A stretch of 58,288 bases of DNA from positions 1 through 58,288 of the forward strand of contig CALAMQ010000008.1 of the NCBI GenBank assembly GCA_937925815.1, written 5' to 3'. A program made the position numbers and the translations under genes. The number at the start of each line of letters is the position of its first letter. The stretch's first letter is position 1. The notes beneath the pieces were generated by a model. The model was not told where the DNA came from. It searched no databases and was given only the letters and a program-made list of their open reading frames with translations. Positions 1 to 58,288 of this stretch are shown here, one piece after another. Source of the DNA: an uncultured Granulosicoccaceae bacterium. GTDB taxonomy: Bacteria; Pseudomonadota; Gammaproteobacteria; CALCKW01.

Positions 1-901
1 AGAGCAAGGCCAGTGTGAACTCGACGCCAAACGCTACGGCGACCTTCCGCGCTGGCTCGCGGCGCTTGAGCAGCTGCCGAACGTGTCATCGCGCCGCGTC
101 GACCTCGGCCGCGCCGCGCCGAGAGTTGAATTTGATACTAATGCGGATGGCAACGCGCAGATCCACGATAGCCTCAGTGCACTGCACCCTTGGCGCAAAG
201 GCCCCTTTCAAATCAACGATACCTTGGTCGACGCTGAGTGGCGCTCGGACCAAAAATGGGCTCGCATCGAAAGCAAACTCAGTCCACTTGCCGGCCGTCG
301 TGTACTCGACGTCGGCTGCGGCAACGGCTACTTCTGCTTCAGATTAGTCGGCGCAGGTGCAGCATTGGCGCTAGGCATCGATCCCTCGCCCTTGTTCAAC
401 GTGCAGTTCGCAACGCTCAAACGCCTGTTTGGCGACCTGCCAGCGCACCTGTTGCCGCTCGGTGACACCGCCCTACACGACTGCCCAGCGGTGTTCGACA
501 CCGCATTGTCGATGGGCGTGCTCTACCACCGGAAGTCGCCGTTTGAGCATTTGTCACTGCTCTACAACAGCGTCCGTCCCAGCGGCGAGTTGTTGCTCGA
601 GACCCTGGTGGTCGAGGGCGATGTCAACACGGTATTGGTGCCCGCGGGCCGCTACGCGCGTATGCGCAACGTCTGGTTTTTACCCAGCACGCTGGCGATG
701 GCGCACTGGCTCACGCGCGCCGGTTTCACCGACGTGCAGTGTGTGGATGAGTGCATCACCCTGCCCTCAGAACAACGCAGTACCCAGTGGATGCGATTCG
801 AATCCCACGAACACGCGCTCGATCCCAGCGACCCTTCCCGTACAATTGAGGGCCTGCCCGCACCCCGGCGCGCCGCCTTTGTCGCCACTCGACCCGCCTG
901 A
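1..901 (+). CDS. cmoB: CmoB, tRNA U34 carboxymethyltransferase (5' end outside the window)
   Basis: The reading frame is open from base 2, so the gene starts upstream; 299 residues are visible of a family usually about 320 long. CmoB transfers the carboxymethyl group of carboxy-SAM to 5-hydroxyuridine 34 of tRNA, making cmo5U. The visible N-terminus has the family's GDLPRW segment, followed by the HPWRKGPF block and the Rossmann SAM motif LDVGCGNGYF. The MGVLYHRKSP block and the C-terminal RTIEGLPAPRRA ending are also typical. CmoA, its usual partner, would be expected upstream but is not visible. An unknown gene follows after 26 nt, and then mnmD, another wobble-U34 enzyme. Confidence 0.93.
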   Translation, partial: EQGQCELDAKRYGDLPRWLAALEQLPNVSSRRVDLGRAAPRVEFDTNADGNAQIHDSLSALHPWRKGPFQINDTLVDAEWRSDQKWARIESKLSPLAGRRVLDVGCGNGYFCFRLVGAGAALALGIDPSPLFNVQFATLKRLFGDLPAHLLPLGDTALHDCPAVFDTALSMGVLYHRKSPFEHLSLLYNSVRPSGELLLETLVVEGDVNTVLVPAGRYARMRNVWFLPSTLAMAHWLTRAGFTDVQCVDECITLPSEQRSTQWMRFESHEHALDPSDPSRTIEGLPAPRRAAFVATRPA

Positions 902-927
902 ACGCCACAGAAAAACACAGTGATACA

Positions 928-1887
928 ATGTTGCAGCACAACACAGCTCAGTTTGGCATGACATCACCCACCCCAGCAGACGGTGACATTCGCACCGAAA
1001 ACGGCACTCGGCGCATCTTCATAGACGGTTATTGGATTCGCCATTACGAGCCGCCAGACGAGACACCGTCGAACCACCGCAAGCTGATCATCAGCTTGAC
1101 GCGTCGGGCTTTTCACCACACCGAAGCCGGTATCAATACCCCCGGGCACAATCTCGACATCGCGCGTGAAGCGCACGAGAAAGAAACCGACCCAGACCGC
1201 AAACGCGTCAACGCCGCAATGCTCGCCGGCGCCTTGTTCAACCGTGCAACAGACATCTTTACAAGTGTCGTCGACTTGGATCGACGCGGTGTCACCCTCT
1301 CTCGTGAAGACGGTTTGATGCGGGAATGCAGCGCTTGCTTTCTCGAGGCGATGGAGCTGGGTAAGCAAGTCCGGCACTACAGCGGTGAGGAGGGCATCGA
1401 CGAGTTGTGGGGGGAGCCGTGCAAGGCATACACCATGTCGATTGCCGCCTTCTACACCCAGCGCTATCTCAAAATTGCGCAAACCATGCGCAGCATTGAT
1501 CGGGTCACAACTGCAATGCACACCGCATTCACTGACAACGCGCAGTTTAGAGAGCTCACACCCGTTCTAGAAGCCTTCTCAAAAGCAGCCCAAGCACACA
1601 CCGAAACCAGCAAGGGTGATTTGGCGTTTTTCTCTATCTGGCCACGCTTTGTCGCGGCGAGCGAGCAACTCGAGCGGGTCGAGCCGCCGCACACCGATGC
1701 GTCCTGGCCCGAGGTCAAGCCGCACTACCACTTCTGCCTTAAATTGATTCGCGATGGGCGGAATCTGATCAGCTACATGGCCGGTGCGCGCGTGCCGATG
1801 CCTGTGAGCTCACGCAATTACTTGATGACACTCGACCGGTTCAGCACGGAGAGCGCTCCCATCCTCAAGGCCGCCCGCCCTGGCTGA
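928..1887 (+). CDS. Uncharacterised 319-residue protein between cmoB and mnmD
   Basis: I do not recognise the family. The protein appears soluble, with no signal peptide or membrane segment, and looks largely helical. Its N-terminus (about 20-60) contains an aromatic stretch, IDGYWIRHYEPP. A charged helix carrying ETDPDRKRV follows near residue 90, and several His, Cys and Trp residues are scattered through the middle (for example SACFLEAME and GIDELWGEPC). No nucleotide-binding or zinc motif is evident. The start is ATG 928; an in-frame ATG at 958 is an alternative, and neither has a strong ribosome-binding site. It starts 26 nt after cmoB and ends 4 nt before the mnmD start, so the three genes look like one operon. 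A link to wobble-uridine modification is inference from position only. Confidence 0.8.
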   Translation: MLQHNTAQFGMTSPTPADGDIRTENGTRRIFIDGYWIRHYEPPDETPSNHRKLIISLTRRAFHHTEAGINTPGHNLDIAREAHEKETDPDRKRVNAAMLAGALFNRATDIFTSVVDLDRRGVTLSREDGLMRECSACFLEAMELGKQVRHYSGEEGIDELWGEPCKAYTMSIAAFYTQRYLKIAQTMRSIDRVTTAMHTAFTDNAQFRELTPVLEAFSKAAQAHTETSKGDLAFFSIWPRFVAASEQLERVEPPHTDASWPEVKPHYHFCLKLIRDGRNLISYMAGARVPMPVSSRNYLMTLDRFSTESAPILKAARPG

Positions 1888-1891
1888 CCGC

Positions 1892-2563
1892 GTGCTGACC
1901 ACAGCCGACGGCAGCAACACGCTCAAGCGCGGTGATCAGGAGAGTTTTCATTCGCAGCACGGGGCTGTGGCCGAAGCCAATCACGTGTTTATCCAAGCCA
2001 GTGGACTTGCACATTGTTTGGATCAACACCGTCCAACCCGAATTCTAGAAGTCGGCTTTGGCAGCGGTCTCAATTTTTTACTCAGCGCTGACCTTGCCAT
2101 GGCACAACGCGGTGCCTTGCACTACGTTGGCTTGGAATGCGAGTTGGTGACCGCTGAGACTTTTAGAGCCCTAGCGCACGCCCAGTGGCTTGTGCACCCC
2201 TCAATCGCGCAGGCGCTGGAGCAGCACCTGTCGGTCTCAACCACACCAAATCCGCGTCCGTCGTTGCACCACAGTGGCGTCGTGCTGGACATAGTGCTCG
2301 GTGATGCAGCGTCCGCGCCCTGGCCTGAGAGACAATTTGAAATTGTGTTTCACGATGCTTTCAGTCCGGCAACATCACCCACGCTGTGGACTGACAGCTT
2401 CTTAAAACAGCTCATGTCCGCACTCGTCCCGGGCGGCGTACTTGTGACCTATTGCGCCAAAGGTGAGGTGCGTCGAGCCTTCACGGCCGCGGGTTTCGCC
2501 GTTGACCGGCTGCCCGGTCCGCCGCGAAAACGCGAGATGCTGCGTGTGCACGCAGCAGCCTAA
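1892..2563 (+). CDS. mnmD: MnmD-like tRNA (mnm5s2U34) methyltransferase, stand-alone
   Basis: This 223-residue SAM-dependent methyltransferase matches the N-terminal domain of MnmC (DUF752). That domain methylates 5-aminomethyl-2-thiouridine at tRNA position 34. Motifs include the opening LKRGDQESFHS, the SAM loop LEVGFGSGLNFLL at 52-64, and the catalytic DAFSP block at 155-159. The TYCAKGEVRRA block and the C-terminal PGPPRKREML complete the family pattern. The FAD-dependent oxidase domain that is fused to it in E. coli MnmC is absent. The start is GTG 1892, 4 nt after the previous stop. It probably lies in an operon with cmoB and the unknown gene before it. Confidence 0.88.
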   Translation: MLTTADGSNTLKRGDQESFHSQHGAVAEANHVFIQASGLAHCLDQHRPTRILEVGFGSGLNFLLSADLAMAQRGALHYVGLECELVTAETFRALAHAQWLVHPSIAQALEQHLSVSTTPNPRPSLHHSGVVLDIVLGDAASAPWPERQFEIVFHDAFSPATSPTLWTDSFLKQLMSALVPGGVLVTYCAKGEVRRAFTAAGFAVDRLPGPPRKREMLRVHAAA

Positions 2564-2892
2564 ACCACCGTGTGCACGCCACCGGCCCGCGCCAGCACTG
2601 CACCGCCGTGCGCGCACGTCCCTTCTCGGCCACTCATCGCTTGAAAAAGCAAAATAGAAAATGTGGTACCCGGTTGCTAAGCATCCGTCTAGCGGTGCCG
2701 ATACCACCTGCATGCAAGGTGTTTCGGTGGCCGGTATCTCGCCGCCGACGGACATCAAAATGGATTGATAGAAACTTTGCTGCTGTGCAGACGGAATTGC
2801 GCATGATTGCCCCCTTTCAAGCAGAAACGGGTGTATGAACTGATCGCCGATTCAAAGGCGGCACAGCGGGCTCGTTGAGCCGCAGAGAGACC
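2564..2892 (+). other. 329-bp non-coding stretch with competing inverted repeats
   Basis: No convincing gene lies here. GTGGTA at 2663-2668 is complementary to TACCAC at 2702-2707. Overlapping that right arm, GATACC at 2700-2705 is complementary to GGTATC at 2733-2738. The two pairings use the same bases and exclude each other, as in attenuators and riboswitches. A small hairpin (CACCT 2705-2709 with AGGTG 2717-2721) is a third option. GGCTC/GAGCC at 2869-2881 forms a hairpin just before the phosphatase ribosome-binding site. There is no clear T-run terminator and I recognise no known riboswitch class. Function is unproven. Confidence 0.4.
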
Positions 2893-3504
2893 ATGATTGC
2901 ACACGCGAGAACCCTTTTCCTGATCCGGCACGGACCAACAGAATGGAATGCCGGGCACCGGATCCAGGGTCACACCGATATCCCATTGAGCGCGGCAGGC
3001 CGCGGCGTCGTAGCCAACCGCACACTGTCCGACGCACACCGTCAGGCACGTTGGTTTTGCAGCCCTCTGAGCCGCGCACGGGAAACAGCGACGTTGATGG
3101 GCCTAAACGCTGACATCGAATCTGCGCTCATAGAAATGTGCTTCGGCGAATGGGAGGGGTGCAGCAAATTCGACAATGCTGTTGGGCCTGCTCTGTCATC
3201 GCGCGGATGGGCTGGCCAACCGCCAGGTGGCGAGAGCCGAGAAGAAGCCTTGCAGCGCATTCTCGCTTGGCTAGCGGTGACACCGCCGCAGGGCGATCTA
3301 GGCGCCGTCGTTCACGGCGGTCTCATCAAGACATTGTATGCACACGCAACCAATTGGGATCTGCGAGGCGCGCCAAAACACGAATTGAACTGGGAGGCTG
3401 TACACGCCTTCAAACTGGATCGATACGGTCGGGTGATTGGCGGCACATACGCCTGCGAACAGATAGGTGACGAGCGCGCTTGGCAGTTTCCAAAGGCCGC
3501 GTGA
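2893..3504 (+). CDS. Histidine phosphatase (phosphoglycerate mutase-like/CobC-like)
   Basis: This 203-residue member of the branch-1 histidine phosphatase superfamily has the phospho-acceptor motif LIRHGPTEWN (catalytic His13). The supporting Arg in SPLSRARETA (Arg61), the acid in FGEWEG (Glu86) and the second His in VVHGGL (His141) are also present. The family hydrolyses small phosphoesters, such as alpha-ribazole phosphate or sugar phosphates, and the substrate cannot be read from sequence. I chose ATG 2893, preceded by a purine-rich GCAGAGAGA, over an in-frame TTG at 2875. The gene stands alone, convergent with the HD-domain gene, and is preceded by 329 bp with potential RNA structure. Confidence 0.88.
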   Translation: MIAHARTLFLIRHGPTEWNAGHRIQGHTDIPLSAAGRGVVANRTLSDAHRQARWFCSPLSRARETATLMGLNADIESALIEMCFGEWEGCSKFDNAVGPALSSRGWAGQPPGGESREEALQRILAWLAVTPPQGDLGAVVHGGLIKTLYAHATNWDLRGAPKHELNWEAVHAFKLDRYGRVIGGTYACEQIGDERAWQFPKAA

Positions 3505-3541
3505 CGTCAGCGCGACGCCGCCGTGGGCAATTGCGCCCGCC

Positions 3542-4210
3542 CTAGCTCGCTCGAGCTTGGTCGCTCAAAAAGTGCCCAATATTTTGACGTGCTTGGTTTT
3601 CTAGCGCGTCACGGAAGTGGTCCGTGTGGTAAATCCACTCGCGCATCAGCAGACTTTCTAAAAAGCCCCTGTGGGCGGATACGCACTGGCTCAACCGACT
3701 TTGTGGAAATTCCGCGGCGACCAGCTCTGCGTGAGCTGCGAACACCCGCGCATTGGCGCCCAACCCAGCGAGGTCGATATCGGCCAACACTGCGCCGTCA
3801 TGGCTCGTTGGTGGCGTGTTATGCCGTGTATCGAGGATAAACCCGACCACTTTCTCCACCGTGGACTCGGGCAAGTGAGAATGTGCGGCCATCATCCAGA
3901 AATCGGCGCTTGCCGCTTCATTGCCAGCATCGCCCGGTATGCAAATGACGTCGTGAAACCAAATGGCCATCCGCACCGCAGCGCGGTGTTCAAGAAGGTG
4001 TTCGACCTGATCCACTTTCTTGAGCAACGCCAACACATGTCGGGTGTCGTGAAAGTGCCGTTTTGAATCGGCGTGCGCGGTCAGCAGCGAGTCGAACACA
4101 GGCCGGACCACCACGTCATCCAGTGCGCCACCGAGTGCTACCCAATCTGCTGTGAACTCTTTGTATGCGAAACGAGGCATAACGAAGTATCGAATGATCG
4201 CCTTAAGCAT
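3542..4210 (-). CDS. HD-domain metal-dependent phosphohydrolase-like protein
   Basis: This 222-residue soluble protein has the HD-family metal ligands: RHFHDTRH at 51-58, the HD doublet in WFHD (86-87), and a following NE (97-98) in the stretch IPGDAGNEAASA. That arrangement matches predicted metal-dependent HD phosphohydrolases of the COG4339 type, whose substrates are unknown. An in-frame ATG at residue 11 (position 4180) is an alternative start, because the conserved region begins shortly after it. The gene is convergent with the histidine phosphatase and divergent from ugd, so it is probably monocistronic. Confidence 0.8.
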   Translation of the reverse strand: MLKAIIRYFVMPRFAYKEFTADWVALGGALDDVVVRPVFDSLLTAHADSKRHFHDTRHVLALLKKVDQVEHLLEHRAAVRMAIWFHDVICIPGDAGNEAASADFWMMAAHSHLPESTVEKVVGFILDTRHNTPPTSHDGAVLADIDLAGLGANARVFAAHAELVAAEFPQSRLSQCVSAHRGFLESLLMREWIYHTDHFRDALENQARQNIGHFLSDQARAS

Positions 4211-4362
4211 GCTGTTAACTGTTGCTACTGATTACGCAAATGCCGCGCCGATTGTCCCGCCCTTCGCACACCAAGGTCACCGGTTTCGCCACAACTTTTG
4301 AGACTATCGGCCGCAAACTACACTTTGTATAGGTCACCTCCGTCAGGAAACACGGCTGAAGT

Positions 4363-5700
4363 ATGAATATCACTATTTATGGATCTGGCTACGTTGGATT
4401 GGTCACAGGCTGCTGCTTGGCAGACGTTGGGAACAATGTCTTGTGTGTGGACATCGACGAACAGAAGGTCGCGCGCCTGAAGAAAGGCGATATCCCAATA
4501 TTTGAACCGGGACTCGAAGCTGTCATTTTGCGCAACGTCGAGCACGGACGCCTGGATTTCACAACCGACATGGACCGTGCGGTTGAACACGCCACCGTGC
4601 AGTTCATCGCCGTTGGCACGCCGCCGGGCGAAGACGGCTCAGCAGACATGCAGTACGTGCTCGCAGTCGCCAATACGATTGGCGAGCGCATGAGCGAGCA
4701 GCGGGTCATCGTCGATAAATCGACTGTGCCGGTTGGCACCGCGGACCGCGTTGCAGACACAATCCAAGCCGCCCTGACAAAACGTGGTTTGGACACCCCA
4801 TTTGCGGTTGTGTCGAATCCAGAATTTCTCAAAGAAGGCGCGGCCATCGGCGACTTCATGAAGCCCGATCGGATCATTGTTGGCACCGAAGACGAGGCTG
4901 CGATCGCGATCATGCGTGAGCTGTACAACCCCTTTGTGCGCAACCACGACCGATTGATATTCATGGACGTGCGCTCAGCAGAGCTGACCAAGTACGCCGC
5001 CAACGCCATGCTTGCGACCAAAATCAGTTTCATGAACGAACTGTCAAACTTGGCAGACCGGCTCGGCGCCGACATTGAATCCGTGCGTGTTGGTATCGGT
5101 TCAGACCCCCGAATCGGGTACAGCTTTATCTACCCCGGCTGCGGTTATGGCGGCTCGTGCTTTCCTAAGGATGTCAAAGCGCTGGTTGCCACCGCACGCG
5201 AGAACGATTACGAACCCGATCTACTCGCAGCGGTTGAAGCAGTCAACGAGCGGCAAAAGCAGGTGCTATTTAGCAAGATCAACAGCGTCTTTGGCGATGA
5301 TCTCACTGGTAAGACTTTCGCCTTCTGGGGACTCGCTTTTAAACCCAATACCGACGACATGCGCGAGGCGCCGGCGCGCGTGCTCATGGAGTCGCTGTGG
5401 GCAAAAGGTGCGACCATCAAAGCCTACGACCCAGTGGCCATGGCAGAGGCACGCCACCTGTACCCAGATGACGCCCACCGACTGCAGTTGATGGGCACCG
5501 CGCTGGATGCCGTGCACGATGCTGATGCCTTGGTCATCAACACAGAATGGCAAGAGTTCCGCAGCCCAGATTGGCCGCTCATTCTCGATCGTTTGAAAAC
5601 TGCGAACGTGTTTGATGGCCGCAACATGTATGACACGGAATTGATGGCGCAAGCCGGTGCGACGTACCACTGCATCGGCCGTCCAGTTCGCGACAGCTAG
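4363..5700 (+). CDS. ugd: UDP-glucose 6-dehydrogenase
   Basis: This 445-residue enzyme oxidises UDP-glucose twice with NAD+ to give UDP-glucuronate, a precursor for capsule, exopolysaccharide or lipid A sugars. The N-terminal NAD fold starts with [10 protein letters not shown] (7-16). The middle contains [19 protein letters not shown] and the [12 protein letters not shown] block with catalytic Cys266, followed by FPKDVKAL. The C-terminal UDP-binding domain contains [16 protein letters not shown]. Length is typical for the family. AGGAAA about 15 nt upstream could serve as ribosome-binding site. No other polysaccharide genes are adjacent, so the final polymer is unknown. Confidence 0.97.
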
Positions 5701-5716
5701 CGCTTCAATGCAACCA

Positions 5717-5768
5717 GTGGCGGTCCGCACACCGCCACGAGCGTGCTTGCGGTCTACACTCTGACCGC
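5717..5768. terminator. Two consecutive inverted repeats after ugd
   Basis: GTGGCGGT at 5717-5724 and ACCGCCAC at 5731-5738 form a perfect 8-bp stem with a 6-nt loop. GCGGTC at 5749-5754 and GACCGC at 5763-5768 form a second, 6-bp stem with an 8-nt loop. No T-run follows either, so factor-independent termination would be weak. They fill most of the 92 bp between ugd and the MATE gene. Confidence 0.4.
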
Positions 5769-5792
5769 GAGCCTCCCCGATAGAACAACCCC

Positions 5793-7115
5793 ATGAACGG
5801 TTCCACACACGCGTCAGTCTGGCGCATCGCGGGTCCGGTCATGCTCGGCAACATCAGCGTGCCGTTGGTTGGCATCGTCGATACTGCGGTGGTTGGCCAC
5901 TTGGATGACCCGCGCTACCTCGCAACGGTCGCCTTCGGCGCGGCGTCGATCTCGCTGGTGTTTTTCCTCTTTGGCTTCTTGCGCATGGGCACGGGCGGGC
6001 TCGTCGCCCAGGCTGTGGGCGCTGGAGACAAGTCCGCATTGGGCCGAGTCACAACGCGTGCGCTGTTGCTTGCCACCGGCCTTGGGTTGGCTGTGGCGGC
6101 CTGTTCACCGTTGCTGGTTGAAGTCGCTGTCATCGCCAGTGGCAACGGGGAATCCTTTGGCGAGCTGACACGGGCCTACCTCTACCCAAGGTTGATGTTC
6201 GCACCTTTCTCGTTGCTCAACTTCGTCATCATGGGCGTGTTGATCTCACTGGACAGAGCCAAACTTGCACTGGCGGTCCAGCTTCTGCTCAATGCGAGCA
6301 ATATTGTCCTCGATCTCCTTTTCGTCAATGGTTTCGGCTGGCATGTCGGCGGCGTTGCGTGGGCCAGTGCGCTGAGCGAGTGCCTAGCGTGTTTGACCGG
6401 TCTGTGGCTGGTGCGCAAGCAACTGCGACAACTCTGTTCCCCGCCCTCTTGGCAGGAGGTGTACCGAGCGCCGGGTTGGGCGACGCTTCTCACCGTCAAC
6501 CGAGATATTTTTGTGCGCTCAGCCTGCCTCGTTGCATGCTTCTACAGCCTGCCACTGATCGGCGCGAGACTCGGCGAAGGCACCCTTGCCGCAAATGGGG
6601 TATTGCTCAATCTGTTCCTGCTGACAAGCTATACCCTGGACGGATTCGCCCACGCCGCCGAAGTCCAAACTGGCACCGCCTACGGTGCGTCCAATAAACG
6701 CCTGATGCGTGCCCACCTGATTCTGGGCGCCAGCTGGGCGACAGGCTGCGCCCTGGTCCTCTCGGTGATTTTTGCGATCTTTGGCAATCAATTGATCGCA
6801 CTGATGACCTCTCTGCCAGATGTTCAAGCCATCGCCAAAGAGCACCTGTTTTGGCTGGTCGCCACGCCGGTGATCAGCGTGTTGGCATTTCAAATGGACG
6901 GCGTCTACTTCGGCACCACTCAGTCGAGAACTTTGCGAAACGCAATGCTTTGGGCTTGCGCCTTATTTGCTCTTTTGCTCTGGATCTGCGTACCAATCTG
7001 GCAAAATGACGGTTTGTGGTTCGCGTTCTGCGCGTTTATGCTGTCGCGCGGGCTGTTTTTGCTCGCGATGTATCCCTCTATCGAACGGACTTTAAACCAG
7101 ACTCGTGTTCATTGA
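5793..7115 (+). CDS. MATE-family multidrug/toxin efflux protein (DinF-like)
   Basis: This 440-residue polytopic inner-membrane protein has about 12 predicted helices, as expected for MATE exporters, which use Na+ or H+ to expel organic cations and drugs. The opening block WRIAGPVMLGNISVPLVGIVD, with DTAVVGHL following, is the characteristic MATE start. The FFLFGFLRMGTGGLVAQA segment and the second-half TLDGFAHAAEVQTG block are closest to the DinF/NorM branch. It ends inside the murB start: its TGA at 7113-7115 overlaps the murB GTG region by 11 nt, so the two are probably co-transcribed. The substrate is unknown. Confidence 0.92.
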   Translation: MNGSTHASVWRIAGPVMLGNISVPLVGIVDTAVVGHLDDPRYLATVAFGAASISLVFFLFGFLRMGTGGLVAQAVGAGDKSALGRVTTRALLLATGLGLAVAACSPLLVEVAVIASGNGESFGELTRAYLYPRLMFAPFSLLNFVIMGVLISLDRAKLALAVQLLLNASNIVLDLLFVNGFGWHVGGVAWASALSECLACLTGLWLVRKQLRQLCSPPSWQEVYRAPGWATLLTVNRDIFVRSACLVACFYSLPLIGARLGEGTLAANGVLLNLFLLTSYTLDGFAHAAEVQTGTAYGASNKRLMRAHLILGASWATGCALVLSVIFAIFGNQLIALMTSLPDVQAIAKEHLFWLVATPVISVLAFQMDGVYFGTTQSRTLRNAMLWACALFALLLWICVPIWQNDGLWFAFCAFMLSRGLFLLAMYPSIERTLNQTRVH

Positions 7116-8121
7116 ATCCGCATACTCGCTGCGTCAACACAACAGTTTCGGCTTCGAAGTTGAAGCGGCCTTTTTTGCCCGGGCGGGCAGCGAAGACGAT
7201 TTGCGCGAGGCATTGGCGTGGTCCAGCGAAAACCGCCAGCCGCTGTTCGCGCTCGGCGGCGGCAGCAACACTGTCTTCGCGGGCCCGCCAGCCGGATTGA
7301 TCCTCCACATCGGCATCAAAGGCATCGAGCACGAGTATGGCGACGACGGCAGCGTGTTGCTGCGTGTCGGTGCAGGCGAAGACTGGCACACGCTGGTCAG
7401 CCACTGCCTGGAGCAAGGGTGGCACGGTCTGGAGAACCTCGCGCTAATCCCCGGCGGAGTCGGCTCTGCACCCATACAGAATATCGGCGCCTACGGCGTT
7501 GAACTCTCTAAGGTCTTTGTCCAACTCGAGGCAATTGATCGAGAGGACGGCCAAGCTGTCACCTTAGACAAAGAGGCCTGTGCCTTCGGATACCGCGACA
7601 GCGCTTTCAAGAACCACTGGAAAGACCGCTATTTGATCAGCCGTGTCTGGCTCAAACTGCACACCGAGCCAAACCTCACTGTCGATTACCCATCGTTGAA
7701 ATCCGCTTTGCAAGGCCGTGACGACATCGGTCCTCGAGATGTGTTTGACGCGGTAGTGAGTATCCGCAAGGCGCGGATTCCAGACCCCGCAGAGATTGGC
7801 AATTCAGGCAGCTTTTTCACCAACCCCATCGTATCGGCTGAGCAAGCGCAGACGCTGCTCAGCAAACACGAGCAGATGCCACATTGGCACCAAGCAGACG
7901 GCAGCGTGAAGTTGTCTGCCGGTTGGTTGATCGAATTTTGCGGCTGGAAAGGCCACCGTGACGGCCATGTCGGTGTTCACGAGAACCAGGCGCTCGTCCT
8001 GCTGAATCTCGGTGATGCCACTGGCCATGACATCCTTGCACTGGCAGAAGCCATCGCGAAGTCGGTCAAAGAAACCTTCGCCATCGAGCTCACAATCGAA
8101 CCCACCGTCTTGGCCAACTGA
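7105..8121 (+). CDS. murB: UDP-N-acetylenolpyruvoylglucosamine reductase
   Basis: This 338-residue flavoprotein reduces UDP-GlcNAc-enolpyruvate to UDP-MurNAc with NADPH in peptidoglycan precursor synthesis. FAD-binding motifs include LGGGSNTVF, the NLALIPGGVGSAPIQNIGAYG block and the FGYRDSAFK segment. The catalytic serine lies in GNSGSFFTNP and the catalytic Glu is in the C-terminal IEPTVL. The protein is the longer, E. coli-like type I form. The start is GTG 7105, inside the 3' end of the MATE gene, which implies translational coupling; starting with FIESAYSLRQHNSFG matches the family N-terminus. Confidence 0.96.
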   Translation: MFIESAYSLRQHNSFGFEVEAAFFARAGSEDDLREALAWSSENRQPLFALGGGSNTVFAGPPAGLILHIGIKGIEHEYGDDGSVLLRVGAGEDWHTLVSHCLEQGWHGLENLALIPGGVGSAPIQNIGAYGVELSKVFVQLEAIDREDGQAVTLDKEACAFGYRDSAFKNHWKDRYLISRVWLKLHTEPNLTVDYPSLKSALQGRDDIGPRDVFDAVVSIRKARIPDPAEIGNSGSFFTNPIVSAEQAQTLLSKHEQMPHWHQADGSVKLSAGWLIEFCGWKGHRDGHVGVHENQALVLLNLGDATGHDILALAEAIAKSVKETFAIELTIEPTVLAN

Positions 8122-8216
8122 TCATCGCTTGGTACAACGGTGTCCCCGCCTCGCGTTAGCGCATCGCCTCAAAGCGCACCAGCGCTCGCAAAGTCCAGTG
8201 CATGACGTCAACGCAA

Positions 8217-8240
8217 TTGACACGATCTACGCAGCACGGG
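8217..8240 (+). promoter_or_regulatory. Possible sigma-70 promoter before the TPM genes
   Basis: A consensus TTGACA at 8217-8222 lies about 60 bp before the start of the first TPM gene, with a weak TGATAC-like -10 after a long 19-bp spacer. It fits the 159-bp gap between murB and the TPM genes, but the -10 and spacer are poor. Confidence 0.25.
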
Positions 8241-8280
8241 CTGATACCATGTCAGCAATGTCCCAACCAGACTGAGTGAT

Positions 8281-9216
8281 ATGAATACCCTGCTTGTGCA
8301 ATCACGTTGGTTCCGGGGCCTGGCATTGGTGTGGGCGAGTTTGGCCATATTGACAAGTGTCACACCCGCAAAGGCTGCCGAGTATCCCGAACTCACAGGT
8401 GCTGTGGTCGACCAAGCGAACCTGCTGTCCACGCCCGCTTGGGCCGAGCTTGAAACGGATCTGCGTAGACACCGCGCCGAGTACGGCCACCACGTCGTTG
8501 TCGCGACCGTGCCGTCACTCGACGGCGTGAACATCGCGCAGTATGCGCTGGGTTTGGCGCGCCACTGGCAACTAGGCGATCAAGGTGTCGATAACGGTGT
8601 GCTCATACTCATAGCTGAACGCGAACGCAGCATGCGCATCGAGGTCGGTTATGGACTCGAGGGCACGCTCACCGATGCGCGTGCAGACAGCATCATTCAG
8701 CGTGAGATCCGACCGGCGCTGCAACGAGGCGATTTTGACACCGGGTTGCGCAACGGCGTTGCCGCCGTCTTCGAGACACTTCGCAGCTCGGACGCAGGTT
8801 CAGCGGCAACCGGTTTAGCGGGGCACTCAAACATGGTTGTCCCGCTCCTCTTTGCGGGGCTGTTCGCGATCGCCCATTTTTTTCGTAAACGGATCGGGTC
8901 CCGCTCCGTCAACACCGTGGTGGTGGCTGGCTTTATTGGTGTGTTTGTCAATGTGGCATCGGGCATGTGGTACGCAGGCGCTGCGGCTGGCATCATCGCA
9001 GCGCTGGTCTTATACAAGCGCGGACTCGGTGCCGCTCGCGCTGGCCAAGGTGCAACCGGCGGCGCCCCACCTCACTACGATCGCTACCACGACCGGTTAA
9101 ACGAGCCGCAGCACCAACACAACGCACAGATGGGGCGTCGTAACAGATCACACAGTGGGTCTAACCGTGGCGGTGGCGGCAGCTTTGGAGGCGGCGGCGC
9201 CTCTGGGAGGTGGTGA
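8281..9216 (+). CDS. Secreted/membrane TPM-domain protein (YgcG-like)
   Basis: This 311-residue protein starts with a signal peptide of about 33 residues ending near TPAKAA. The TPM domain (about 36-170) contains the typical LTGAVVDQANLLS opening and the GVDNGVLILI and RSMRIEVGYGLEGTLTD blocks. Two hydrophobic segments (about 180-240) follow, then a hydrophilic, His/Gln-rich region and a Gly-rich end, GGGGSFGGGGASGRW. TPM (TLP18.3/Psb32/MOLO-1) domains have been linked to phosphatase-like or membrane-repair roles, and bacterial function is poorly known. The second TPM gene starts 1 nt after its stop. The lemA gene that often precedes such pairs is absent; murB is upstream. Confidence 0.88.
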   Translation: MNTLLVQSRWFRGLALVWASLAILTSVTPAKAAEYPELTGAVVDQANLLSTPAWAELETDLRRHRAEYGHHVVVATVPSLDGVNIAQYALGLARHWQLGDQGVDNGVLILIAERERSMRIEVGYGLEGTLTDARADSIIQREIRPALQRGDFDTGLRNGVAAVFETLRSSDAGSAATGLAGHSNMVVPLLFAGLFAIAHFFRKRIGSRSVNTVVVAGFIGVFVNVASGMWYAGAAAGIIAALVLYKRGLGAARAGQGATGGAPPHYDRYHDRLNEPQHQHNAQMGRRNRSHSGSNRGGGGSFGGGGASGRW

Positions 9217-9217
9217 A

Positions 9218-9853
9218 ATGGCCATTCCGTTGAATGACACCGAGCTCGATCAACTCGAGGCCGCAGTACAAGCCGCCGAAGCCGGCTCTGACGGTGAACT
9301 CGTCACAGTCATTGCCGAGCACAGTGACGACGATGACGGCACCTACGACTGTTTGCTGATTGCGGCCGTCGCAGCTCTCATATTACCGGCCCTGCTAGTG
9401 CTGTTTAGCGAAGGCAGCGCGGGTTCGATCTACGCCTTTCAAATGATGGTGTTTTTTGCCGTATTCGCTATTTTGCAGTTTCGTCCGGCGCTCCGCTACC
9501 GCTTGATTCCGCAATCGACACTGCAAGATCGGGTGAGACGACATGCCATCGTACACTTCCACGACAACGCGTTGCATCGGGCACCAAATCGCCTCGGCGT
9601 TGTTATTTTTGTGAGTCTTGCGGAACGGCGAGTGGAGATCCTCGCGGATTGTGGTTTTGACAATACAGTCAGTGCAACCACATGGCGAAATGCTGTCAAT
9701 GCGCTGGTGTCACGTGTTCAGCGAGGTGAACTGCACCAGGGTCTGTGCGAAACCGTAAGAGCCTGTTCAATAGCGATGGCGCAAGCTGCACCTGCAACGC
9801 AAGTGTCTCAAAACGTCTTGCCAGATCGCTTGGTGATCGTCTCTCGGAGCTGA
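9218..9853 (+). CDS. Second TPM-domain membrane protein
   Basis: This 211-residue partner begins at ATG 9218, after the ribosome-binding site GGGAGG at the end of the preceding gene; a longer frame from 9155 would overlap that gene and is unlikely. It lacks a signal peptide. A short acidic region (residues 24-40, SDGELVTVIAEHSDDDDG) precedes two membrane helices at about 45-90. The TPM domain resumes with HDNALHRAPNRLGVVIFVSLAERRV and a cysteine-containing ILADCGFD. This split arrangement is characteristic of the second gene of lemA-tpm-tpm clusters. The role is unknown. Confidence 0.85.
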   Translation: MAIPLNDTELDQLEAAVQAAEAGSDGELVTVIAEHSDDDDGTYDCLLIAAVAALILPALLVLFSEGSAGSIYAFQMMVFFAVFAILQFRPALRYRLIPQSTLQDRVRRHAIVHFHDNALHRAPNRLGVVIFVSLAERRVEILADCGFDNTVSATTWRNAVNALVSRVQRGELHQGLCETVRACSIAMAQAAPATQVSQNVLPDRLVIVSRS

Positions 9854-9913
9854 CATGACGCACACTGACGCCCATTCGACGTCCCAGTGTGCGAAGTCAG
9901 CGCTGTGTAGCGC
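9851..9913. terminator. Bidirectional terminator candidate between convergent genes
   Basis: CGCACACTG at 9859-9867 is perfectly complementary to CAGTGTGCG at 9885-9893. Pairing can extend to an outer TGAC/GTCA (9851-9854 with 9896-9899) and an inner ACG/CGT. A second hairpin, GCGCT-GTGT-AGCGC, occupies 9900-9913. They lie between the convergent TPM and marR genes. No T-run is present on either strand. Confidence 0.5.
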
Positions 9914-9919
9914 AGCCCT

Positions 9920-10399
9920 CTAGCGAGTCAGTTTACCGAGCAATCGCAACAGTTCCGCGCGCTCTTGCTCGTTAAAATCTGCCAGTGCTCGCTCTTGGAT
10001 GTCCTGCCCGACCACCATGGCTTCAAGCATGGTCTGGTGCCCAGACTCCGTGAGCGTCAGCTGTACCCGTCGCCGGTCAACTTCATCTGGCACACGCTCA
10101 ATCAAGCCACGTTGCACCAGTCGGGTGACAACGCCCTGGGTAGTCGCTGGGTCCATATCAATTAACCGACCCAACTGGTTTTGCGACACGCGCCCCTGCT
10201 CCCGCAGCCGCAACAACGCATTGTACTGCGGTGCTGTGAGCTGACTCACAGTCATCATTTGCTGGAACAAACTTGTCAGGTGCTGATGTGCACGGCGCAG
10301 CAAAAAAGCGAGCTGATCGTCCAATGCCAGTGGCGTGAGCGAGGGTGGCCGTTGCTGCTGAGATCGGACGAGCGTGTCTGGTGTGTCATCACTTTGCAT
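9920..10399 (-). CDS. MarR-family transcriptional regulator
   Basis: This 159-residue winged-helix repressor carries a MarR core at about 30-155. The helix-turn-helix is in LTAPQYNALLRLREQ...VSQNQLGRLIDMDPATTQGVVTRL, and the wing is in DEVDRRRVQLTLTESG. Proteins of this family bind short dyads as dimers and are often released by aromatic ligands. Translation starts at ATG 10399 behind GGAAGG. The gene is divergent from moxR, with 354 bp between them, so self-regulation and control of the neighbour are plausible but unproven. The ligand cannot be inferred. Confidence 0.9.
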   Translation of the reverse strand: MQSDDTPDTLVRSQQQRPPSLTPLALDDQLAFLLRRAHQHLTSLFQQMMTVSQLTAPQYNALLRLREQGRVSQNQLGRLIDMDPATTQGVVTRLVQRGLIERVPDEVDRRRVQLTLTESGHQTMLEAMVVGQDIQERALADFNEQERAELLRLLGKLTR

Positions 10400-10753
10400 T
10401 GCGAATTACCTTCCGTAGTCAAATGTGTACATCGACAGACCAGTCTCAAGCCGATGATAGAATCTGTCGCGTCAAATGCTTTCATGCAATAAATTTGCAA
10501 CTGACTTCAACGTCTCTAGAGAAGCGCTATTGGTTAGCACTACTAGCCTAAAACCATTCTTAGCCTAAGCAATTCCGTAGATCAAGACCACAAATGGGCT
10601 GTTATGGTCAATTTATGAGCAATCTGTCGGTTTTTGCCGTGCCGGTAATACACTGAGCACGTCTGGGGCCAATTTTTCGTCAATTTCACCAAGGCGAGAC
10701 AGTTTGCGTCACCACCGTTACCATGACCCATCTCTGACGCCAAATCTAATCCG
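10400..10753. promoter_or_regulatory. 354-bp divergent control region between marR and moxR
   Basis: No gene is seen here. The region is AT-richer than its surroundings. TGCAA-N5-TTGCA at 10485-10499 is a short dyad of the kind MarR proteins bind. An exact direct repeat, TAGCCTAA, occurs at 10544-10551 and 10561-10568, 17 bp apart start to start. A weaker TTGCA/TGCGAA pairing overlaps the marR start codon near 10395. I could not place convincing -35/-10 pairs. Confidence 0.4.
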
Positions 10754-11611
10754 ATGCCAACGCACACACCTTTCGACAGCACAGCCACCTACATCGCAAC
10801 TGACGAACTCAAAACGGCGGTGAACGCCGCTCTGACACTGGGGCGACCGCTGCTGGTCAAAGGTGAGCCTGGCACCGGCAAAACGCAATTGGCAGAGGAA
10901 GTGGCCGAATCGCTCGGCCGTCCATTGCTGCGCTGGCATGTGAAATCCACCACCAAGGCCCAAATGGGTCTCTACGAATACGATGCAGTCTCACGCTTGC
11001 GTGATTCACAACTCGGTGATTCACGTGTTAATGAAATCGCCAACTACATCGTCCAAGGCGTGCTGTGGCAGGCATTTGCGAGCCCCTCACCCTGTGTTGT
11101 GCTGATTGATGAAATCGACAAAGCTGACATTGAATTTCCAAACGACTTGCTGCTAGAGCTCGATCGCATGGAGTTTTTCGTGCACGAGACGCAGACGCAC
11201 ATACGCGCGCAACATCGACCACTTGTGATCATCACGTCAAACAACGAAAAAGAATTGCCAGACGCCTTTTTGCGCCGTTGTTTTTTTCATTACATCCGAT
11301 TTCCAGACGCCGACACCCTCTCTCGCATCGTCGACGTGCACCACCCCAACGTGAAGAAAGAACTTCTCGCCGAGGCATTGAAATTGTTTTTTGAAGTGCG
11401 CGAAACGCCCGGCCTGAAGAAAAAACCCTCGACCTCTGAGCTCATTGACTGGCTCAAGTTATTGCTTGCAGAGGACATCCCAATTGAAAAACTGCGTGCA
11501 CATGATGACGCCAGCCTGCTGCCAACGCTGCACGGCGCCCTGCTGAAGAACGAACAAGATGTGCACCTCTTTGAGCGGCTGATGTTCATGCACAAACGCC
11601 AGAATCGATGA
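10754..11611 (+). CDS. MoxR-type AAA+ ATPase
   Basis: This 285-residue ATPase has Walker A GEPGTGKT at 37-44, Walker B VVLIDEIDKAD around 116-123, sensor-1 TSNN at 161-164 and an Arg finger region in DAFLRRC (174-175). MoxR ATPases work with VWA-domain partners as chaperones that insert cofactors or mature enzyme complexes; E. coli RavA-ViaA and the CoxD-CoxE pair are examples. The VWA gene begins 7 nt after this stop, which supports such a pairing. No oxidoreductase genes are adjacent, so the client is unknown. Confidence 0.92.
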   Translation: MPTHTPFDSTATYIATDELKTAVNAALTLGRPLLVKGEPGTGKTQLAEEVAESLGRPLLRWHVKSTTKAQMGLYEYDAVSRLRDSQLGDSRVNEIANYIVQGVLWQAFASPSPCVVLIDEIDKADIEFPNDLLLELDRMEFFVHETQTHIRAQHRPLVIITSNNEKELPDAFLRRCFFHYIRFPDADTLSRIVDVHHPNVKKELLAEALKLFFEVRETPGLKKKPSTSELIDWLKLLLAEDIPIEKLRAHDDASLLPTLHGALLKNEQDVHLFERLMFMHKRQNR

Positions 11612-11618
11612 CTAAACC

Positions 11619-12824
11619 GTGTTCATCGCGCTTTTCCTGAAGCTCAGGCGTGGCGGAGTCCCTGTCAGCCTGACCGAGCTCATCGCCCTATTGGACTGCG
11701 TCAAGGCCGGCCTTGCCAATGAAAGCCTGACCGGCTTTTACGACATCGCACGCGTTTGCCTGGTCAAAGACGAGCGGCACTACGACCGCTTCGATCGAAT
11801 CTTCGGCGAGCACTTTGCCGGCATTGAAAGCGCCTTTGGCAATCTCATGGATACCCTCCCGGCCGATTGGCTCGCGCACGAGGCCGAGAGACTCTTCAGT
11901 CGAGAAGAGCTCGAATCCCTGCAACGGTTCTCCAGCCTAGATGAGTTGCTTGACACTTTGCGCCAGCGGTTGGAGGAACAGTCCGAGCGCCATGAAGGTG
12001 GCAGCAAGTGGGTTGGTACAGGTGGCACATCCCCGTTTGGTGCAGCGGGCACCCACCCTGAAGGCGTGCGTATTGGTCAGCAACAAGGACGCAATCGCAG
12101 CGCGGTTAAAGTGTGGGATCGCCGAGAATTTCGCAATCTCGATGACACCGTCGAACTCGGCACGCGCAACATCAAAATGGCGCTGCGCCGACTTCGGCAA
12201 TTCGCGCGCAACGGGGCGCCAGACGAATTCGATCTCAACGGCACCGTTCAAGCCACCGCCGAGCAAGCCGGGCTGCTCGATGTCAAAATGGTGCCGGCGC
12301 GGCGCAACGCAATCAAAGTCATCCTGTGCCTCGATATCGGCGGTTCAATGGACCCGCACATCGCACACTGTGAAACGCTATTTTCCGCTGCACGTGCTGA
12401 ATTCAAGCATCTCGAACACGTCTATTTTCACAATTGCCCCTACGAACGCATGTGGCGGGACAACAGACGGCGTGACCACCAGACCGTGAACACACTGGAA
12501 TTGATTCGAACCTACGGGCGAGATTACAAACTGATATTCGTCGGTGACGCGAGCATGAGCCCATACGAAATCACAGCACCCGGTGGCAGCGTCGAGCACT
12601 GGAACGAAGAATCGGGAGAGGTTTGGATGCAACGCCTCTTAAACCATTTTTCGCACGCCGTGTGGCTCAACCCCGAACCCGAACCTTACTGGCAGAGCGT
12701 GCAAAGCACCCGCCACATCTATCAACAAATGCAAGGCCGCATGTTCGCGTTGACCCCACGCGGCATTGAAAGCGCGATGGCAAGCTTGCTCAAACGGACC
12801 GCGCCACCAAGCGTGCTCGTCTGA
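11619..12824 (+). CDS. CoxE-like VWA-domain protein, partner of the MoxR ATPase
   Basis: This 401-residue soluble protein starts at GTG 11619, 7 nt after moxR. The N-terminal half (about 1-125) is the helical CoxE region, beginning FIALFLKLRRGGVPVSLTE. The C-terminal VWA domain begins near residue 228 and has a modified metal site, LDIGGSMD (Asp239, Ser243), where DxSxS is usual. The YFHNCPYERMW block and the VFVGDASM-like segment (IFVGDASMSPYE) are typical of this subfamily. It probably acts with the ATPase in maturing a client protein. Confidence 0.9.
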   Translation: MFIALFLKLRRGGVPVSLTELIALLDCVKAGLANESLTGFYDIARVCLVKDERHYDRFDRIFGEHFAGIESAFGNLMDTLPADWLAHEAERLFSREELESLQRFSSLDELLDTLRQRLEEQSERHEGGSKWVGTGGTSPFGAAGTHPEGVRIGQQQGRNRSAVKVWDRREFRNLDDTVELGTRNIKMALRRLRQFARNGAPDEFDLNGTVQATAEQAGLLDVKMVPARRNAIKVILCLDIGGSMDPHIAHCETLFSAARAEFKHLEHVYFHNCPYERMWRDNRRRDHQTVNTLELIRTYGRDYKLIFVGDASMSPYEITAPGGSVEHWNEESGEVWMQRLLNHFSHAVWLNPEPEPYWQSVQSTRHIYQQMQGRMFALTPRGIESAMASLLKRTAPPSVLV

Positions 12825-12836
12825 CGACAATTGGAT

Positions 12837-14057
12837 TTAGACTTCGCGTCGACCTGTCGCAAAACGGCCCCAAAGGGCGGCCAATGGGCTCGGCAAACTG
12901 TACTCGTTGCCCGCCGCCGGCACCTGCGGCACGCATTGCGCGAGCAGCAAAGAACACACAGCAATTGCGGCCCCAATCAGAAACACGGCGCCTGAGGAGC
13001 CTGTGACCCACAGCACCCCAAGTGCGGCTGGCAAGCCGACCGCGGCGATGTGATTGATCGTGAAGGCCACCCCTGCACTCGGTGCAATATCTGCGGGATC
13101 AGCAATTTTCTGAAAGTAGGTCTTAAGCGCAATGGCCAGTGCAAACAGCGCGTGATCAACAATAAATAACAACACTGCGATCGCCGCGTGATTCACAACC
13201 GCATAGGCGACAAAAACGGCGATCAGCCCAAGGTATTCAACGGTCAACGCGCGCCGCTCCCCCACCCTGTCAATCCAAGCCCCTAACCGCGGTGCGAGAA
13301 AAAAATTCAGTATGCCGTTTACCAGAAACATCAGCGCAACCGACGAGGCACTGAAGTCAAATTTCTCGACCATCAAAAACGCGGCAAAGACGATAAAGAT
13401 CTGTCGCCGAGCACCTGACAAAAAGGTCAATAGATAATACAAGCTGTAACGCCGTCGTAGCACCAGCGACCGGTTTTGCTCGACCGGTTGCGCAAGCACC
13501 GGAAATGCGCGAGCGCAATACAGCACAATACTCATCGTTAAACCGCCGCCACACAGGAGCACAACTTCCAGCGGCACATTCATCCACACAAGCGTAAACA
13601 CAAGCGCGTAAGCAATCAGACCTGAAATTGATCCAGCCGCAACCAACCGGCCAAACCACAACCCGGCTGAATCGCGTTCAAGCCACTGCATTTGCAATGA
13701 CTGATTGACCGTCTCGTAGTAGTGGAATCCAATCGACGCCAACACCGTGGTCAGATAGAGGCCAAGGGCATCTGGAAAAAAACCGGTAATTGCAGTGCCG
13801 ACGCCCAGCACTGCCAGCGAGAGCAAGGCCAACGGCTGCTCGCGGATGAAGGGCAATAAAAACACCACGGCAAATGCCATGAAACCTGGCACCTCGCGCA
13901 AGCTCTGCAAAAGCCCTATTTCAGCACCGGAAAACGCGGCGCGCTCGACCGCGAAATTGTTGATAACCACTAGCCACGTGCTGAAAGCCAATGGCATGGC
14001 CAACGCCATGAGGAACAACAGGCGAATCTGCGGGGGAGCGTCGGACAGCCAGCGCAT
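12837..14057 (-). CDS. Major facilitator superfamily transporter
   Basis: This 406-residue inner-membrane protein has about 12 hydrophobic helices with the two-half MFS layout. The cytoplasmic loop between halves (about 190-210) is basic (NRSLVLRRRY). The second half opens with the LGAWIDRVGERRAL loop, a degenerate version of the MFS G-x-x-x-D-R motif. No substrate-specific motif is recognised. It lies 12 bp from the convergent VWA gene and 57 bp downstream of the double-receiver protein on the same strand, so the two could share a transcript. Confidence 0.85.
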   Translation of the reverse strand: MRWLSDAPPQIRLLFLMALAMPLAFSTWLVVINNFAVERAAFSGAEIGLLQSLREVPGFMAFAVVFLLPFIREQPLALLSLAVLGVGTAITGFFPDALGLYLTTVLASIGFHYYETVNQSLQMQWLERDSAGLWFGRLVAAGSISGLIAYALVFTLVWMNVPLEVVLLCGGGLTMSIVLYCARAFPVLAQPVEQNRSLVLRRRYSLYYLLTFLSGARRQIFIVFAAFLMVEKFDFSASSVALMFLVNGILNFFLAPRLGAWIDRVGERRALTVEYLGLIAVFVAYAVVNHAAIAVLLFIVDHALFALAIALKTYFQKIADPADIAPSAGVAFTINHIAAVGLPAALGVLWVTGSSGAVFLIGAAIAVCSLLLAQCVPQVPAAGNEYSLPSPLAALWGRFATGRREV

Positions 14058-14114
14058 CGATTATCAGCCTTGATATGTGGTGTGAGGCCGCGGCTCAAGG
14101 CCGCGCCATTCAGA

Positions 14115-15674
14115 CTAGACCGTGCGGCTGTCGGCGTTGAGCACAACGCCTCGACTGGCTAGATAGACATGGTTTTGGCCGCGGTCGCGTGCCTGCATTG
14201 CACCGTCGCGTGCCACGCGCAATGCCTCGGCGTCTCGGGTGTCTGGCTCGTCGACCGGCACCAGCGCACCGTGACTGTGTAAGGCTATTTGGCCAAAGGT
14301 CTGGCCGATGCCAACAACCGTCATCATCAGCTGTTTAGCCGCGACAATACCGGCAGCCTCCGTGCGGTGGGCGAGCACAATGCTGAACAACCCGTTACCC
14401 AGGTATTCGATTCGATCGGCTTGAATCACACGCTGTTGCAAGCGTTGACTGAGCATTTCGACCAATTTGGAGTTTGCCGCGATACTGACTGGCTGCCCGC
14501 GCGGAGAGCTGAATTCAGCGGCAATTAACAACAAGCTGAACTGCACCGGGGAGCTCGACGGCACCGCGCTCGCGCGCTCGACTTGCGGCCGCTGCAACAA
14601 CGAGGACCCATCTGGCAACACCCGACTCTGCCAGCCTGCACCCGATGCCGTAGAACCGCCGGTAATGCCCGCCAGCAATACTTGGCCGGTCTCGCCAGCA
14701 AAGCATGGGTGAAGCGCGGTCAGGGCCACACCGGCCGCTACGGGCTGCTCAGGGTCCAGACCCAACTCTTGTCGTGCCAAAGTACTGAGATCGATCACGT
14801 CACCGTGTCGGTCAATGTGGACCCAACGTTGTGGCAACGCGTGCACCATGGACGACAGCGTTTCGACCCGATCTTGCCAGCGGGCTCGGCTGGCGAGGAG
14901 CCTGGCGATGCCGTCGAGTCGGGCCAACAGCAAATCCCCAGGCTCGCTCTTAAACAAGCAGGCCACTGCGCCTGCGGCAAGACTCTGCTGAATGATGTGG
15001 TCTGCGTAGTTACTGGTCAGCACTGCACAAGCGAGATCACCGCCGGCGGCACTGATCAGTTGCTTGATCAATGTGTCGCCAGTTTGTTCGCCAAGGTAGA
15101 AATCGACCACAGCGATATCAAAATCTGCCTCACTCACTGCATCGAGCGCATCTCGCGCAGACGCCACCACCTCCACACGGTAACCGTGCAGACGCAGGAG
15201 ATCGCCAAAAGCGAGCCGAATGCTCGGTGAATCGTCAACCACCAATACGCTAAGACCGCCGTCATTCGCAGCCACATCGTGCCCGGACAGGGGATCGCCA
15301 CCGAGCAAGCGCTTGAGCGCTTCACCCGCGTTGCGTTGATGACGCCAGTCCAGCATGCGTGAGCGCTCGCGCGCATCGACCCAAGCCCGCGCGCCAGAGC
15401 GTTTAGCGCGGCTGAGCACCATCACTGGCAAGTCGTGGTGATCCGGCTGTTCAAGCAGCGCCATGAGCCGCAACATGCTGTCGTCGGGCGTATCTGGCCA
15501 ACTCACCACCACGCCTTCGAGTGCGTGTTCAAGGTCAGTGTGTCGAGCCGCCAGCGCGCGCTCGGCTGCGTCCGCGCTCTCGGCCACGACCACACCGAAA
15601 CCGGCGGCTTCGAGGGTGTTATTGAGCACATAGCGTTGTGTCGCAGATGGCTCAATCGTGAGGATTTGTTGCAT
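14115..15674 (-). CDS. Signalling protein: pseudo-receiver, receiver, PAS-like region and degenerate GGDEF domain
   Basis: I chose ATG 15674 (519 residues) over an upstream start because the receiver fold starts there with QQILTIEPSATQR. The first receiver-like domain (1-125) lacks the acidic pair (EP instead) and has Ser58 where the phospho-Asp should be. The second (142-262) is canonical: Asp147-Asp148, phospho-acceptor Asp191 in VVDFYLGEQTGD, and Lys242. A PAS-like region spans about 265-370. The C-terminal domain (about 375-510) resembles a diguanylate cyclase, but the GGDEF signature is replaced in EYLGNGLFSIV, so it should be inactive. A c-di-GMP- or protein-sensing role is inference. 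It lies 114 bp downstream of the aminotransferase gene. Confidence 0.82.
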   Translation of the reverse strand: MQQILTIEPSATQRYVLNNTLEAAGFGVVVAESADAAERALAARHTDLEHALEGVVVSWPDTPDDSMLRLMALLEQPDHHDLPVMVLSRAKRSGARAWVDARERSRMLDWRHQRNAGEALKRLLGGDPLSGHDVAANDGGLSVLVVDDSPSIRLAFGDLLRLHGYRVEVVASARDALDAVSEADFDIAVVDFYLGEQTGDTLIKQLISAAGGDLACAVLTSNYADHIIQQSLAAGAVACLFKSEPGDLLLARLDGIARLLASRARWQDRVETLSSMVHALPQRWVHIDRHGDVIDLSTLARQELGLDPEQPVAAGVALTALHPCFAGETGQVLLAGITGGSTASGAGWQSRVLPDGSSLLQRPQVERASAVPSSSPVQFSLLLIAAEFSSPRGQPVSIAANSKLVEMLSQRLQQRVIQADRIEYLGNGLFSIVLAHRTEAAGIVAAKQLMMTVVGIGQTFGQIALHSHGALVPVDEPDTRDAEALRVARDGAMQARDRGQNHVYLASRGVVLNADSRTV

Positions 15675-15788
15675 GGTGTTTAAGTCACTCGAGGTCGCAT
15701 CGCCAACACCCCATCGCCCGGCCACGCCGCTACAGCATACCTCATGCACACCTCGATGCGACAAAAGTCTGGCGGTGTGGCGAACCGA

Positions 15789-16976
15789 TTAACTCGTCGC
15801 CTCGGACACGGACGCCAAAATGATCTCGCCAATCAATTCACAGTCAGCTGCACTGATGGTCAGGGGAATGCGGATGTCGAACAGGGTCGAGAGCACGCGC
15901 TCAGTTGCTGGCAGCGACTGCGAGTCAACGTAGCGCCACGAACTGTGGCGACTGGTATAACCGTGCGGCTGGGGTGCGCCGAACCACTTCAATTCCACGC
16001 CGCGTGCACGCGCGACCGAGACCAGCGTTTCACACTGTGCTGCACTCGCTCGAGGCACCCTAAACTGCAACGAGCTGCCGACAAATTGCTCCTGCGGCGG
16101 ACGTTCGCGTAGCCGCAATGCATTGCCACGTCGCAGCACTGCTTCCAAGGCACGGTAACGCTCTCCCCAACGCATCACCTGTGCATCGAGATCCGCCAAT
16201 TGGGGGCGCAGAATAGCTGCTCTGAGTTCATCCAAGCGACCGGAGCAATTGGGCATCTCAAATTTGGCGTCGGCAAAGTCTTCAGCCTGCGGTCCGGACC
16301 CGTGCCGCTCATAGAGCATGTATGAACCCGAGGCCACGGTTGCGCGGGCGGCCAGCGTTTTGTCGCGGGTGATCAACAGCCCACCTTCGCCGGAATTGAT
16401 GTGCTTATAGGTTTGTGTACTGAAACAGGCAGCGAGGCCAAAATTACCGCTGCGCGTGCCATTCCAGGAGGCGCCCATGGTGTGAGCACAATCTTCGATC
16501 AAGGCGACGCCATGCGCATCTAACAAGTCCTGCAACAAACCCATATCGACAAGGTGTCCGCGCATGTGCGAGAGCATGAGTACACGCGCGCCGGACTGGG
16601 TGATTTTGCGCTCGAGATCCGCGAGGTCGATCACTGTGTCGTCATCGCACTCGACCAACACCGCTCGACCACCGGCGTGCGCGATCGAACCCGGCACAGG
16701 CGCCAAGGTGTAGGCATTGGTCAACACCGGCTCGCCAGGCTCGAGTCCAAACGCGAGCAGCGACAAAAAAAGGGCATAACCACCCGAGGTGCATGCAATG
16801 CAGTAGGGACTGCCCTGCCACGCGGCAAATTCACGCTCAAGTGCCGCGGCTTCGCTCTCGTGCTCACCCGTTTGGTAACGGTGCAAACGGCCAGTTCGCA
16901 ACAGCTCAATAGCGCGCTCAATCGAGGCCTCGGGCAACCCCTCTTGCCGTGTCAGATCCCCGTCAAAGCGCTGCAT
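15789..16976 (-). CDS. DegT/DnrJ/EryC1/StrS-family PLP aminotransferase
   Basis: This 395-residue aminotransferase has fold-type-I PLP features. CTSGGYALFLSLLA binds phosphate, EDCAHTMGAS carries the pyridine-N Asp162, and the PLP-binding Lys191 lies in STQTYKHINSGEGG. Members usually aminate nucleotide-linked keto-sugars, but a few act on inositol-type or amino-acid substrates. No sugar-nucleotide genes surround it. It follows the response regulator by 25 bp on the same strand behind GGGAG, and so seems to belong to the two-component operon. The substrate is unknown. Confidence 0.88.
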   Translation of the reverse strand: MQRFDGDLTRQEGLPEASIERAIELLRTGRLHRYQTGEHESEAAALEREFAAWQGSPYCIACTSGGYALFLSLLAFGLEPGEPVLTNAYTLAPVPGSIAHAGGRAVLVECDDDTVIDLADLERKITQSGARVLMLSHMRGHLVDMGLLQDLLDAHGVALIEDCAHTMGASWNGTRSGNFGLAACFSTQTYKHINSGEGGLLITRDKTLAARATVASGSYMLYERHGSGPQAEDFADAKFEMPNCSGRLDELRAAILRPQLADLDAQVMRWGERYRALEAVLRRGNALRLRERPPQEQFVGSSLQFRVPRASAAQCETLVSVARARGVELKWFGAPQPHGYTSRHSSWRYVDSQSLPATERVLSTLFDIRIPLTISAADCELIGEIILASVSEATS

Positions 16977-17001
16977 CGTGTCTCCCGCGACGCCTCACGC
17001 G

Positions 17002-17634
17002 TCAATTGTCGAGTAGCTTCGCGGCCATCAGTTGCCGCACCAATTGCTGCGCATTATCCACGTCAAATTTGTGGAACACACGCGCCCGGTGGATTTCGAC
17101 GGTGCGCGGACTCAAACCCAGTTGTCGCGCGATGATTTTGTTGGCGTGACCTGCGCACACCGCAAGCATGACGTCGCGCTCACGCGCTGTGAGGCTCTCA
17201 AGGTTGCGTTCTGCGCACGCTTTGAGGTCAGCCTCAGCCGTGCGTTGTGCCGCGGCTTCGCCAGCTTCAGCCACAACTTCGAGTAACTCGCTGTCGTTGA
17301 ACGGTTTCTCAAGAAAACTGAACGCGCCCTTTTGAATGGCGTTGACCGCCATTTGGATATCACCGTGACCGCTCATGAACACAACCGGCACCATCCACCC
17401 CCGCGCCATCATGGTCTGGTGAGCGACCAATCCACTGGTGCCCGGCATGCGCACATCCATCAACACCACGGCATGGGCGCACTGCGAGTTGTCATAGCGC
17501 GAGATAAAATCGTCCGCGTTTTCATAGACCGCCGTGCGGTAGCGCTCGGCATTGAGCAACAGCGCCAACGCATCGCGGATATCCGCTTCGTCGTCAACGA
17601 TGTGCACAGTGATCGGTGTTGTCGCCTCAGTCAT
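17002..17634 (-). CDS. FixJ/TtrR-like response regulator
   Basis: This 210-residue regulator has an N-terminal receiver with Asp14/Asp15, phospho-acceptor Asp60 in VVLMDVRMPGTSG, and Lys110 in FLEKPF. A LuxR-type helix-turn-helix lies at about 147-205 (LTARERDVMLAVCAGHANKIIARQL, then SPRTVEIHRARVFHKF). The order and the FxEKPF signature match FixJ/TodT-type regulators. The sensor kinase gene lies 142 bp upstream on the same strand and the aminotransferase 25 bp downstream. Confidence 0.93.
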   Translation of the reverse strand: MTEATTPITVHIVDDEADIRDALALLLNAERYRTAVYENADDFISRYDNSQCAHAVVLMDVRMPGTSGLVAHQTMMARGWMVPVVFMSGHGDIQMAVNAIQKGAFSFLEKPFNDSELLEVVAEAGEAAAQRTAEADLKACAERNLESLTARERDVMLAVCAGHANKIIARQLGLSPRTVEIHRARVFHKFDVDNAQQLVRQLMAAKLLDN

Positions 17635-17776
17635 ACCTGACCGTCCCTCGATACCATGGGACGCCAGTGCACTGCCTGACTGACGAAACCCATGCGTTTA
17701 AAATTACCTTGAAAACCGCCATCACCACACTGCGCCAGCACCGGCGAGCCAGACGTTCACGAGCGAGTTCTCGGTC

Positions 17777-19795
17777 TCAAGACGACAGTGCGCGACTCGG
17801 TCTGAAAGCTGCTGCTGTGGGCAGGCGAACCCTGACACAACACCCAACTGGACTGTCGACAAAGTTGATGTCGCCGTCGTGCGCTTCAACGATAGCACGC
17901 GTAATACTCAAGCCCAGACCCAAGCCATCAGAACTCTCAGATCTGAACGGCTCAAACACCGCTTGGCGCTCCGCCTCCGGCAAGCCTGGACCGGTATCAG
18001 ACACATCCAACCAGATGCTTCCGTCGTGGTTCCGCAAACGCACAGTGATGCGACGATCACCGGATTCTACCGTTGCCATCGCTTGCATGGCGTTGCGAAA
18101 TAAATTCACCAGTACTTGGTGGATTTGAACCCGCGAGACATTGACGTCATTGATCGCGTGAGGCCCGTCTAACACCAAGCTCACGCGCTGTTTTCGCGAC
18201 TCAAACGCGAGCAGAGAGAACACTTCTCGAACCAGCCGTTCGAGACACTGCACCTCGCGTTCAGCCGGCGCCTTGCGCACGAATTCCCGCATGTGGCGAA
18301 TAATCTCTGCAGCGCGCTCGGCGTTGTGCACAACTCGGTCGAGTGCACCAAGGGCTTCTGTCGCGTCCTTGCTGTCACCGAGCAACCGCTTACTTGCCTG
18401 TGCGAATGTGATCACTGCAGTCAACGGTTGATTGAGCTCGTGGGCGACACCACCTGCCATTTGCGCCATATCGCTGATCCGGCCGAGGTGGGTCAAATCA
18501 TCGAGGTGTTGACGCGCCTCCTCCTGCGCATGGCGGCGCGCGCTGATGTCGTGCACAACCACAATGATCGACGCCAAATCGGTGTGTTCAAACACAGGAG
18601 ACAAACGCCATTGCACCCACACCCCGGCGGTCTCGCTTTGCAATTCGACACGCTGGCCGTCTCGCAATTGCTGCATCACACTCGCCTGTGGCTCATCCGC
18701 TTGGGCACACAGCCAACTGAGGCAGTTCTCCAGAGGGTTTGAGGCCATTGGAAGCCAGCGGCTGGCGTTTGGGGTCGCAAAGAGCACGTGGCCATGGCAA
18801 TCGAGTTTGAGCACGCTCTCTGACTGGTTCTCGACAATCAGTCGATAGCGCGTCTCACTCTCTTGCAGCAGTGCTGCCGCCTCTCGACGCTCTTGCAGTG
18901 AGGACGCAAGCAGCAAGGTCGTGCAGGAAATCAGAACGAGGTTGCCGTGTAGCAGCAGTAAATTCTCAACCGACGTGTCTAGGGTAAACGGCCCCATACC
19001 CATTGACGTGGCCCACAGCGCAAAACCTGCGTGCACCGCAAGCAACAACGCGCACCAATAGAGCGACACCCTGAACGCTGCCCACAGCACAATCGGATAG
19101 GCGATGAACGCGAGCGGCAATTGCATCGCGAATCGATCAGGCAGGAGGTCGTCAAAGACGACAACCGCCTCAATCAACACCACGGTGAAGCTGATGATTT
19201 GATCGCGATTCGGGCGCTTTAGGCCACCTTGCAGCCCGACCACCAGAGGCACGATCAACAAAATCGCAATTGCTTCTGCGACAAGACACATCCACCAGAA
19301 CGCGCTCGCTTCCATGCTCGGCATGCCGTTCAACTGCCACATCACCAGCACCGCTAACGCGCCGGAGATCGCTGGCGCCAACACCACGCCGATGGCGAGA
19401 AAGCGCAGCACGTCAGAGACACTGCCAAAGAGCTTGACAACGCCCGACATTCGCAGCAGCCGGACTGCAATGAGACCGGTGGCACAGGCCCCCACCGCAC
19501 GGCCTGCGACCATTGCGATGCCTTGATCGAGCACAATCGCGTTAAACGCCGGGCCCGCCAACATAATGGGAATAGCCAGTCGCCAAGGCAAAACCCAGGC
19601 GGCCAACACAGACACAGCGCCAATCGGCCACAACATCATCTGGCTATCGGCCAGCAACAGGTAGCGGTCACCGCTGTAGGCCGCGATCAACGATGCCAAC
19701 AGCAAGGCGACGACCAGTTTCCAATCTCTGCTGGGCCTGGCCTGATGACTTGTTTGATCCAATAAGGTCATGCCGATAGTGTAAGCCGGCAACAC
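17777..19795 (-). CDS. Membrane sensor histidine kinase (MASE1-like, PAS, HisKA, HATPase)
   Basis: The frame opens at GTG 19795 (672 residues); an in-frame ATG at 19771 is the more usual choice. The N-terminal 30-300 has about eight membrane helices resembling a MASE1-type sensor domain. A PAS domain follows at 312-420. The dimerisation domain has phospho-His452 in GGVAHELNQPLTAV. The catalytic domain contains the N box VNLFRNAMQAM, the G1 box DVSDTGPGLP and the G2 box DGLGLGLSITRAIVEAH. The H-box type matches FixL-like kinases that signal to FixJ regulators, such as the one directly downstream. The signal is unknown. Confidence 0.92.
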   Translation of the reverse strand: MLPAYTIGMTLLDQTSHQARPSRDWKLVVALLLASLIAAYSGDRYLLLADSQMMLWPIGAVSVLAAWVLPWRLAIPIMLAGPAFNAIVLDQGIAMVAGRAVGACATGLIAVRLLRMSGVVKLFGSVSDVLRFLAIGVVLAPAISGALAVLVMWQLNGMPSMEASAFWWMCLVAEAIAILLIVPLVVGLQGGLKRPNRDQIISFTVVLIEAVVVFDDLLPDRFAMQLPLAFIAYPIVLWAAFRVSLYWCALLLAVHAGFALWATSMGMGPFTLDTSVENLLLLHGNLVLISCTTLLLASSLQERREAAALLQESETRYRLIVENQSESVLKLDCHGHVLFATPNASRWLPMASNPLENCLSWLCAQADEPQASVMQQLRDGQRVELQSETAGVWVQWRLSPVFEHTDLASIIVVVHDISARRHAQEEARQHLDDLTHLGRISDMAQMAGGVAHELNQPLTAVITFAQASKRLLGDSKDATEALGALDRVVHNAERAAEIIRHMREFVRKAPAEREVQCLERLVREVFSLLAFESRKQRVSLVLDGPHAINDVNVSRVQIHQVLVNLFRNAMQAMATVESGDRRITVRLRNHDGSIWLDVSDTGPGLPEAERQAVFEPFRSESSDGLGLGLSITRAIVEAHDGDINFVDSPVGCCVRVRLPTAAAFRPSRALSS

Positions 19796-19900
19796 GCCGA
19801 AACCATACGCACGACTACTGTCGCTGTTCTATCTCCACGCCTGCGCTGGAGTTCCGCAGACCAAGTCCTTATCCTGCACGCTTTAAGAGGGAGCCCGTCA

Positions 19901-20653
19901 GTGAGCGACACCTACCGCCAAGAAGTGAGCCGCCATACCAACGCTGTGGATCTCGGCTTTTGGCGCCGGCCGGTGGGCGTGGCCATCCCCGATGACGAAC
20001 TGAGCTTTCTGTTGGTGCCGGACGCAGTGGAATCGGCCGCTTGCTTTGAACTGGCGCGTCAAGTCCACGCTTGGCAGCACGCGCACCGCGGTGATGAAAA
20101 CTGCATAGACGTAGCGCTGATGGTGACCATGGGCGGCCTGCTGCCGAGTGTGCTGCTATACGATCACCTCGTGCAGATGCCAGACGCAGACACACCCAAA
20201 CTCAAATTTGGCACCGTCGGCGTGTCACGTTACGCTGGCCCTGGCGAGCGATTGGACAAGCCGGTGGTAAACCACCCGGTCTCTGAGCCCGTGTCGGACC
20301 GCACCGTTCTGGTCATCGACGACCTCGGTGACTATGGCGGCACCATGAACTTCCTGTCGCAGCATCTCACCGAGTCGCACGGGGCGCGACAAGTCCTCTC
20401 ACTGATGCTCTATATGAAGCCGGCCGCGCTAGAGACGCTGCAAGCGACGTTTTGGTTTGGGGAGATTCCGCAAGACACCTGGATCATCACACCTAGAGAG
20501 CAAGTGGAGACACTGACCAAACGCGTCCCCGTGTGGCGCGAGCGCGGAGCATCTGAGTCAGAGTGTCGACGTCGGCTCATCGAGCTGATCGGATACCCGC
20601 CGACACTGGTGGACTACTACCTGCCACGCGCCTGGGCCGCTTGCGAGCGCTGA
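19901..20653 (+). CDS. Phosphoribosyltransferase-domain protein
   Basis: This 250-residue protein starts at GTG 19901 behind AAGAGGGAG. The PRPP-binding loop VLVIDDLGDYGGTMN lies at 136-150. Upstream are a hydrophobic MVTMGGLLPSVLL strand-loop and a long intermediate region with basic residues, as in xanthine/guanine-type phosphoribosyltransferases. The C-terminus (RRLIELIGYPPTLVDYYLP) is unlike classic purine enzymes. The base used cannot be inferred. The gene stands alone, divergent from the sensor kinase and convergent with the lipoprotein gene. Confidence 0.8.
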   Translation: MSDTYRQEVSRHTNAVDLGFWRRPVGVAIPDDELSFLLVPDAVESAACFELARQVHAWQHAHRGDENCIDVALMVTMGGLLPSVLLYDHLVQMPDADTPKLKFGTVGVSRYAGPGERLDKPVVNHPVSEPVSDRTVLVIDDLGDYGGTMNFLSQHLTESHGARQVLSLMLYMKPAALETLQATFWFGEIPQDTWIITPREQVETLTKRVPVWRERGASESECRRRLIELIGYPPTLVDYYLPRAWAACER

Positions 20654-20656
20654 ATC

Positions 20657-20758
20657 ATGGCGCGCCGAGAGACCTGAAGCCTGAATTGCCCATGCAGGCA
20701 GTCGCCATGTTGCCAGCGCACCCTTGCGAAGCGCGCCATCGCAATCAAGGACGATTGC
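20657..20758. terminator. Inverted repeats between convergent genes
   Basis: ATGGCGCGC at 20657-20665 is perfectly complementary to GCGCGCCAT at 20731-20739, with a 65-nt interval. GCAATC/GATTGC at 20741-20758 is a separate 6-bp hairpin with a 6-nt loop that overlaps the lipoprotein stop codon. Their position suggests bidirectional termination. No T-run is seen. Confidence 0.35.
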
Positions 20759-21788
20759 AACTCTCGCTGTCGAGCGACTCCATCACTGACACCGATTGAA
20801 TCATTAGAACGCCGTCGTAGAATTGACCGGGTCCGTCTTGCGCCGGCGGTAAACGTTCAGCCTGAACAACGGCGAAAACGTCATCGTATTGCAAGTTAGC
20901 AACCTGGCGGTAGCGCGCGTCTAGATCGCTGAAAACGTCGGCCTCTGCCTCCACCCAATACACGCTGGTGCCACCACAGGGTCTGAAAAAGGCCTCGCCT
21001 GGTCCCCATGAGTAGCGGCCATTAAAGCGGCCAGATGCCGTGTCCGTGACCGCCGCTGTGACCGCGACCGGCTCTTGGGCCACAACCGTATCTTGCACCG
21101 CAATTTCAGTGTCGCCAGTTTCACGCAGCAACTCGTCAGCCTCAGCCAATAACGCAGCCATGGTCTCTTCTGTCGACGGTGCTTGTGCAATAGATGGCGG
21201 CTCTCCGCCTTCAATCACAGGCTTTGCATAGGCCGTCTGGTAGTCGCTACTGCCACCAATCAGTAGCCGGCCAGGCCCAACACCGTTGACAGCTTCGATG
21301 CCCCACTGACTCGGGCTATTGGGGTAATTATTGCCATCGTGTGAGACGCGGGCCATGGTCAATTCGGATCGACCAGGCAAGCGCACATACAAGTCTCGCC
21401 AACCTTCATTGACGTAATCGCCCAGTGCAACCGGTCCGTTAACCAGCGAAATCTTACTCACCAATTCGACTTTATCGCCGTCGCTGACGAAAACCATGAC
21501 GGTGCAACTCTCGCCTAGGCACCAGGCCTCGTCGGTGAGCAACACAACCACATCGAGCTCGCCGTCGTTGTTGAGATCGGTGTAAGCGAAATGGTGCCTC
21601 GTCTGTTCAAGATTGGTGTCTGAGTGGGCCGAAAAATGGGCGACCACACGGCCATACAACCGCGACCCCAATCCATCCACAACCGTGGGCTCGTCGATGA
21701 TGGACGTTATCGTTGACGGTGCCGACGCACACCCCGCAAGCACGAGGAGACTGGTCAAAATTGTCGCAATGGATTTCACGAAGGACAC
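20745..21788 (-). CDS. Predicted lipoprotein of unknown function
   Basis: This 347-residue protein has a lipoprotein signal peptide with lipobox LAGC (Cys20). Residues about 65-75 contain a Ca-loop-like DLNNDGELD of the FG-GAP/VCBS type, within a region resembling a beta-propeller blade. A long Ala/Glu-rich linker separates this from a C-terminal domain (about 255-347) with GRYSWGPGEAFFRPCGG and a following YWVEAEADVFSDL. That end is reminiscent of NlpE/HslJ-like envelope lipoprotein modules, but I am not certain. It is probably anchored in the outer membrane (Ala follows Cys20). No operon partner is apparent. Confidence 0.75.
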   Translation of the reverse strand: MSFVKSIATILTSLLVLAGCASAPSTITSIIDEPTVVDGLGSRLYGRVVAHFSAHSDTNLEQTRHHFAYTDLNNDGELDVVVLLTDEAWCLGESCTVMVFVSDGDKVELVSKISLVNGPVALGDYVNEGWRDLYVRLPGRSELTMARVSHDGNNYPNSPSQWGIEAVNGVGPGRLLIGGSSDYQTAYAKPVIEGGEPPSIAQAPSTEETMAALLAEADELLRETGDTEIAVQDTVVAQEPVAVTAAVTDTASGRFNGRYSWGPGEAFFRPCGGTSVYWVEAEADVFSDLDARYRQVANLQYDDVFAVVQAERLPPAQDGPGQFYDGVLMIQSVSVMESLDSESCNRP

Positions 21789-21915
21789 CTGAATCGACGG
21801 TTTGTCTGGAGAGTATAGATACCCGGTGCCACGAAACAGTACACCGATCGATACCTTCTATCGGCTCGATTCGCTCTAAACTGTTACGGCATTGCGCCCA
21901 GATCACCCACCGGGG

Positions 21916-23193
21916 TCAAACAAGCCCGTCAAACGGCTGGACTTCAACCCAGTCACCAGGCTCAATGGATCCTTGAGTTTCACCAAGAACGATGAAACAG
22001 TTCGCCTGAACCATAGAGCTCAATCGCCCCGCACCCTGGCGGCCCGTAGAGCGAACTTGAATCTCCCCAGACTGCGTGCTCAACACGCCGCGTTGGTACT
22101 CCACACGACCGACCGATTTCTTGAGTGCGTTAGAGCACTGCACCTTGAAACTCGGCGAGTACAGATCGCGCATGCCCATGATTTTCTTGAGTGCCGGCAG
22201 TACAAATTGGTAATAGGACACAAGCGCCGCAACCGGGTTGCCCGGCAGACCAAAGAACGGTGCGTGCCCAACCAATCCTGTGGCGAGCGGGCGCCCTGGT
22301 CGCATGGCGACGCGCCAAAAGGTCAGTTCGCCGATCTCTCTGAGCGTCCGCGCAACATGGTCCGCCTCGCTGACCGAGGCCCCGCCAGTGGCGATAATCG
22401 CGTCAACGCCTGCCTCACTGGCGCGCAGGAATGCGTCGCGTGTTGCCTCAGCATCGTCGGGAATAATGCCAAAATCCACAACCTCGACCCCGATTAATGC
22501 CAAGGCTGCGAGCAGGCATTGGCGATTGCTGTCAAACACTTGACCGGGCGCCAGCGCCGCGCCGCTGTGCAGCGACACCAATTCATTGCCTGTAGACAGC
22601 AGAGCCACGCGCAGGGATCGCGTCACAACCACCTGCTCCACCCCAACCGATGCCACGGCACCAAGTTCAGCCGGTCCCAACCGCACACCCGCAGCGACAA
22701 CGACCGCACCCACAGCCAAATCCTCGCCAGCCCGTCGCACATTGGCGCCGACCGCTTCTCCGCCCAAGACCGTCAGGCGCCGGCCATCAACATGCACGCG
22801 CTCTTGTATGACAACCGTGTCCGCGCCTTCGGGCATGACAGCGCCAGTTGCCACTTGTATCGCCTGCCCAACCTCAACCCGGCAGGGCGCGAGTCGACCG
22901 GCCCAAGCGCTGCCGACTATTTCAAGTTCCGCGGTGGTGTCATTGGTGGGCAAGTCACCGGCTCTGAGCGCAAAACCATCCATTGCGGAATTATCATGGC
23001 CTGGCACAGCAAATTCGGCCAACACATCCTCGGCAAGAACCCGCCCGACCGCAGCGTGCAACGGCAAACTCTCGGTCGCGGTGACACCTGAGACAGAGTC
23101 GAGCAGCGCAGCCCGTGCACTCGCCACGGGCATGAGATCAGGGGCCTCGTCACGATCCTCACAAGATGGCTGCGGTTCGAAGCGCTCGCTCAT
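21916..23193 (-). CDS. moeA: Molybdopterin molybdenumtransferase
   Basis: This 425-residue MoeA/Glp enzyme inserts molybdate into adenylated molybdopterin. It shows the family order: an N-terminal linker with RVLAEDVLAEFAVPGHDNSAMDG, then VATGAVMPEGADTVV. The MoaB/Mog-like core contains LLSTGNEL, the metal-site ATGGASVSEADHV and the FFGLPGNPVAALVSY block. A C-terminal beta domain follows. Its start overlaps the gshA stop by 4 nt, so it is translationally coupled to gshA, an unusual partner. No other molybdenum cofactor genes are nearby. Confidence 0.95.
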   Translation of the reverse strand: MSERFEPQPSCEDRDEAPDLMPVASARAALLDSVSGVTATESLPLHAAVGRVLAEDVLAEFAVPGHDNSAMDGFALRAGDLPTNDTTAELEIVGSAWAGRLAPCRVEVGQAIQVATGAVMPEGADTVVIQERVHVDGRRLTVLGGEAVGANVRRAGEDLAVGAVVVAAGVRLGPAELGAVASVGVEQVVVTRSLRVALLSTGNELVSLHSGAALAPGQVFDSNRQCLLAALALIGVEVVDFGIIPDDAEATRDAFLRASEAGVDAIIATGGASVSEADHVARTLREIGELTFWRVAMRPGRPLATGLVGHAPFFGLPGNPVAALVSYYQFVLPALKKIMGMRDLYSPSFKVQCSNALKKSVGRVEYQRGVLSTQSGEIQVRSTGRQGAGRLSSMVQANCFIVLGETQGSIEPGDWVEVQPFDGLV

Positions 23194-24827
23194 TCGCTCG
23201 CCATGTAATCAGCGAGAAAAGCCTCGAACGAGCGGTTGTCACCAGACTCGATCTCGCGCTGTTGCACGACGGACTGCTCCACCGCCGCCTGAAATTGTGC
23301 TTCACGCTCATCTGAGACAGCCTGTTGGCGGTGCTGCAAATCGTGCTGCTCGGACAGCGCCATCGCAAAGTCATAGAAGCCTGACTTGCCCGCCTCCATC
23401 GCGGAGAGAATACGACCTGACAACGTCAATGACGGATCGCGGACTTTGTCCAATTGCGCATCAACTGCCAAGGTGTGCGCTTCGCCAAGAAGCGGTGCGA
23501 CAGTCGCCATAGCGGTGAGGAGCTCATTTGCCATATCGGGCAGTGGGCGTGTGAGGCCATGGGCATCGGCCAATTGCAATGACGGATCGCGGCCGAAGTT
23601 GGCAACCGCGTCATTGTTCTGGTCAATGCGCGCGCGCTCTTGTGAATCAAAAGGTGCGCTGTCGTGCAACAAACAAAAGAGTGCGAAGGCTTCAATGCAC
23701 TGAATGGTCTCAATATCCACACCTGAGGGCGCAAACGGATTGACGTCCAGTGTGCGCAACTCGACATAGGCCACACCTCGGCGCGCCAATGCTGTACTGG
23801 GCTTTTCCAACTGATCGGCAATTTGTTTTGGTCGAGTACCGCTGTAGTACTCGTTCTCGATCTGCAACATGTTGGTGTTGAGCTGCGTCCACTGCTCGCC
23901 GGACTGCTGACCAAGCTGCTGGTACGCGGGCCAAGAGGTTTGAATCGCGGAACGCAAACTGGCGACATAGCCGTCGAGGGAGTTGTAGTCAGCGCGCACC
24001 GGTGCCTTGTCGCTATTGCGATAACCTAAATCGCTCATGCGCAAACTCGTGCCGAAGGGCCGGTAGACTGTGTTGTCATCCCAACGATCAAGGCCATTGG
24101 TCTGACCGTTGAGAAAACTTGTGCACAGTGCCGGTGACGCACCGAACAAATAAAGCAACAACCAGCCATAGCGCTGAACATTGCGAAGCGTGTGCAAATA
24201 CCGCTCACTGACGAATTGACTGTCAGCAGTTGCAGCGCCCTCTTGACCTGCAAGCGCAGACCAAACAGCCTCTGGCCACGACAGATTCACGTGGATACCG
24301 GAGATGACTTGCATCGACTTGCCATAGCGCAAGCCCAGACCTTTGCGGTAAACGTGCTTCATGGTGCCGGCGTTACTGCTGCCGTATTCACCTATGCGAA
24401 TACTGCGCTCCCCATCGAGCACGCAGGGCATACTGGCGGCCCAGAGTCGTTCACCGTCTAATCTTCGTGCCGTGAACCGGTGCAGATCGTCGAGAAACGA
24501 AATAGTGTCTCGCGAGTCGGCAAAAGGCGGCGTCACAAACTCCAGCATCGCCTCGCCAAAGTCGGTCGTGATATTCGGATGAGTCAACGCTGAGCCCAGT
24601 GCAGTTGGGTGATCGCGCTGCGACAAGGTCCCGGCTATGCTTACCCTGAGACTTTCTTTTTCAAGGCCAATAAGCCGCCCAGCGAGCAGCTCAGAGCCGA
24701 CTGCTGTCAATGCAGCAACTGAATCGTTCAAACGACCGAACAACGGCGGATCTCCTCGGGGAACGCTGATGAAAAGCTGAGAGTACAGCGGCCACAGGGT
24801 AGCCAGTGGATTCTTACCACGCAACAC
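23190..24827 (-). CDS. gshA: Glutamate-cysteine ligase, gamma-proteobacterial type
   Basis: This 545-residue ATP-dependent ligase joins glutamate and cysteine in the first step of glutathione synthesis. Typical E. coli-type blocks include IGLEKESLRV near the N-terminus, LTHPNITTDFGEAMLEFVTPP, then RIGEYGSSNAG and GLGLRYGKSMQVISGIHVN, and VAYVELRTLDVNPFAPSG in the middle. The frame starts at GTG 24827, only 50 bp from the divergent esterase start. The first 30 residues are not conserved, so a later start is possible. It overlaps moeA downstream. Confidence 0.93.
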   Translation of the reverse strand: MLRGKNPLATLWPLYSQLFISVPRGDPPLFGRLNDSVAALTAVGSELLAGRLIGLEKESLRVSIAGTLSQRDHPTALGSALTHPNITTDFGEAMLEFVTPPFADSRDTISFLDDLHRFTARRLDGERLWAASMPCVLDGERSIRIGEYGSSNAGTMKHVYRKGLGLRYGKSMQVISGIHVNLSWPEAVWSALAGQEGAATADSQFVSERYLHTLRNVQRYGWLLLYLFGASPALCTSFLNGQTNGLDRWDDNTVYRPFGTSLRMSDLGYRNSDKAPVRADYNSLDGYVASLRSAIQTSWPAYQQLGQQSGEQWTQLNTNMLQIENEYYSGTRPKQIADQLEKPSTALARRGVAYVELRTLDVNPFAPSGVDIETIQCIEAFALFCLLHDSAPFDSQERARIDQNNDAVANFGRDPSLQLADAHGLTRPLPDMANELLTAMATVAPLLGEAHTLAVDAQLDKVRDPSLTLSGRILSAMEAGKSGFYDFAMALSEQHDLQHRQQAVSDEREAQFQAAVEQSVVQQREIESGDNRSFEAFLADYMASE

Positions 24828-24877
24828 AACGTGGGGGCATCAACGTCAATTCTCAATGCAACAGGAGACAATAAGGC

Positions 24878-25669
24878 ATGTCACATGACACCGCCACCTT
24901 GCACCACCGCGTGAGCGGATCAGGCGACATTCTTGTGCTTTTGCACGGCCTATTTGGCAGCAACGAGAATCTCGGCGGCATTGGCCGTCGGTTGCAAAAT
25001 CAATTTACGGTGCACGCGCTCGACCTGAGAAATCATGGTCGTTCACCCCACACACCAACACACAACTACCCACTACTCGCCGCCGACGTCGCCGCGTACA
25101 TACGCAGCATCACCGATCAGCCAGTTCACCTCGTAGGCCATTCCATGGGTGGCAAGACAGCTATGCGCCTCGCACTCGATGCGCCAGAACTCCTAGAGAG
25201 CCTCACCGTCATTGATATCGCGCCCAAGCCCTACCCCCGTCACCACGACGTGATTCTCGCCGCCCTGGCGGCGCTCGCCGACACACCACCGACATCCAGG
25301 CAAGAGGCGGATACGCGGCTTGCACAAGCCGTGTCCGAACCTAGCACACGGCAATTCCTGTTGAAAAATCTCACCCGAGACAATGACGGTGCTTACCAAT
25401 TGCGGCTGAATATCGAAGCGTTGATGACACACTATGATGACATCGCCAACTGGCAGGACAACGGCTCCGTCTGCCCTGTACCGGCATTGTTTATCGTTGG
25501 CGGTAAATCAGGCTACGTATCGCGCGGCGACCGCGCGACTATCCTCAAACAGTTCCCCAACGCCAAGGGCCATGTGATTCCGGGCGGAAGCCATTGGGTT
25601 CACGCCGAGTCACCGGAGCGTGTGAGCGACGCAATCTCGGCCTTCATCGCATCTGGCGGACAGTTATAA
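24878..25669 (+). CDS. Alpha/beta-hydrolase, YbfF-like esterase
   Basis: This 263-residue soluble hydrolase has the oxyanion motif LLHGLFGS, the DLRNHGRSPH loop, and the nucleophile elbow VGHSMGG with Ser89. The VIDIAPKPYP block is characteristic of the YbfF family, which hydrolyses short acyl esters and acyl-CoA thioesters. The catalytic His is probably His239 in PGGSHWVHAESPE. It is preceded by AGGAGA and lies 50 bp from the divergent gshA. The physiological substrate is unknown. Confidence 0.92.
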   Translation: MSHDTATLHHRVSGSGDILVLLHGLFGSNENLGGIGRRLQNQFTVHALDLRNHGRSPHTPTHNYPLLAADVAAYIRSITDQPVHLVGHSMGGKTAMRLALDAPELLESLTVIDIAPKPYPRHHDVILAALAALADTPPTSRQEADTRLAQAVSEPSTRQFLLKNLTRDNDGAYQLRLNIEALMTHYDDIANWQDNGSVCPVPALFIVGGKSGYVSRGDRATILKQFPNAKGHVIPGGSHWVHAESPERVSDAISAFIASGGQL

Positions 25670-25723
25670 ACCGCGTGCCACAGAGGCACAGGGACCATGG
25701 ACGAGAGATCGGCATCCACTGGA

Positions 25724-25776
25724 GCCCCTTGCAACTTGGGGCCACGGCGCTGAGCACCCAGTGCCTTGCGCTCAGC
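25724..25776. terminator. Hairpins between convergent esterase and FHA genes
   Basis: GCCCC/GGGGC at 25724-25742 forms a 5-bp stem. GCTGAGC/GCTCAGC at 25749-25776 forms a 7-bp stem that overlaps the FHA stop codon. They could end transcription from either side, although no T-run is seen. Confidence 0.35.
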
Positions 25777-26110
25777 CCTCGAGCAATGAGGGAAACAACA
25801 AGCGGCACTCGTCGGCGAAAAATCGAAACCGGTAACCACCGATTTCAAAGGTATCCCCGTCATTGAGTGGACTGCGGCGGACCACACTAGACCCCACTCG
25901 CGTACCGTTGGTGCTACACAAATCTTGAATAGCATACTGACAGGCCCGCGCAGTGCCGCTCACCGGCTCTATCACGGCGTGTTTTGCGCTAACGGTCTTG
26001 TCTTCAAGCTGAATTGACGCCTCGCGGCATCGCCCTATCAGCGCCCGCACACCGTTGAGCGTGTATTTCCGAACCGCCAAATCATCCTGCAACAATACGA
26101 CTTCAGCCAC
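25772..26110 (-). CDS. Small stand-alone FHA-domain protein
   Basis: This 112-residue protein is almost only a forkhead-associated domain, a phosphothreonine-binding fold. The signature residues are present: the GRC loop in LIGRCREASIQL, SAKHAVIEP with the Ser and His, and the STNGTRVGSS motif with Asn. The remainder, SPLNDGDTFEIGGYRFRF, completes the beta sandwich. No kinase, phosphatase or secretion gene is adjacent, so its partner is unknown. It is divergent from yaiL across 292 bp. Confidence 0.88.
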   Translation of the reverse strand: MAEVVLLQDDLAVRKYTLNGVRALIGRCREASIQLEDKTVSAKHAVIEPVSGTARACQYAIQDLCSTNGTRVGSSVVRRSPLNDGDTFEIGGYRFRFFADECRLLFPSLLEG

Positions 26111-26402
26111 GTTTTTCCTGCCAGCACTGTCAGTGTTTAGAGCTCTGCCAGCGGTCTGTGTCGTTTTTTAAACACGCCGTGGCGAGACTCGGCTCAACTC
26201 TGGACCACACGCCACCCATGCCGAGGAACACAAGTGGTGATCGCGACTTTACCGAGCGTTTGCCAAGTTGGATAACGCTGGTCAGAAACAGGTCCGAAGT
26301 CCGTTAAAGATAGTTCATCAAACATGTATTGACAGCTAAGCGCTGTGTTCTCGGATCGTGGTTCCTTATACTGGCGCTTGAGCATTTGACGGACACCGCT
26401 GC
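26111..26402. other. 292-bp divergent intergenic region
   Basis: No gene is seen between the FHA gene and yaiL. A perfect TTGACA sits at 26329-26334 and a TTATACT about 31 bp further on. The spacing between them is too long for one promoter, so any promoter here is unresolved. Confidence 0.3.
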
Positions 26403-26999
26403 ATGGCAGACTCACTGCAAGAACAACTGGTCAAAGCTGGGCTGGCCACTCGTGAGCAGGCTGATAAAGCCGCCAGACCAAAAGCCAAGAAACCCAAGCG
26501 CAATCCCAAAGCGCAAACTGGGGACGCGGCTGCGCGCCAAGGCAAGCGACGCCGCCAGGCTGACAAGTCAAAAGACAGACAGCCCGCCAAACGGTCGCCT
26601 GCCAAAAATCGCGATTCAAACAAGACACCGGCCGCGGTTGAAGACGCCGAACTCATCGAACGGCGCAAAATCAAAGCAGAAATCAAAGCATTGATCGAGG
26701 CAGACAGCGTCAAGGATTTCACAGGAGAAATCAGCTTTAATTTCCGCATCGGCGACCGCATCAGACAACTCTTTGTCAATGAGGCGGCGCACAAGTCCAT
26801 CGTCGCGAGCGAACTGGCCATCACCCGACTCAATCGGGAGACACACCTGATCCCGCCGGCGGTCGCGGAGAAGGTCAAGGCGCTCAATCCCAACTGGTTG
26901 ATCGTGCTCAACGGTGAATCCCACGGCGACGCGCCGAACGGCGAAGACCCAGACGATCCCTACACCGGTTATGACGTACCAGACGACTTGCGCTGGTAG
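26403..26999 (+). CDS. DUF2058 family protein (YaiL-like)
   Basis: This 198-residue protein begins with SLQEQLVKAGLATREQADKA, the DUF2058 hallmark, followed by a very basic, lysine-rich coil (about 25-75). A conserved C-terminal domain carries FTGEISFNFRIGDRIRQLFV. The family is described as nucleoprotein or polynucleotide-associated; its molecular role is not established. The gene lies 3 nt before sbcB and is probably co-transcribed with it. Confidence 0.87.
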   Translation: MADSLQEQLVKAGLATREQADKAARPKAKKPKRNPKAQTGDAAARQGKRRRQADKSKDRQPAKRSPAKNRDSNKTPAAVEDAELIERRKIKAEIKALIEADSVKDFTGEISFNFRIGDRIRQLFVNEAAHKSIVASELAITRLNRETHLIPPAVAEKVKALNPNWLIVLNGESHGDAPNGEDPDDPYTGYDVPDDLRW

Positions 27000-27002
27000 T
27001 CG

Positions 27003-28427
27003 GTGACCGACCAGACGCTGTTTTGGTACGACCTGGAGACCACTGGGAGAGACCCTGCGCGCGATCGGATTTTGCAGTTCGCGGGCCTGCGCACGGACCT
27101 CGACCTCAACCCCGTCGACGAGCCAATCAACCTGCTGTGCAGGCCACCAGCCGATGCCCTGCCAGACCCCGAGGCGATTGCGCTCACTGGCATCTCAATT
27201 GACCAGTGCGCCGCAGAGGGCTTGTGTGAATTCAATTTTGCGAACCGTATCCTGGACGCCGTCAGTCAGCCCGGCAGTTGCGTCGTCGGCTTCAACAGCC
27301 TGCGCTTTGACGATGAGTTTCTGCGTCACCTGTTTTACCGCAATTTGCACGATCCCTATGCGCGTGAGTGGCAAAATGGCTGCTCACGATGGGACATCAT
27401 AGACACCGTTCGCTTGACGCGAGCACTGCGTCCAAGCGGCATCGTTTGGCCAGAGCAAGATGGCAAGCCGGTCAATCGCCTGGAGCAATTGACAGCGGTC
27501 AACGGTCTTGCACACGATGCGGCACACGACGCACTGTCTGACGTTACCGCGACAATCGCAGTTGCAAATTTGATCAAAGTACAGCAACCCAAATTGTACC
27601 AATACGCTTTCACACACCGTGACAAGCACAGCGTGAAGCAACTGCTCAACACCTACGCACCGAAACCCCTGTTGCACATCAGCGGCATGTACGGCGGCGA
27701 TCGTGCCTACACCGCCACGGTGTTACCTATCGCCGAGCATCCGACCAATAAAAACGGCGTGCTGGTCGCGGATCTCAGCCACAACGCGGAACCGTTTTTG
27801 AACCTGTCCTACTCCGCGTTACAAACGCGCTGGTTTGGCAACAAAGAGACACTGGGCAACACGCAACGTCTGCCCGTTAAAACGATTCACGCCAACCGCT
27901 GTCCTGTGGTCGCACCGCTTTCTGTGCTCAGAGATGAAGACGCAAAAAGGCTGCACATAGACCGCGATACCGCGCGCGCGAACGCCGCTTCCTGGCAAGA
28001 CCCGCAATTGTGTCGAATGCTCACGGACATTCTCTCAGAGCCACACTCGGATGCGGTTCAGGATCCGGACATGCAGTTGTACTCAGGTGGTTTTTTCAGC
28101 CAGAGAGACCGCCAAGCAATGCGTGATCTCACGCGTATGACGCCCGGTCAATTGGCAAATTTCGATGCCAGCCAGTGCGATGACGCCCGCCTGCCCACAC
28201 TGCTTTTTCGGTTGCGCGCGCGCAATTGGCCAGAGACCCTAACAGCGACAGAGCGTGAAACCTGGCAGCACTGGTGCCATACCGCGGTACAGGATGAAAA
28301 ACTGCGGTGTATCACCGCGTCGCGATTTCGAGCCACCTTGGCGCGTGTGCGGCTGGAACAGCCACAATTCAACCCGCTCATGCAACAGCTCGAGCGGTGG
28401 TACACAGGCCTACTCAACTCAAACTGA
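27003..28427 (+). CDS. sbcB: Exodeoxyribonuclease I
   Basis: This 474-residue DEDD exonuclease degrades single-stranded DNA 3' to 5' in recombination and mismatch repair. The Exo I motif is FWYDLETTG with catalytic Asp10 and Glu12, followed by DRILQFAGLRTDL. Exo II lies in VGFNSLRFDDEFLRHLFYRN, and Exo III in HDAAHDALSDVTATIAVA. The C-terminal ExoI-specific SH3-like and helical regions are present, and length is typical. The start is GTG 27003, 3 nt after yaiL. Its 3' end overlaps the convergent membrane-protein gene by 9 nt. Confidence 0.95.
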   Translation: MTDQTLFWYDLETTGRDPARDRILQFAGLRTDLDLNPVDEPINLLCRPPADALPDPEAIALTGISIDQCAAEGLCEFNFANRILDAVSQPGSCVVGFNSLRFDDEFLRHLFYRNLHDPYAREWQNGCSRWDIIDTVRLTRALRPSGIVWPEQDGKPVNRLEQLTAVNGLAHDAAHDALSDVTATIAVANLIKVQQPKLYQYAFTHRDKHSVKQLLNTYAPKPLLHISGMYGGDRAYTATVLPIAEHPTNKNGVLVADLSHNAEPFLNLSYSALQTRWFGNKETLGNTQRLPVKTIHANRCPVVAPLSVLRDEDAKRLHIDRDTARANAASWQDPQLCRMLTDILSEPHSDAVQDPDMQLYSGGFFSQRDRQAMRDLTRMTPGQLANFDASQCDDARLPTLLFRLRARNWPETLTATERETWQHWCHTAVQDEKLRCITASRFRATLARVRLEQPQFNPLMQQLERWYTGLLNSN

Positions 28428-28928
28428 AACGTCGCCGCTTGGCTTGCGTCGGTGATCCAGGCTGTTGCCTGCACGGAGTATTTCAACTAACACCGGGCGC
28501 AGCGTGTTGGAGATAAAATAGGCCATCATTAACATGCCGACGAGAAAAGCCAGATCCCGATTTGGGTCGAGCCACACCACAATAGGCAGCGCCACCACCA
28601 AGCCGCCGAGCAGATGCGCCAGTGCACTTCGGCTCAAGCGAGACACGTGGTTGAGGTACACCGCACGTTTGTAGGTCCCGCACACGACGTTGGCTGCAAA
28701 CAACACAAACGCAACCAAGCAAGCAAAGCTCACAGGTGGTGGATTTTGGTTTTCCCACAGCGCCACAATGCCGACACAGCACGCCAACAAGATCGCCACT
28801 TCAAGAACACACAGCAACAGGCGGCGTTTGAAGGCAATTTCAAAATCAACCGCTAGCCACGGCGCAACCTCGCTCAGAGGGCGGACCTTTTGGGACACGT
28901 CGGCGTTGACCGGGTCGACAGAGCTCAC
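28419..28928 (-). CDS. Small polytopic membrane protein of unknown function
   Basis: I chose GTG 28928 (169 residues), preceded by AAGGAAAT; the longer frame from 28982 has no ribosome-binding site. About four membrane helices lie between residues 35 and 145, separated by basic loops, with an N-terminal cytoplasmic region. The layout, including a VCGTYKRAVYLNHVSRL loop between helices, loosely recalls the N-terminal membrane part of polyprenyl-phosphate sugar transferases, but no transferase domain follows. It could be a stand-alone fragment of that family or unrelated. It is divergent from bpt. Confidence 0.65.
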   Translation of the reverse strand: MSSVDPVNADVSQKVRPLSEVAPWLAVDFEIAFKRRLLLCVLEVAILLACCVGIVALWENQNPPPVSFACLVAFVLFAANVVCGTYKRAVYLNHVSRLSRSALAHLLGGLVVALPIVVWLDPNRDLAFLVGMLMMAYFISNTLRPVLVEILRAGNSLDHRRKPSGDVSV

Positions 28929-29081
28929 GGGATTTCCTTGGTGGTTTAATATGTGCGCGCACGGCGTGTAACGGCGAAGCACCTTGAAAATTAAGTGCTG
29001 CCGTTATTTCGTAACGTCCGGTAACTGCTGTTAGTTTGTCACCACACGATCCTTTTTTTACCGAATTTCCAGTTTGTAAAC

Positions 29082-29804
29082 ATGTCAAAACGTTCAAACT
29101 GTGATCGACTTCACTTTTACCAAACGGTCGAACAGCCCTGTGCCTATCTGCCCGATCAGCGCGCGACCAACACGCTTGCGGATCCGGGCTGGCCAATGGA
29201 TGCGTCCGCATTTGGTGTTTTGCTCGCCAACGGCTTCAGGCGCAGCGGCGACAATGTGTACAGGCCCCAGTGCGCCAACTGCCAAGCGTGCGTGCCAGTC
29301 AGGGTGCGCGCCGACACCTTCACGCCGTCCCGCAACCAACGCCGCACGGCCAGAGCGAATACAGAAATCTCGCATCAGCTGGTCGAACCGTCGGTCAATT
29401 CAGAGTATTTGGCGCTGTATCAGCGCTATGTGGACAGCCGTCATCCGACAAGCGAGATGAAAAATAACGCAGAGGAAACATTTAGACACTTCCTCATCAG
29501 CAGTTGGAGTCGCACGCTGTTTATCGAGTACAGACTGGCCGGCAGGCTGATCGCCGTGGCTGTGACCGACCAAGTGCCAAATGCACTCTCGGCGGTTTAC
29601 ACCTTCTTTGACCCGAGCCTCGCCAGCCGAAGCCTTGGTCGGTTGACGATTTTGCGGCAGTTAGAGGTCGTGAGCTCGCTTGAGCTCAGCTGGCTCTATC
29701 TCGGCTACAGTATCGCCGCTTGCCAGAACATGGCGTACAAATCTGGTTACTTACCGCAACAACATTTTATTGCAGGCGCATGGCGCGACGTGACAACGCG
29801 GTAA
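29082..29804 (+). CDS. bpt: Aspartate/glutamate leucyltransferase (Bpt)
   Basis: This 240-residue enzyme transfers leucine from charged tRNA to N-terminal Asp or Glu, making ClpS/ClpAP degrons in the N-end rule pathway. The family N-terminus with PCAYLPDQRATN is followed by GFRRSGDNVYRPQCANCQ, the Cys-rich element shared by Ate1/Bpt, then ACVPVRVR. The FIEYRLAGRLIAVAVTDQ strand, the YTFFDP block and YLGYSIAACQNMAYK complete the GNAT-like core. No infA or clpA/clpS follows. The gene is convergent with the adenylate cyclase, with 22 bp between the stops. Confidence 0.93.
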   Translation: MSKRSNCDRLHFYQTVEQPCAYLPDQRATNTLADPGWPMDASAFGVLLANGFRRSGDNVYRPQCANCQACVPVRVRADTFTPSRNQRRTARANTEISHQLVEPSVNSEYLALYQRYVDSRHPTSEMKNNAEETFRHFLISSWSRTLFIEYRLAGRLIAVAVTDQVPNALSAVYTFFDPSLASRSLGRLTILRQLEVVSSLELSWLYLGYSIAACQNMAYKSGYLPQQHFIAGAWRDVTTR

Positions 29805-29826
29805 TCCACCCAGCTGTCACCGCGCG

Positions 29827-31140
29827 CTACGCGCTCTGTCGGCCAGGCGCGTCCGGTCGCAGGGCGTCGATGACGTGCGAGAGGTAGTTGCGATAGAGCG
29901 CTTTCTCAGCGCTCGTCTCTGCTAGTTGCAAGATCAGTGGTTTGGCCGCCAGCCATTGCCGCGTGCGCATCAAGGCCATTGCCTGTTCATGCTGAGCCAG
30001 TTCTTCGCGTAATGACTGACTTAACTGGTCCCGTCGCCCAATCGGTTGGTACACCCGCAACGCCCTCTCTCGGCCTTTGAGTCGCAGAGTCCCAAGCTCG
30101 CGATACGCAGTGTCTCGATCCTGCTCGACAGTTGCCTCTGACACGATCACATCAACGCCGTACTCGCGAGTGGCTTTCTCGAGACGCTGCGCCACATTCA
30201 CAGAGTCTCCAATTACGGTGTAGGCCTTGCGATGACTCGATCCCAAGTGCCCAACAAAGGATTCACCGGTCGACACACCGATGCCAACTTTGATCGGAGG
30301 CAATTGCGCGAGTTGAAAATCGCGCGCAAGAGCAGCCATTTCAACCTGTATATCCCGCGCCGCCCGCACCGCTTGCGGCGCATGATCACGGCTTGCTACA
30401 GGTGCCCCCCAAAATGCCATCACCGCGTCACCCATGTATTTGTCGATCGTGCCACGGTGGCGCACGACCACGCGCGTGACAACATCGAAATACCGGTTGA
30501 GCAGTCCGGTCAATTGGCTGGGAGTGAGCTGCTCGGCGATGCCGGTAAAGCCGCGCACATCACAAAACAAAACGGTCAATTCACGCACCGATTCGGCATT
30601 CTCAAGCGTTGCGGGATCATCGACCACCTGCCGCGCCACCTCTGGCGGCACAAATTGCTCAAAAGCATCAGCCAATTGATGTCGCACACGCATCGCACTG
30701 ATCAGCTGCACAGACACCGAAGTGAGATACAGCGCAACAACTGAAAATGCGCCAAATCGAGACAGCGACCCGTCGCCGACGTACTGATGCAGTGCGAGCA
30801 CCAAACCAAGCATGATTGCGCTGAGCAACACGGCTGTGACATTGCGGGTCACACACAGTGCACCCGAGAACACGAGCAATCCCAATTGCATTGGCCAAAA
30901 TGCCAATGTCGCTTGGGTTTGGGTCAAGGAAGCCAAGAGGTTGCGGGTCACAAGACCGCCGTCGAGCCAGCGTGTACTGACCGACTCCGTGAGGTCATTG
31001 GCCGAGACATTGACGTTCAGCTCAATGGTCAGCAGACCGTTCGCGAGCATCAGCAGCAACATGTAGGCGAGCGCAAGCGCCACTGCACAGCTTGCACTGT
31101 AGCGGTGCCAACCAATATGTGAGAGCAGTTGGGCGATCAC
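29827..31140 (-). CDS. Membrane-bound class III adenylate cyclase
   Basis: This 437-residue protein has four or so helices in residues 15-150, then a catalytic cyclase domain (about 183-355) on the cytoplasmic side. The domain shows ELTVLFCDVRGFTGIAEQL with metal-binding Asp194, and TIDKYMGDAVMAFWG with Lys234, the adenine-contacting residue, and Asp238. The IGVSTGESFVGHLGS loop and the YTVIGDSVNVAQRLE motif follow. Residues match ATP rather than GTP specificity. A helical tail (about 360-430) follows. It makes cAMP from ATP. The activating signal and the effector are not visible here. Confidence 0.92.
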   Translation of the reverse strand: MIAQLLSHIGWHRYSASCAVALALAYMLLLMLANGLLTIELNVNVSANDLTESVSTRWLDGGLVTRNLLASLTQTQATLAFWPMQLGLLVFSGALCVTRNVTAVLLSAIMLGLVLALHQYVGDGSLSRFGAFSVVALYLTSVSVQLISAMRVRHQLADAFEQFVPPEVARQVVDDPATLENAESVRELTVLFCDVRGFTGIAEQLTPSQLTGLLNRYFDVVTRVVVRHRGTIDKYMGDAVMAFWGAPVASRDHAPQAVRAARDIQVEMAALARDFQLAQLPPIKVGIGVSTGESFVGHLGSSHRKAYTVIGDSVNVAQRLEKATREYGVDVIVSEATVEQDRDTAYRELGTLRLKGRERALRVYQPIGRRDQLSQSLREELAQHEQAMALMRTRQWLAAKPLILQLAETSAEKALYRNYLSHVIDALRPDAPGRQSA

Positions 31141-31171
31141 GAACGCATCTGTCTAACGACTGAATGAAGGA

Positions 31172-31232
31172 GGCCTGCATAGCCAATGCACAGCACAGGC
31201 CAACGGTGACGCGCCCTGCCCTTGGTCGGGCG
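31172..31232 (-). terminator. Hairpins downstream of nudF
   Basis: CGCCC at 31212-31216 and GGGCG at 31228-31232 form a stem about 30 bp beyond the nudF stop. Further on, TGCAT/ATGCA (31176-31180 with 31186-31190) and an outer GGCCTG/CAGGCC (31172-31177 with 31196-31201) offer alternative pairings. They are candidates for ending the envelope operon. A T-run is lacking. Confidence 0.35.
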
Positions 31233-31262
31233 TACTGGCATCTGGTTAGGCCATCGGCTTGT

Positions 31263-31883
31263 TCAGCCGTCGCCTTGTGCCCGCCAGTGACCGCGCGCGC
31301 GCTGCAACGCGAGCCATTGCAACGCGATCACGGTCTTGCTGTTGTTGAAACGCCCCGCGTCTAACGCCGCCAACACCTCGTCTACAGGCACCACTGACGC
31401 CAGAATGTCCTCGTTCTCGTGATTCAGGCCAAACACCCCGCCGGCCCCCTCTAGCGAGATGGGCGCGAGGAAAATGTGAATGGTCTCATCACTGCCGCCA
31501 GGACTCGGTTGATACCGCGCAATTGGCACGAGCTTGTCGAGTATCAGCCCCGCCTCTTCAGCGGCCTCGCGGCGCGCGACGTCCTCCAAGGCTTCGCCAG
31601 GCTCAACCGCGCCCGCGAGAATCTCATCCTGCCATGCGCCACCGGGCTGATTGGCGGCGCCAATGCGAAATTGACGCACCAGCAGCACAGCATCGAGCGC
31701 AAGATCAATGGCTAACACCGCCACCGCATCGCCACGCAACACCATCTCGCGTTCAATGACGTCGGACCAGTCGCCATCAAAGCGCTCGTACTGTCCACGC
31801 CATCGAACCAGTTTCAAAAAGCTGTCTGACAACTTCTCTAGGCCCAGCTCACGCCACTGCATTTTTCTGTCTTCAATTGTCAT
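31263..31883 (-). CDS. nudF: ADP-ribose pyrophosphatase (NUDIX, NudF-like)
   Basis: This 206-residue NUDIX hydrolase cleaves ADP-ribose to AMP and ribose-5-phosphate. I chose ATG 31883, because the conserved N-terminus (KLVRWRGQYERFDGDW) follows and it overlaps the kdsB end by 11 nt; the longer frame is inside kdsB. The NUDIX box runs EILAGAVEPGEALEDVARRE then AAEEAGL, with the catalytic Glu residues present. YQPSPGGSDETIHIF is the ADPRase-specific loop. It ends the minus-strand envelope operon, although its own role is in nucleotide salvage. Confidence 0.9.
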   Translation of the reverse strand: MTIEDRKMQWRELGLEKLSDSFLKLVRWRGQYERFDGDWSDVIEREMVLRGDAVAVLAIDLALDAVLLVRQFRIGAANQPGGAWQDEILAGAVEPGEALEDVARREAAEEAGLILDKLVPIARYQPSPGGSDETIHIFLAPISLEGAGGVFGLNHENEDILASVVPVDEVLAALDAGRFNNSKTVIALQWLALQRARGHWRAQGDG

Positions 31884-32661
31884 GGGAACGCTCCGCAAAA
31901 TCTCGGCGCACCCGCTCGAGGTCATCTGGCGTATCAACACCGGGGCCCGGTCTCTGCGGTGCAGTTGCAACTGCAATGCGCTCGCCGTGCCACAGCACGC
32001 GCAATTGTTCGAGCGACTCAATCGATTCAAGTGGGGCGGCGGACAACTGGGCATAACGCGCAAGAAAGCCCGCTCGGTAAGCGTAAAGGCCAATATGCCG
32101 TGATGCGATCGCCGGCGGATTCGGCAACATTGGCTCGCGTGAGCTCGGTATGGCTGCGCGCGAAAAATACAGTGCGTAACCGTTCTTGTCGGTCACAACC
32201 TTTACGCAATTGGGGTCCTGAAATTCCCGCTCGTCGGTCAACGGCACACTGAGCGTTGCCATGGCGGCGTCGGGGTGGTCAACCAAGCATTGGGCAACGG
32301 CGTCGAGATTCTCCGGCGCGGTGTCAGGTTCATCGCCTTGAAGATTGACCACCACCGTTTGATCCGCCCAAGCCTCGTGCTGGGCGACCTCCGCCAGACG
32401 ATCCGTGCCACTGTGGTGGTCGCGGCGGGTCATGCAAACCGACGCGCCAAACCCACTGCACGCAGTCGCGATGCGATCATCATCGGTTGCCACGATCACT
32501 CTCTGAGCACCACTGAGCTCGGCGCAACGCCAAACCCACTCGATCAACGGCCGACCGCCGATGTTGGCCAGTGCTTTGCCAGGCAAGCGGGTTGAGTCGT
32601 AACGCGAGGGAATAACCACAACATAGGGCGGCGTCTGCTGGGTTGTGTCAGGCTTTGTCAT
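31873..32661 (-). CDS. kdsB: 3-deoxy-manno-octulosonate cytidylyltransferase
   Basis: This 262-residue enzyme activates Kdo as CMP-Kdo for lipid A inner-core assembly. Typical motifs are VVVIPSRYDSTRLPGKALANI, RRDHHSGTDRLAEV, and VVNLQGDEP. The YALYFSRAAIPS block and HIGLYAYRAGFL also fit the family. I chose ATG 32661, where the family N-terminus starts; it overlaps lpxK by 14 nt. The ycaR-type gene often found between lpxK and kdsB is absent. Confidence 0.95.
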   Translation of the reverse strand: MTKPDTTQQTPPYVVVIPSRYDSTRLPGKALANIGGRPLIEWVWRCAELSGAQRVIVATDDDRIATACSGFGASVCMTRRDHHSGTDRLAEVAQHEAWADQTVVVNLQGDEPDTAPENLDAVAQCLVDHPDAAMATLSVPLTDEREFQDPNCVKVVTDKNGYALYFSRAAIPSSREPMLPNPPAIASRHIGLYAYRAGFLARYAQLSAAPLESIESLEQLRVLWHGERIAVATAPQRPGPGVDTPDDLERVRRDFAERSHDN

Positions 32662-33670
32662 AAGATTTGTAGTGGGCGACGAGTTCGGTAACTTGGCGCA
32701 ATAGCGCTTCAGACCATGCGCGCGCCAACACCGCTTCGATACGCAGCGCCCACATATCCGGGGTTGCAAATTGACGGCATTTCACGGCGTCTTTCTCGGT
32801 CATGATAATGCGATCCTCAGATTCGAATGCCAAATCACTCGGCACAAAAGCATGGTGATCTGAGAAGGTGTGAGGCACAACCGTCGCACCAAAGGACCTA
32901 AGCAGCGCAAAAAATTTCTCCGGTGCGGCGATGCCCGCGACGGCGTGGACACGCTGCCCGCTGAGCTCGCTCGGAGCGCGCACATCCTGGCGACCGTCGA
33001 CGGCAACAAGGCCAGTTGCCATGACATCAAATCCGGTCTCATCGCCGTTGCCAACAACATAGTCCACTGTCTCCAGCCTCCACGCCGGTTCGCGCAATGG
33101 ACCGGCAGGCAGCAGCAGACCGTTGCCAAGCCCGGCAGTTGAGTCCACCACCGCAATCTCTATGTCCCGTTGCAACGCATAGTGCTGCAGACCGTCATCA
33201 GTTAACACCAGATCCACATCACCGGTCTCCCGCAGCTTGTCAGCAGCGCTCGCGCGGTTGACGCCCACCACGACCGGACACCCTGCGTGTTGCGCGATCA
33301 ACACCGGTTCATCGCCCACCATGGCAGGATCGCTGTCGGGTGTGACCAGATCAGCCACGTCAGCCGTTTTCACGCCTTCTTGGCCTTCAGGTCTTGCACC
33401 AGAGCCACCGTAGCCTCGCGACACCACGCCCGCACGCAACCCGTGTTGCCCAAAGAGCTTGACCAGCGCAATCACCAGCGGCGTCTTGCCACTGCCGCCG
33501 GCTGTGATGTTGCCGACCACAACAACTGGCAGTCCCGGATGCGTGGACGCCTTGATGCCGCGCGCGTAGGCTGCGCGTCGCAACGCTGCCAAGCCCGCAA
33601 ACAAACATGAAAGCGGCCACAGCAACCAAGCCACAACACCGCGTGATTGCCAATGCGCCGGCGTTTTCAC
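32648..33670 (-). CDS. lpxK: Tetraacyldisaccharide 4'-kinase
   Basis: This 340-residue inner-membrane-associated kinase phosphorylates the lipid A disaccharide at the 4' position. An N-terminal hydrophobic anchor (about 10-30) precedes VVVGNITAGGSGKTPLVIAL with the P-loop AGGSGKT at 57-63. RGYGGSGARPEG, the DDGLQHYALQRDIEI block and GNGLLLPAGPLREP are family signatures. The TFSDHHAF and MTEKDAVKC motifs complete the pattern. It overlaps msbA upstream by 4 nt and kdsB downstream by 14 nt. Confidence 0.96.
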   Translation of the reverse strand: MKTPAHWQSRGVVAWLLWPLSCLFAGLAALRRAAYARGIKASTHPGLPVVVVGNITAGGSGKTPLVIALVKLFGQHGLRAGVVSRGYGGSGARPEGQEGVKTADVADLVTPDSDPAMVGDEPVLIAQHAGCPVVVGVNRASAADKLRETGDVDLVLTDDGLQHYALQRDIEIAVVDSTAGLGNGLLLPAGPLREPAWRLETVDYVVGNGDETGFDVMATGLVAVDGRQDVRAPSELSGQRVHAVAGIAAPEKFFALLRSFGATVVPHTFSDHHAFVPSDLAFESEDRIIMTEKDAVKCRQFATPDMWALRIEAVLARAWSEALLRQVTELVAHYKSYDKA

Positions 33671-35403
33671 GGCGCGCTGTGCAACCGCGCGTAGTAGCCG
33701 TTGTCGGCGAGTAACGCGGAGTGTGTTCCCTGCTCCACCACGCGCCCTCCATCGAGCACTACAATGCGGTCAGCCCGTTCAATCGTGCTCAACCGGTGCG
33801 CAATGACAAGCGTGGTTCGACCGGCCATGAGCGTATCGAGTCCGGCCTGAACCAAGTGCTCGGATTCAGTATCGAGCGCGGAGGTTGCTTCATCGAGAAT
33901 CAGCAACGGCGCTTGCTTGAGCAAGGCGCGCGCAATCGCAATGCGCTGTCGCTGCCCGCCAGAGAGCAACACGCCATCATCGCCAACGCAGGTGTCGTAG
34001 CCCGCGTCCAAGTCGCGAATGAAGGCATCGGCGTTCGCCGCACGCGCAGCCGCTTCAATATCAGCCATCGGCACGTCAATCGCGTACGCAATGTTGGCCG
34101 CAACCGAGTCGTTAAAGAGCTTGATGTCCTGACCCACGTACGCAATCTGAGCGCGCAGTGAAGGCAAACTGAATTCACGCACATCCACGCCATCAATGCG
34201 CACCGCCCCACTGCTCGGCTCATACAGTCGAGCGAGCAAATGAGCGAGCGTGGTCTTGCCGCTGCCGGAACGCCCCACTAAGGCCACGGTTTGCCCAACC
34301 TGAAGATCTAGGTCGACCTGCTCAATCGCTGCGCGCGCACTGTTGGCGTAGGCAAAGCCAACGCGATCAAAAGTCACGTTGGAAAAGGTGCCGTCGAACA
34401 CCCTCTTCCCATCGTCCGGCTCACTGGGTTCATCGAGCAAACTGAACACACTCTCGCCCGCCGCTATGCCGCGTTGAATTGTGGCGTTAAGGTCCGACAA
34501 CGCGCGCAATGGCTGGAACAACAGCAGCATGGCGGTGAGGAAGGACATGAATTCGCCCACGCTCAAACTCTCGTTCAAGCCTTCAACGCTCGCCACGTAC
34601 ATGATCAACGCAAGCGCCATAGCAACCAGAAAGTGGATGACCGGCGTGCTCGCGGCACGCGTGGCTGCCTCTTTGAGCGTCAACCGGAAAGTGCGTTCGT
34701 TGGCTCGCGCAAACCGCGCGCGTTCGTGCGCTTGGCCACCGTACATCTTCACCTCGCGCTGACCGTCAATGGCCTCTTCGGTGGTGTGCGTCAGGTGTCC
34801 CATTGCCGTTTGGATGCCGTGACTGATACGCCTGAAGCGTTTGCTGATCCATGCGATCAACACCCCGAGAATGGGTCCGATCAGCAAAAATGCCAGGGTC
34901 AAACGCCACGAGTGCCAAGCCATCAGGCTCAACAACGCAATGATGGTCACGGTGTCGCGAATCAACACCGTCACCGCCCGACTGGCCGCATTGGCCACCA
35001 TCTGTATGTTGTAGGTCAGCCGCGAAATCATCTCGCCGCCGGTGGTCTGATCAAAATGACTCGACGGCAACTCGAGGTATTTCTGAAAGAGATTTGCACG
35101 CAAGGTCGCGATCACCCGACCACCGACCCACTCGAGGTTATAGGTCGATAAAAAACCGGTCACACCGCGGAACAGAAAAAGGCCCAGTACCGCCAGCGGC
35201 ACGAGCCAGGGAGTCGGCGCTGTACGTTCGACAAATCCGCCGTCCAGCAGTGGCTTCATCAGTGCGGCGAAGGCCGCGTCGGTGACGCCGTAGCCAACCA
35301 TGCACACAATCGCGAGCGCCATGCGCCGCCAGTGGTCACGCGCGTAACTGAGCAAGCGGAGATAGGTTTGCGAGCCTGTGGGCCCGGGGTCAGCAGTGGC
35401 CAT
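33667..35403 (-). CDS. msbA: Lipid A export ATP-binding/permease protein MsbA
   Basis: This 578-residue half-transporter flips core-lipid A across the inner membrane as a homodimer. About six helices occupy residues 25-310 with the conserved LPSSHFDQTTGGEMISRLTY segment. The nucleotide-binding domain has Walker A GRSGSGKTT, the Q-loop in AYVGQDIKLFNDS, the signature LSGGQRQRIAIARALL, and Walker B LLILDEATSALD followed by the switch His in VIAHRLSTI. It overlaps lpxK by 4 nt and starts 3 nt after exbD, as expected for a co-translated operon. Confidence 0.96.
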   Translation of the reverse strand: MATADPGPTGSQTYLRLLSYARDHWRRMALAIVCMVGYGVTDAAFAALMKPLLDGGFVERTAPTPWLVPLAVLGLFLFRGVTGFLSTYNLEWVGGRVIATLRANLFQKYLELPSSHFDQTTGGEMISRLTYNIQMVANAASRAVTVLIRDTVTIIALLSLMAWHSWRLTLAFLLIGPILGVLIAWISKRFRRISHGIQTAMGHLTHTTEEAIDGQREVKMYGGQAHERARFARANERTFRLTLKEAATRAASTPVIHFLVAMALALIMYVASVEGLNESLSVGEFMSFLTAMLLLFQPLRALSDLNATIQRGIAAGESVFSLLDEPSEPDDGKRVFDGTFSNVTFDRVGFAYANSARAAIEQVDLDLQVGQTVALVGRSGSGKTTLAHLLARLYEPSSGAVRIDGVDVREFSLPSLRAQIAYVGQDIKLFNDSVAANIAYAIDVPMADIEAAARAANADAFIRDLDAGYDTCVGDDGVLLSGGQRQRIAIARALLKQAPLLILDEATSALDTESEHLVQAGLDTLMAGRTTLVIAHRLSTIERADRIVVLDGGRVVEQGTHSALLADNGYYARLHSAP

Positions 35404-35406
35404 GCG

Positions 35407-35826
35407 TCAGGGCGAATCGGAGCGCAGGGTCGGCAGTGAAATCCGCAACAGCCCGAGCTGGCTGCCCGCGTCCATCGCCGTCACCACTGCTTGATAAGGC
35501 GTGCCGCGGTCAGCGCGTATGACCAGCGGCACATCACGCCGTCCGTCGAGGACCTTTTGCAACGCTGAGCGCACCGTCTCCAGTTCTGAATTGATGAGCT
35601 TCTGACCGTTCACGTGCAGCTCACTCTGCGCGTTGATCAACACTTCTATGCGCTGCTCTTCAGGCGCTTGGCTGGCGCTCGCCTCGGGCAATTGCAGTTT
35701 GATCTGACTCTCTTTTTGAAAGGTCGTTGAAACCATGAAAAAAATCAGCAGCAAAAAGACCACATCGATCAGCGGCGTCAGATTGAGCTCTACCGGTGCT
35801 GTTGCTTTGAGGTGGCGAAAATTCAT
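35407..35826 (-). CDS. exbD: ExbD/TolR-family proton-channel subunit
   Basis: This 139-residue protein has a single N-terminal membrane helix with the essential Asp in LTPLIDVVFLLLIFFMVSTTF, preceded by a short cytoplasmic stretch. The C-terminal two thirds is periplasmic, with the charged peptidoglycan- and partner-binding fold (RADRGTPYQAVVTAMDAGSQ). With ExbB it harvests proton-motive force. ExbB/ExbD pairs in comEC-exbBD-msbA clusters are of uncertain partner. Its start overlaps the exbB stop by 1 nt. Confidence 0.94.
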   Translation of the reverse strand: MNFRHLKATAPVELNLTPLIDVVFLLLIFFMVSTTFQKESQIKLQLPEASASQAPEEQRIEVLINAQSELHVNGQKLINSELETVRSALQKVLDGRRDVPLVIRADRGTPYQAVVTAMDAGSQLGLLRISLPTLRSDSP

Positions 35827-36536
35827 CAGTTCGTCGTCGTCGCCGCGCGCCGCCGGGTGACTTTCGGGGCTGCCGCGGTCGCTGATTGTTGTGGCGTCGG
35901 GCCGTCAACAAGGGTATTTACCAACGCCAGTGACTCTTGCTCCATCGCCATCACCAAATCGTCAACACGCCGGTGAAAGTACCGGCTAAAGACCAGCGAA
36001 GGGATGGCGACAAATAAGCCCGCAGCGGTTGTCATCAACGCTTGAGAGATGCCACCAGCGAGCGCAGTTGGGTCGCCAACGCCCGCCGAGGTGATGGCTG
36101 CAAACACGGATATCATGCCAACCACCGTACCGAGCAAGCCCAATAACGGCGTGATTGCCGCGATGGTGCCAAGGGCATTGAGGTAGCGATTCAGTCCGTG
36201 CACCTCTTGGCGTCCGGCTTCCTCAATGGCCGACTTGAGATCCTCGCGCGACTGGCCACGGTTATGCAACCCAGCCGCGAGCACGCGCCCCAACGGCGAA
36301 TCGGTGCGCAGCGCCTGTAACTGTTCAGGGTTGGCCGCCGCTTGCAATGCACAGCGCCGCGCCAGATTGCGGGCACGCTGTGGCACCACACGTGACACGT
36401 TCAGCGCGTAAAAACGTTCGGCAATAATCGCCAGTGCCACAACCGAACACAGAATAATGGGCAGCATCAACCAGCCGCCAGACAGCAGAATCTCAAACAC
36501 GTAATGGGTTCCCGTCGCCACGTCGCCAGAGAACAA
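35826..36536 (-). CDS. exbB: ExbB/TolQ-family proton-channel protein
   Basis: This 236-residue inner-membrane protein has three helices: about 12-35, 130-155 and 165-190. The conserved TM2 and TM3 blocks are LGTIAAITPLLGLLGTVVGMI and GGISQALMTTAAGLFVAIPS. The C-terminal tail (Thr/Ala/Arg-rich) is cytoplasmic. It lies 60 bp from comEC upstream and overlaps exbD by 1 nt. Confidence 0.94.
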   Translation of the reverse strand: MFSGDVATGTHYVFEILLSGGWLMLPIILCSVVALAIIAERFYALNVSRVVPQRARNLARRCALQAAANPEQLQALRTDSPLGRVLAAGLHNRGQSREDLKSAIEEAGRQEVHGLNRYLNALGTIAAITPLLGLLGTVVGMISVFAAITSAGVGDPTALAGGISQALMTTAAGLFVAIPSLVFSRYFHRRVDDLVMAMEQESLALVNTLVDGPTPQQSATAAAPKVTRRRAATTTN

Positions 36537-36596
36537 CCCCAGCTTTGCCAGAAGTCTAGCAGGCGCGCTCGGCGCAGCGGAGGTGATCTGCAGCGG

Positions 36597-38948
36597 TCAG
36601 CGGTGCCAAAAGCGCTGTCGTTCACGTCGCCACAGGGTGAGCTCCTCGGCAAGGGCGCGCTCGGCGGGCAGGGTCAGTTGGATTGCACCGTGGTCTGCCG
36701 TACCGAACCAAGCGATGCCGTGTTGCCTATACCGGTCTCGCACGCTGGGGTGTGGCAACTTAAAGCGTCCACCTCGCGCGTGCGAAGCAATTGCGATGTC
36801 AGGCCTCAGTTGTGCGAGCAAGGCGTCACCCGAAGAGGTCTTGCTGCCGTGATGTGGCACCAAAATTACCGTTGCAGGCTCAATCTTCGAACGCACCAAT
36901 GTCGCCTCGCCGCGCCGCTCAACATCGCCGAGCAGAAGCATCGACTGGCCTCCAGGCACTTGCACGCGCAACACGCAGGATTGGTCGTTCTCCGAGCCGC
37001 TGAAACTGACCTGCGGGTGCTCAATACGAAACGCGACACCGTCCCATTGCCAATTGACTCCCGCAGCGCAGGTGCCGTTTTCCGGGCGCAACACGCGGTC
37101 AACCGGCAGCGCCCGCAGGAGTCCCGGCACCCCGCCGGCGTGATCGGAGTCAGCGTGTGACACAACCAGCGCATCAACCCGATCGCGCCCACCTGCACGC
37201 ACGACCGGCGCGACAACCATTGCACCGGTATCAAATTGTCCAAAACGCGGTCCGGTGTCATACACCAGCGTGCGTGTCGCCGTTTCAATCACCACAGCCA
37301 GACCGTGCCCCACATCCAACACCGTCGCGCGAACAGAGCCGTGCGATGGCCGGGCTGGCGAGCCCGCAAAAGCAATCAGCAATGCCGCGGCAGCAAGCAG
37401 CGGCGACAGTGGCCAGCCCCTTGGCAACAACAGCCAGGCCGACACCGCAACCAACGCGAGAATCGACGGTCCGTGCATCACGCTTGGCAAACCGAGCGGC
37501 ACGTTATCAGCGACATACATCAACGCAAAGAGCAGCGCTGCCAACGCGGCGTCCACGGCCCAATAAAGCCAGATTGACAGCATTGGTGCGACCCCGAGCA
37601 ACACAGTGGCAAGTAAGGCGCAGGGCACGATCAGCACCGCAAACACTGGCACCAACAACAAGTTTGCAAATGGGCTAAGCCAGGTGATGTCACCAAAAAC
37701 CAGCAGCGTCAACGGTGTCAACACCAGCCCAATCACCGCGTTGACCCAGAGCCCCTGCGACACCCCTCGCCAATGACGCCTAGACCGAATACCAAGTGTG
37801 ATCGCCGCAACGGCCGTAAACGACAGCCAGAATCCCGCGTCCAACAGAGACAGTGGCCAGATCGCGAGCACGCACGCAAATGCCATTGCGAGCGACTGCC
37901 CTGCGCCTAACGGCAAGCGCAACACCAAGGCCACACAAAAGACCGACAGCATCACCAGCGCGCGCACCGTTGGCAACGAAAACCCGGCGAGTGCCGCGTA
38001 GACCACAGCACACAACAATCCAACCACACTTGCAATAACGCGCCGGTCTACAGCATCGGAATTTGCCAGCCCAAGCCGCGTCACGAGCCACCAAAAACCC
38101 CATCCAATTGCGAAACCCACACTGGCGACCATACCAATGTGCAAGCCCGAAATCGCAACCAAATGCGCGGCGCCGGTCTTCGCAAGCAACTCGCGTTGCG
38201 TGGCGGTTATGCGATCACGTGACCCCACCACAAGAGCTTCTATCAACCCGCCGTGCGCGAGTGTCCGGGTGCCGGCTCGCATGCGCTCGCGCAGTTGCCA
38301 GCGCAGGCGGTCGAGTGTCACATCATGTTCGGCCAGCGCGCGATTGCCTTCCTCCGCGCGCACGGTGCCGAGCGCACCGATGCCTCTGACGAAAAGCCAG
38401 GTATCAAAGTCAAAGCCCTGGGGATTGCTACGTCCACGGGGTGGTCGCAATGCCAGGCGCAGCACCAAGTGATCACCGGGCCGCACAGCGCGCGAGGATC
38501 GGTACCAACTGACACGCGCCACCAACCCCCTTGGCACCAGATCTTCACTGGCATCGCACTGCTCAATTCGAAACAGCAGCCGAAGGCGTCCAGCGAGCTC
38601 AGCGGGCAACCCAATAACTTGGCCACGGCAAGTCGTCTCGAGTGTGTCGACACCGCCCAAGCGGGTGGACAGTCGGTCGTCGGCCACAACCAATAACCAA
38701 CAGGCGGCGCCAACTGCCACCCCGAGGCAACGCAGCCGGGCCACGCCCATCAACAGCCCACCGGCGACTGCGACCAGCAGGACCACCGGCAACGGCGGTA
38801 TGTCACGTAGCCACAGCGCACTGGCCATGGCGATCGTTGCGAGTAGGAGCGTCCCCATGTGGCCAGCGTGCCACGCCGCCCACTCAAGATTGCCCCTGCG
38901 CAGCCGATAGCCGTTTCGAATTGGCCGCTCGACGCCCGCGTGACGCAC
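36597..38948 (-). CDS. comEC: ComEC/Rec2-family DNA uptake channel
   Basis: This 783-residue inner-membrane protein carries the three ComEC parts: an N-terminal DUF4131-like OB region, a central competence domain with about ten helices, and a C-terminal beta-lactamase-like domain. The competence core has AHLVAISGLHIGMVASVGFA, a conserved signature, and LPTVRALVMLSVF. The metallo-domain has VVSHADSDHAGGVPG, the HxDxDHxGG metal motif, plus VPHHGSKTSSGDALL and the final IASHARGGRF region. It imports single-stranded DNA in competent bacteria. It is the first gene of the minus-strand operon running into exbB and msbA. Confidence 0.93.
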   Translation of the reverse strand: MRHAGVERPIRNGYRLRRGNLEWAAWHAGHMGTLLLATIAMASALWLRDIPPLPVVLLVAVAGGLLMGVARLRCLGVAVGAACWLLVVADDRLSTRLGGVDTLETTCRGQVIGLPAELAGRLRLLFRIEQCDASEDLVPRGLVARVSWYRSSRAVRPGDHLVLRLALRPPRGRSNPQGFDFDTWLFVRGIGALGTVRAEEGNRALAEHDVTLDRLRWQLRERMRAGTRTLAHGGLIEALVVGSRDRITATQRELLAKTGAAHLVAISGLHIGMVASVGFAIGWGFWWLVTRLGLANSDAVDRRVIASVVGLLCAVVYAALAGFSLPTVRALVMLSVFCVALVLRLPLGAGQSLAMAFACVLAIWPLSLLDAGFWLSFTAVAAITLGIRSRRHWRGVSQGLWVNAVIGLVLTPLTLLVFGDITWLSPFANLLLVPVFAVLIVPCALLATVLLGVAPMLSIWLYWAVDAALAALLFALMYVADNVPLGLPSVMHGPSILALVAVSAWLLLPRGWPLSPLLAAAALLIAFAGSPARPSHGSVRATVLDVGHGLAVVIETATRTLVYDTGPRFGQFDTGAMVVAPVVRAGGRDRVDALVVSHADSDHAGGVPGLLRALPVDRVLRPENGTCAAGVNWQWDGVAFRIEHPQVSFSGSENDQSCVLRVQVPGGQSMLLLGDVERRGEATLVRSKIEPATVILVPHHGSKTSSGDALLAQLRPDIAIASHARGGRFKLPHPSVRDRYRQHGIAWFGTADHGAIQLTLPAERALAEELTLWRRERQRFWHR

Positions 38949-38994
38949 AAACGCATCACCGCCGCCAGGCCTAGACGCATTTCACGCCTCTTGC

Positions 38995-39534
38995 GTGACA
39001 CACCTGGCGGGCCGCGAGATGAAAAATCAGTTGTTGGGAGACGGAGCCGCGGAGCAGACACTTGCCAACCGCTCGAGCCTTTCTGTGCTGCGACCCTGGC
39101 TCAACGACCCCGTGCTCTACCGCGTTACGCGCCGCTCAATTGCAGCGGCAATGGCCATTGGTCTCGCACTGATGTGGCTACCGCTCCCGGTTCAAACATT
39201 GCTCGCTGGGGCCTGCGCAATCCAATGGCGCGCCAATTTGCCGCTGAGTGCAAGCCTCGTTTGGATCACCAATCCCCTGACCATCCCACCGATGTACTTC
39301 GGCGCTTATCAAGTCGGCTCAATCCTCATCGGGCCAACGCAGTTAGACACTGAAAATTGGGCCACCCTGCTCCAAGATACGCACGGGCTGTGGTTACCAC
39401 TGCTCACCGGATGCAGCGTGTTAGCTGTGGTTTTCGCGTGCCTGGGCTACGCAGGTACCTACGCGTTTTGGCGCCTTCGCGCCCTGTACCGTCTTACTCA
39501 GTGGCGCACTCGTGCGCACAGACCAAGCGACTGA
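38995..39534 (+). CDS. DUF2062 membrane protein
   Basis: The frame opens at GTG 38995 (179 residues); ATG 39019 is an alternative. The protein matches DUF2062: an arginine-rich lead-in with VTRRSIAAAMAIGLA, then PLPVQTLLAGACAIQWRANL, a membrane helix, and the ITNPLTIPPMYFGAYQVGS signature. Two or three helices are predicted overall. The biochemical role of the family is unknown. The gene lies between comEC (divergent) and lolD (convergent), a position shared with several gammaproteobacteria. Confidence 0.88.
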   Translation: MTHLAGREMKNQLLGDGAAEQTLANRSSLSVLRPWLNDPVLYRVTRRSIAAAMAIGLALMWLPLPVQTLLAGACAIQWRANLPLSASLVWITNPLTIPPMYFGAYQVGSILIGPTQLDTENWATLLQDTHGLWLPLLTGCSVLAVVFACLGYAGTYAFWRLRALYRLTQWRTRAHRPSD

Positions 39535-39555
39535 GACGACTCGCCGCGCGATGGC

Positions 39556-40260
39556 CTAGGCAGGCGTTGGCAACGCAAGCTCGTGCAGGCCACCGTCGGT
39601 CAACTGAACACAACGATCGAGCCGCGCCGCCAGACGCTGATCGTGCGTCACAATGACAAACGCGGTGCCGAGATCTCGGTTCAGGCTCACCAGCAAATCA
39701 TGAATGCGCTCGGCGTTGCTGTCATCGAGGTTGCCCGTGGGCTCATCCGCGAGCACACAGCACGGTTCGGTGACCAGCGCACGCGCAATGGCCGTGCGCT
39801 GACGCTCACCGCCAGACAGTTGCGCGGGTTTGTGCGACGCCCGCGCCGAGAGCCCGACCCGCTCGAGGTATTGCCCGGCCGCGGCTTTGGCTTCGTCCGC
39901 TCGCGCACCACGAATCAACAGCGGCATCGCCACATTTTCAAGCGCTGAAAATTCGTTTAAGAGGTGGTGAAATTGATAGACAAAGCCCAACTGGCGGTTG
40001 CGCAAGATCCCCGCCGCAGCCGGTGCTAAATCACTCAAGCGTTCACCGTTGACTCGGACCTCGCCACTGCTCGGGCGATCCAAGCCACCGAGCAGGTGAA
40101 GCAACGTGCTCTTGCCACTGCCCGAGCGACCTACAATCGCCAACTGCTCGGCGGGAGCCACTGACAAATTCACGTCGCGCAGCACATCCACTGCGTTGTC
40201 GCCTTCTCGATAAGACCGCGACACGTCCACCGCTTCGAGCACCGCTGCGTTATCAGTCAT
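39556..40260 (-). CDS. lolD: Lipoprotein-releasing ABC transporter ATPase LolD
   Basis: This 234-residue ATPase drives release of outer-membrane lipoproteins from the inner membrane to LolA. It shows Walker [10 protein letters not shown], the Q-loop [21 protein letters not shown] typical of LolD, the signature [15 protein letters not shown] and Walker [14 protein letters not shown] chose ATG 40260, because the conserved domain ([12 protein letters not shown]) starts a few residues later; it overlaps the lolC end by 8 nt. Confidence 0.95.
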
Positions 40261-41497
40261 GTCGCAAGGCCTCGACGGGATCGGTGCGCGCCGCGCGCCA
40301 CGCTGGATAGAGCGTTGCGCCAACGCTCAGACAAAACGCTATCAAGGTCACCCAGAACACGTCATCAAATTTGAGCTCTGAGGGGAAATAGGTGATCGCG
40401 TAGACATCCTCAGCGAGAAACTTTCTCCCGAGCAAAGACTCGATCATTGGCACCAGCCGTTCGACGTTCAGCGCGATGCTGACCCCGCCTAACACACCAA
40501 GCACGGTACCAAGCAGACCAATGATGGTGCCTTGAACCAAGAAGATTTGCATCACTGATCGCGGACTCGCGCCGAGCGTGCGCAAGATTGCGATATCGGA
40601 CTGTTTTTCGTTTACCACCATGATCAACATGCTCACGATGTTAAACGCCGCCACCGCGACTATCAGCGAGAGGATGATGAACATCATGGTTTTCTCGGTC
40701 TGAACAGCCCTGAAGAAATTCCGGTGCTGCCAGGTCCAGTCAGATACCCACCAGGTCTCACCGAGCGTGTCAGCGAGGTCACGCGCCACCGACTGCGCGT
40801 TGAACATGTCAACGAGCTTAAGCCGAACACCACTGACACCGTCAATGCGCATCAAGCGCGCGGCGTCGGCCGCAGCAAACACCGCCATATTGCGGTCAAA
40901 CTCCCCCATCCCAGAGGAAAAAGTGCCAACCACCGTGAACCGTTTCATACGCGGAGTCACGCCGACCACACTGACCGAGGCCTCAGGTGCGACAACCGTG
41001 ACTTTGTCACCGGTCTCAACGCCGAGATACGCCGCCAGAGAAGCGCCGAGCACCGCGTTGAATTCACCGGGTTGCAACGCTTCGATGCTGCCCGAGACCA
41101 TTTGCTTCTCAATGTCAGAGACCGACGGTTCGTGCTCTGGCATAACACCTCGCGCAAGCGCACCGGTGACCCGCTCGCCGTTGACGAGCATCAACTGCGC
41201 TTCGACGTAAGGGGCCGCGCCAACCACTTCCTCGTGGTCTCGCGCCGCACTGGCAAGCGCCTCCCACTCAACAACAGCACCCGCGGGCTTGGTGATGGTC
41301 GCGTGCGAAGCCATGCCCAAAATGCGTTCGCGCACCTCGGTCTGAAAGCCGTTCATGACAGATAACACCACGATCAAAGTCGTGATGCCAAGAGCAATTC
41401 CCACCACCGAAATCAGGGTGATGAAGGAGACAAATCCGCTGCGGCGACGCGAACGCGTGTACCGCAACCCGATGGCAAGCGTGTAGGGTTGTCGCAT
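40253..41497 (-). CDS. lolC: Lipoprotein-releasing permease, LolC/LolE (possibly LolF-like)
   Basis: This 414-residue permease starts at ATG 41497 with [20 protein letters not shown], followed by [17 protein letters not shown]-like TM1 ([16 protein letters not shown]). A periplasmic MacB-like domain follows, then three C-terminal helices: [36 protein letters not shown] and the last near the C-terminus ([20 protein letters not shown]). With LolD it extracts lipoproteins. Only one permease gene is present in this cluster, with no lolE beside it, so it may act as a homodimer as LolF does in some gammaproteobacteria, or lolE may lie elsewhere. Confidence 0.93.
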
Positions 41498-41584
41498 GGG
41501 TTGCGAGGGTAGCCCAAATTTGGCACCGGCGTATGCCCTGAATGTTTTGGCACCATCCAGTCCCTTCACACCCGCAGCAATGCC

Positions 41585-43921
41585 TTAGACCGTTTGCTGC
41601 CTACTGCCGTTCCGCCAGCTCGACACCACCAGCACCACGCCCATCAACAGTGCCGCGCCGTACACCGCGGGATTGCCGTTGAGGATCAACACGCTGAGCA
41701 CCAGGCGCAGCCCGACATTCCACAACGGCAACGCATCACAGTCAAAGCGCGCCAGCGCGCTTGCCAGCAAGTACAGCGCGCACAGCAACCGCAGCAGCAA
41801 GGGCACTAACATGGCGGCATCGACGGTGCCGTCATAGCCCGGCAGGTAAGTCACCATGCCACCGATTGAATTCGGGTTGATCTGCGCCTGCTCGATCAAC
41901 AAGAGCTCTGGATACATCGCAAACACGAAGGGAATAATGAACATCACAATGCCCGAGCGAACCGCCGAAAAACCCGTCGCCATCGGGTCTTGTTTGGTGA
42001 TTGAGGCTGCGGCAAAGGCGGCCAAGGCCACCGGGGGCGTGATTGCGCTGGCAACCGCGAAGTAGAAAATAAACATATTGGCCGCAAACATCGATATGCC
42101 AAGCCCGGCAAGCACCGGGCCCATCAACAACGCGACGTTGATGTACGCTGGCACAGCCGGCATGCCCATGCCGAGCAAAACCGCGAGCGCCATGGTTGCG
42201 ACCAACGCCATAAACTGAAACAGCACTGACCCGCCGTCACCAAATTGGAAGGCGTTAAGCCACTGCAACACATCGATCGAAATGAAATTTGGTAAGGCCG
42301 TCAACCGAAGGCAGAAGTCGATGATCGTGACGGCGAGAAACATCAGATAGAGCGTTGAAATCAGCACGCCAGCGTTCGAAAGCGCATCGAGCAGCTTGCG
42401 CGGTTTGGCGCGCATCGCTGGATCAAGAAACAGCAAGCCCATCAGCAACATCACGGCCCACCAGCCCGCACTGCCCGCGTCACCAGCGCTGTTTTGCACC
42501 AATTGCAGGTACCAGGGCAAGCTCTCAACCACACAGCGCTCACCGAGGAGCGTGCGCTCGGCGCCTAACACGCCCGAGAGAAAACCACAGCCGACGTCCT
42601 GCTTGGGGATTAACAACAGCGTCAGAATGAGCGCGATCGGGGCGAAGATCATGAGCAGATTGAAGCGGTCTTGACGGTCTAGAACCATGTCCTCGGTGAT
42701 CTCGCCGATGGCCTCAAGCCCCTGCTTGCGCGATTGAAACACCACCGACAGAAACAGGCAGAAAAAATACGCCACGGCCGGAATAATTGCGGCGATGATC
42801 ACATAGGAATACGGCACCCCAGTCAGTGCTGCGAGCACAAATGCCGCGACCCCCATAACCGGCGGCATGATCGAGCCACCGGATGAGGCGGCCGCCTCCA
42901 TGCCACCTGCAAACACTTTTGAAAACCCGCGCTTGACCATCATCGGGATCGTCAGCACGCCGGTTGAAAGCACATTGACCACCGGGCCACCAGAGATGGT
43001 GCCGAACATCGCCGAGCTCACGATTGCCGCGTGCGCTGGACCACCGCGCAGGTTGCGTGTCCAGCGGAAGGCGAGCTTGATCAACGACTGTCCACCGGCC
43101 GACACACCAAACAGCGATCCCAGAATCAGGTACGGGAAAATCGTGTTCAGGATGATGTCCATGAACCGCCCGAGAAAACCGCTTGCGTTGTTGGTCAAAA
43201 TATCGTGCACGCGAGGCCTGCCATCAGACAGCAGCCTCGGCTCGCCACCGAGTTTGGTGATCAAGTATTTGTTGATGTCTTCTGCGCCGTACAAGTACCA
43301 CACGGCGATCGTGATGAAGGTGTAGGCGACAACCAGTATGGCGACCAACACCAACGGCAGTCCCCAGACCTTGACGTTGTACGCAAGAAACACCATCACC
43401 GAGATGCCAACAATCGCAACGATCCAGCCGCCGGTGGTGGCAACGCAGTTGGGGTCATCGACCGTTGTGGGTTCGGGCATGCCGAAGAGCGCGGCATTCT
43501 CGCGTTCGATCTCGAGCGCTTGCTGAATCAGTCTGGCGCGCTCACCGGTGAATTGATCCACCAAACAGATCGACTGCAACTCAACGGTATACGTGACGGA
43601 AATCGCGACTGCAGCGACCACGAGCGCGACATCGAACCAGAACCCTACCGCCCGGCGAACCGGTCCGTGGTTGCTCCACTCGCGCCAGATCGAGTGTTTG
43701 AGCACAACGATCAGCATCATCACCACAAACACGAGCGGGTAGAAATATTCGAGCGGGAAACGCCTGACCTTGAGCCAGTCAAGTCCAGTCACCGAGCGCG
43801 CGAGGTGCTCCAAGCCCGGTATCGCTGGCATCGCGTTGACCAGCCCAACGATCACAAATCCCAACGCCAGCAAATACGTCGTCTTGGCGGTGACAGGTCC
43901 AGGTGCGGGCGTGTCAGCCAT
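41585..43921 (-). CDS. Fused TRAP transporter permease (DctQ-DctM, TAXI type)
   Basis: I chose ATG 43921 with the strong ribosome-binding site GGAAGGAG (778 residues). The N-terminal part (about 15-225) is the small DctQ-like membrane module, and the rest is the large DctM-like module with about 12 or more helices. Family signatures are SAMFGTISGGPVVNVLSTGVL, followed by AAASSGGSIMPPVMGVAAFVLA, then GMGMPAVPAYINVALL in the second half. Such fused permeases usually work with a TAXI-family periplasmic binding protein to import carboxylates or amino acids by Na+ coupling. No binding-protein gene is seen next to it; a short signal-peptide ORF lies upstream instead. Confidence 0.93.
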   Translation of the reverse strand: MADTPAPGPVTAKTTYLLALGFVIVGLVNAMPAIPGLEHLARSVTGLDWLKVRRFPLEYFYPLVFVVMMLIVVLKHSIWREWSNHGPVRRAVGFWFDVALVVAAVAISVTYTVELQSICLVDQFTGERARLIQQALEIERENAALFGMPEPTTVDDPNCVATTGGWIVAIVGISVMVFLAYNVKVWGLPLVLVAILVVAYTFITIAVWYLYGAEDINKYLITKLGGEPRLLSDGRPRVHDILTNNASGFLGRFMDIILNTIFPYLILGSLFGVSAGGQSLIKLAFRWTRNLRGGPAHAAIVSSAMFGTISGGPVVNVLSTGVLTIPMMVKRGFSKVFAGGMEAAASSGGSIMPPVMGVAAFVLAALTGVPYSYVIIAAIIPAVAYFFCLFLSVVFQSRKQGLEAIGEITEDMVLDRQDRFNLLMIFAPIALILTLLLIPKQDVGCGFLSGVLGAERTLLGERCVVESLPWYLQLVQNSAGDAGSAGWWAVMLLMGLLFLDPAMRAKPRKLLDALSNAGVLISTLYLMFLAVTIIDFCLRLTALPNFISIDVLQWLNAFQFGDGGSVLFQFMALVATMALAVLLGMGMPAVPAYINVALLMGPVLAGLGISMFAANMFIFYFAVASAITPPVALAAFAAASITKQDPMATGFSAVRSGIVMFIIPFVFAMYPELLLIEQAQINPNSIGGMVTYLPGYDGTVDAAMLVPLLLRLLCALYLLASALARFDCDALPLWNVGLRLVLSVLILNGNPAVYGAALLMGVVLVVSSWRNGSRQQTV

Positions 43922-43972
43922 GGAGCTCCTTCCAACAAAACGTGGCGTGATACGCGCCAACCAGACAATGGT

Positions 43973-44119
43973 TCAGTTCAGCCGAGCCAGAGCCGGCTCG
44001 GCTGGTGCGCCACCGGCACAGGCGGTCTCACCGGTTAATGTCGACATTGCCTGTGCTGATGTGGCCATCACCGCTGCGGCCACCGCAAGACCCGCGCTCA
44101 GTTGAATCAGTGTTTTCAT
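43973..44119 (-). CDS. Possible 48-residue secreted peptide upstream of the TRAP permease
   Basis: This frame is not long enough for a standard length cutoff. Translation of the minus strand from ATG 44119 gives 48 residues. The first 24 have clear signal-peptide form: basic start MKTLIQ, hydrophobic LSAGLAVAAAVMA, then TSAQA as a cleavage site. The mature part would be only about 24 residues, with one Cys and several Ala, Glu and Pro. It ends 51 bp before the permease start. It could be a true small exported protein, or the leftover start of a decayed TRAP binding protein. No good ribosome-binding site is visible. Confidence 0.45.
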   Translation of the reverse strand: MKTLIQLSAGLAVAAAVMATSAQAMSTLTGETACAGGAPAEPALARLN

Positions 44120-44181
44120 TATGTCTGCAGAACCGGAATTTTAAATCAATATTCACGCACCAATGTACCGCACAGCCTGGA

Positions 44182-44215
44182 TCGGGTAGATCATTAAGAT
44201 GTTAATAAAACCCGA
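44182..44215. promoter_or_regulatory. Nested dyad in the TRAP/mfd intergenic region
   Basis: TCGGGT at 44182-44187 is complementary to ACCCGA at 44210-44215. Inside it, ATTAA at 44193-44197 pairs with TTAAT at 44202-44206 around GATG. The surrounding 80 bp is much more AT-rich than the genome. The dyad lies 63 bp before the small ORF start on the minus strand, a position suitable for an operator. Confidence 0.4.
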
Positions 44216-44388
44216 AAATTGGGTCATACAACCGCAACCATGGCCAGCCAGTGGGCAAGCGCACAGCGAGCCTCTGGTCGCCATTCGCACCAGTGCGTTG
44301 GCGCGCAATGTCGTCCAAAGCGCCGGCCTCATCCTGCCGGCTCGGTGTCTCGGGTACACTTGTCGCATTCCGTGTCCAATCTGATCTC

Positions 44389-47300
44389 GTGACCACGCCC
44401 TTCCTGTTCCAACAACCCGCCGCGACAACCACCCGCTGGGGCCAGCTGCACGCCGCAGCATTGCCGCTCGCCATCGCCGAGCACGTCCAGCGCGCCGATT
44501 CACTGACCGTGGTGCTGCTACCCGGCGCGAGTGAGTTGCTTCAACTCGAAGCGCCGTTGCGCTGGTTTCTCGGCGAGGGCGTGCCGCTGCGCGTGATCCC
44601 AGATTGGGAGACCCTGCCCTACGACCCCTTCTCGCCGCACCAGGACATCGTCTCGCAGCGCATCGAGGCGCTCTATCACCTGCAGCAGCAAACCAGCGGG
44701 GTGTTATTGCTGCCGGTGCAAACGCTGCTGCAGCGCCTCGCGCCACCGAGTTTCATCCGCGGCCACGCCTTGATGCTCAAACGCGGCCAGACACTCGACC
44801 CCGAGTCCCTGCAACGCGACTTGGTTGACGCGGGCTACCGCGCAGTCAGCCAGGTGCTCGAACACGGTGAATTCGCACGCCGCGGCTCTCTGCTCGACCT
44901 CTACCCGATGGGCGCCGCGCACCCGTTTCGGCTCGACTTCTTTGACGATGAGCTCGACTCGATCAAAGTCTTCGAGCCGGAGACACAGATCGCGACCGAG
45001 TCAGTTGACGCGGTGCAGCTGCTGCCAGCGCACGAGTTCCCGCTAAACGAAGACGGCATCAAACACTTTCGGCAGCAGTTCCGCGAGCGTTTCGAGCAAT
45101 ACGGCGGCAGCCCGATTTACCGTGACGTGACAGCCGGCATTGCGCCCTCTGGCATCGAGTATTACCAACCGCTCTTTTTTGACGAGATGGCCTCGCTCGA
45201 CGCCTACCTCCCTGACACCCTCTCGGTGCTCGCGCTCGACGGCTGGCGCGAGGCACTGGACCAGCAGTGGCAGAGCATCAGCGACCGCTACGAGCAAATG
45301 CGCCACGACGTACAACGCCCGCTGTTGCCGCCCGATGAATTGTTCCAAAGCCGCGACAGCGTTGTCTCACAGATCGACGCTCGCCACCCGGTGTTGATTG
45401 GCGCCTTCGAGGCAAACGGTGCCGATGCGCACAACTTCGGCACCCAACTGCCAGACCGCTACCCGATCAACAGCCGCGCCGAGCAGCCACTCAAACTGCT
45501 GCAGGACAGCCTCGCGCGCCGCACAGGTCGGGTGTTGTTCACCGCCGAGTCGCCCGGACGCCGTGAGGCGCTGCACGATCTCTTGCGCGGCAACGGCATC
45601 ACACCCAAGGCAGTGGACAGCTGGGCAGACTTCATCGGCTCTGAATTGTTCCACGCGATCACTGTCGCGCCCACCGGCGACGGCTTGCAACTCGCCGCTG
45701 GTGACGTGGCGCTGATTGACGAAACCCAGCTCTTTGGCGAACGCGCGCGCACCAGCCAGCGCTCGCGCCGAGACCGCAGGCGCTCCGAGGCGATGATAGC
45801 CAACCTCGCCGACCTCGCGGTCGGCGCGCCCGTGGTTCACATCGACCACGGTGTCGGCCGCTACATCGGCCTGACCACGCTCGACATCGGCGGTATCACA
45901 ACCGAATACCTGACCCTCGAATACGCCGACGACAACAAGCTCTACGTGCCGGTGTCGAGCTTGCATTTGATCGGGCGCTACACCGGCGCCGACGAAGACA
46001 CGGCCCCGCTGCACAAGCTCGGCTCCGATCAATGGGCCAAGGTCAAACGCAAAGCCGCTGAAAAAGCACGCGATGTCGCCGCCGAACTGCTCGACGTGCA
46101 CGCGCGCCGCGCGGCGCGTCAGGGGCGCGCCATTGCGCTGGACACCGCCAACTACAGCCGCTTCTCAAGCGACTTCCCGTTCGAGGAAACCGAAGACCAG
46201 GCGCGCGCCATCGAGGACACGATCACCGACCTGCAAGCGACCCAGCCAATGGATCGCGTGGTCTGTGGCGACGTTGGATTTGGCAAGACGGAAGTGGCGA
46301 TGCGCGCGGCCTTTGCCGCGGCCGACGCCGGCAACCAAGTGGTGGTGCTGGTGCCAACCACCCTGCTCGCGCAACAACACACCAAGAACTTTCAAGACCG
46401 CTTTGCCGACTGGCCACTGCGCATTTCAGGTCTCTCGCGTTTCGGTTCGAGCAAGGACCACGCAGCCATCTTGGATGATCTCGCCAACGGCAAGATCGAC
46501 ATCGTGATCGGCACCCACAAGTTGCTGAGCAAAGAGGTCAAGTTCAAGAACTTAGGGCTCGTGATCATCGATGAGGAACACCGCTTCGGCGTGCGCCACA
46601 AAGAGCACTTGAAATCCCTGCGCGCGGAAGTCGATGTCCTGACCCTAACTGCCACCCCCATTCCGCGCACGCTGAACATGAGCCTCGCGGGCATGCGCGA
46701 TCTCTCGATCATCGCGACCGCCCCCGCACACCGCCACGCGATCAAAACTTTTGTCACCGAGTGGAACGATCAAGTGGTTCGCGAAGCCTGCCAGCGGGAG
46801 CTCTCGCGAGGCGGCCAGGTGTACGTGTTGCACAATGAAGTGCGCACCATCGAGAAAGTCGCAAACGACATCGCAACCCTGGTACCCGAGGCCACTGTGC
46901 AGTTCGCCCACGGCCAGATGCGCGAGACCGAGCTCGAGTCAGTGATGCTCGACTTCTACCACCAGCGCTTCTCGGTGCTGGTGTGCACCACCATCGTCGA
47001 GTCCGGCATCGACGTGCCGACCGCCAACACCATCATCATCAACCGCGCAGACAAGCTCGGCCTCGCGCAACTGCACCAGTTGCGCGGACGCGTCGGACGC
47101 TCGCACCACCGCGCCTACGCCTACCTGATCACACCGCCGACCAAAGCGATGACGCCCGACGCGCAAAAGCGTCTGGCCGCGATTGAATCGCTTGAAGACC
47201 TGGGCGTTGGCTTCACGCTCGCCACCCACGATCTCGAAATCCGAGGCGCCGGCGAACTGCTCGGCGAGGGCCAGAGCGGCCAGATTCAGCAAGTGGGCTT

Positions 47301-47826
47301 CACGCTCTACAGCGAGCTGCTCGAGCGCGCCGTCGCGGCGCTCAAAGCCGGCAAACTGCCTGACATCGACGCGCCGCTCGGTGGCAGCACCGAGGTCGAT
47401 TTGCACATGCCAGCGCTCCTGCCCGAGGACTACGTGCCAGACGTCCACACTCGGCTGATCCTCTACAAACGCCTCTCGGCGGCCGCAAATCAAGCTGAGA
47501 TCGATGAGTTTCAGGTTGAGTTGATCAATCGCTTCGGTCTACTGCCAGACCAGACCAAGGCGCTTGTCGCCCAGACCGAACTCAAGCTGCGCTGCGATGC
47601 GCTCGGGATCACGAAGTTGGACGCGAGCGCCGGCGGCGGCCGTTTGCAGTTCGACAACGAACCCAAGTTTGACCCGATCAAGTTGATTGAGTTGGTGCAA
47701 AAAGCGCCACGGGTCTACAGTTTCGAAGGACAAACCGCGTTTCGGTTCAGCGCCGAACTCGCCGATCGTGACGCCCGAGTGGCGTTTGTGACAACACTGC
47801 TCAACACCCTGGAATCCGCACCATGA
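44389..47826 (+). CDS. mfd: Transcription-repair coupling factor
   Basis: This 1145-residue ATPase removes stalled RNA polymerase and recruits UvrA. I chose GTG 44389, because the frame from 44251 adds 46 non-conserved residues. The N-terminal UvrB-like modules include VIPDWETLPYDPFSPHQDI. A CarD-like polymerase-binding domain follows (VHIDHGVGRYIGLTTL). The translocase part has Walker A CGDVGFGKTEVAMRAAF, Walker B IIDEEHRFGVRHKE, motif III LTATPIPRTLNMSL, and the GRVGRSHHRAYAYL block. A C-terminal regulatory domain closes it. csiV follows with a 4-nt overlap. Confidence 0.96.
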   Translation: MTTPFLFQQPAATTTRWGQLHAAALPLAIAEHVQRADSLTVVLLPGASELLQLEAPLRWFLGEGVPLRVIPDWETLPYDPFSPHQDIVSQRIEALYHLQQQTSGVLLLPVQTLLQRLAPPSFIRGHALMLKRGQTLDPESLQRDLVDAGYRAVSQVLEHGEFARRGSLLDLYPMGAAHPFRLDFFDDELDSIKVFEPETQIATESVDAVQLLPAHEFPLNEDGIKHFRQQFRERFEQYGGSPIYRDVTAGIAPSGIEYYQPLFFDEMASLDAYLPDTLSVLALDGWREALDQQWQSISDRYEQMRHDVQRPLLPPDELFQSRDSVVSQIDARHPVLIGAFEANGADAHNFGTQLPDRYPINSRAEQPLKLLQDSLARRTGRVLFTAESPGRREALHDLLRGNGITPKAVDSWADFIGSELFHAITVAPTGDGLQLAAGDVALIDETQLFGERARTSQRSRRDRRRSEAMIANLADLAVGAPVVHIDHGVGRYIGLTTLDIGGITTEYLTLEYADDNKLYVPVSSLHLIGRYTGADEDTAPLHKLGSDQWAKVKRKAAEKARDVAAELLDVHARRAARQGRAIALDTANYSRFSSDFPFEETEDQARAIEDTITDLQATQPMDRVVCGDVGFGKTEVAMRAAFAAADAGNQVVVLVPTTLLAQQHTKNFQDRFADWPLRISGLSRFGSSKDHAAILDDLANGKIDIVIGTHKLLSKEVKFKNLGLVIIDEEHRFGVRHKEHLKSLRAEVDVLTLTATPIPRTLNMSLAGMRDLSIIATAPAHRHAIKTFVTEWNDQVVREACQRELSRGGQVYVLHNEVRTIEKVANDIATLVPEATVQFAHGQMRETELESVMLDFYHQRFSVLVCTTIVESGIDVPTANTIIINRADKLGLAQLHQLRGRVGRSHHRAYAYLITPPTKAMTPDAQKRLAAIESLEDLGVGFTLATHDLEIRGAGELLGEGQSGQIQQVGFTLYSELLERAVAALKAGKLPDIDAPLGGSTEVDLHMPALLPEDYVPDVHTRLILYKRLSAAANQAEIDEFQVELINRFGLLPDQTKALVAQTELKLRCDALGITKLDASAGGGRLQFDNEPKFDPIKLIELVQKAPRVYSFEGQTAFRFSAELADRDARVAFVTTLLNTLESAP

Positions 47827-48530
47827 TTCGCCAATTGAGTATTGCCTTGCTGGCTATTGGCTTGCTGGGTCAAGCAGCAACTGCCAACGCCAAGGACTAC
47901 CTGATCGAAGTCATTGCACTGCGCCACACGGCGTGGGGTGACGGCGCACCGTGGCACGCCGGCGTGTTATTGCCAAAGGTTGAAGACGCCATTGATCTCG
48001 ACGCGCCGCTTTTGCCCGACGGCTTCGAGCGCCTTGGCACCGGCCCGGCGCTCGCGGACCTCGCTGTGACCTTGAGCGACTCCAGTCAGCATCCACTGCT
48101 GAGCTACACGGTCTGGCGCCAACCCGGTCTGCCACGTGACGCGGGCATTGCGGTGCAACTGAACGCTGGACAAGTGTTGTCGGTCAGCGACACCGGTGAA
48201 ACGCCAGTGTTTGCCGAGGCGGCACTAGGTGACAACACAGCGTCAGAAGGCTTGCGGGTGGCGCGCTCCACAGCCGGCGCACTGCTAACGCAAAACGTCG
48301 AGCAAGTTGGCCAGCTCCACGGCACCCTGACCGTGACCCTGGGGCGCTATTTGCACCTCGACACGTCGCTTGTTTTCAGCGAAGACACCGCCGAGCGCAG
48401 CGCGCACTTCACCGCCCACCGCCGCATGCGCTCGCGCCGTATCCACTACATCGACAACCCGCTGTTCGGCCTGATCGTGCACATGACGCCAATCGAAGAG
48501 CCCGAGACCACAGTCGAAACTAACGGTTAG
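47823..48530 (+). CDS. csiV: CsiV-family periplasmic protein
   Basis: This 235-residue protein has a signal peptide (about 1-23, ending ATANA) and matches CsiV, reported to bind peptidoglycan and support LpoB/PBP1b-dependent wall synthesis. It shares the opening KDYLIEVIALRH, the central HPLLSYTVWRQPG block, and the C-terminal GTLTVTLGRYLHLDTSL and RRMRSRRIHYIDNPLFGLIV segments. CsiV genes lie next to mfd in many gammaproteobacteria, as here, with a 4-nt overlap. Confidence 0.85.
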   Translation: MIRQLSIALLAIGLLGQAATANAKDYLIEVIALRHTAWGDGAPWHAGVLLPKVEDAIDLDAPLLPDGFERLGTGPALADLAVTLSDSSQHPLLSYTVWRQPGLPRDAGIAVQLNAGQVLSVSDTGETPVFAEAALGDNTASEGLRVARSTAGALLTQNVEQVGQLHGTLTVTLGRYLHLDTSLVFSEDTAERSAHFTAHRRMRSRRIHYIDNPLFGLIVHMTPIEEPETTVETNG

Positions 48531-48536
48531 TCATGC

Positions 48537-48554
48537 ACTGACGGCCAGTTTTTT
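48537..48554 (+). terminator. Weak hairpin plus T-run after csiV
   Basis: ACTG/CAGT (48537-48549, loop ACGGC) is a 4-bp stem followed directly by six T residues (48549-48554). The stem is short, so termination would be inefficient. It separates mfd-csiV from the DUF1800 gene, whose ribosome-binding site is CGGAG. Confidence 0.35.
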
Positions 48555-48581
48555 GCGAGACTCCAACCACGGAGATTCGCC

Positions 48582-49868
48582 ATGTCGCACACTCAATCTA
48601 CTGTCACTCGAACCCGTGCTGCCTTCGCGGCGCTGTGGTTGTGCGCGTCTGTCTGGTCTTCAAGTGTGGCGGCTCTCTCTGCAGCCGACCGCCAGCACCT
48701 TCTGGTGCGCACAGGCTTTGGTGTTGACCCGAAACTCGCGATCGAACTAAAAACGCTCAACCGCGAGGCAGCGGTCGAAGCGCTGCTCGCCACACTCGAT
48801 TTTGACCCAACCATCCCACCACCGCGTTGGACCGCTGAACCACTGCCACCACAGGTGCCAGCGGACGATCTCAACCCAGAACAACTCGCGGAATTCAAAC
48901 GGCTTCGCAACAAGACCAAACGCCAGCATGGAAAGGAACTGCAAGCGTGGTATCTGCGCAATGCTGCCGCCAGTCGCTCTGCATTCGCCGAGCGTATAAC
49001 CCTGTTCTGGCACAACGTCTTCACAGTGGAACTCAGAAGCCTCCCGCACCCACTCTATCTCTGGCAGCAGCAGCAACTCATCCGCGCACACGGATCAGGG
49101 GACTACCGCCAACTGGTGCGGCAGATGTCCTTGAACCCGGCCATGTTGGTCTACCTCGACAACCACAAGAACCACCGCAAGCGCCCGAACGAAAACTACG
49201 CGCGCGAACTCCTCGAGTTGCACACCCTCGGCGAGGGTCACTTCAGCGAGCAAGATGTTCGCGAACTCGGGCGCACACTGACTGGTGCGCGCCCAAACCT
49301 GCAAACCGCGAAATACGCTTTCAAAGCCAATTGGCACGACGACGGCGACAAAACCGTGTTCAACAGAACCGGCGCGTTCAGCCCAGAGGACGCAGCTGAG
49401 CTGGTGTTGCAGCACCCGCGCGCCGCGCGCTACCCGGTTGAGCGCCTGTGGCGGGCCTTTGTCAGTGAATCGTTGGACCGCGCCGCCATTGACCGCTTGA
49501 GCACCGAATTTGTCGACAACCGTTGGCAGATCAAACCGCTGTTGCGCGCGCTGCTGCTCGAGGACGCGTTCTGGGCTGAGGAAAACAGGCAGCAACTCGT
49601 GCGGGCCCCGATAGAGCTTGTGATCGGGCTGCACCAAGAGACCGACTTGACACTGAACAAGGCGGATCAATGGGTCAAAGCGCTCGCCAATCTCGGCCAG
49701 GATCTCTTTAATCCACCCGATGTCGCGGGCTGGCCTGGTGGCCTTGACTGGATCAATACCAGCAGCCTCATCCAACGGCAATCAGTTATCGAAAAAGTCG
49801 CCCAAGCGGCCGAGGCCGACGCGCAAACCAACGCGCGCTGGCTCGACATGTCCTACCAGCTCAAATGA
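48582..49868 (+). CDS. DUF1800 family exported protein
   Basis: This 428-residue protein begins with a signal-like region (about 1-32, ending SSVAALSA). The DUF1800 signatures are DRQHLLVRTGFG near the N-terminus, ERITLFWHNVFTVELR, and NPAMLVYLDNHKNHRKRPNENYARELLEL with HTLGEGHFSEQDV. The C-terminal FNPPDVAGWPGGLDWINTSSLI block is highly characteristic. The family nearly always precedes a DUF1501 gene, as it does here. Biochemical function is unknown. Confidence 0.93.
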   Translation: MSHTQSTVTRTRAAFAALWLCASVWSSSVAALSAADRQHLLVRTGFGVDPKLAIELKTLNREAAVEALLATLDFDPTIPPPRWTAEPLPPQVPADDLNPEQLAEFKRLRNKTKRQHGKELQAWYLRNAAASRSAFAERITLFWHNVFTVELRSLPHPLYLWQQQQLIRAHGSGDYRQLVRQMSLNPAMLVYLDNHKNHRKRPNENYARELLELHTLGEGHFSEQDVRELGRTLTGARPNLQTAKYAFKANWHDDGDKTVFNRTGAFSPEDAAELVLQHPRAARYPVERLWRAFVSESLDRAAIDRLSTEFVDNRWQIKPLLRALLLEDAFWAEENRQQLVRAPIELVIGLHQETDLTLNKADQWVKALANLGQDLFNPPDVAGWPGGLDWINTSSLIQRQSVIEKVAQAAEADAQTNARWLDMSYQLK

Positions 49869-49875
49869 GGACGCC

Positions 49876-51009
49876 ATGAACCGACGCGATTTCCTCGCGC
49901 TGCTCGCCAGCGCCCCGATGGCGGCACTTGCAGACGGCGCATTGCCAAAAGCACACAGGCACTTGGTGCTGATCGAGCTCAAGGGCGGCAACGACGGCTT
50001 GAACACGCTCGTGCCCTACCGCGACAGCCTTTATTACGCCATGCGCCCCAGCCTCGCACTGCCGGCTGACCAGTGCTTGCCCTTAGACGAATCACGCGCA
50101 TTGCATCCGGGTCTCGCGGACCTGATGCCACTGTGGCAAGCGCGCGACATCGCGATCGTCGAGGGACTCGGCTACGCCAACCCAAACCGCTCGCACTTTC
50201 GTTCTATCGACATCTGGCACAGCGCGACAGACAGCGATGACGTTTCAAAGACTGGCTGGCTTGCCAACGGCTTGTACGACACTCGGCATCCAGTCGACGC
50301 GGTTGTATTTGGCAACCGACCGGCACCGGTGCGCGGTGGCGACGCGCGCTTTGTCGCGTTCGACTCACTCGACACTTACATCGCCTCGCCCTCGCGCTAC
50401 CGCCGGACGGCGGCCGCAGGCCAGGGCCGCACAATCGACGTGCTGGCCGAGGCTAACGCCGTGGGTGAAGCCTACCGCAAAGTGTTGGCAACCAGCCCGC
50501 TGGCGGCACTCCCAGCTGAGTTCCCCAAGGGGAAATTCGGCCGGTGGCTGCGCGACACCGCGCGGCTGCTGCAAAGCGGGCTCGCGCCACCACTGATCAA
50601 ACTACACCTGCAGGGATTTGACACCCACGCCAACCAGCTCGAGCGCCACGACAAGCTCATGCAACAGTTCGCAGGCGGCATCCAGGCACTCAAAGGCGCT
50701 TTGCAGGAAGCTGGCCTTTGGGACAAAGTCCTGATCATGACCTACTCCGAGTTCGGACGCCGGGTTCAGGAAAATGCAAGCCAGGGATCTGACCACGGCA
50801 CTGCGGCACCGCACTTTCTGATTGGCGGCCGCGTGCGCGGCGGCCTCTACGGCCAAACGCCATCGCTGGACGCGCTGCAAGCAGACGATTTGGTGCACAC
50901 CACAGACTACCGCTCGCTTTACCGCACGGTGCTCGAAGGTTGGTGGCAGTTGCCGGTCCAACCCGCCATCCGCAACCGATTTCACGCGATCAACTGCCTT
51001 CACAGTTGA
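49876..51009 (+). CDS. DUF1501 family exported protein (sulfatase-like fold), Tat signal
   Basis: This 377-residue protein starts at ATG 49876, 7 nt after the DUF1800 stop. Its N-terminus NRRDFLALLASAPMAALA fits a twin-arginine export signal. The body shows VLIELKGGNDGLNTLVPY, HPGLADLMPLWQARDIAIVE and RSHFRSIDIWHSA, typical of DUF1501. The HLQGFDTHANQLERHDKLM block and the TYSEFGRRVQENAS...GSDHGTAAPHFLIGG end complete the pattern, resembling alkaline phosphatase/sulfatase metal sites. A role with DUF1800 in an envelope process is assumed, not known. Confidence 0.93.
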   Translation: MNRRDFLALLASAPMAALADGALPKAHRHLVLIELKGGNDGLNTLVPYRDSLYYAMRPSLALPADQCLPLDESRALHPGLADLMPLWQARDIAIVEGLGYANPNRSHFRSIDIWHSATDSDDVSKTGWLANGLYDTRHPVDAVVFGNRPAPVRGGDARFVAFDSLDTYIASPSRYRRTAAAGQGRTIDVLAEANAVGEAYRKVLATSPLAALPAEFPKGKFGRWLRDTARLLQSGLAPPLIKLHLQGFDTHANQLERHDKLMQQFAGGIQALKGALQEAGLWDKVLIMTYSEFGRRVQENASQGSDHGTAAPHFLIGGRVRGGLYGQTPSLDALQADDLVHTTDYRSLYRTVLEGWWQLPVQPAIRNRFHAINCLHS

Positions 51010-51061
51010 GCTGTCATCCGCCAACCCCGACATCACACCGCCATTTTGCCATAATCCGTCA

Positions 51062-51775
51062 ATGGCTAGAAAAGCGGCAACACGCCAACAAGACAGCAAG
51101 CTGACCAAGCCGGGGGCTGTCGACCAATTTCTCGACAGCGTCACGCGCGCGCCCATCCCACGCACGGCCAGCGAGGGCCGACTGATCTTTGCCCTCGATG
51201 CCACCGCCAGTCGCCAGCCCACTTGGAACGAGGCCATGGCGCTGCAACAGAACCTTTTCCTGCACACCGAAGGGCTGCGCGGGCTGGACGTGCAATTGGT
51301 GTTTTTTCGCGGCGAATCCGAGTGCAGAGCCACGCCATGGCACGCTGACAGCAGCGCGCTGTTGCGCGCGATGCAGACGGTTCGCTGCGAGGCGGGCCGC
51401 ACCCAGATTGAACGTGTGTTGCGGCACGCGCGGCGCGAGGCGCAGGCCCAGCCCGTCTCAGCGCTGGTGTACGTCGGTGACAGTTGCGAGGAGTCCCTCG
51501 ACCCGCTCGCAGGGCTCGCCGGTGAATTGCGGCTGCTCAACCTGCCGGTGTTCGCCTTTCAAGAGGGCAACGACCCACACACATCGCACGCCTTTTCCCG
51601 TCTTTCGGCGCTCAGCGGCGGCGCGCACGCACGCTTTGATTTGCACAGCGCCGGACGCCTCGGCGACTTGCTCGCCGCGGCCAGTGTCTGGGCACGCGGC
51701 GGCAAAGACGCGGTTGAAACATTGCAGCACGCCAAACAGTCAGACACCATTGCAGCCCTGCTGAAACAGCTCTGA
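51062..51775 (+). CDS. VWA-domain protein
   Basis: This 237-residue protein begins at ATG 51062. The core is a von Willebrand A fold from about 35-215 with an altered metal site in RLIFALDATASRQP (Asp-x-Thr-x-Ser). The second-strand region VQLVFFRGESECRA and the third-strand region SALVYVGDSCEESLDPLAG follow, then LPVFAFQEGND. No signal peptide or membrane helix is seen, so the protein is probably cytoplasmic. It sits 52 bp after DUF1501 and 2 nt before a membrane J-domain gene. Function is unknown. Confidence 0.85.
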   Translation: MARKAATRQQDSKLTKPGAVDQFLDSVTRAPIPRTASEGRLIFALDATASRQPTWNEAMALQQNLFLHTEGLRGLDVQLVFFRGESECRATPWHADSSALLRAMQTVRCEAGRTQIERVLRHARREAQAQPVSALVYVGDSCEESLDPLAGLAGELRLLNLPVFAFQEGNDPHTSHAFSRLSALSGGAHARFDLHSAGRLGDLLAAASVWARGGKDAVETLQHAKQSDTIAALLKQL

Positions 51776-51777
51776 CC

Positions 51778-52494
51778 ATGACTAAACTGATTCTCCTACT
51801 CGCCATTGTGCTCGCCGTGTGGCTGAGCTGGAAACAACTCACGCGCGGCGGGCCGCCAGACCGCGCCACCCTGATCCGCTATGGCATGATCGGCGGCGGC
51901 GTGCTGCTGGTTGTGCTCATGCTCACCGGGCGGGCGCACGCGCTCTTCGGCGCGATTGGCGCAGCCCTCGCGATGGGTGTGCGGGTGTTGCCGCAATTGC
52001 TGCGCTATGCACCAATGCTACAAAAACTCTTCGGCGGCGCACTCGGCGCGAGCGGCGGAGGCCAGGGGCAATCAGCGGTCTCAAGCCGCAGCCTGCACAT
52101 GACACTGGACCACGACTCTGGCCGCATGGACGGCACGGTTAGCCAAGGGGCGCTTGCTGGCCGCAGCTTGTCGTCACTCAGCGTCGCTGAACTGCAACAA
52201 TTGTGGTCAGCATGTGAAGGCGATGTCGAGGACATGCGCCTGCTGCAAGCCTATGTGCAACGCGAGCGCGCCAGCGAGTGGCAAGCGCCAGGCGTTGACG
52301 CCCCACCGGCAACCGGCGGGTTGATGACGGAGAAAGAGGCGCTGGCAATTCTCGGTTTGGACGCTGGCGCGGACCAAGAGGCCGTCACCGCCGCGCACCG
52401 ACGCTTGATCTCAAAAATGCACCCCGACAAAGGGGGCAGCGATTACCTCGCCAGCCGCATCAACCTCGCCAAAGAGACACTGAAACAAGGCTGA
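51778..52494 (+). CDS. Membrane-anchored J-domain protein
   Basis: This 238-residue protein has an N-terminal helix (about 2-19), a second hydrophobic region (about 36-75), a Gly-rich linker, then a middle helical section. The C-terminal J-like domain (about 183-238) contains ILGLDAGADQEAVTAAHRR and the MHPDKGGSDYLASRIN block with the HPD triad. The layout resembles TIM14/DjlC-like membrane J proteins that recruit DnaK. It starts 2 nt after the VWA gene, so the two are probably co-translated. The client is unknown. Confidence 0.87.
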   Translation: MTKLILLLAIVLAVWLSWKQLTRGGPPDRATLIRYGMIGGGVLLVVLMLTGRAHALFGAIGAALAMGVRVLPQLLRYAPMLQKLFGGALGASGGGQGQSAVSSRSLHMTLDHDSGRMDGTVSQGALAGRSLSSLSVAELQQLWSACEGDVEDMRLLQAYVQRERASEWQAPGVDAPPATGGLMTEKEALAILGLDAGADQEAVTAAHRRLISKMHPDKGGSDYLASRINLAKETLKQG

Positions 52495-52500
52495 GTGAGA

Positions 52501-53205
52501 TCAAAACGCGGGGGCTGCGTGCCAGTCCTCTATCGCGTAACCGCGCTCGAGCGCAATCTTGCGCATTCTCTCAGTTGGGCTCACAGCGATCGGGCGATCC
52601 GACCAATCGAGCAAAGGCTGGTCGCTGTGGTGATCGGTGTAGGCGGTGATTACACCGCTTTCTTGGCCACCTTCCTGACCACCCTCTTGCCCGCCGTCAC
52701 GGCTGCCAACAAGCGCTGTCAGCCTGCGGATTTTCTCGTCGCCAAAACAATTTTCGCCGTCGATGCGCCCGGCCAGCCGATCACCGTCCCAGGCGGCACG
52801 GGTGCACACAACGTGATCAAAGCCGAGCGCCTCACCAATGGCTTCGACATAAAAGTCAAAGCTCGCCGAACAGAGCACGAGCTGATCGCCCGCTTCTCGG
52901 TGTGACAGCAGCGCCGCCCTCGCCTCTGCGGGCACGTCGGTCGCGACAACGTCTTTTGCATAGCCCGCCGCAAAGCGCAACAGCTCCTCACGCCGGCTGC
53001 CGCCGACTACCGCGTTCAGTGCTTTGAGCTTGAGCCAGACATGGTCTCGCCCGTTTTTGACGGCAACGCGGTAGTGCCACGGCAGTGCCGCGCAATGCAG
53101 CGCGCGCCAAGGGCGGGCCTTGAGCCGTGCTTTGAGAAACCGTTTGTAGGTGTCTTTTGACGTCAGCGTGCCGTCGAGATCAAAGACCGCGTATCCAGTG
53201 GACAT
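52501..53205 (-). CDS. HAD-superfamily subclass IB phosphatase with GGQE repeats
   Basis: This 234-residue phosphatase has motif I VFDLDGTLTSKDTYKRFL, motif II LCSASFDFYVEAIG, a Lys near GDEKIRRL, and motif III in AYTDHHSDQPLLDW. The YRVAVKNGRDHVWLKLKAL region suggests the SerB/PgpC-like branch; a lipid phosphatase role is possible. Between the Lys and motif III lie three tandem GGQE units, encoded by 12-bp repeats at 52660-52695. It is convergent with the J-domain gene and 8 bp from GtrA upstream. Confidence 0.85.
   Translation of the reverse strand: MSTGYAVFDLDGTLTSKDTYKRFLKARLKARPWRALHCAALPWHYRVAVKNGRDHVWLKLKALNAVVGGSRREELLRFAAGYAKDVVATDVPAEARAALLSHREAGDQLVLCSASFDFYVEAIGEALGFDHVVCTRAAWDGDRLAGRIDGENCFGDEKIRRLTALVGSRDGGQEGGQEGGQESGVITAYTDHHSDQPLLDWSDRPIAVSPTERMRKIALERGYAIEDWHAAPAF
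52660..52695 (-). repeat. Three 12-bp tandem repeats coding GGQE
   Basis: Three 12-bp units (52660-52671, 52672-52683, 52684-52695) sit in frame in the HAD gene and each encodes Gly-Gly-Gln-Glu. They differ at a few bases, so the expansion is not recent. They lie in the segment between the conserved Lys and motif III. Confidence 0.8.
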
Positions 53206-53213
53206 CAGTTCTA

Positions 53214-53684
53214 TCAGGACGCCGAGCGTCGCGGCCTGTCATTCTGCACGGAGCGCTCTCCCACTAACGGGTCAGCGTCCGTTGGATCGATACGCCTGAA
53301 GGTGACAAATCGGTTACAGGTGAAATTGAACATGAAAACCACAATTATCGCGAGCGCTGTCGCAACCAAATACTGCACATTAAAGTCGTGAATGGCGTGG
53401 CTGAACACAAAGCGGTTCACACCGAGGCCAATCACAGCAAAGCCGATAAACAGCGGGAACTGTTGGAAGTGGTCTCGGTTGTCTTGGTGGAAGGTGATGT
53501 ACGCCTGGAACAGGTAATTGACCATCACACCAATCACAAAGCCAACCGAATTGGCGTTCTCTTTGTCCGAGCCGAATCCTTCCACCAGCACCGCAACGAT
53601 GGCGATGTGCAAACACGCTGCGATTGCACCGCCAATGACATAGCGGACAAAGGTCTTGCTCAGCAACCGTTTGAGAAATGCCAC
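53214..53684 (-). CDS. GtrA-family membrane protein
   Basis: This 156-residue polytopic protein has four helices, with the GtrA start FVRYVIGGAIAACLHIAIV, the SVGFVIGVMVNYLFQAYITF second helix, and ATALAIIVVFMFNFTCNRFVTF at the fourth. GtrA-type proteins are thought to flip or position polyprenyl-linked sugars. The gene is 31 bp downstream of rimO on the same strand and 8 bp before the HAD gene, so the three may be co-transcribed. No glycosyltransferase is adjacent. Confidence 0.9.
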   Translation of the reverse strand: MAFLKRLLSKTFVRYVIGGAIAACLHIAIVAVLVEGFGSDKENANSVGFVIGVMVNYLFQAYITFHQDNRDHFQQFPLFIGFAVIGLGVNRFVFSHAIHDFNVQYLVATALAIIVVFMFNFTCNRFVTFRRIDPTDADPLVGERSVQNDRPRRSAS

Positions 53685-53715
53685 TTCGTTTCCTTTAACA
53701 CCGCTTGCGCGCGTA

Positions 53716-55056
53716 TTACTCCAGTGGAGAAACCTCTCCCCACAAGTCGTAGTTGTCGGCCGAGGTCACACGAACTTGCGCGAAATCCCCAACCGCCAAC
53801 GACGCGTGCGGTGTGACGTGAACCACACCGTCGATCTCAGGCGCATCGGCGTAACTGCGCGCCAGCACCACGTCGTCTTCAATCGCATCCACTAGAACGG
53901 TCATTTCGAGACCGACTTTCTGAGCCAATCGCCGCGCACTGACATCGGCAGCACACGCCATGAATCGTTCAAGGCGTTCTTGCTTGAGGGCTTCGGGTAC
54001 AGCGCCGTCCAGGGCATTGGCTTTTGCCCCCTCGACTGGAGAGTAGGCAAAGCAGCCGACACGGTCGAGTTGCGCTTCCTCCACAAAGCTTAGCAAGGAG
54101 TTGAAGTCTTCTTCGGTCTCTCCGGGAAATCCAACAATAAAAGTGCTTCGGATAGCCAATTCGGGGCATCGCTCCCGCCATGCGGTGACGCGTTTGAGTG
54201 TGTTTTCGGCTGCAGCGGGCCGTTTCATCGCGCGTAAAATGCGCGGGCTCGCGTGCTGAAAAGGGATGTCGAGGTACGGCAAGACATGTCCTTCTGCCAT
54301 CAACGGGATCACATCGTCGACATGGGGATAGGGATAAACGTAGTGCAAGCGCACCCAGCTGCCGAGCGTACCGAGCGCTTGGGCCAAATCAAACATCCGG
54401 GTGCGAACAGGTTTGCCACCCCAAAAGCCGGTTTTATACCGTTGATCAACACCGTATGCACTGGTGTCTTGTGACACCACCAGTAGTTCCTTGACGCCGG
54501 CATCCACTAAGCGCTCGGCCTCAGACAGCACATCGCCCACGGGCCTTGAGACCAACTTGCCGCGCATGCTGGGAATGATGCAAAAGGTGCAGTTGTGATT
54601 GCAGCCCTCGGAAATCTTCAAATAGGCGTAGTGTCGAGGAGTGAGCTTCACGCCTTGTGGCGGCATAAGGTCAACGTAAGGATTGTGCGCCGGTGGCGGC
54701 ACATGCTCACGCACAGCCGTCATCACCGCCTCGTACTGTTGTGGTCCGGTCACCGCTAGCACCCCGGGGTGCTCCGCTTCAATCACCTCCGGCTTGACGC
54801 CCAGACAGCCGGTGACAACCACTCGACCGTTCTCCGCTAGCGCCTCACCGATGGCGTCGAGCGACTCGGCCACGGCCGAGTCAATGAACCCACAGGTGTT
54901 GACCACAACCAGCTCCGAGTCCTCATAACTTGGGGAGACTTCATAGCCCTCAGTGCGCAGCTGCGTGAGGATGCGCTCGGAATCCACCAATGCCTTAGGG
55001 CAGCCAAGACTGACAAAACCGATGCGCGGTGCGCGTTGGGATTGGACACTTGCCAT
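53716..55056 (-). CDS. rimO: Ribosomal protein S12 methylthiotransferase
   Basis: This 446-residue radical SAM enzyme adds a methylthio group to Asp of ribosomal protein S12. The N-terminal UPF0004 domain has [14 protein letters not shown] with Cys19 and [15 protein letters not shown] with Cys55, plus VVTGCLG (Cys84), which bind one 4Fe-4S cluster. The radical SAM motif [12 protein letters not shown] has Cys152, Cys156 and Cys159. A C-terminal TRAM-like domain binds RNA or protein. I chose ATG 55056; an upstream frame adds 25 non-conserved residues. Confidence 0.95.
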
Positions 55057-55104
55057 GATCAGACACTCACCGTTCAATTGGGTGTTTGGAAACCCGATAG
55101 GATA

Positions 55105-55120
55105 CCGCGTTGCGACGCGG
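55105..55120. promoter_or_regulatory. Perfect hairpin in the rimO leader
   Basis: CCGCGT/ACGCGG (55105-55120) is a perfect 6-bp stem with a TGCG loop, 48 bp upstream of the rimO start in the 170-bp gap after pgpA. No T-run follows it. It may be a terminator for pgpA, a leader structure, or an operator. Confidence 0.35.
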
Positions 55121-55226
55121 CTAGAGTCCACAAAACGCTGTGTTCGAGCGCTAAGTCAATGACACAGAACGCATCGCGGGCCGGGCTTGTCAAGTAGCCA
55201 TGCAGCACAAGACGATTTCTGGCGCA

Positions 55227-55712
55227 CTAAAGCGAAGGCAGAAGGCCTGAACCCACAATCAACGCCAACACAAGACCCGCAAACAAACCGGCAACGACGT
55301 CATCAACCATGATCCCAAGCCCGCCGTCGACCTGGCGGTCAAGCCAGCGGATTGGCCAGGGTTTGATGATGTCAAACAGCCTAAAGAGCGCGAATCCGAG
55401 CAACACATTGACCCAAGTCATCGGTGCAAACAGCAAGGTGATCCACACGCCGACAAATTCGTCCCAGACGATTGCTGGGTGATCGTGCACACCGAGCGCT
55501 TTGGCGGTGTAGTCACACAGATGTACCCCGACCACAGCGGCTGCAGCAACCAGCGCCCAACTCAAGGTGATCGGTAGCTGGCCAAGCAACACCGCAAATG
55601 GCAGCGCGGCCAAAGTGCCCCAAGTGCCCGGTGCCGGCCGCAGTAAACCGCTGCCAAAGCCAAGGCCCAGCAGACAGCGGGGATCGCGCAATGCAGTGGG
55701 GCCAAGCTTCAC
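55227..55712 (-). CDS. pgpA: Phosphatidylglycerophosphatase A
   Basis: This 161-residue inner-membrane phosphatase dephosphorylates phosphatidylglycerophosphate. The start is GTG 55712, overlapping the thiL stop by 4 nt (GTGA). The family motifs are FGSGLLRPAPGTWGTLAALP, the middle VHDHPAIVWDEFVGVWITL with the catalytic acids, and FRLFDIIKPWPIRWLDRQV followed by GGLGIMVDDVVAGL. Three or four helices are predicted. It closes the ribB-ribH-nusB-thiL-pgpA operon. Confidence 0.95.
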   Translation of the reverse strand: MKLGPTALRDPRCLLGLGFGSGLLRPAPGTWGTLAALPFAVLLGQLPITLSWALVAAAAVVGVHLCDYTAKALGVHDHPAIVWDEFVGVWITLLFAPMTWVNVLLGFALFRLFDIIKPWPIRWLDRQVDGGLGIMVDDVVAGLFAGLVLALIVGSGLLPSL

Positions 55713-56689
55713 AGAATGATGTCGGTTGTGCCGGTGAAATGCCGCCAGCCACGACTCGGCAGCTGTGTCACCTGAGCACGCGCACTGATGCCGCGCACGC
55801 CAGGCTCGGCATCGACGGTACCAATGGCGGTGACTCGCCCCATCACCGGCGGCAAGTTGGCCAAGCGCGCCGCGACGGTCGCGGACGGCGGCGCGGTGAA
55901 GCACAGCTCAAAATCACCGCTGCCATAGAGCGCCAAATCCAACCCGGCCACGCCGAGCTCCGCCACGGCTGCCGGCAGCGGCAGCGCGTCAAGTTTGACT
56001 GATGCACCGACACCACTTGCGTGCGCCAATTCGGCCACGGCCGCACTGAGTCCCTGTGACACGTTGCAGCAGCTGGAGGCAAAGCTTGCGATGTAACGTC
56101 CCATGCCGATGCGCGGCACGGGCGATCGCCAGCGGCGCTGGCAGTCCGGGTCAAGTGGGTTTCCGCGCTGCAGGGCGTCTGTGCAATGCGCGACGCCACC
56201 GAGCTCACCAGAGACATAAATAATGTCTCCCTCTCGCGCACCGCGTGGGTGCAACGTGAGGTCGTGTTCCACCAATCCCTGGAGTTGGATGCAAACCGTC
56301 AGAGGGCCACGCTGAAATTGTCCGGCGACAAGTTGCAACTGTGTCGCCTCGGCAAGCGACGACAGGCGTTCGGCGAAACGGGTCAACCACGCGCTGTCAC
56401 CCCCTGGCACCGTGGCGCTGACCACCGCCCACGCAGGCAGCGCTCCGCGCGCGGCGAGCGCAGAGGCCACCTGACAGAACGCCAGGCTCGCTGCGCGCTC
56501 GGCAGTCTCACCGGCAGTCAGTTGCACCCCACTCTGTAGCAAACACGGCGGCGTTGAGACCAAATGCATGCCCTGCGGAACGTCCATCAGCGACGCGGCA
56601 GACTCACCACCGGAGAGCTCTATTGGGTAACGTGCCGACTCTCGACTGCGCGCAAAGCGCTCGGCAACATTGACCCACTCAGCGCTCAC
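55709..56689 (-). CDS. thiL: ThiL-like protein, probably catalytically inactive
   Basis: This 326-residue protein occupies the ThiL slot (thiamine-phosphate kinase, making TPP) and retains much of the framework, for example LPAWAVVSATVPGGDSAWL, the GPLTVCIQLQGLV strand and the final GSGDFELCFTAPP block. The usual active-site motifs are changed. GDDxA becomes GGESAASL (27-34), STDTxVxGxHF becomes STPPCLLQSGVQL, and NLSD becomes QVAS (73-76). GGDTxxG becomes AGQFQRG, and SDGL becomes SQGL (211-214). Metal-binding aspartates are therefore missing. The frame is intact and overlaps nusB by 4 nt and pgpA by 4 nt. Confidence 0.88.
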   Translation of the reverse strand: MSAEWVNVAERFARSRESARYPIELSGGESAASLMDVPQGMHLVSTPPCLLQSGVQLTAGETAERAASLAFCQVASALAARGALPAWAVVSATVPGGDSAWLTRFAERLSSLAEATQLQLVAGQFQRGPLTVCIQLQGLVEHDLTLHPRGAREGDIIYVSGELGGVAHCTDALQRGNPLDPDCQRRWRSPVPRIGMGRYIASFASSCCNVSQGLSAAVAELAHASGVGASVKLDALPLPAAVAELGVAGLDLALYGSGDFELCFTAPPSATVAARLANLPPVMGRVTAIGTVDAEPGVRGISARAQVTQLPSRGWRHFTGTTDIIL

Positions 56690-57150
56690 GTGCGGCCCTT
56701 GCGGGTCTCGGCGGCCCGCAGGTGCTTGGCCAGCTTGTCGAGCACACCATTGATGTACTTGTGCCCTTCCTCGGCGCCAAACATCTTGGCGAGCTCGACC
56801 GATTCATTGATTACGACGCGGTACGGCACATCGAGCCGGTTGATAAATTCCCAGGTTCCGGTGCGCAACACGGCGCGCTCGATTGGGTCGAGCTGATCGA
56901 CCGGACGATCCAAGCATTTCTCGTATTGCGCATCGAGGCTGGTCACAGCGCCGGCGACTCCGCGCACGGTTTGCTCGAAGAAGTCGAAATCCACTTCCAT
57001 GCGACCGGGCTCGCGCTCTATGCACTGCGTGACAATGTCACCCACATTGTCCGCGGTGAGGTCCCATTGATACAGCGCCTGAATCGCGAGTCGACGCGCC
57101 GCGCGCCGACCGTTGGTGTGGCTGCCACCACTTGCGGCAGCTTCGCTCAC
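56686..57150 (-). CDS. nusB: Transcription antitermination factor NusB
   Basis: This 154-residue RNA-binding protein joins NusE at boxA in ribosomal operon antitermination. The helical family pattern is clear: [18 protein letters not shown] at the N-terminus, [38 protein letters not shown] in the middle, and [16 protein letters not shown] at the end. The N-terminal extension (about 1-15) is Ser/Gly-rich. It overlaps both ribH and thiL by 4 nt. Confidence 0.95.
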
Positions 57151-57617
57151 AATTGGCGCACCACGTTGATCATTTCAATCAACACAGACCCAGCCTCGCT
57201 GCCTTTGTTTCCAGCTTTGCTGCCAGCGCGTTCGATCGCTTGTTCAATGTTTTCGGTGGTCAGCACGGCGTTGATCACCGGCACACTGTGTTCCAGCGAT
57301 ACCTGTGCAAGCCCCTTGTTGCAGCCGTCGGCAACCGCTTCGTAGTGAGTGGTCGAGCCACGAATCACCGCGCCGAGCGCGATCAAGCCGTCGTACTCAC
57401 CGCTCGCGGCCATTTTGTCGAGCACCAACGGCAGTTCGAACGCACCGGGCACACGTACCACAGTGACCTCGGCAGTCTCGACGCCACCTCGGCGCAGGCT
57501 GTCGAGCGCGCCTGCGAGCAAGCTCTCAACAACGAAGGCATTGAAACGGGCGACGGCGATGCCGACTTTGGCGCCGTCAATTGACAGCTTGCCTTCGATC
57601 AATCGGTAGTCAGTCAT
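57147..57617 (-). CDS. ribH: 6,7-dimethyl-8-ribityllumazine synthase
   Basis: This 156-residue enzyme condenses 3,4-dihydroxy-2-butanone phosphate with the ribitylaminouracil to make lumazine in riboflavin synthesis. It shows [16 protein letters not shown], the [16 protein letters not shown] segment, and [17 protein letters not shown] with the catalytic His. [22 protein letters not shown] is the typical C-terminal motif. It lies 9 bp downstream of ribB and overlaps nusB by 4 nt. Confidence 0.96.
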
Positions 57618-57626
57618 GAGGCGTCC

Positions 57627-58288
57627 TCAGGGTTCGACAAATTCAGTGAGTTCGAGATCAAAGCCGGCCAGACCGTGAAAGGTCTTAGGCGAGCTCAACA
57701 AACGCATTCGGCGCACTCCGAGATCTGAGAGGATCTGCGCGCCGATACCGAGCGTGCGGTAGTTGTCATCGGGGTCACCGCCGTCAGCCTGGAGGTCACC
57801 ACCGAGTTGCAATTGCTGGATTCGCCGCGCGAGGTCGCCAGCCTGAGCGGGTGGACGCACGAGTAACACCACGCCCTCGCCCTCCTCGGCAACACGCGAC
57901 AGCGCCTGGCGCAACGACCAACTTCCAGGCGACACCGCGCCGAGCGCGTCGCAAAGTAGATCCTCGACCTGCACACGCACCAAGGTCGGCTCCTCCGCAC
58001 GCGGTGTGCCACGCACCAACGCGAGGTGCAGGCCGTTCTCCATCACGTCTTGATAGGCCAGCAACTGAAACGGACCGTGCTCGGTCTGTAACTGGCACTC
58101 GGCCACGCGCTCGACGGTGCGCTCGTTGGCCATGCGGTAGCGAATCAGGTCATCGATGGTGCCGATTTTGATGTCATGCTCGCGGGCGAACACTTCGAGG
58201 TCCGCGCGACGCGCCATGCTGCCGTCATCATTGAGTATTTCAACAATTGTTGCGGCGGGCTCAAAGCCCGCCAAGCGCGCGAGATCAC
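57627..58288 (-). CDS. ribB: RibB: DHBP synthase end with a degenerate GTP cyclohydrolase II domain (5' end outside window)
   Basis: The frame continues past the window edge, so only the last 220 or so residues are visible. The first part is the end of the dihydroxybutanone-phosphate synthase domain (DLARLAGFEPAATIVEILND and the DGSMARRADLEVFAREH block, then GTIDDLIRYR). The remainder is a GTP cyclohydrolase II-like domain in which the zinc-binding Cys residues and the RQEGRG loop are gone: the matching stretches read GAVSPGSWSLRQ and VRPPAQAGDL. The later GIGAQILSDLGVRRMRLLSS strand is kept. This resembles RibB proteins of other gammaproteobacteria that carry a non-functional second domain. 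Confidence 0.9.
   Translation of the reverse strand, partial: DLARLAGFEPAATIVEILNDDGSMARRADLEVFAREHDIKIGTIDDLIRYRMANERTVERVAECQLQTEHGPFQLLAYQDVMENGLHLALVRGTPRAEEPTLVRVQVEDLLCDALGAVSPGSWSLRQALSRVAEEGEGVVLLVRPPAQAGDLARRIQQLQLGGDLQADGGDPDDNYRTLGIGAQILSDLGVRRMRLLSSPKTFHGLAGFDLELTEFVEP

Follow-up and report, generated by a model that had tools for sequence, protein, structure and literature searches.

X, a constrained and mostly helical protein family encoded between cmoB and mnmD in a gammaproteobacterial lineage

A gene packed tightly between two tRNA-modification genes raises the question of whether it shares their function or merely their transcript. The window (the whole stretch of DNA analysed, 58,288 nucleotides) is contig C8 from its first base, in a genome of 183 contigs, and near its start encodes a protein, here called X, between cmoB and mnmD. 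A first-pass annotation had described X as a 319-residue protein of no recognised family, whose tight packing suggests co-expression with its neighbours, and as a candidate for an undescribed factor in tRNA modification or translation. The frame is as it described, 26 nt after the cmoB stop codon and 4 nt before the mnmD start, and both neighbours are matched by profiles. The features of the locus are as follows.

2..901, + strand: cmoB (TIGR00452, E 2e-115), with its 5' end missing at the contig start
928..1887, + strand: X, undescribed protein family, 319 aa as annotated, ATG to TGA
958..960, + strand: Met11, the likelier start codon of X, judged from the starts of relatives and a pLDDT of 55
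1117..1146, + strand: conserved loop A of X, residues 64-73, with H64, E66, G68, I69 and G73 invariant in 82 sequences
1369..1419, + strand: conserved loop B of X together with the first part of helix 5, residues 148-164
1892..2563, + strand: mnmD, a separately encoded MnmC2 methyltransferase (NF033855, E 9.4e-53)

The X gene and its constraint

The cmoB gene is truncated because the window opens at the start of a contig. X itself probably starts at 958, which would shorten the protein to 309 aa and widen the gap to cmoB to 56 nt, because residues 1-10 are poorly modelled (pLDDT 55 in the AlphaFold2 model of the window protein) and several relatives, such as that of L005, begin with a start codon that corresponds to residue 11 or lies beyond it; longer open frames are seen in other relatives. 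Consensus scans of positions 600-3000 found neither terminator-like nor promoter-like sites, and the lack of terminators argues weakly for a single transcript, since many such sites escape scans of this kind. Beyond mnmD, a frame at 2875-3504 encodes the motif LIRHGPTEWN, which we take to be typical of the histidine phosphatase superfamily, and frames with a very similar motif also lie 3' of mnmD in L003 and L004.

All four genomes sampled from the window's order encode X, the other three at 81, 78 and 58% identity, and the frame is therefore not due to chance and the gene is real. In the comparison with L003, X has a dN/dS of 0.130/1.76, cmoB one of 0.245/1.91 and mnmD one of 0.419/2.53 (the last over 175 codons only), with dS near saturation. 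X is under stronger constraint than both of its neighbours and has evolved more slowly than either.

A family outlined by its distribution, invariant residues and predicted structure

Scanning a genome collection with a four-sequence alignment as the query confirmed 97 relatives of X, of which the best 80 were kept; because the scan was built on two short peptide patterns and only these best 80 were kept, the taxonomic spread that it shows is a lower bound. The organism names among them include Granulosicoccaceae, Sedimenticola, Arenicellaceae, Thauera, Azoarcus and Rhodocyclaceae, together with the Chromatiaceae Thiocystis, Thiobaca and Halochromatium. Two metagenome bins, L033 and L038, are labelled Klebsiella pneumoniae and Erythrobacter, respectively, and these labels look wrong; the X of L033 groups with gammaproteobacteria and that of L038 with Granulosicoccaceae. 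Among sampled genomes of the class X is present in 37 of 369, none of the reported matches being weaker than E 1.8e-70, and 35 of these 37 have a single match, the exceptions being G350 with two full copies and G269 with two fragments at contig ends. In a sample of the phylum X was found in 1 of 398 genomes, the window's own, and in none of the 397 others. No relatives were confirmed in viral contigs and no matches were found in plasmids or phages, and we accordingly rejected the reading of X as a mobile or phage gene.

Profile libraries gave no significant match for 82 members of the family in Pfam (lowest E 0.018), NCBIfam (lowest E 0.0095, to adenylate kinase, in six members) or PADLOC (lowest E 0.005, in three members), nor for four members in PHROGs (lowest E 0.093), and the weak matches that do appear are spread over unrelated families. 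X thus belongs to no recognised family, as had been proposed, and matches no family with an unrelated role; on the PADLOC result we also rejected a defence gene. A PDB-sequence profile match at E 8.2e-6 to 7rdr_A, 'Circular tendon repeat protein', is probably a chance resemblance between helices and was set aside; it covers 51 positions, no stretch of which passes alone, and the nature of 7rdr_A is presumed from its name. The 82 members have a median pI of 5.8 and a median charge of about -5, compared with 6.7 and -1.3 for the window protein. No known kind can be assigned to the protein, and we claim no categorically new system from missing matches. What the searches do reveal is that the profile libraries searched miss a family in which 36 positions are invariant and which, in this lineage, is under stronger constraint than the adjoining tRNA enzymes.

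The 36 invariant columns in the alignment of 82 sequences include 14 that are Arg, Lys, His, Asp or Glu. Ten invariant residues lie in loop B and the beginning of helix 5 (V148, H150, G153, E155, G156, D158, E159, W161, G162 and P164). Among the segments measured, the most conserved are the loop 64-72, helix 5 at 157-169 and the turn 288-291, with mean identities of 0.89, 0.90 and 0.95, respectively; the loop 146-156 taken whole has a mean identity of 0.75.

Structure prediction with AlphaFold2 gave confident, mostly helical models (pLDDT about 91) of both the window protein (pLDDT 91.5, pTM 0.87) and a Thiobaca member (pLDDT 91.2, pTM 0.85), each with three short strands followed by ten helices. 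The block 151-160, which lies within the conserved segment from H150 to P164, has a pLDDT of 68, the lowest in the window model apart from the N-terminus, and the equivalent block of the Thiobaca model has a pLDDT of 73, with only the C-terminal end lower. Such low confidence in the models would be consistent with a loop that becomes ordered upon ligand binding. Neither model has a Foldseek match in the PDB at E 1e-3 or better, and the window model has none at that threshold in BFVD. The best VIA-align matches are 7p5j_A for the window protein (Z 8.0, rmsd 4.0, 106 residues) and 3i9y for the Thiobaca protein (Z 8.4, rmsd 14.4, 174 residues), Z values of about 8 being at a level that the tool calls common among helical bundles. 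The terpenoid (prenyl diphosphate) synthase 3lmd aligns with both models (Z 7.0, rmsd 3.5, 86 residues for the window protein; Z 6.8, rmsd 3.3, 83 residues for the second), and these scores are level with those of rhodopsins and other bundles. The missing clear structural match is no proof of a new fold.

The neighbourhood of X in this and other lineages

This genome is not alone in having the order cmoB-X-mnmD, which was seen in eight X-bearing genomes out of 37, spread over three families, as well as in Granulosicoccaceae records, and in none of the other 29 X-bearing genomes; in one of the eight, G147, an AI-2E transporter family gene lies between X and mnmD. Of the 80 collection loci kept (the best of 97), 17 have mnmD no more than 300 nt 3' of X in the same orientation, and 13 have a cmoB upstream that is likewise oriented with X, at a distance of 4.3 kb in L031. 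Four records are short, L037 and L053 ending too early past X to judge mnmD, and L036 and L057 having less than 500 nt upstream. At L038, L049 and L061, mnmD is kept beside X with no cmoB match in the 3.3-10 kb of upstream sequence that these records contain, and X is therefore linked more tightly to mnmD than to cmoB. Neighbouring frames come from a crude ORF caller, and the counts of loci and of genomes are not independent, as the two sets overlap (L006 and L082 with G002:C7 and G003:C18).

On a tree of X, the number of changes needed to account for each neighbour label is three for mnmD, one for the Ser/Thr kinase, two for mnmA and ten for recC with the oxygenase described below. On this tree the members linked to mnmD belong to two separate clades. 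One contains the window, L003, L004 and L082; the other takes in the rows of Granulosicoccaceae type, 16 of 17, the exception being L037, which ends about 200 nt past X. In the reading that we favour, X was captured between cmoB and mnmD once or twice in this lineage and the Granulosicoccaceae, the branches between the two clades being too modestly supported to decide which. The co-expression proposed from the tight packing is credible in this lineage, and X is probably co-transcribed with mnmD both here and in the Granulosicoccaceae.

The separately encoded MnmD has an expected functional partner in MnmC1 (TIGR03197), the FAD-dependent half of MnmC. MnmC is split in the genomes with the cmoB-X-mnmD order, MnmC2 being a short frame of 231-291 aa in seven of the eight (584 aa in G147) that adjoins or stands near X. 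MnmC1 is encoded elsewhere, above the cut-off, in five of them (G001, G003, G147, G259 and G354) and scores below it in G002 and also in G000 and G062, where the matches are weaker and partial. The presence of an unlinked MnmC1 in these five genomes led us to reject X as a replacement for it. The nine X-less genomes with MnmC2 above the cut-off have long frames of 545-682 aa, as expected of fused MnmC. At L047:5266-6135 and G354:C123:8797-9579 the mnmD match falls in two separated pieces (within one 291-aa frame in G354), which suggests an insertion in the middle of the protein.

In other lineages the same-strand 3' neighbour of X varies by clade, and includes the oxygenase, a kinase with a cyclic-nucleotide-binding domain, gcvT, cysB and others in addition to mnmD; one representative of each type was tested against profiles. 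A second recurrent arrangement has recC divergent, then X, then often an oxygenase (L007-L026 and others, for example L016:3533-11646). A member of the recC cluster lies divergently upstream of X in 28 of the 82 aligned members, 17 of which also have a 2OG-Fe(II) oxygenase of the TIGR02466/PF13759 type, often about 41 nt 3' of X, and at L016, the locus tested, recB adjoins recC. X as a dedicated partner of this oxygenase was rejected, as TIGR02466 matches above the cut-off occur in 7 of 37 X-bearing and 2 of 29 X-less genomes, a count that may miss some since even the oxygenase beside X in L016, with a score of 62.1, falls just short of the 62.5 cut-off. A kinase cluster lies 3' of X at five Sedimenticola loci, and at L064:10935-12239 the gene 3' of X encodes a Ser/Thr protein kinase with a C-terminal cyclic-nucleotide-binding domain. 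In a clade of three, gcvT (profile-tested in L029) and further glycine-cleavage-type genes follow X, of which gcvH and gcvP are presumed from size and order. In single loci or small groups the gene 3' of X on its strand is for a CysB-type regulator, for a wax ester synthase or for a rimO-like protein, the last presumed from a UPF0004, radical SAM and TRAM_2 domain pairing.

The function of X

One rival reading is that in this lineage X assists U34 modification, for instance as a helper or regulator of MnmD or as a coupler of the separate MnmC halves. This reading draws support from the loci with mnmD directly 3' of X, including L031, L038, L049 and L061, where mnmD stays although cmoB is distant or not seen, and from the short MnmC2 frames and separate MnmC1 genes of the cmoB-X-mnmD group. 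Its difficulties begin with co-occurrence. The 37 X-bearing genomes were compared with 29 X-less genomes of other families, part of the 332 X-less genomes in the sample, and MnmC2/MnmD is above the cut-off in 9 of 37 and 9 of 29, respectively, leaving 28 of the X-bearing genomes without it; MnmC1 is above the cut-off in 6 of 37 and 6 of 29. Outside the cmoB-X-mnmD group only one of 29 X-bearing genomes (G139) has MnmC2 above the cut-off, and a repeat search at lax settings, run on two genomes that lack MnmC2, gave no real match. CmoB is commoner in X-bearing genomes (23 of 37, compared with 9 of 29; Fisher p 0.015, uncorrected for kinship), with eight of the 23 belonging to the cmoB-X-mnmD group, yet it has no match at E 1e-30 in the other 14. 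Among the 29 X-bearing genomes outside that group, 15 have cmoB, and on the contig of X in G121 only. Some genomes are incomplete (79-86% for G002, G212 and G343), and lone absences are no proof, but together these counts weaken the case for X as a dedicated partner of MnmD or CmoB. X members of other lineages moreover have the same invariant residues, and X is more conserved than mnmD and slightly acidic. An accessory U34 role is therefore improbable in our estimate, and a dedicated one is not supported.

We give about the same low weight to X as a general factor of translation or RNA modification that is not bound to one modification. Genes of this category do recur near X, with a member of the mnmA cluster 3' of X on the opposite strand within 4 kb at seven Zoogloeaceae-type loci (tested in L060), tgt 3' of X on the opposite strand in L074, a rimO-like gene for a radical SAM protein in L072, and, in L116, an oppositely directed cmoB at a distance of 1.4 kb, with small frames between. 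The mnmA, tgt and L116 cmoB genes are, however, convergent with X on the opposite strand and so are not operon partners, the category was picked after the data were seen, and in most lineages the neighbours of X are unrelated to it. Slightly less credible still is a non-catalytic adaptor or signalling protein, such as a target of the adjoining Ser/Thr kinases. The Sedimenticola kinase cluster and the L064 kinase with its cyclic-nucleotide domain would fit such a protein, as would the gene that converges on X in L027, for a PP2C-type phosphatase that scores under the curated cut-off, but a kinase is the immediate neighbour in one clade only, and the invariant residues differ widely in chemistry (H, E, D, R, W and C) and cluster in a few segments, a pattern that looks catalytic.

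The reading we favour, with more confidence than doubt, is that X is an undescribed, constrained, soluble and mostly alpha-helical family, probably of enzymes or ligand-binding proteins, whose function is independent of U34 modification. A family of about 300-320 residues with a function of its own would ride in a tRNA-modification operon in this lineage and travel with unrelated neighbours elsewhere. Because the invariant residues cross lineages and X occurs where neither MnmD nor CmoB is detected, its core activity likely depends on neither. Most speculatively, and from conservation and secondary structure alone, the loops at 64-73 (H-x-E) and 148-164 (H...E..DE.WGEP) may form a pocket with the invariant Arg and Lys residues (candidates being R60, R80, R93, R106, R179, K182 and R288), which could accept an anionic, perhaps metal-bound, small substrate. 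Two observations count against this favoured reading: the linkage to mnmD across three families, even without cmoB, also fits a functional link, which two separate captures beside mnmD would favour, and cmoB is more frequent in genomes with X than in those without.

The proposal of an undescribed factor in tRNA modification or translation is thus partly supported, since the gene order is conserved, and is weakened by the X-bearing genomes in which MnmC2/MnmD or CmoB goes undetected; the step from co-expression to tRNA modification is not supported, as the neighbours of X differ in other lineages, and a part for X in tRNA modification is a possibility, not a likelihood. It is a long shot that X founds a new-fold enzyme family that serves translation or RNA modification in some of the gammaproteobacteria. 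If it did, the positions near cmoB, mnmD, mnmA, tgt and the rimO-like gene in separate lineages would reflect function, and X in genomes without MnmD would represent a distinct, undescribed modification or quality-control step. The locus is also a caution that tight packing within one lineage does not confer the function of its neighbours on a gene.

Compared with known systems, X in this lineage shares strand and neighbourhood with CmoB and MnmC2 (MnmD), and co-expression with them is probable, but unlike them it has no methyltransferase or other recognised domain, and it has no similarity to MnmC1. It resembles families of the DUF kind in being conserved, mostly single-copy, patchily distributed and without an assay; unlike those, it has no model in the copies of Pfam-A and NCBIfam searched, despite its 36 invariant positions, and it is now outlined by its distribution and those residues.
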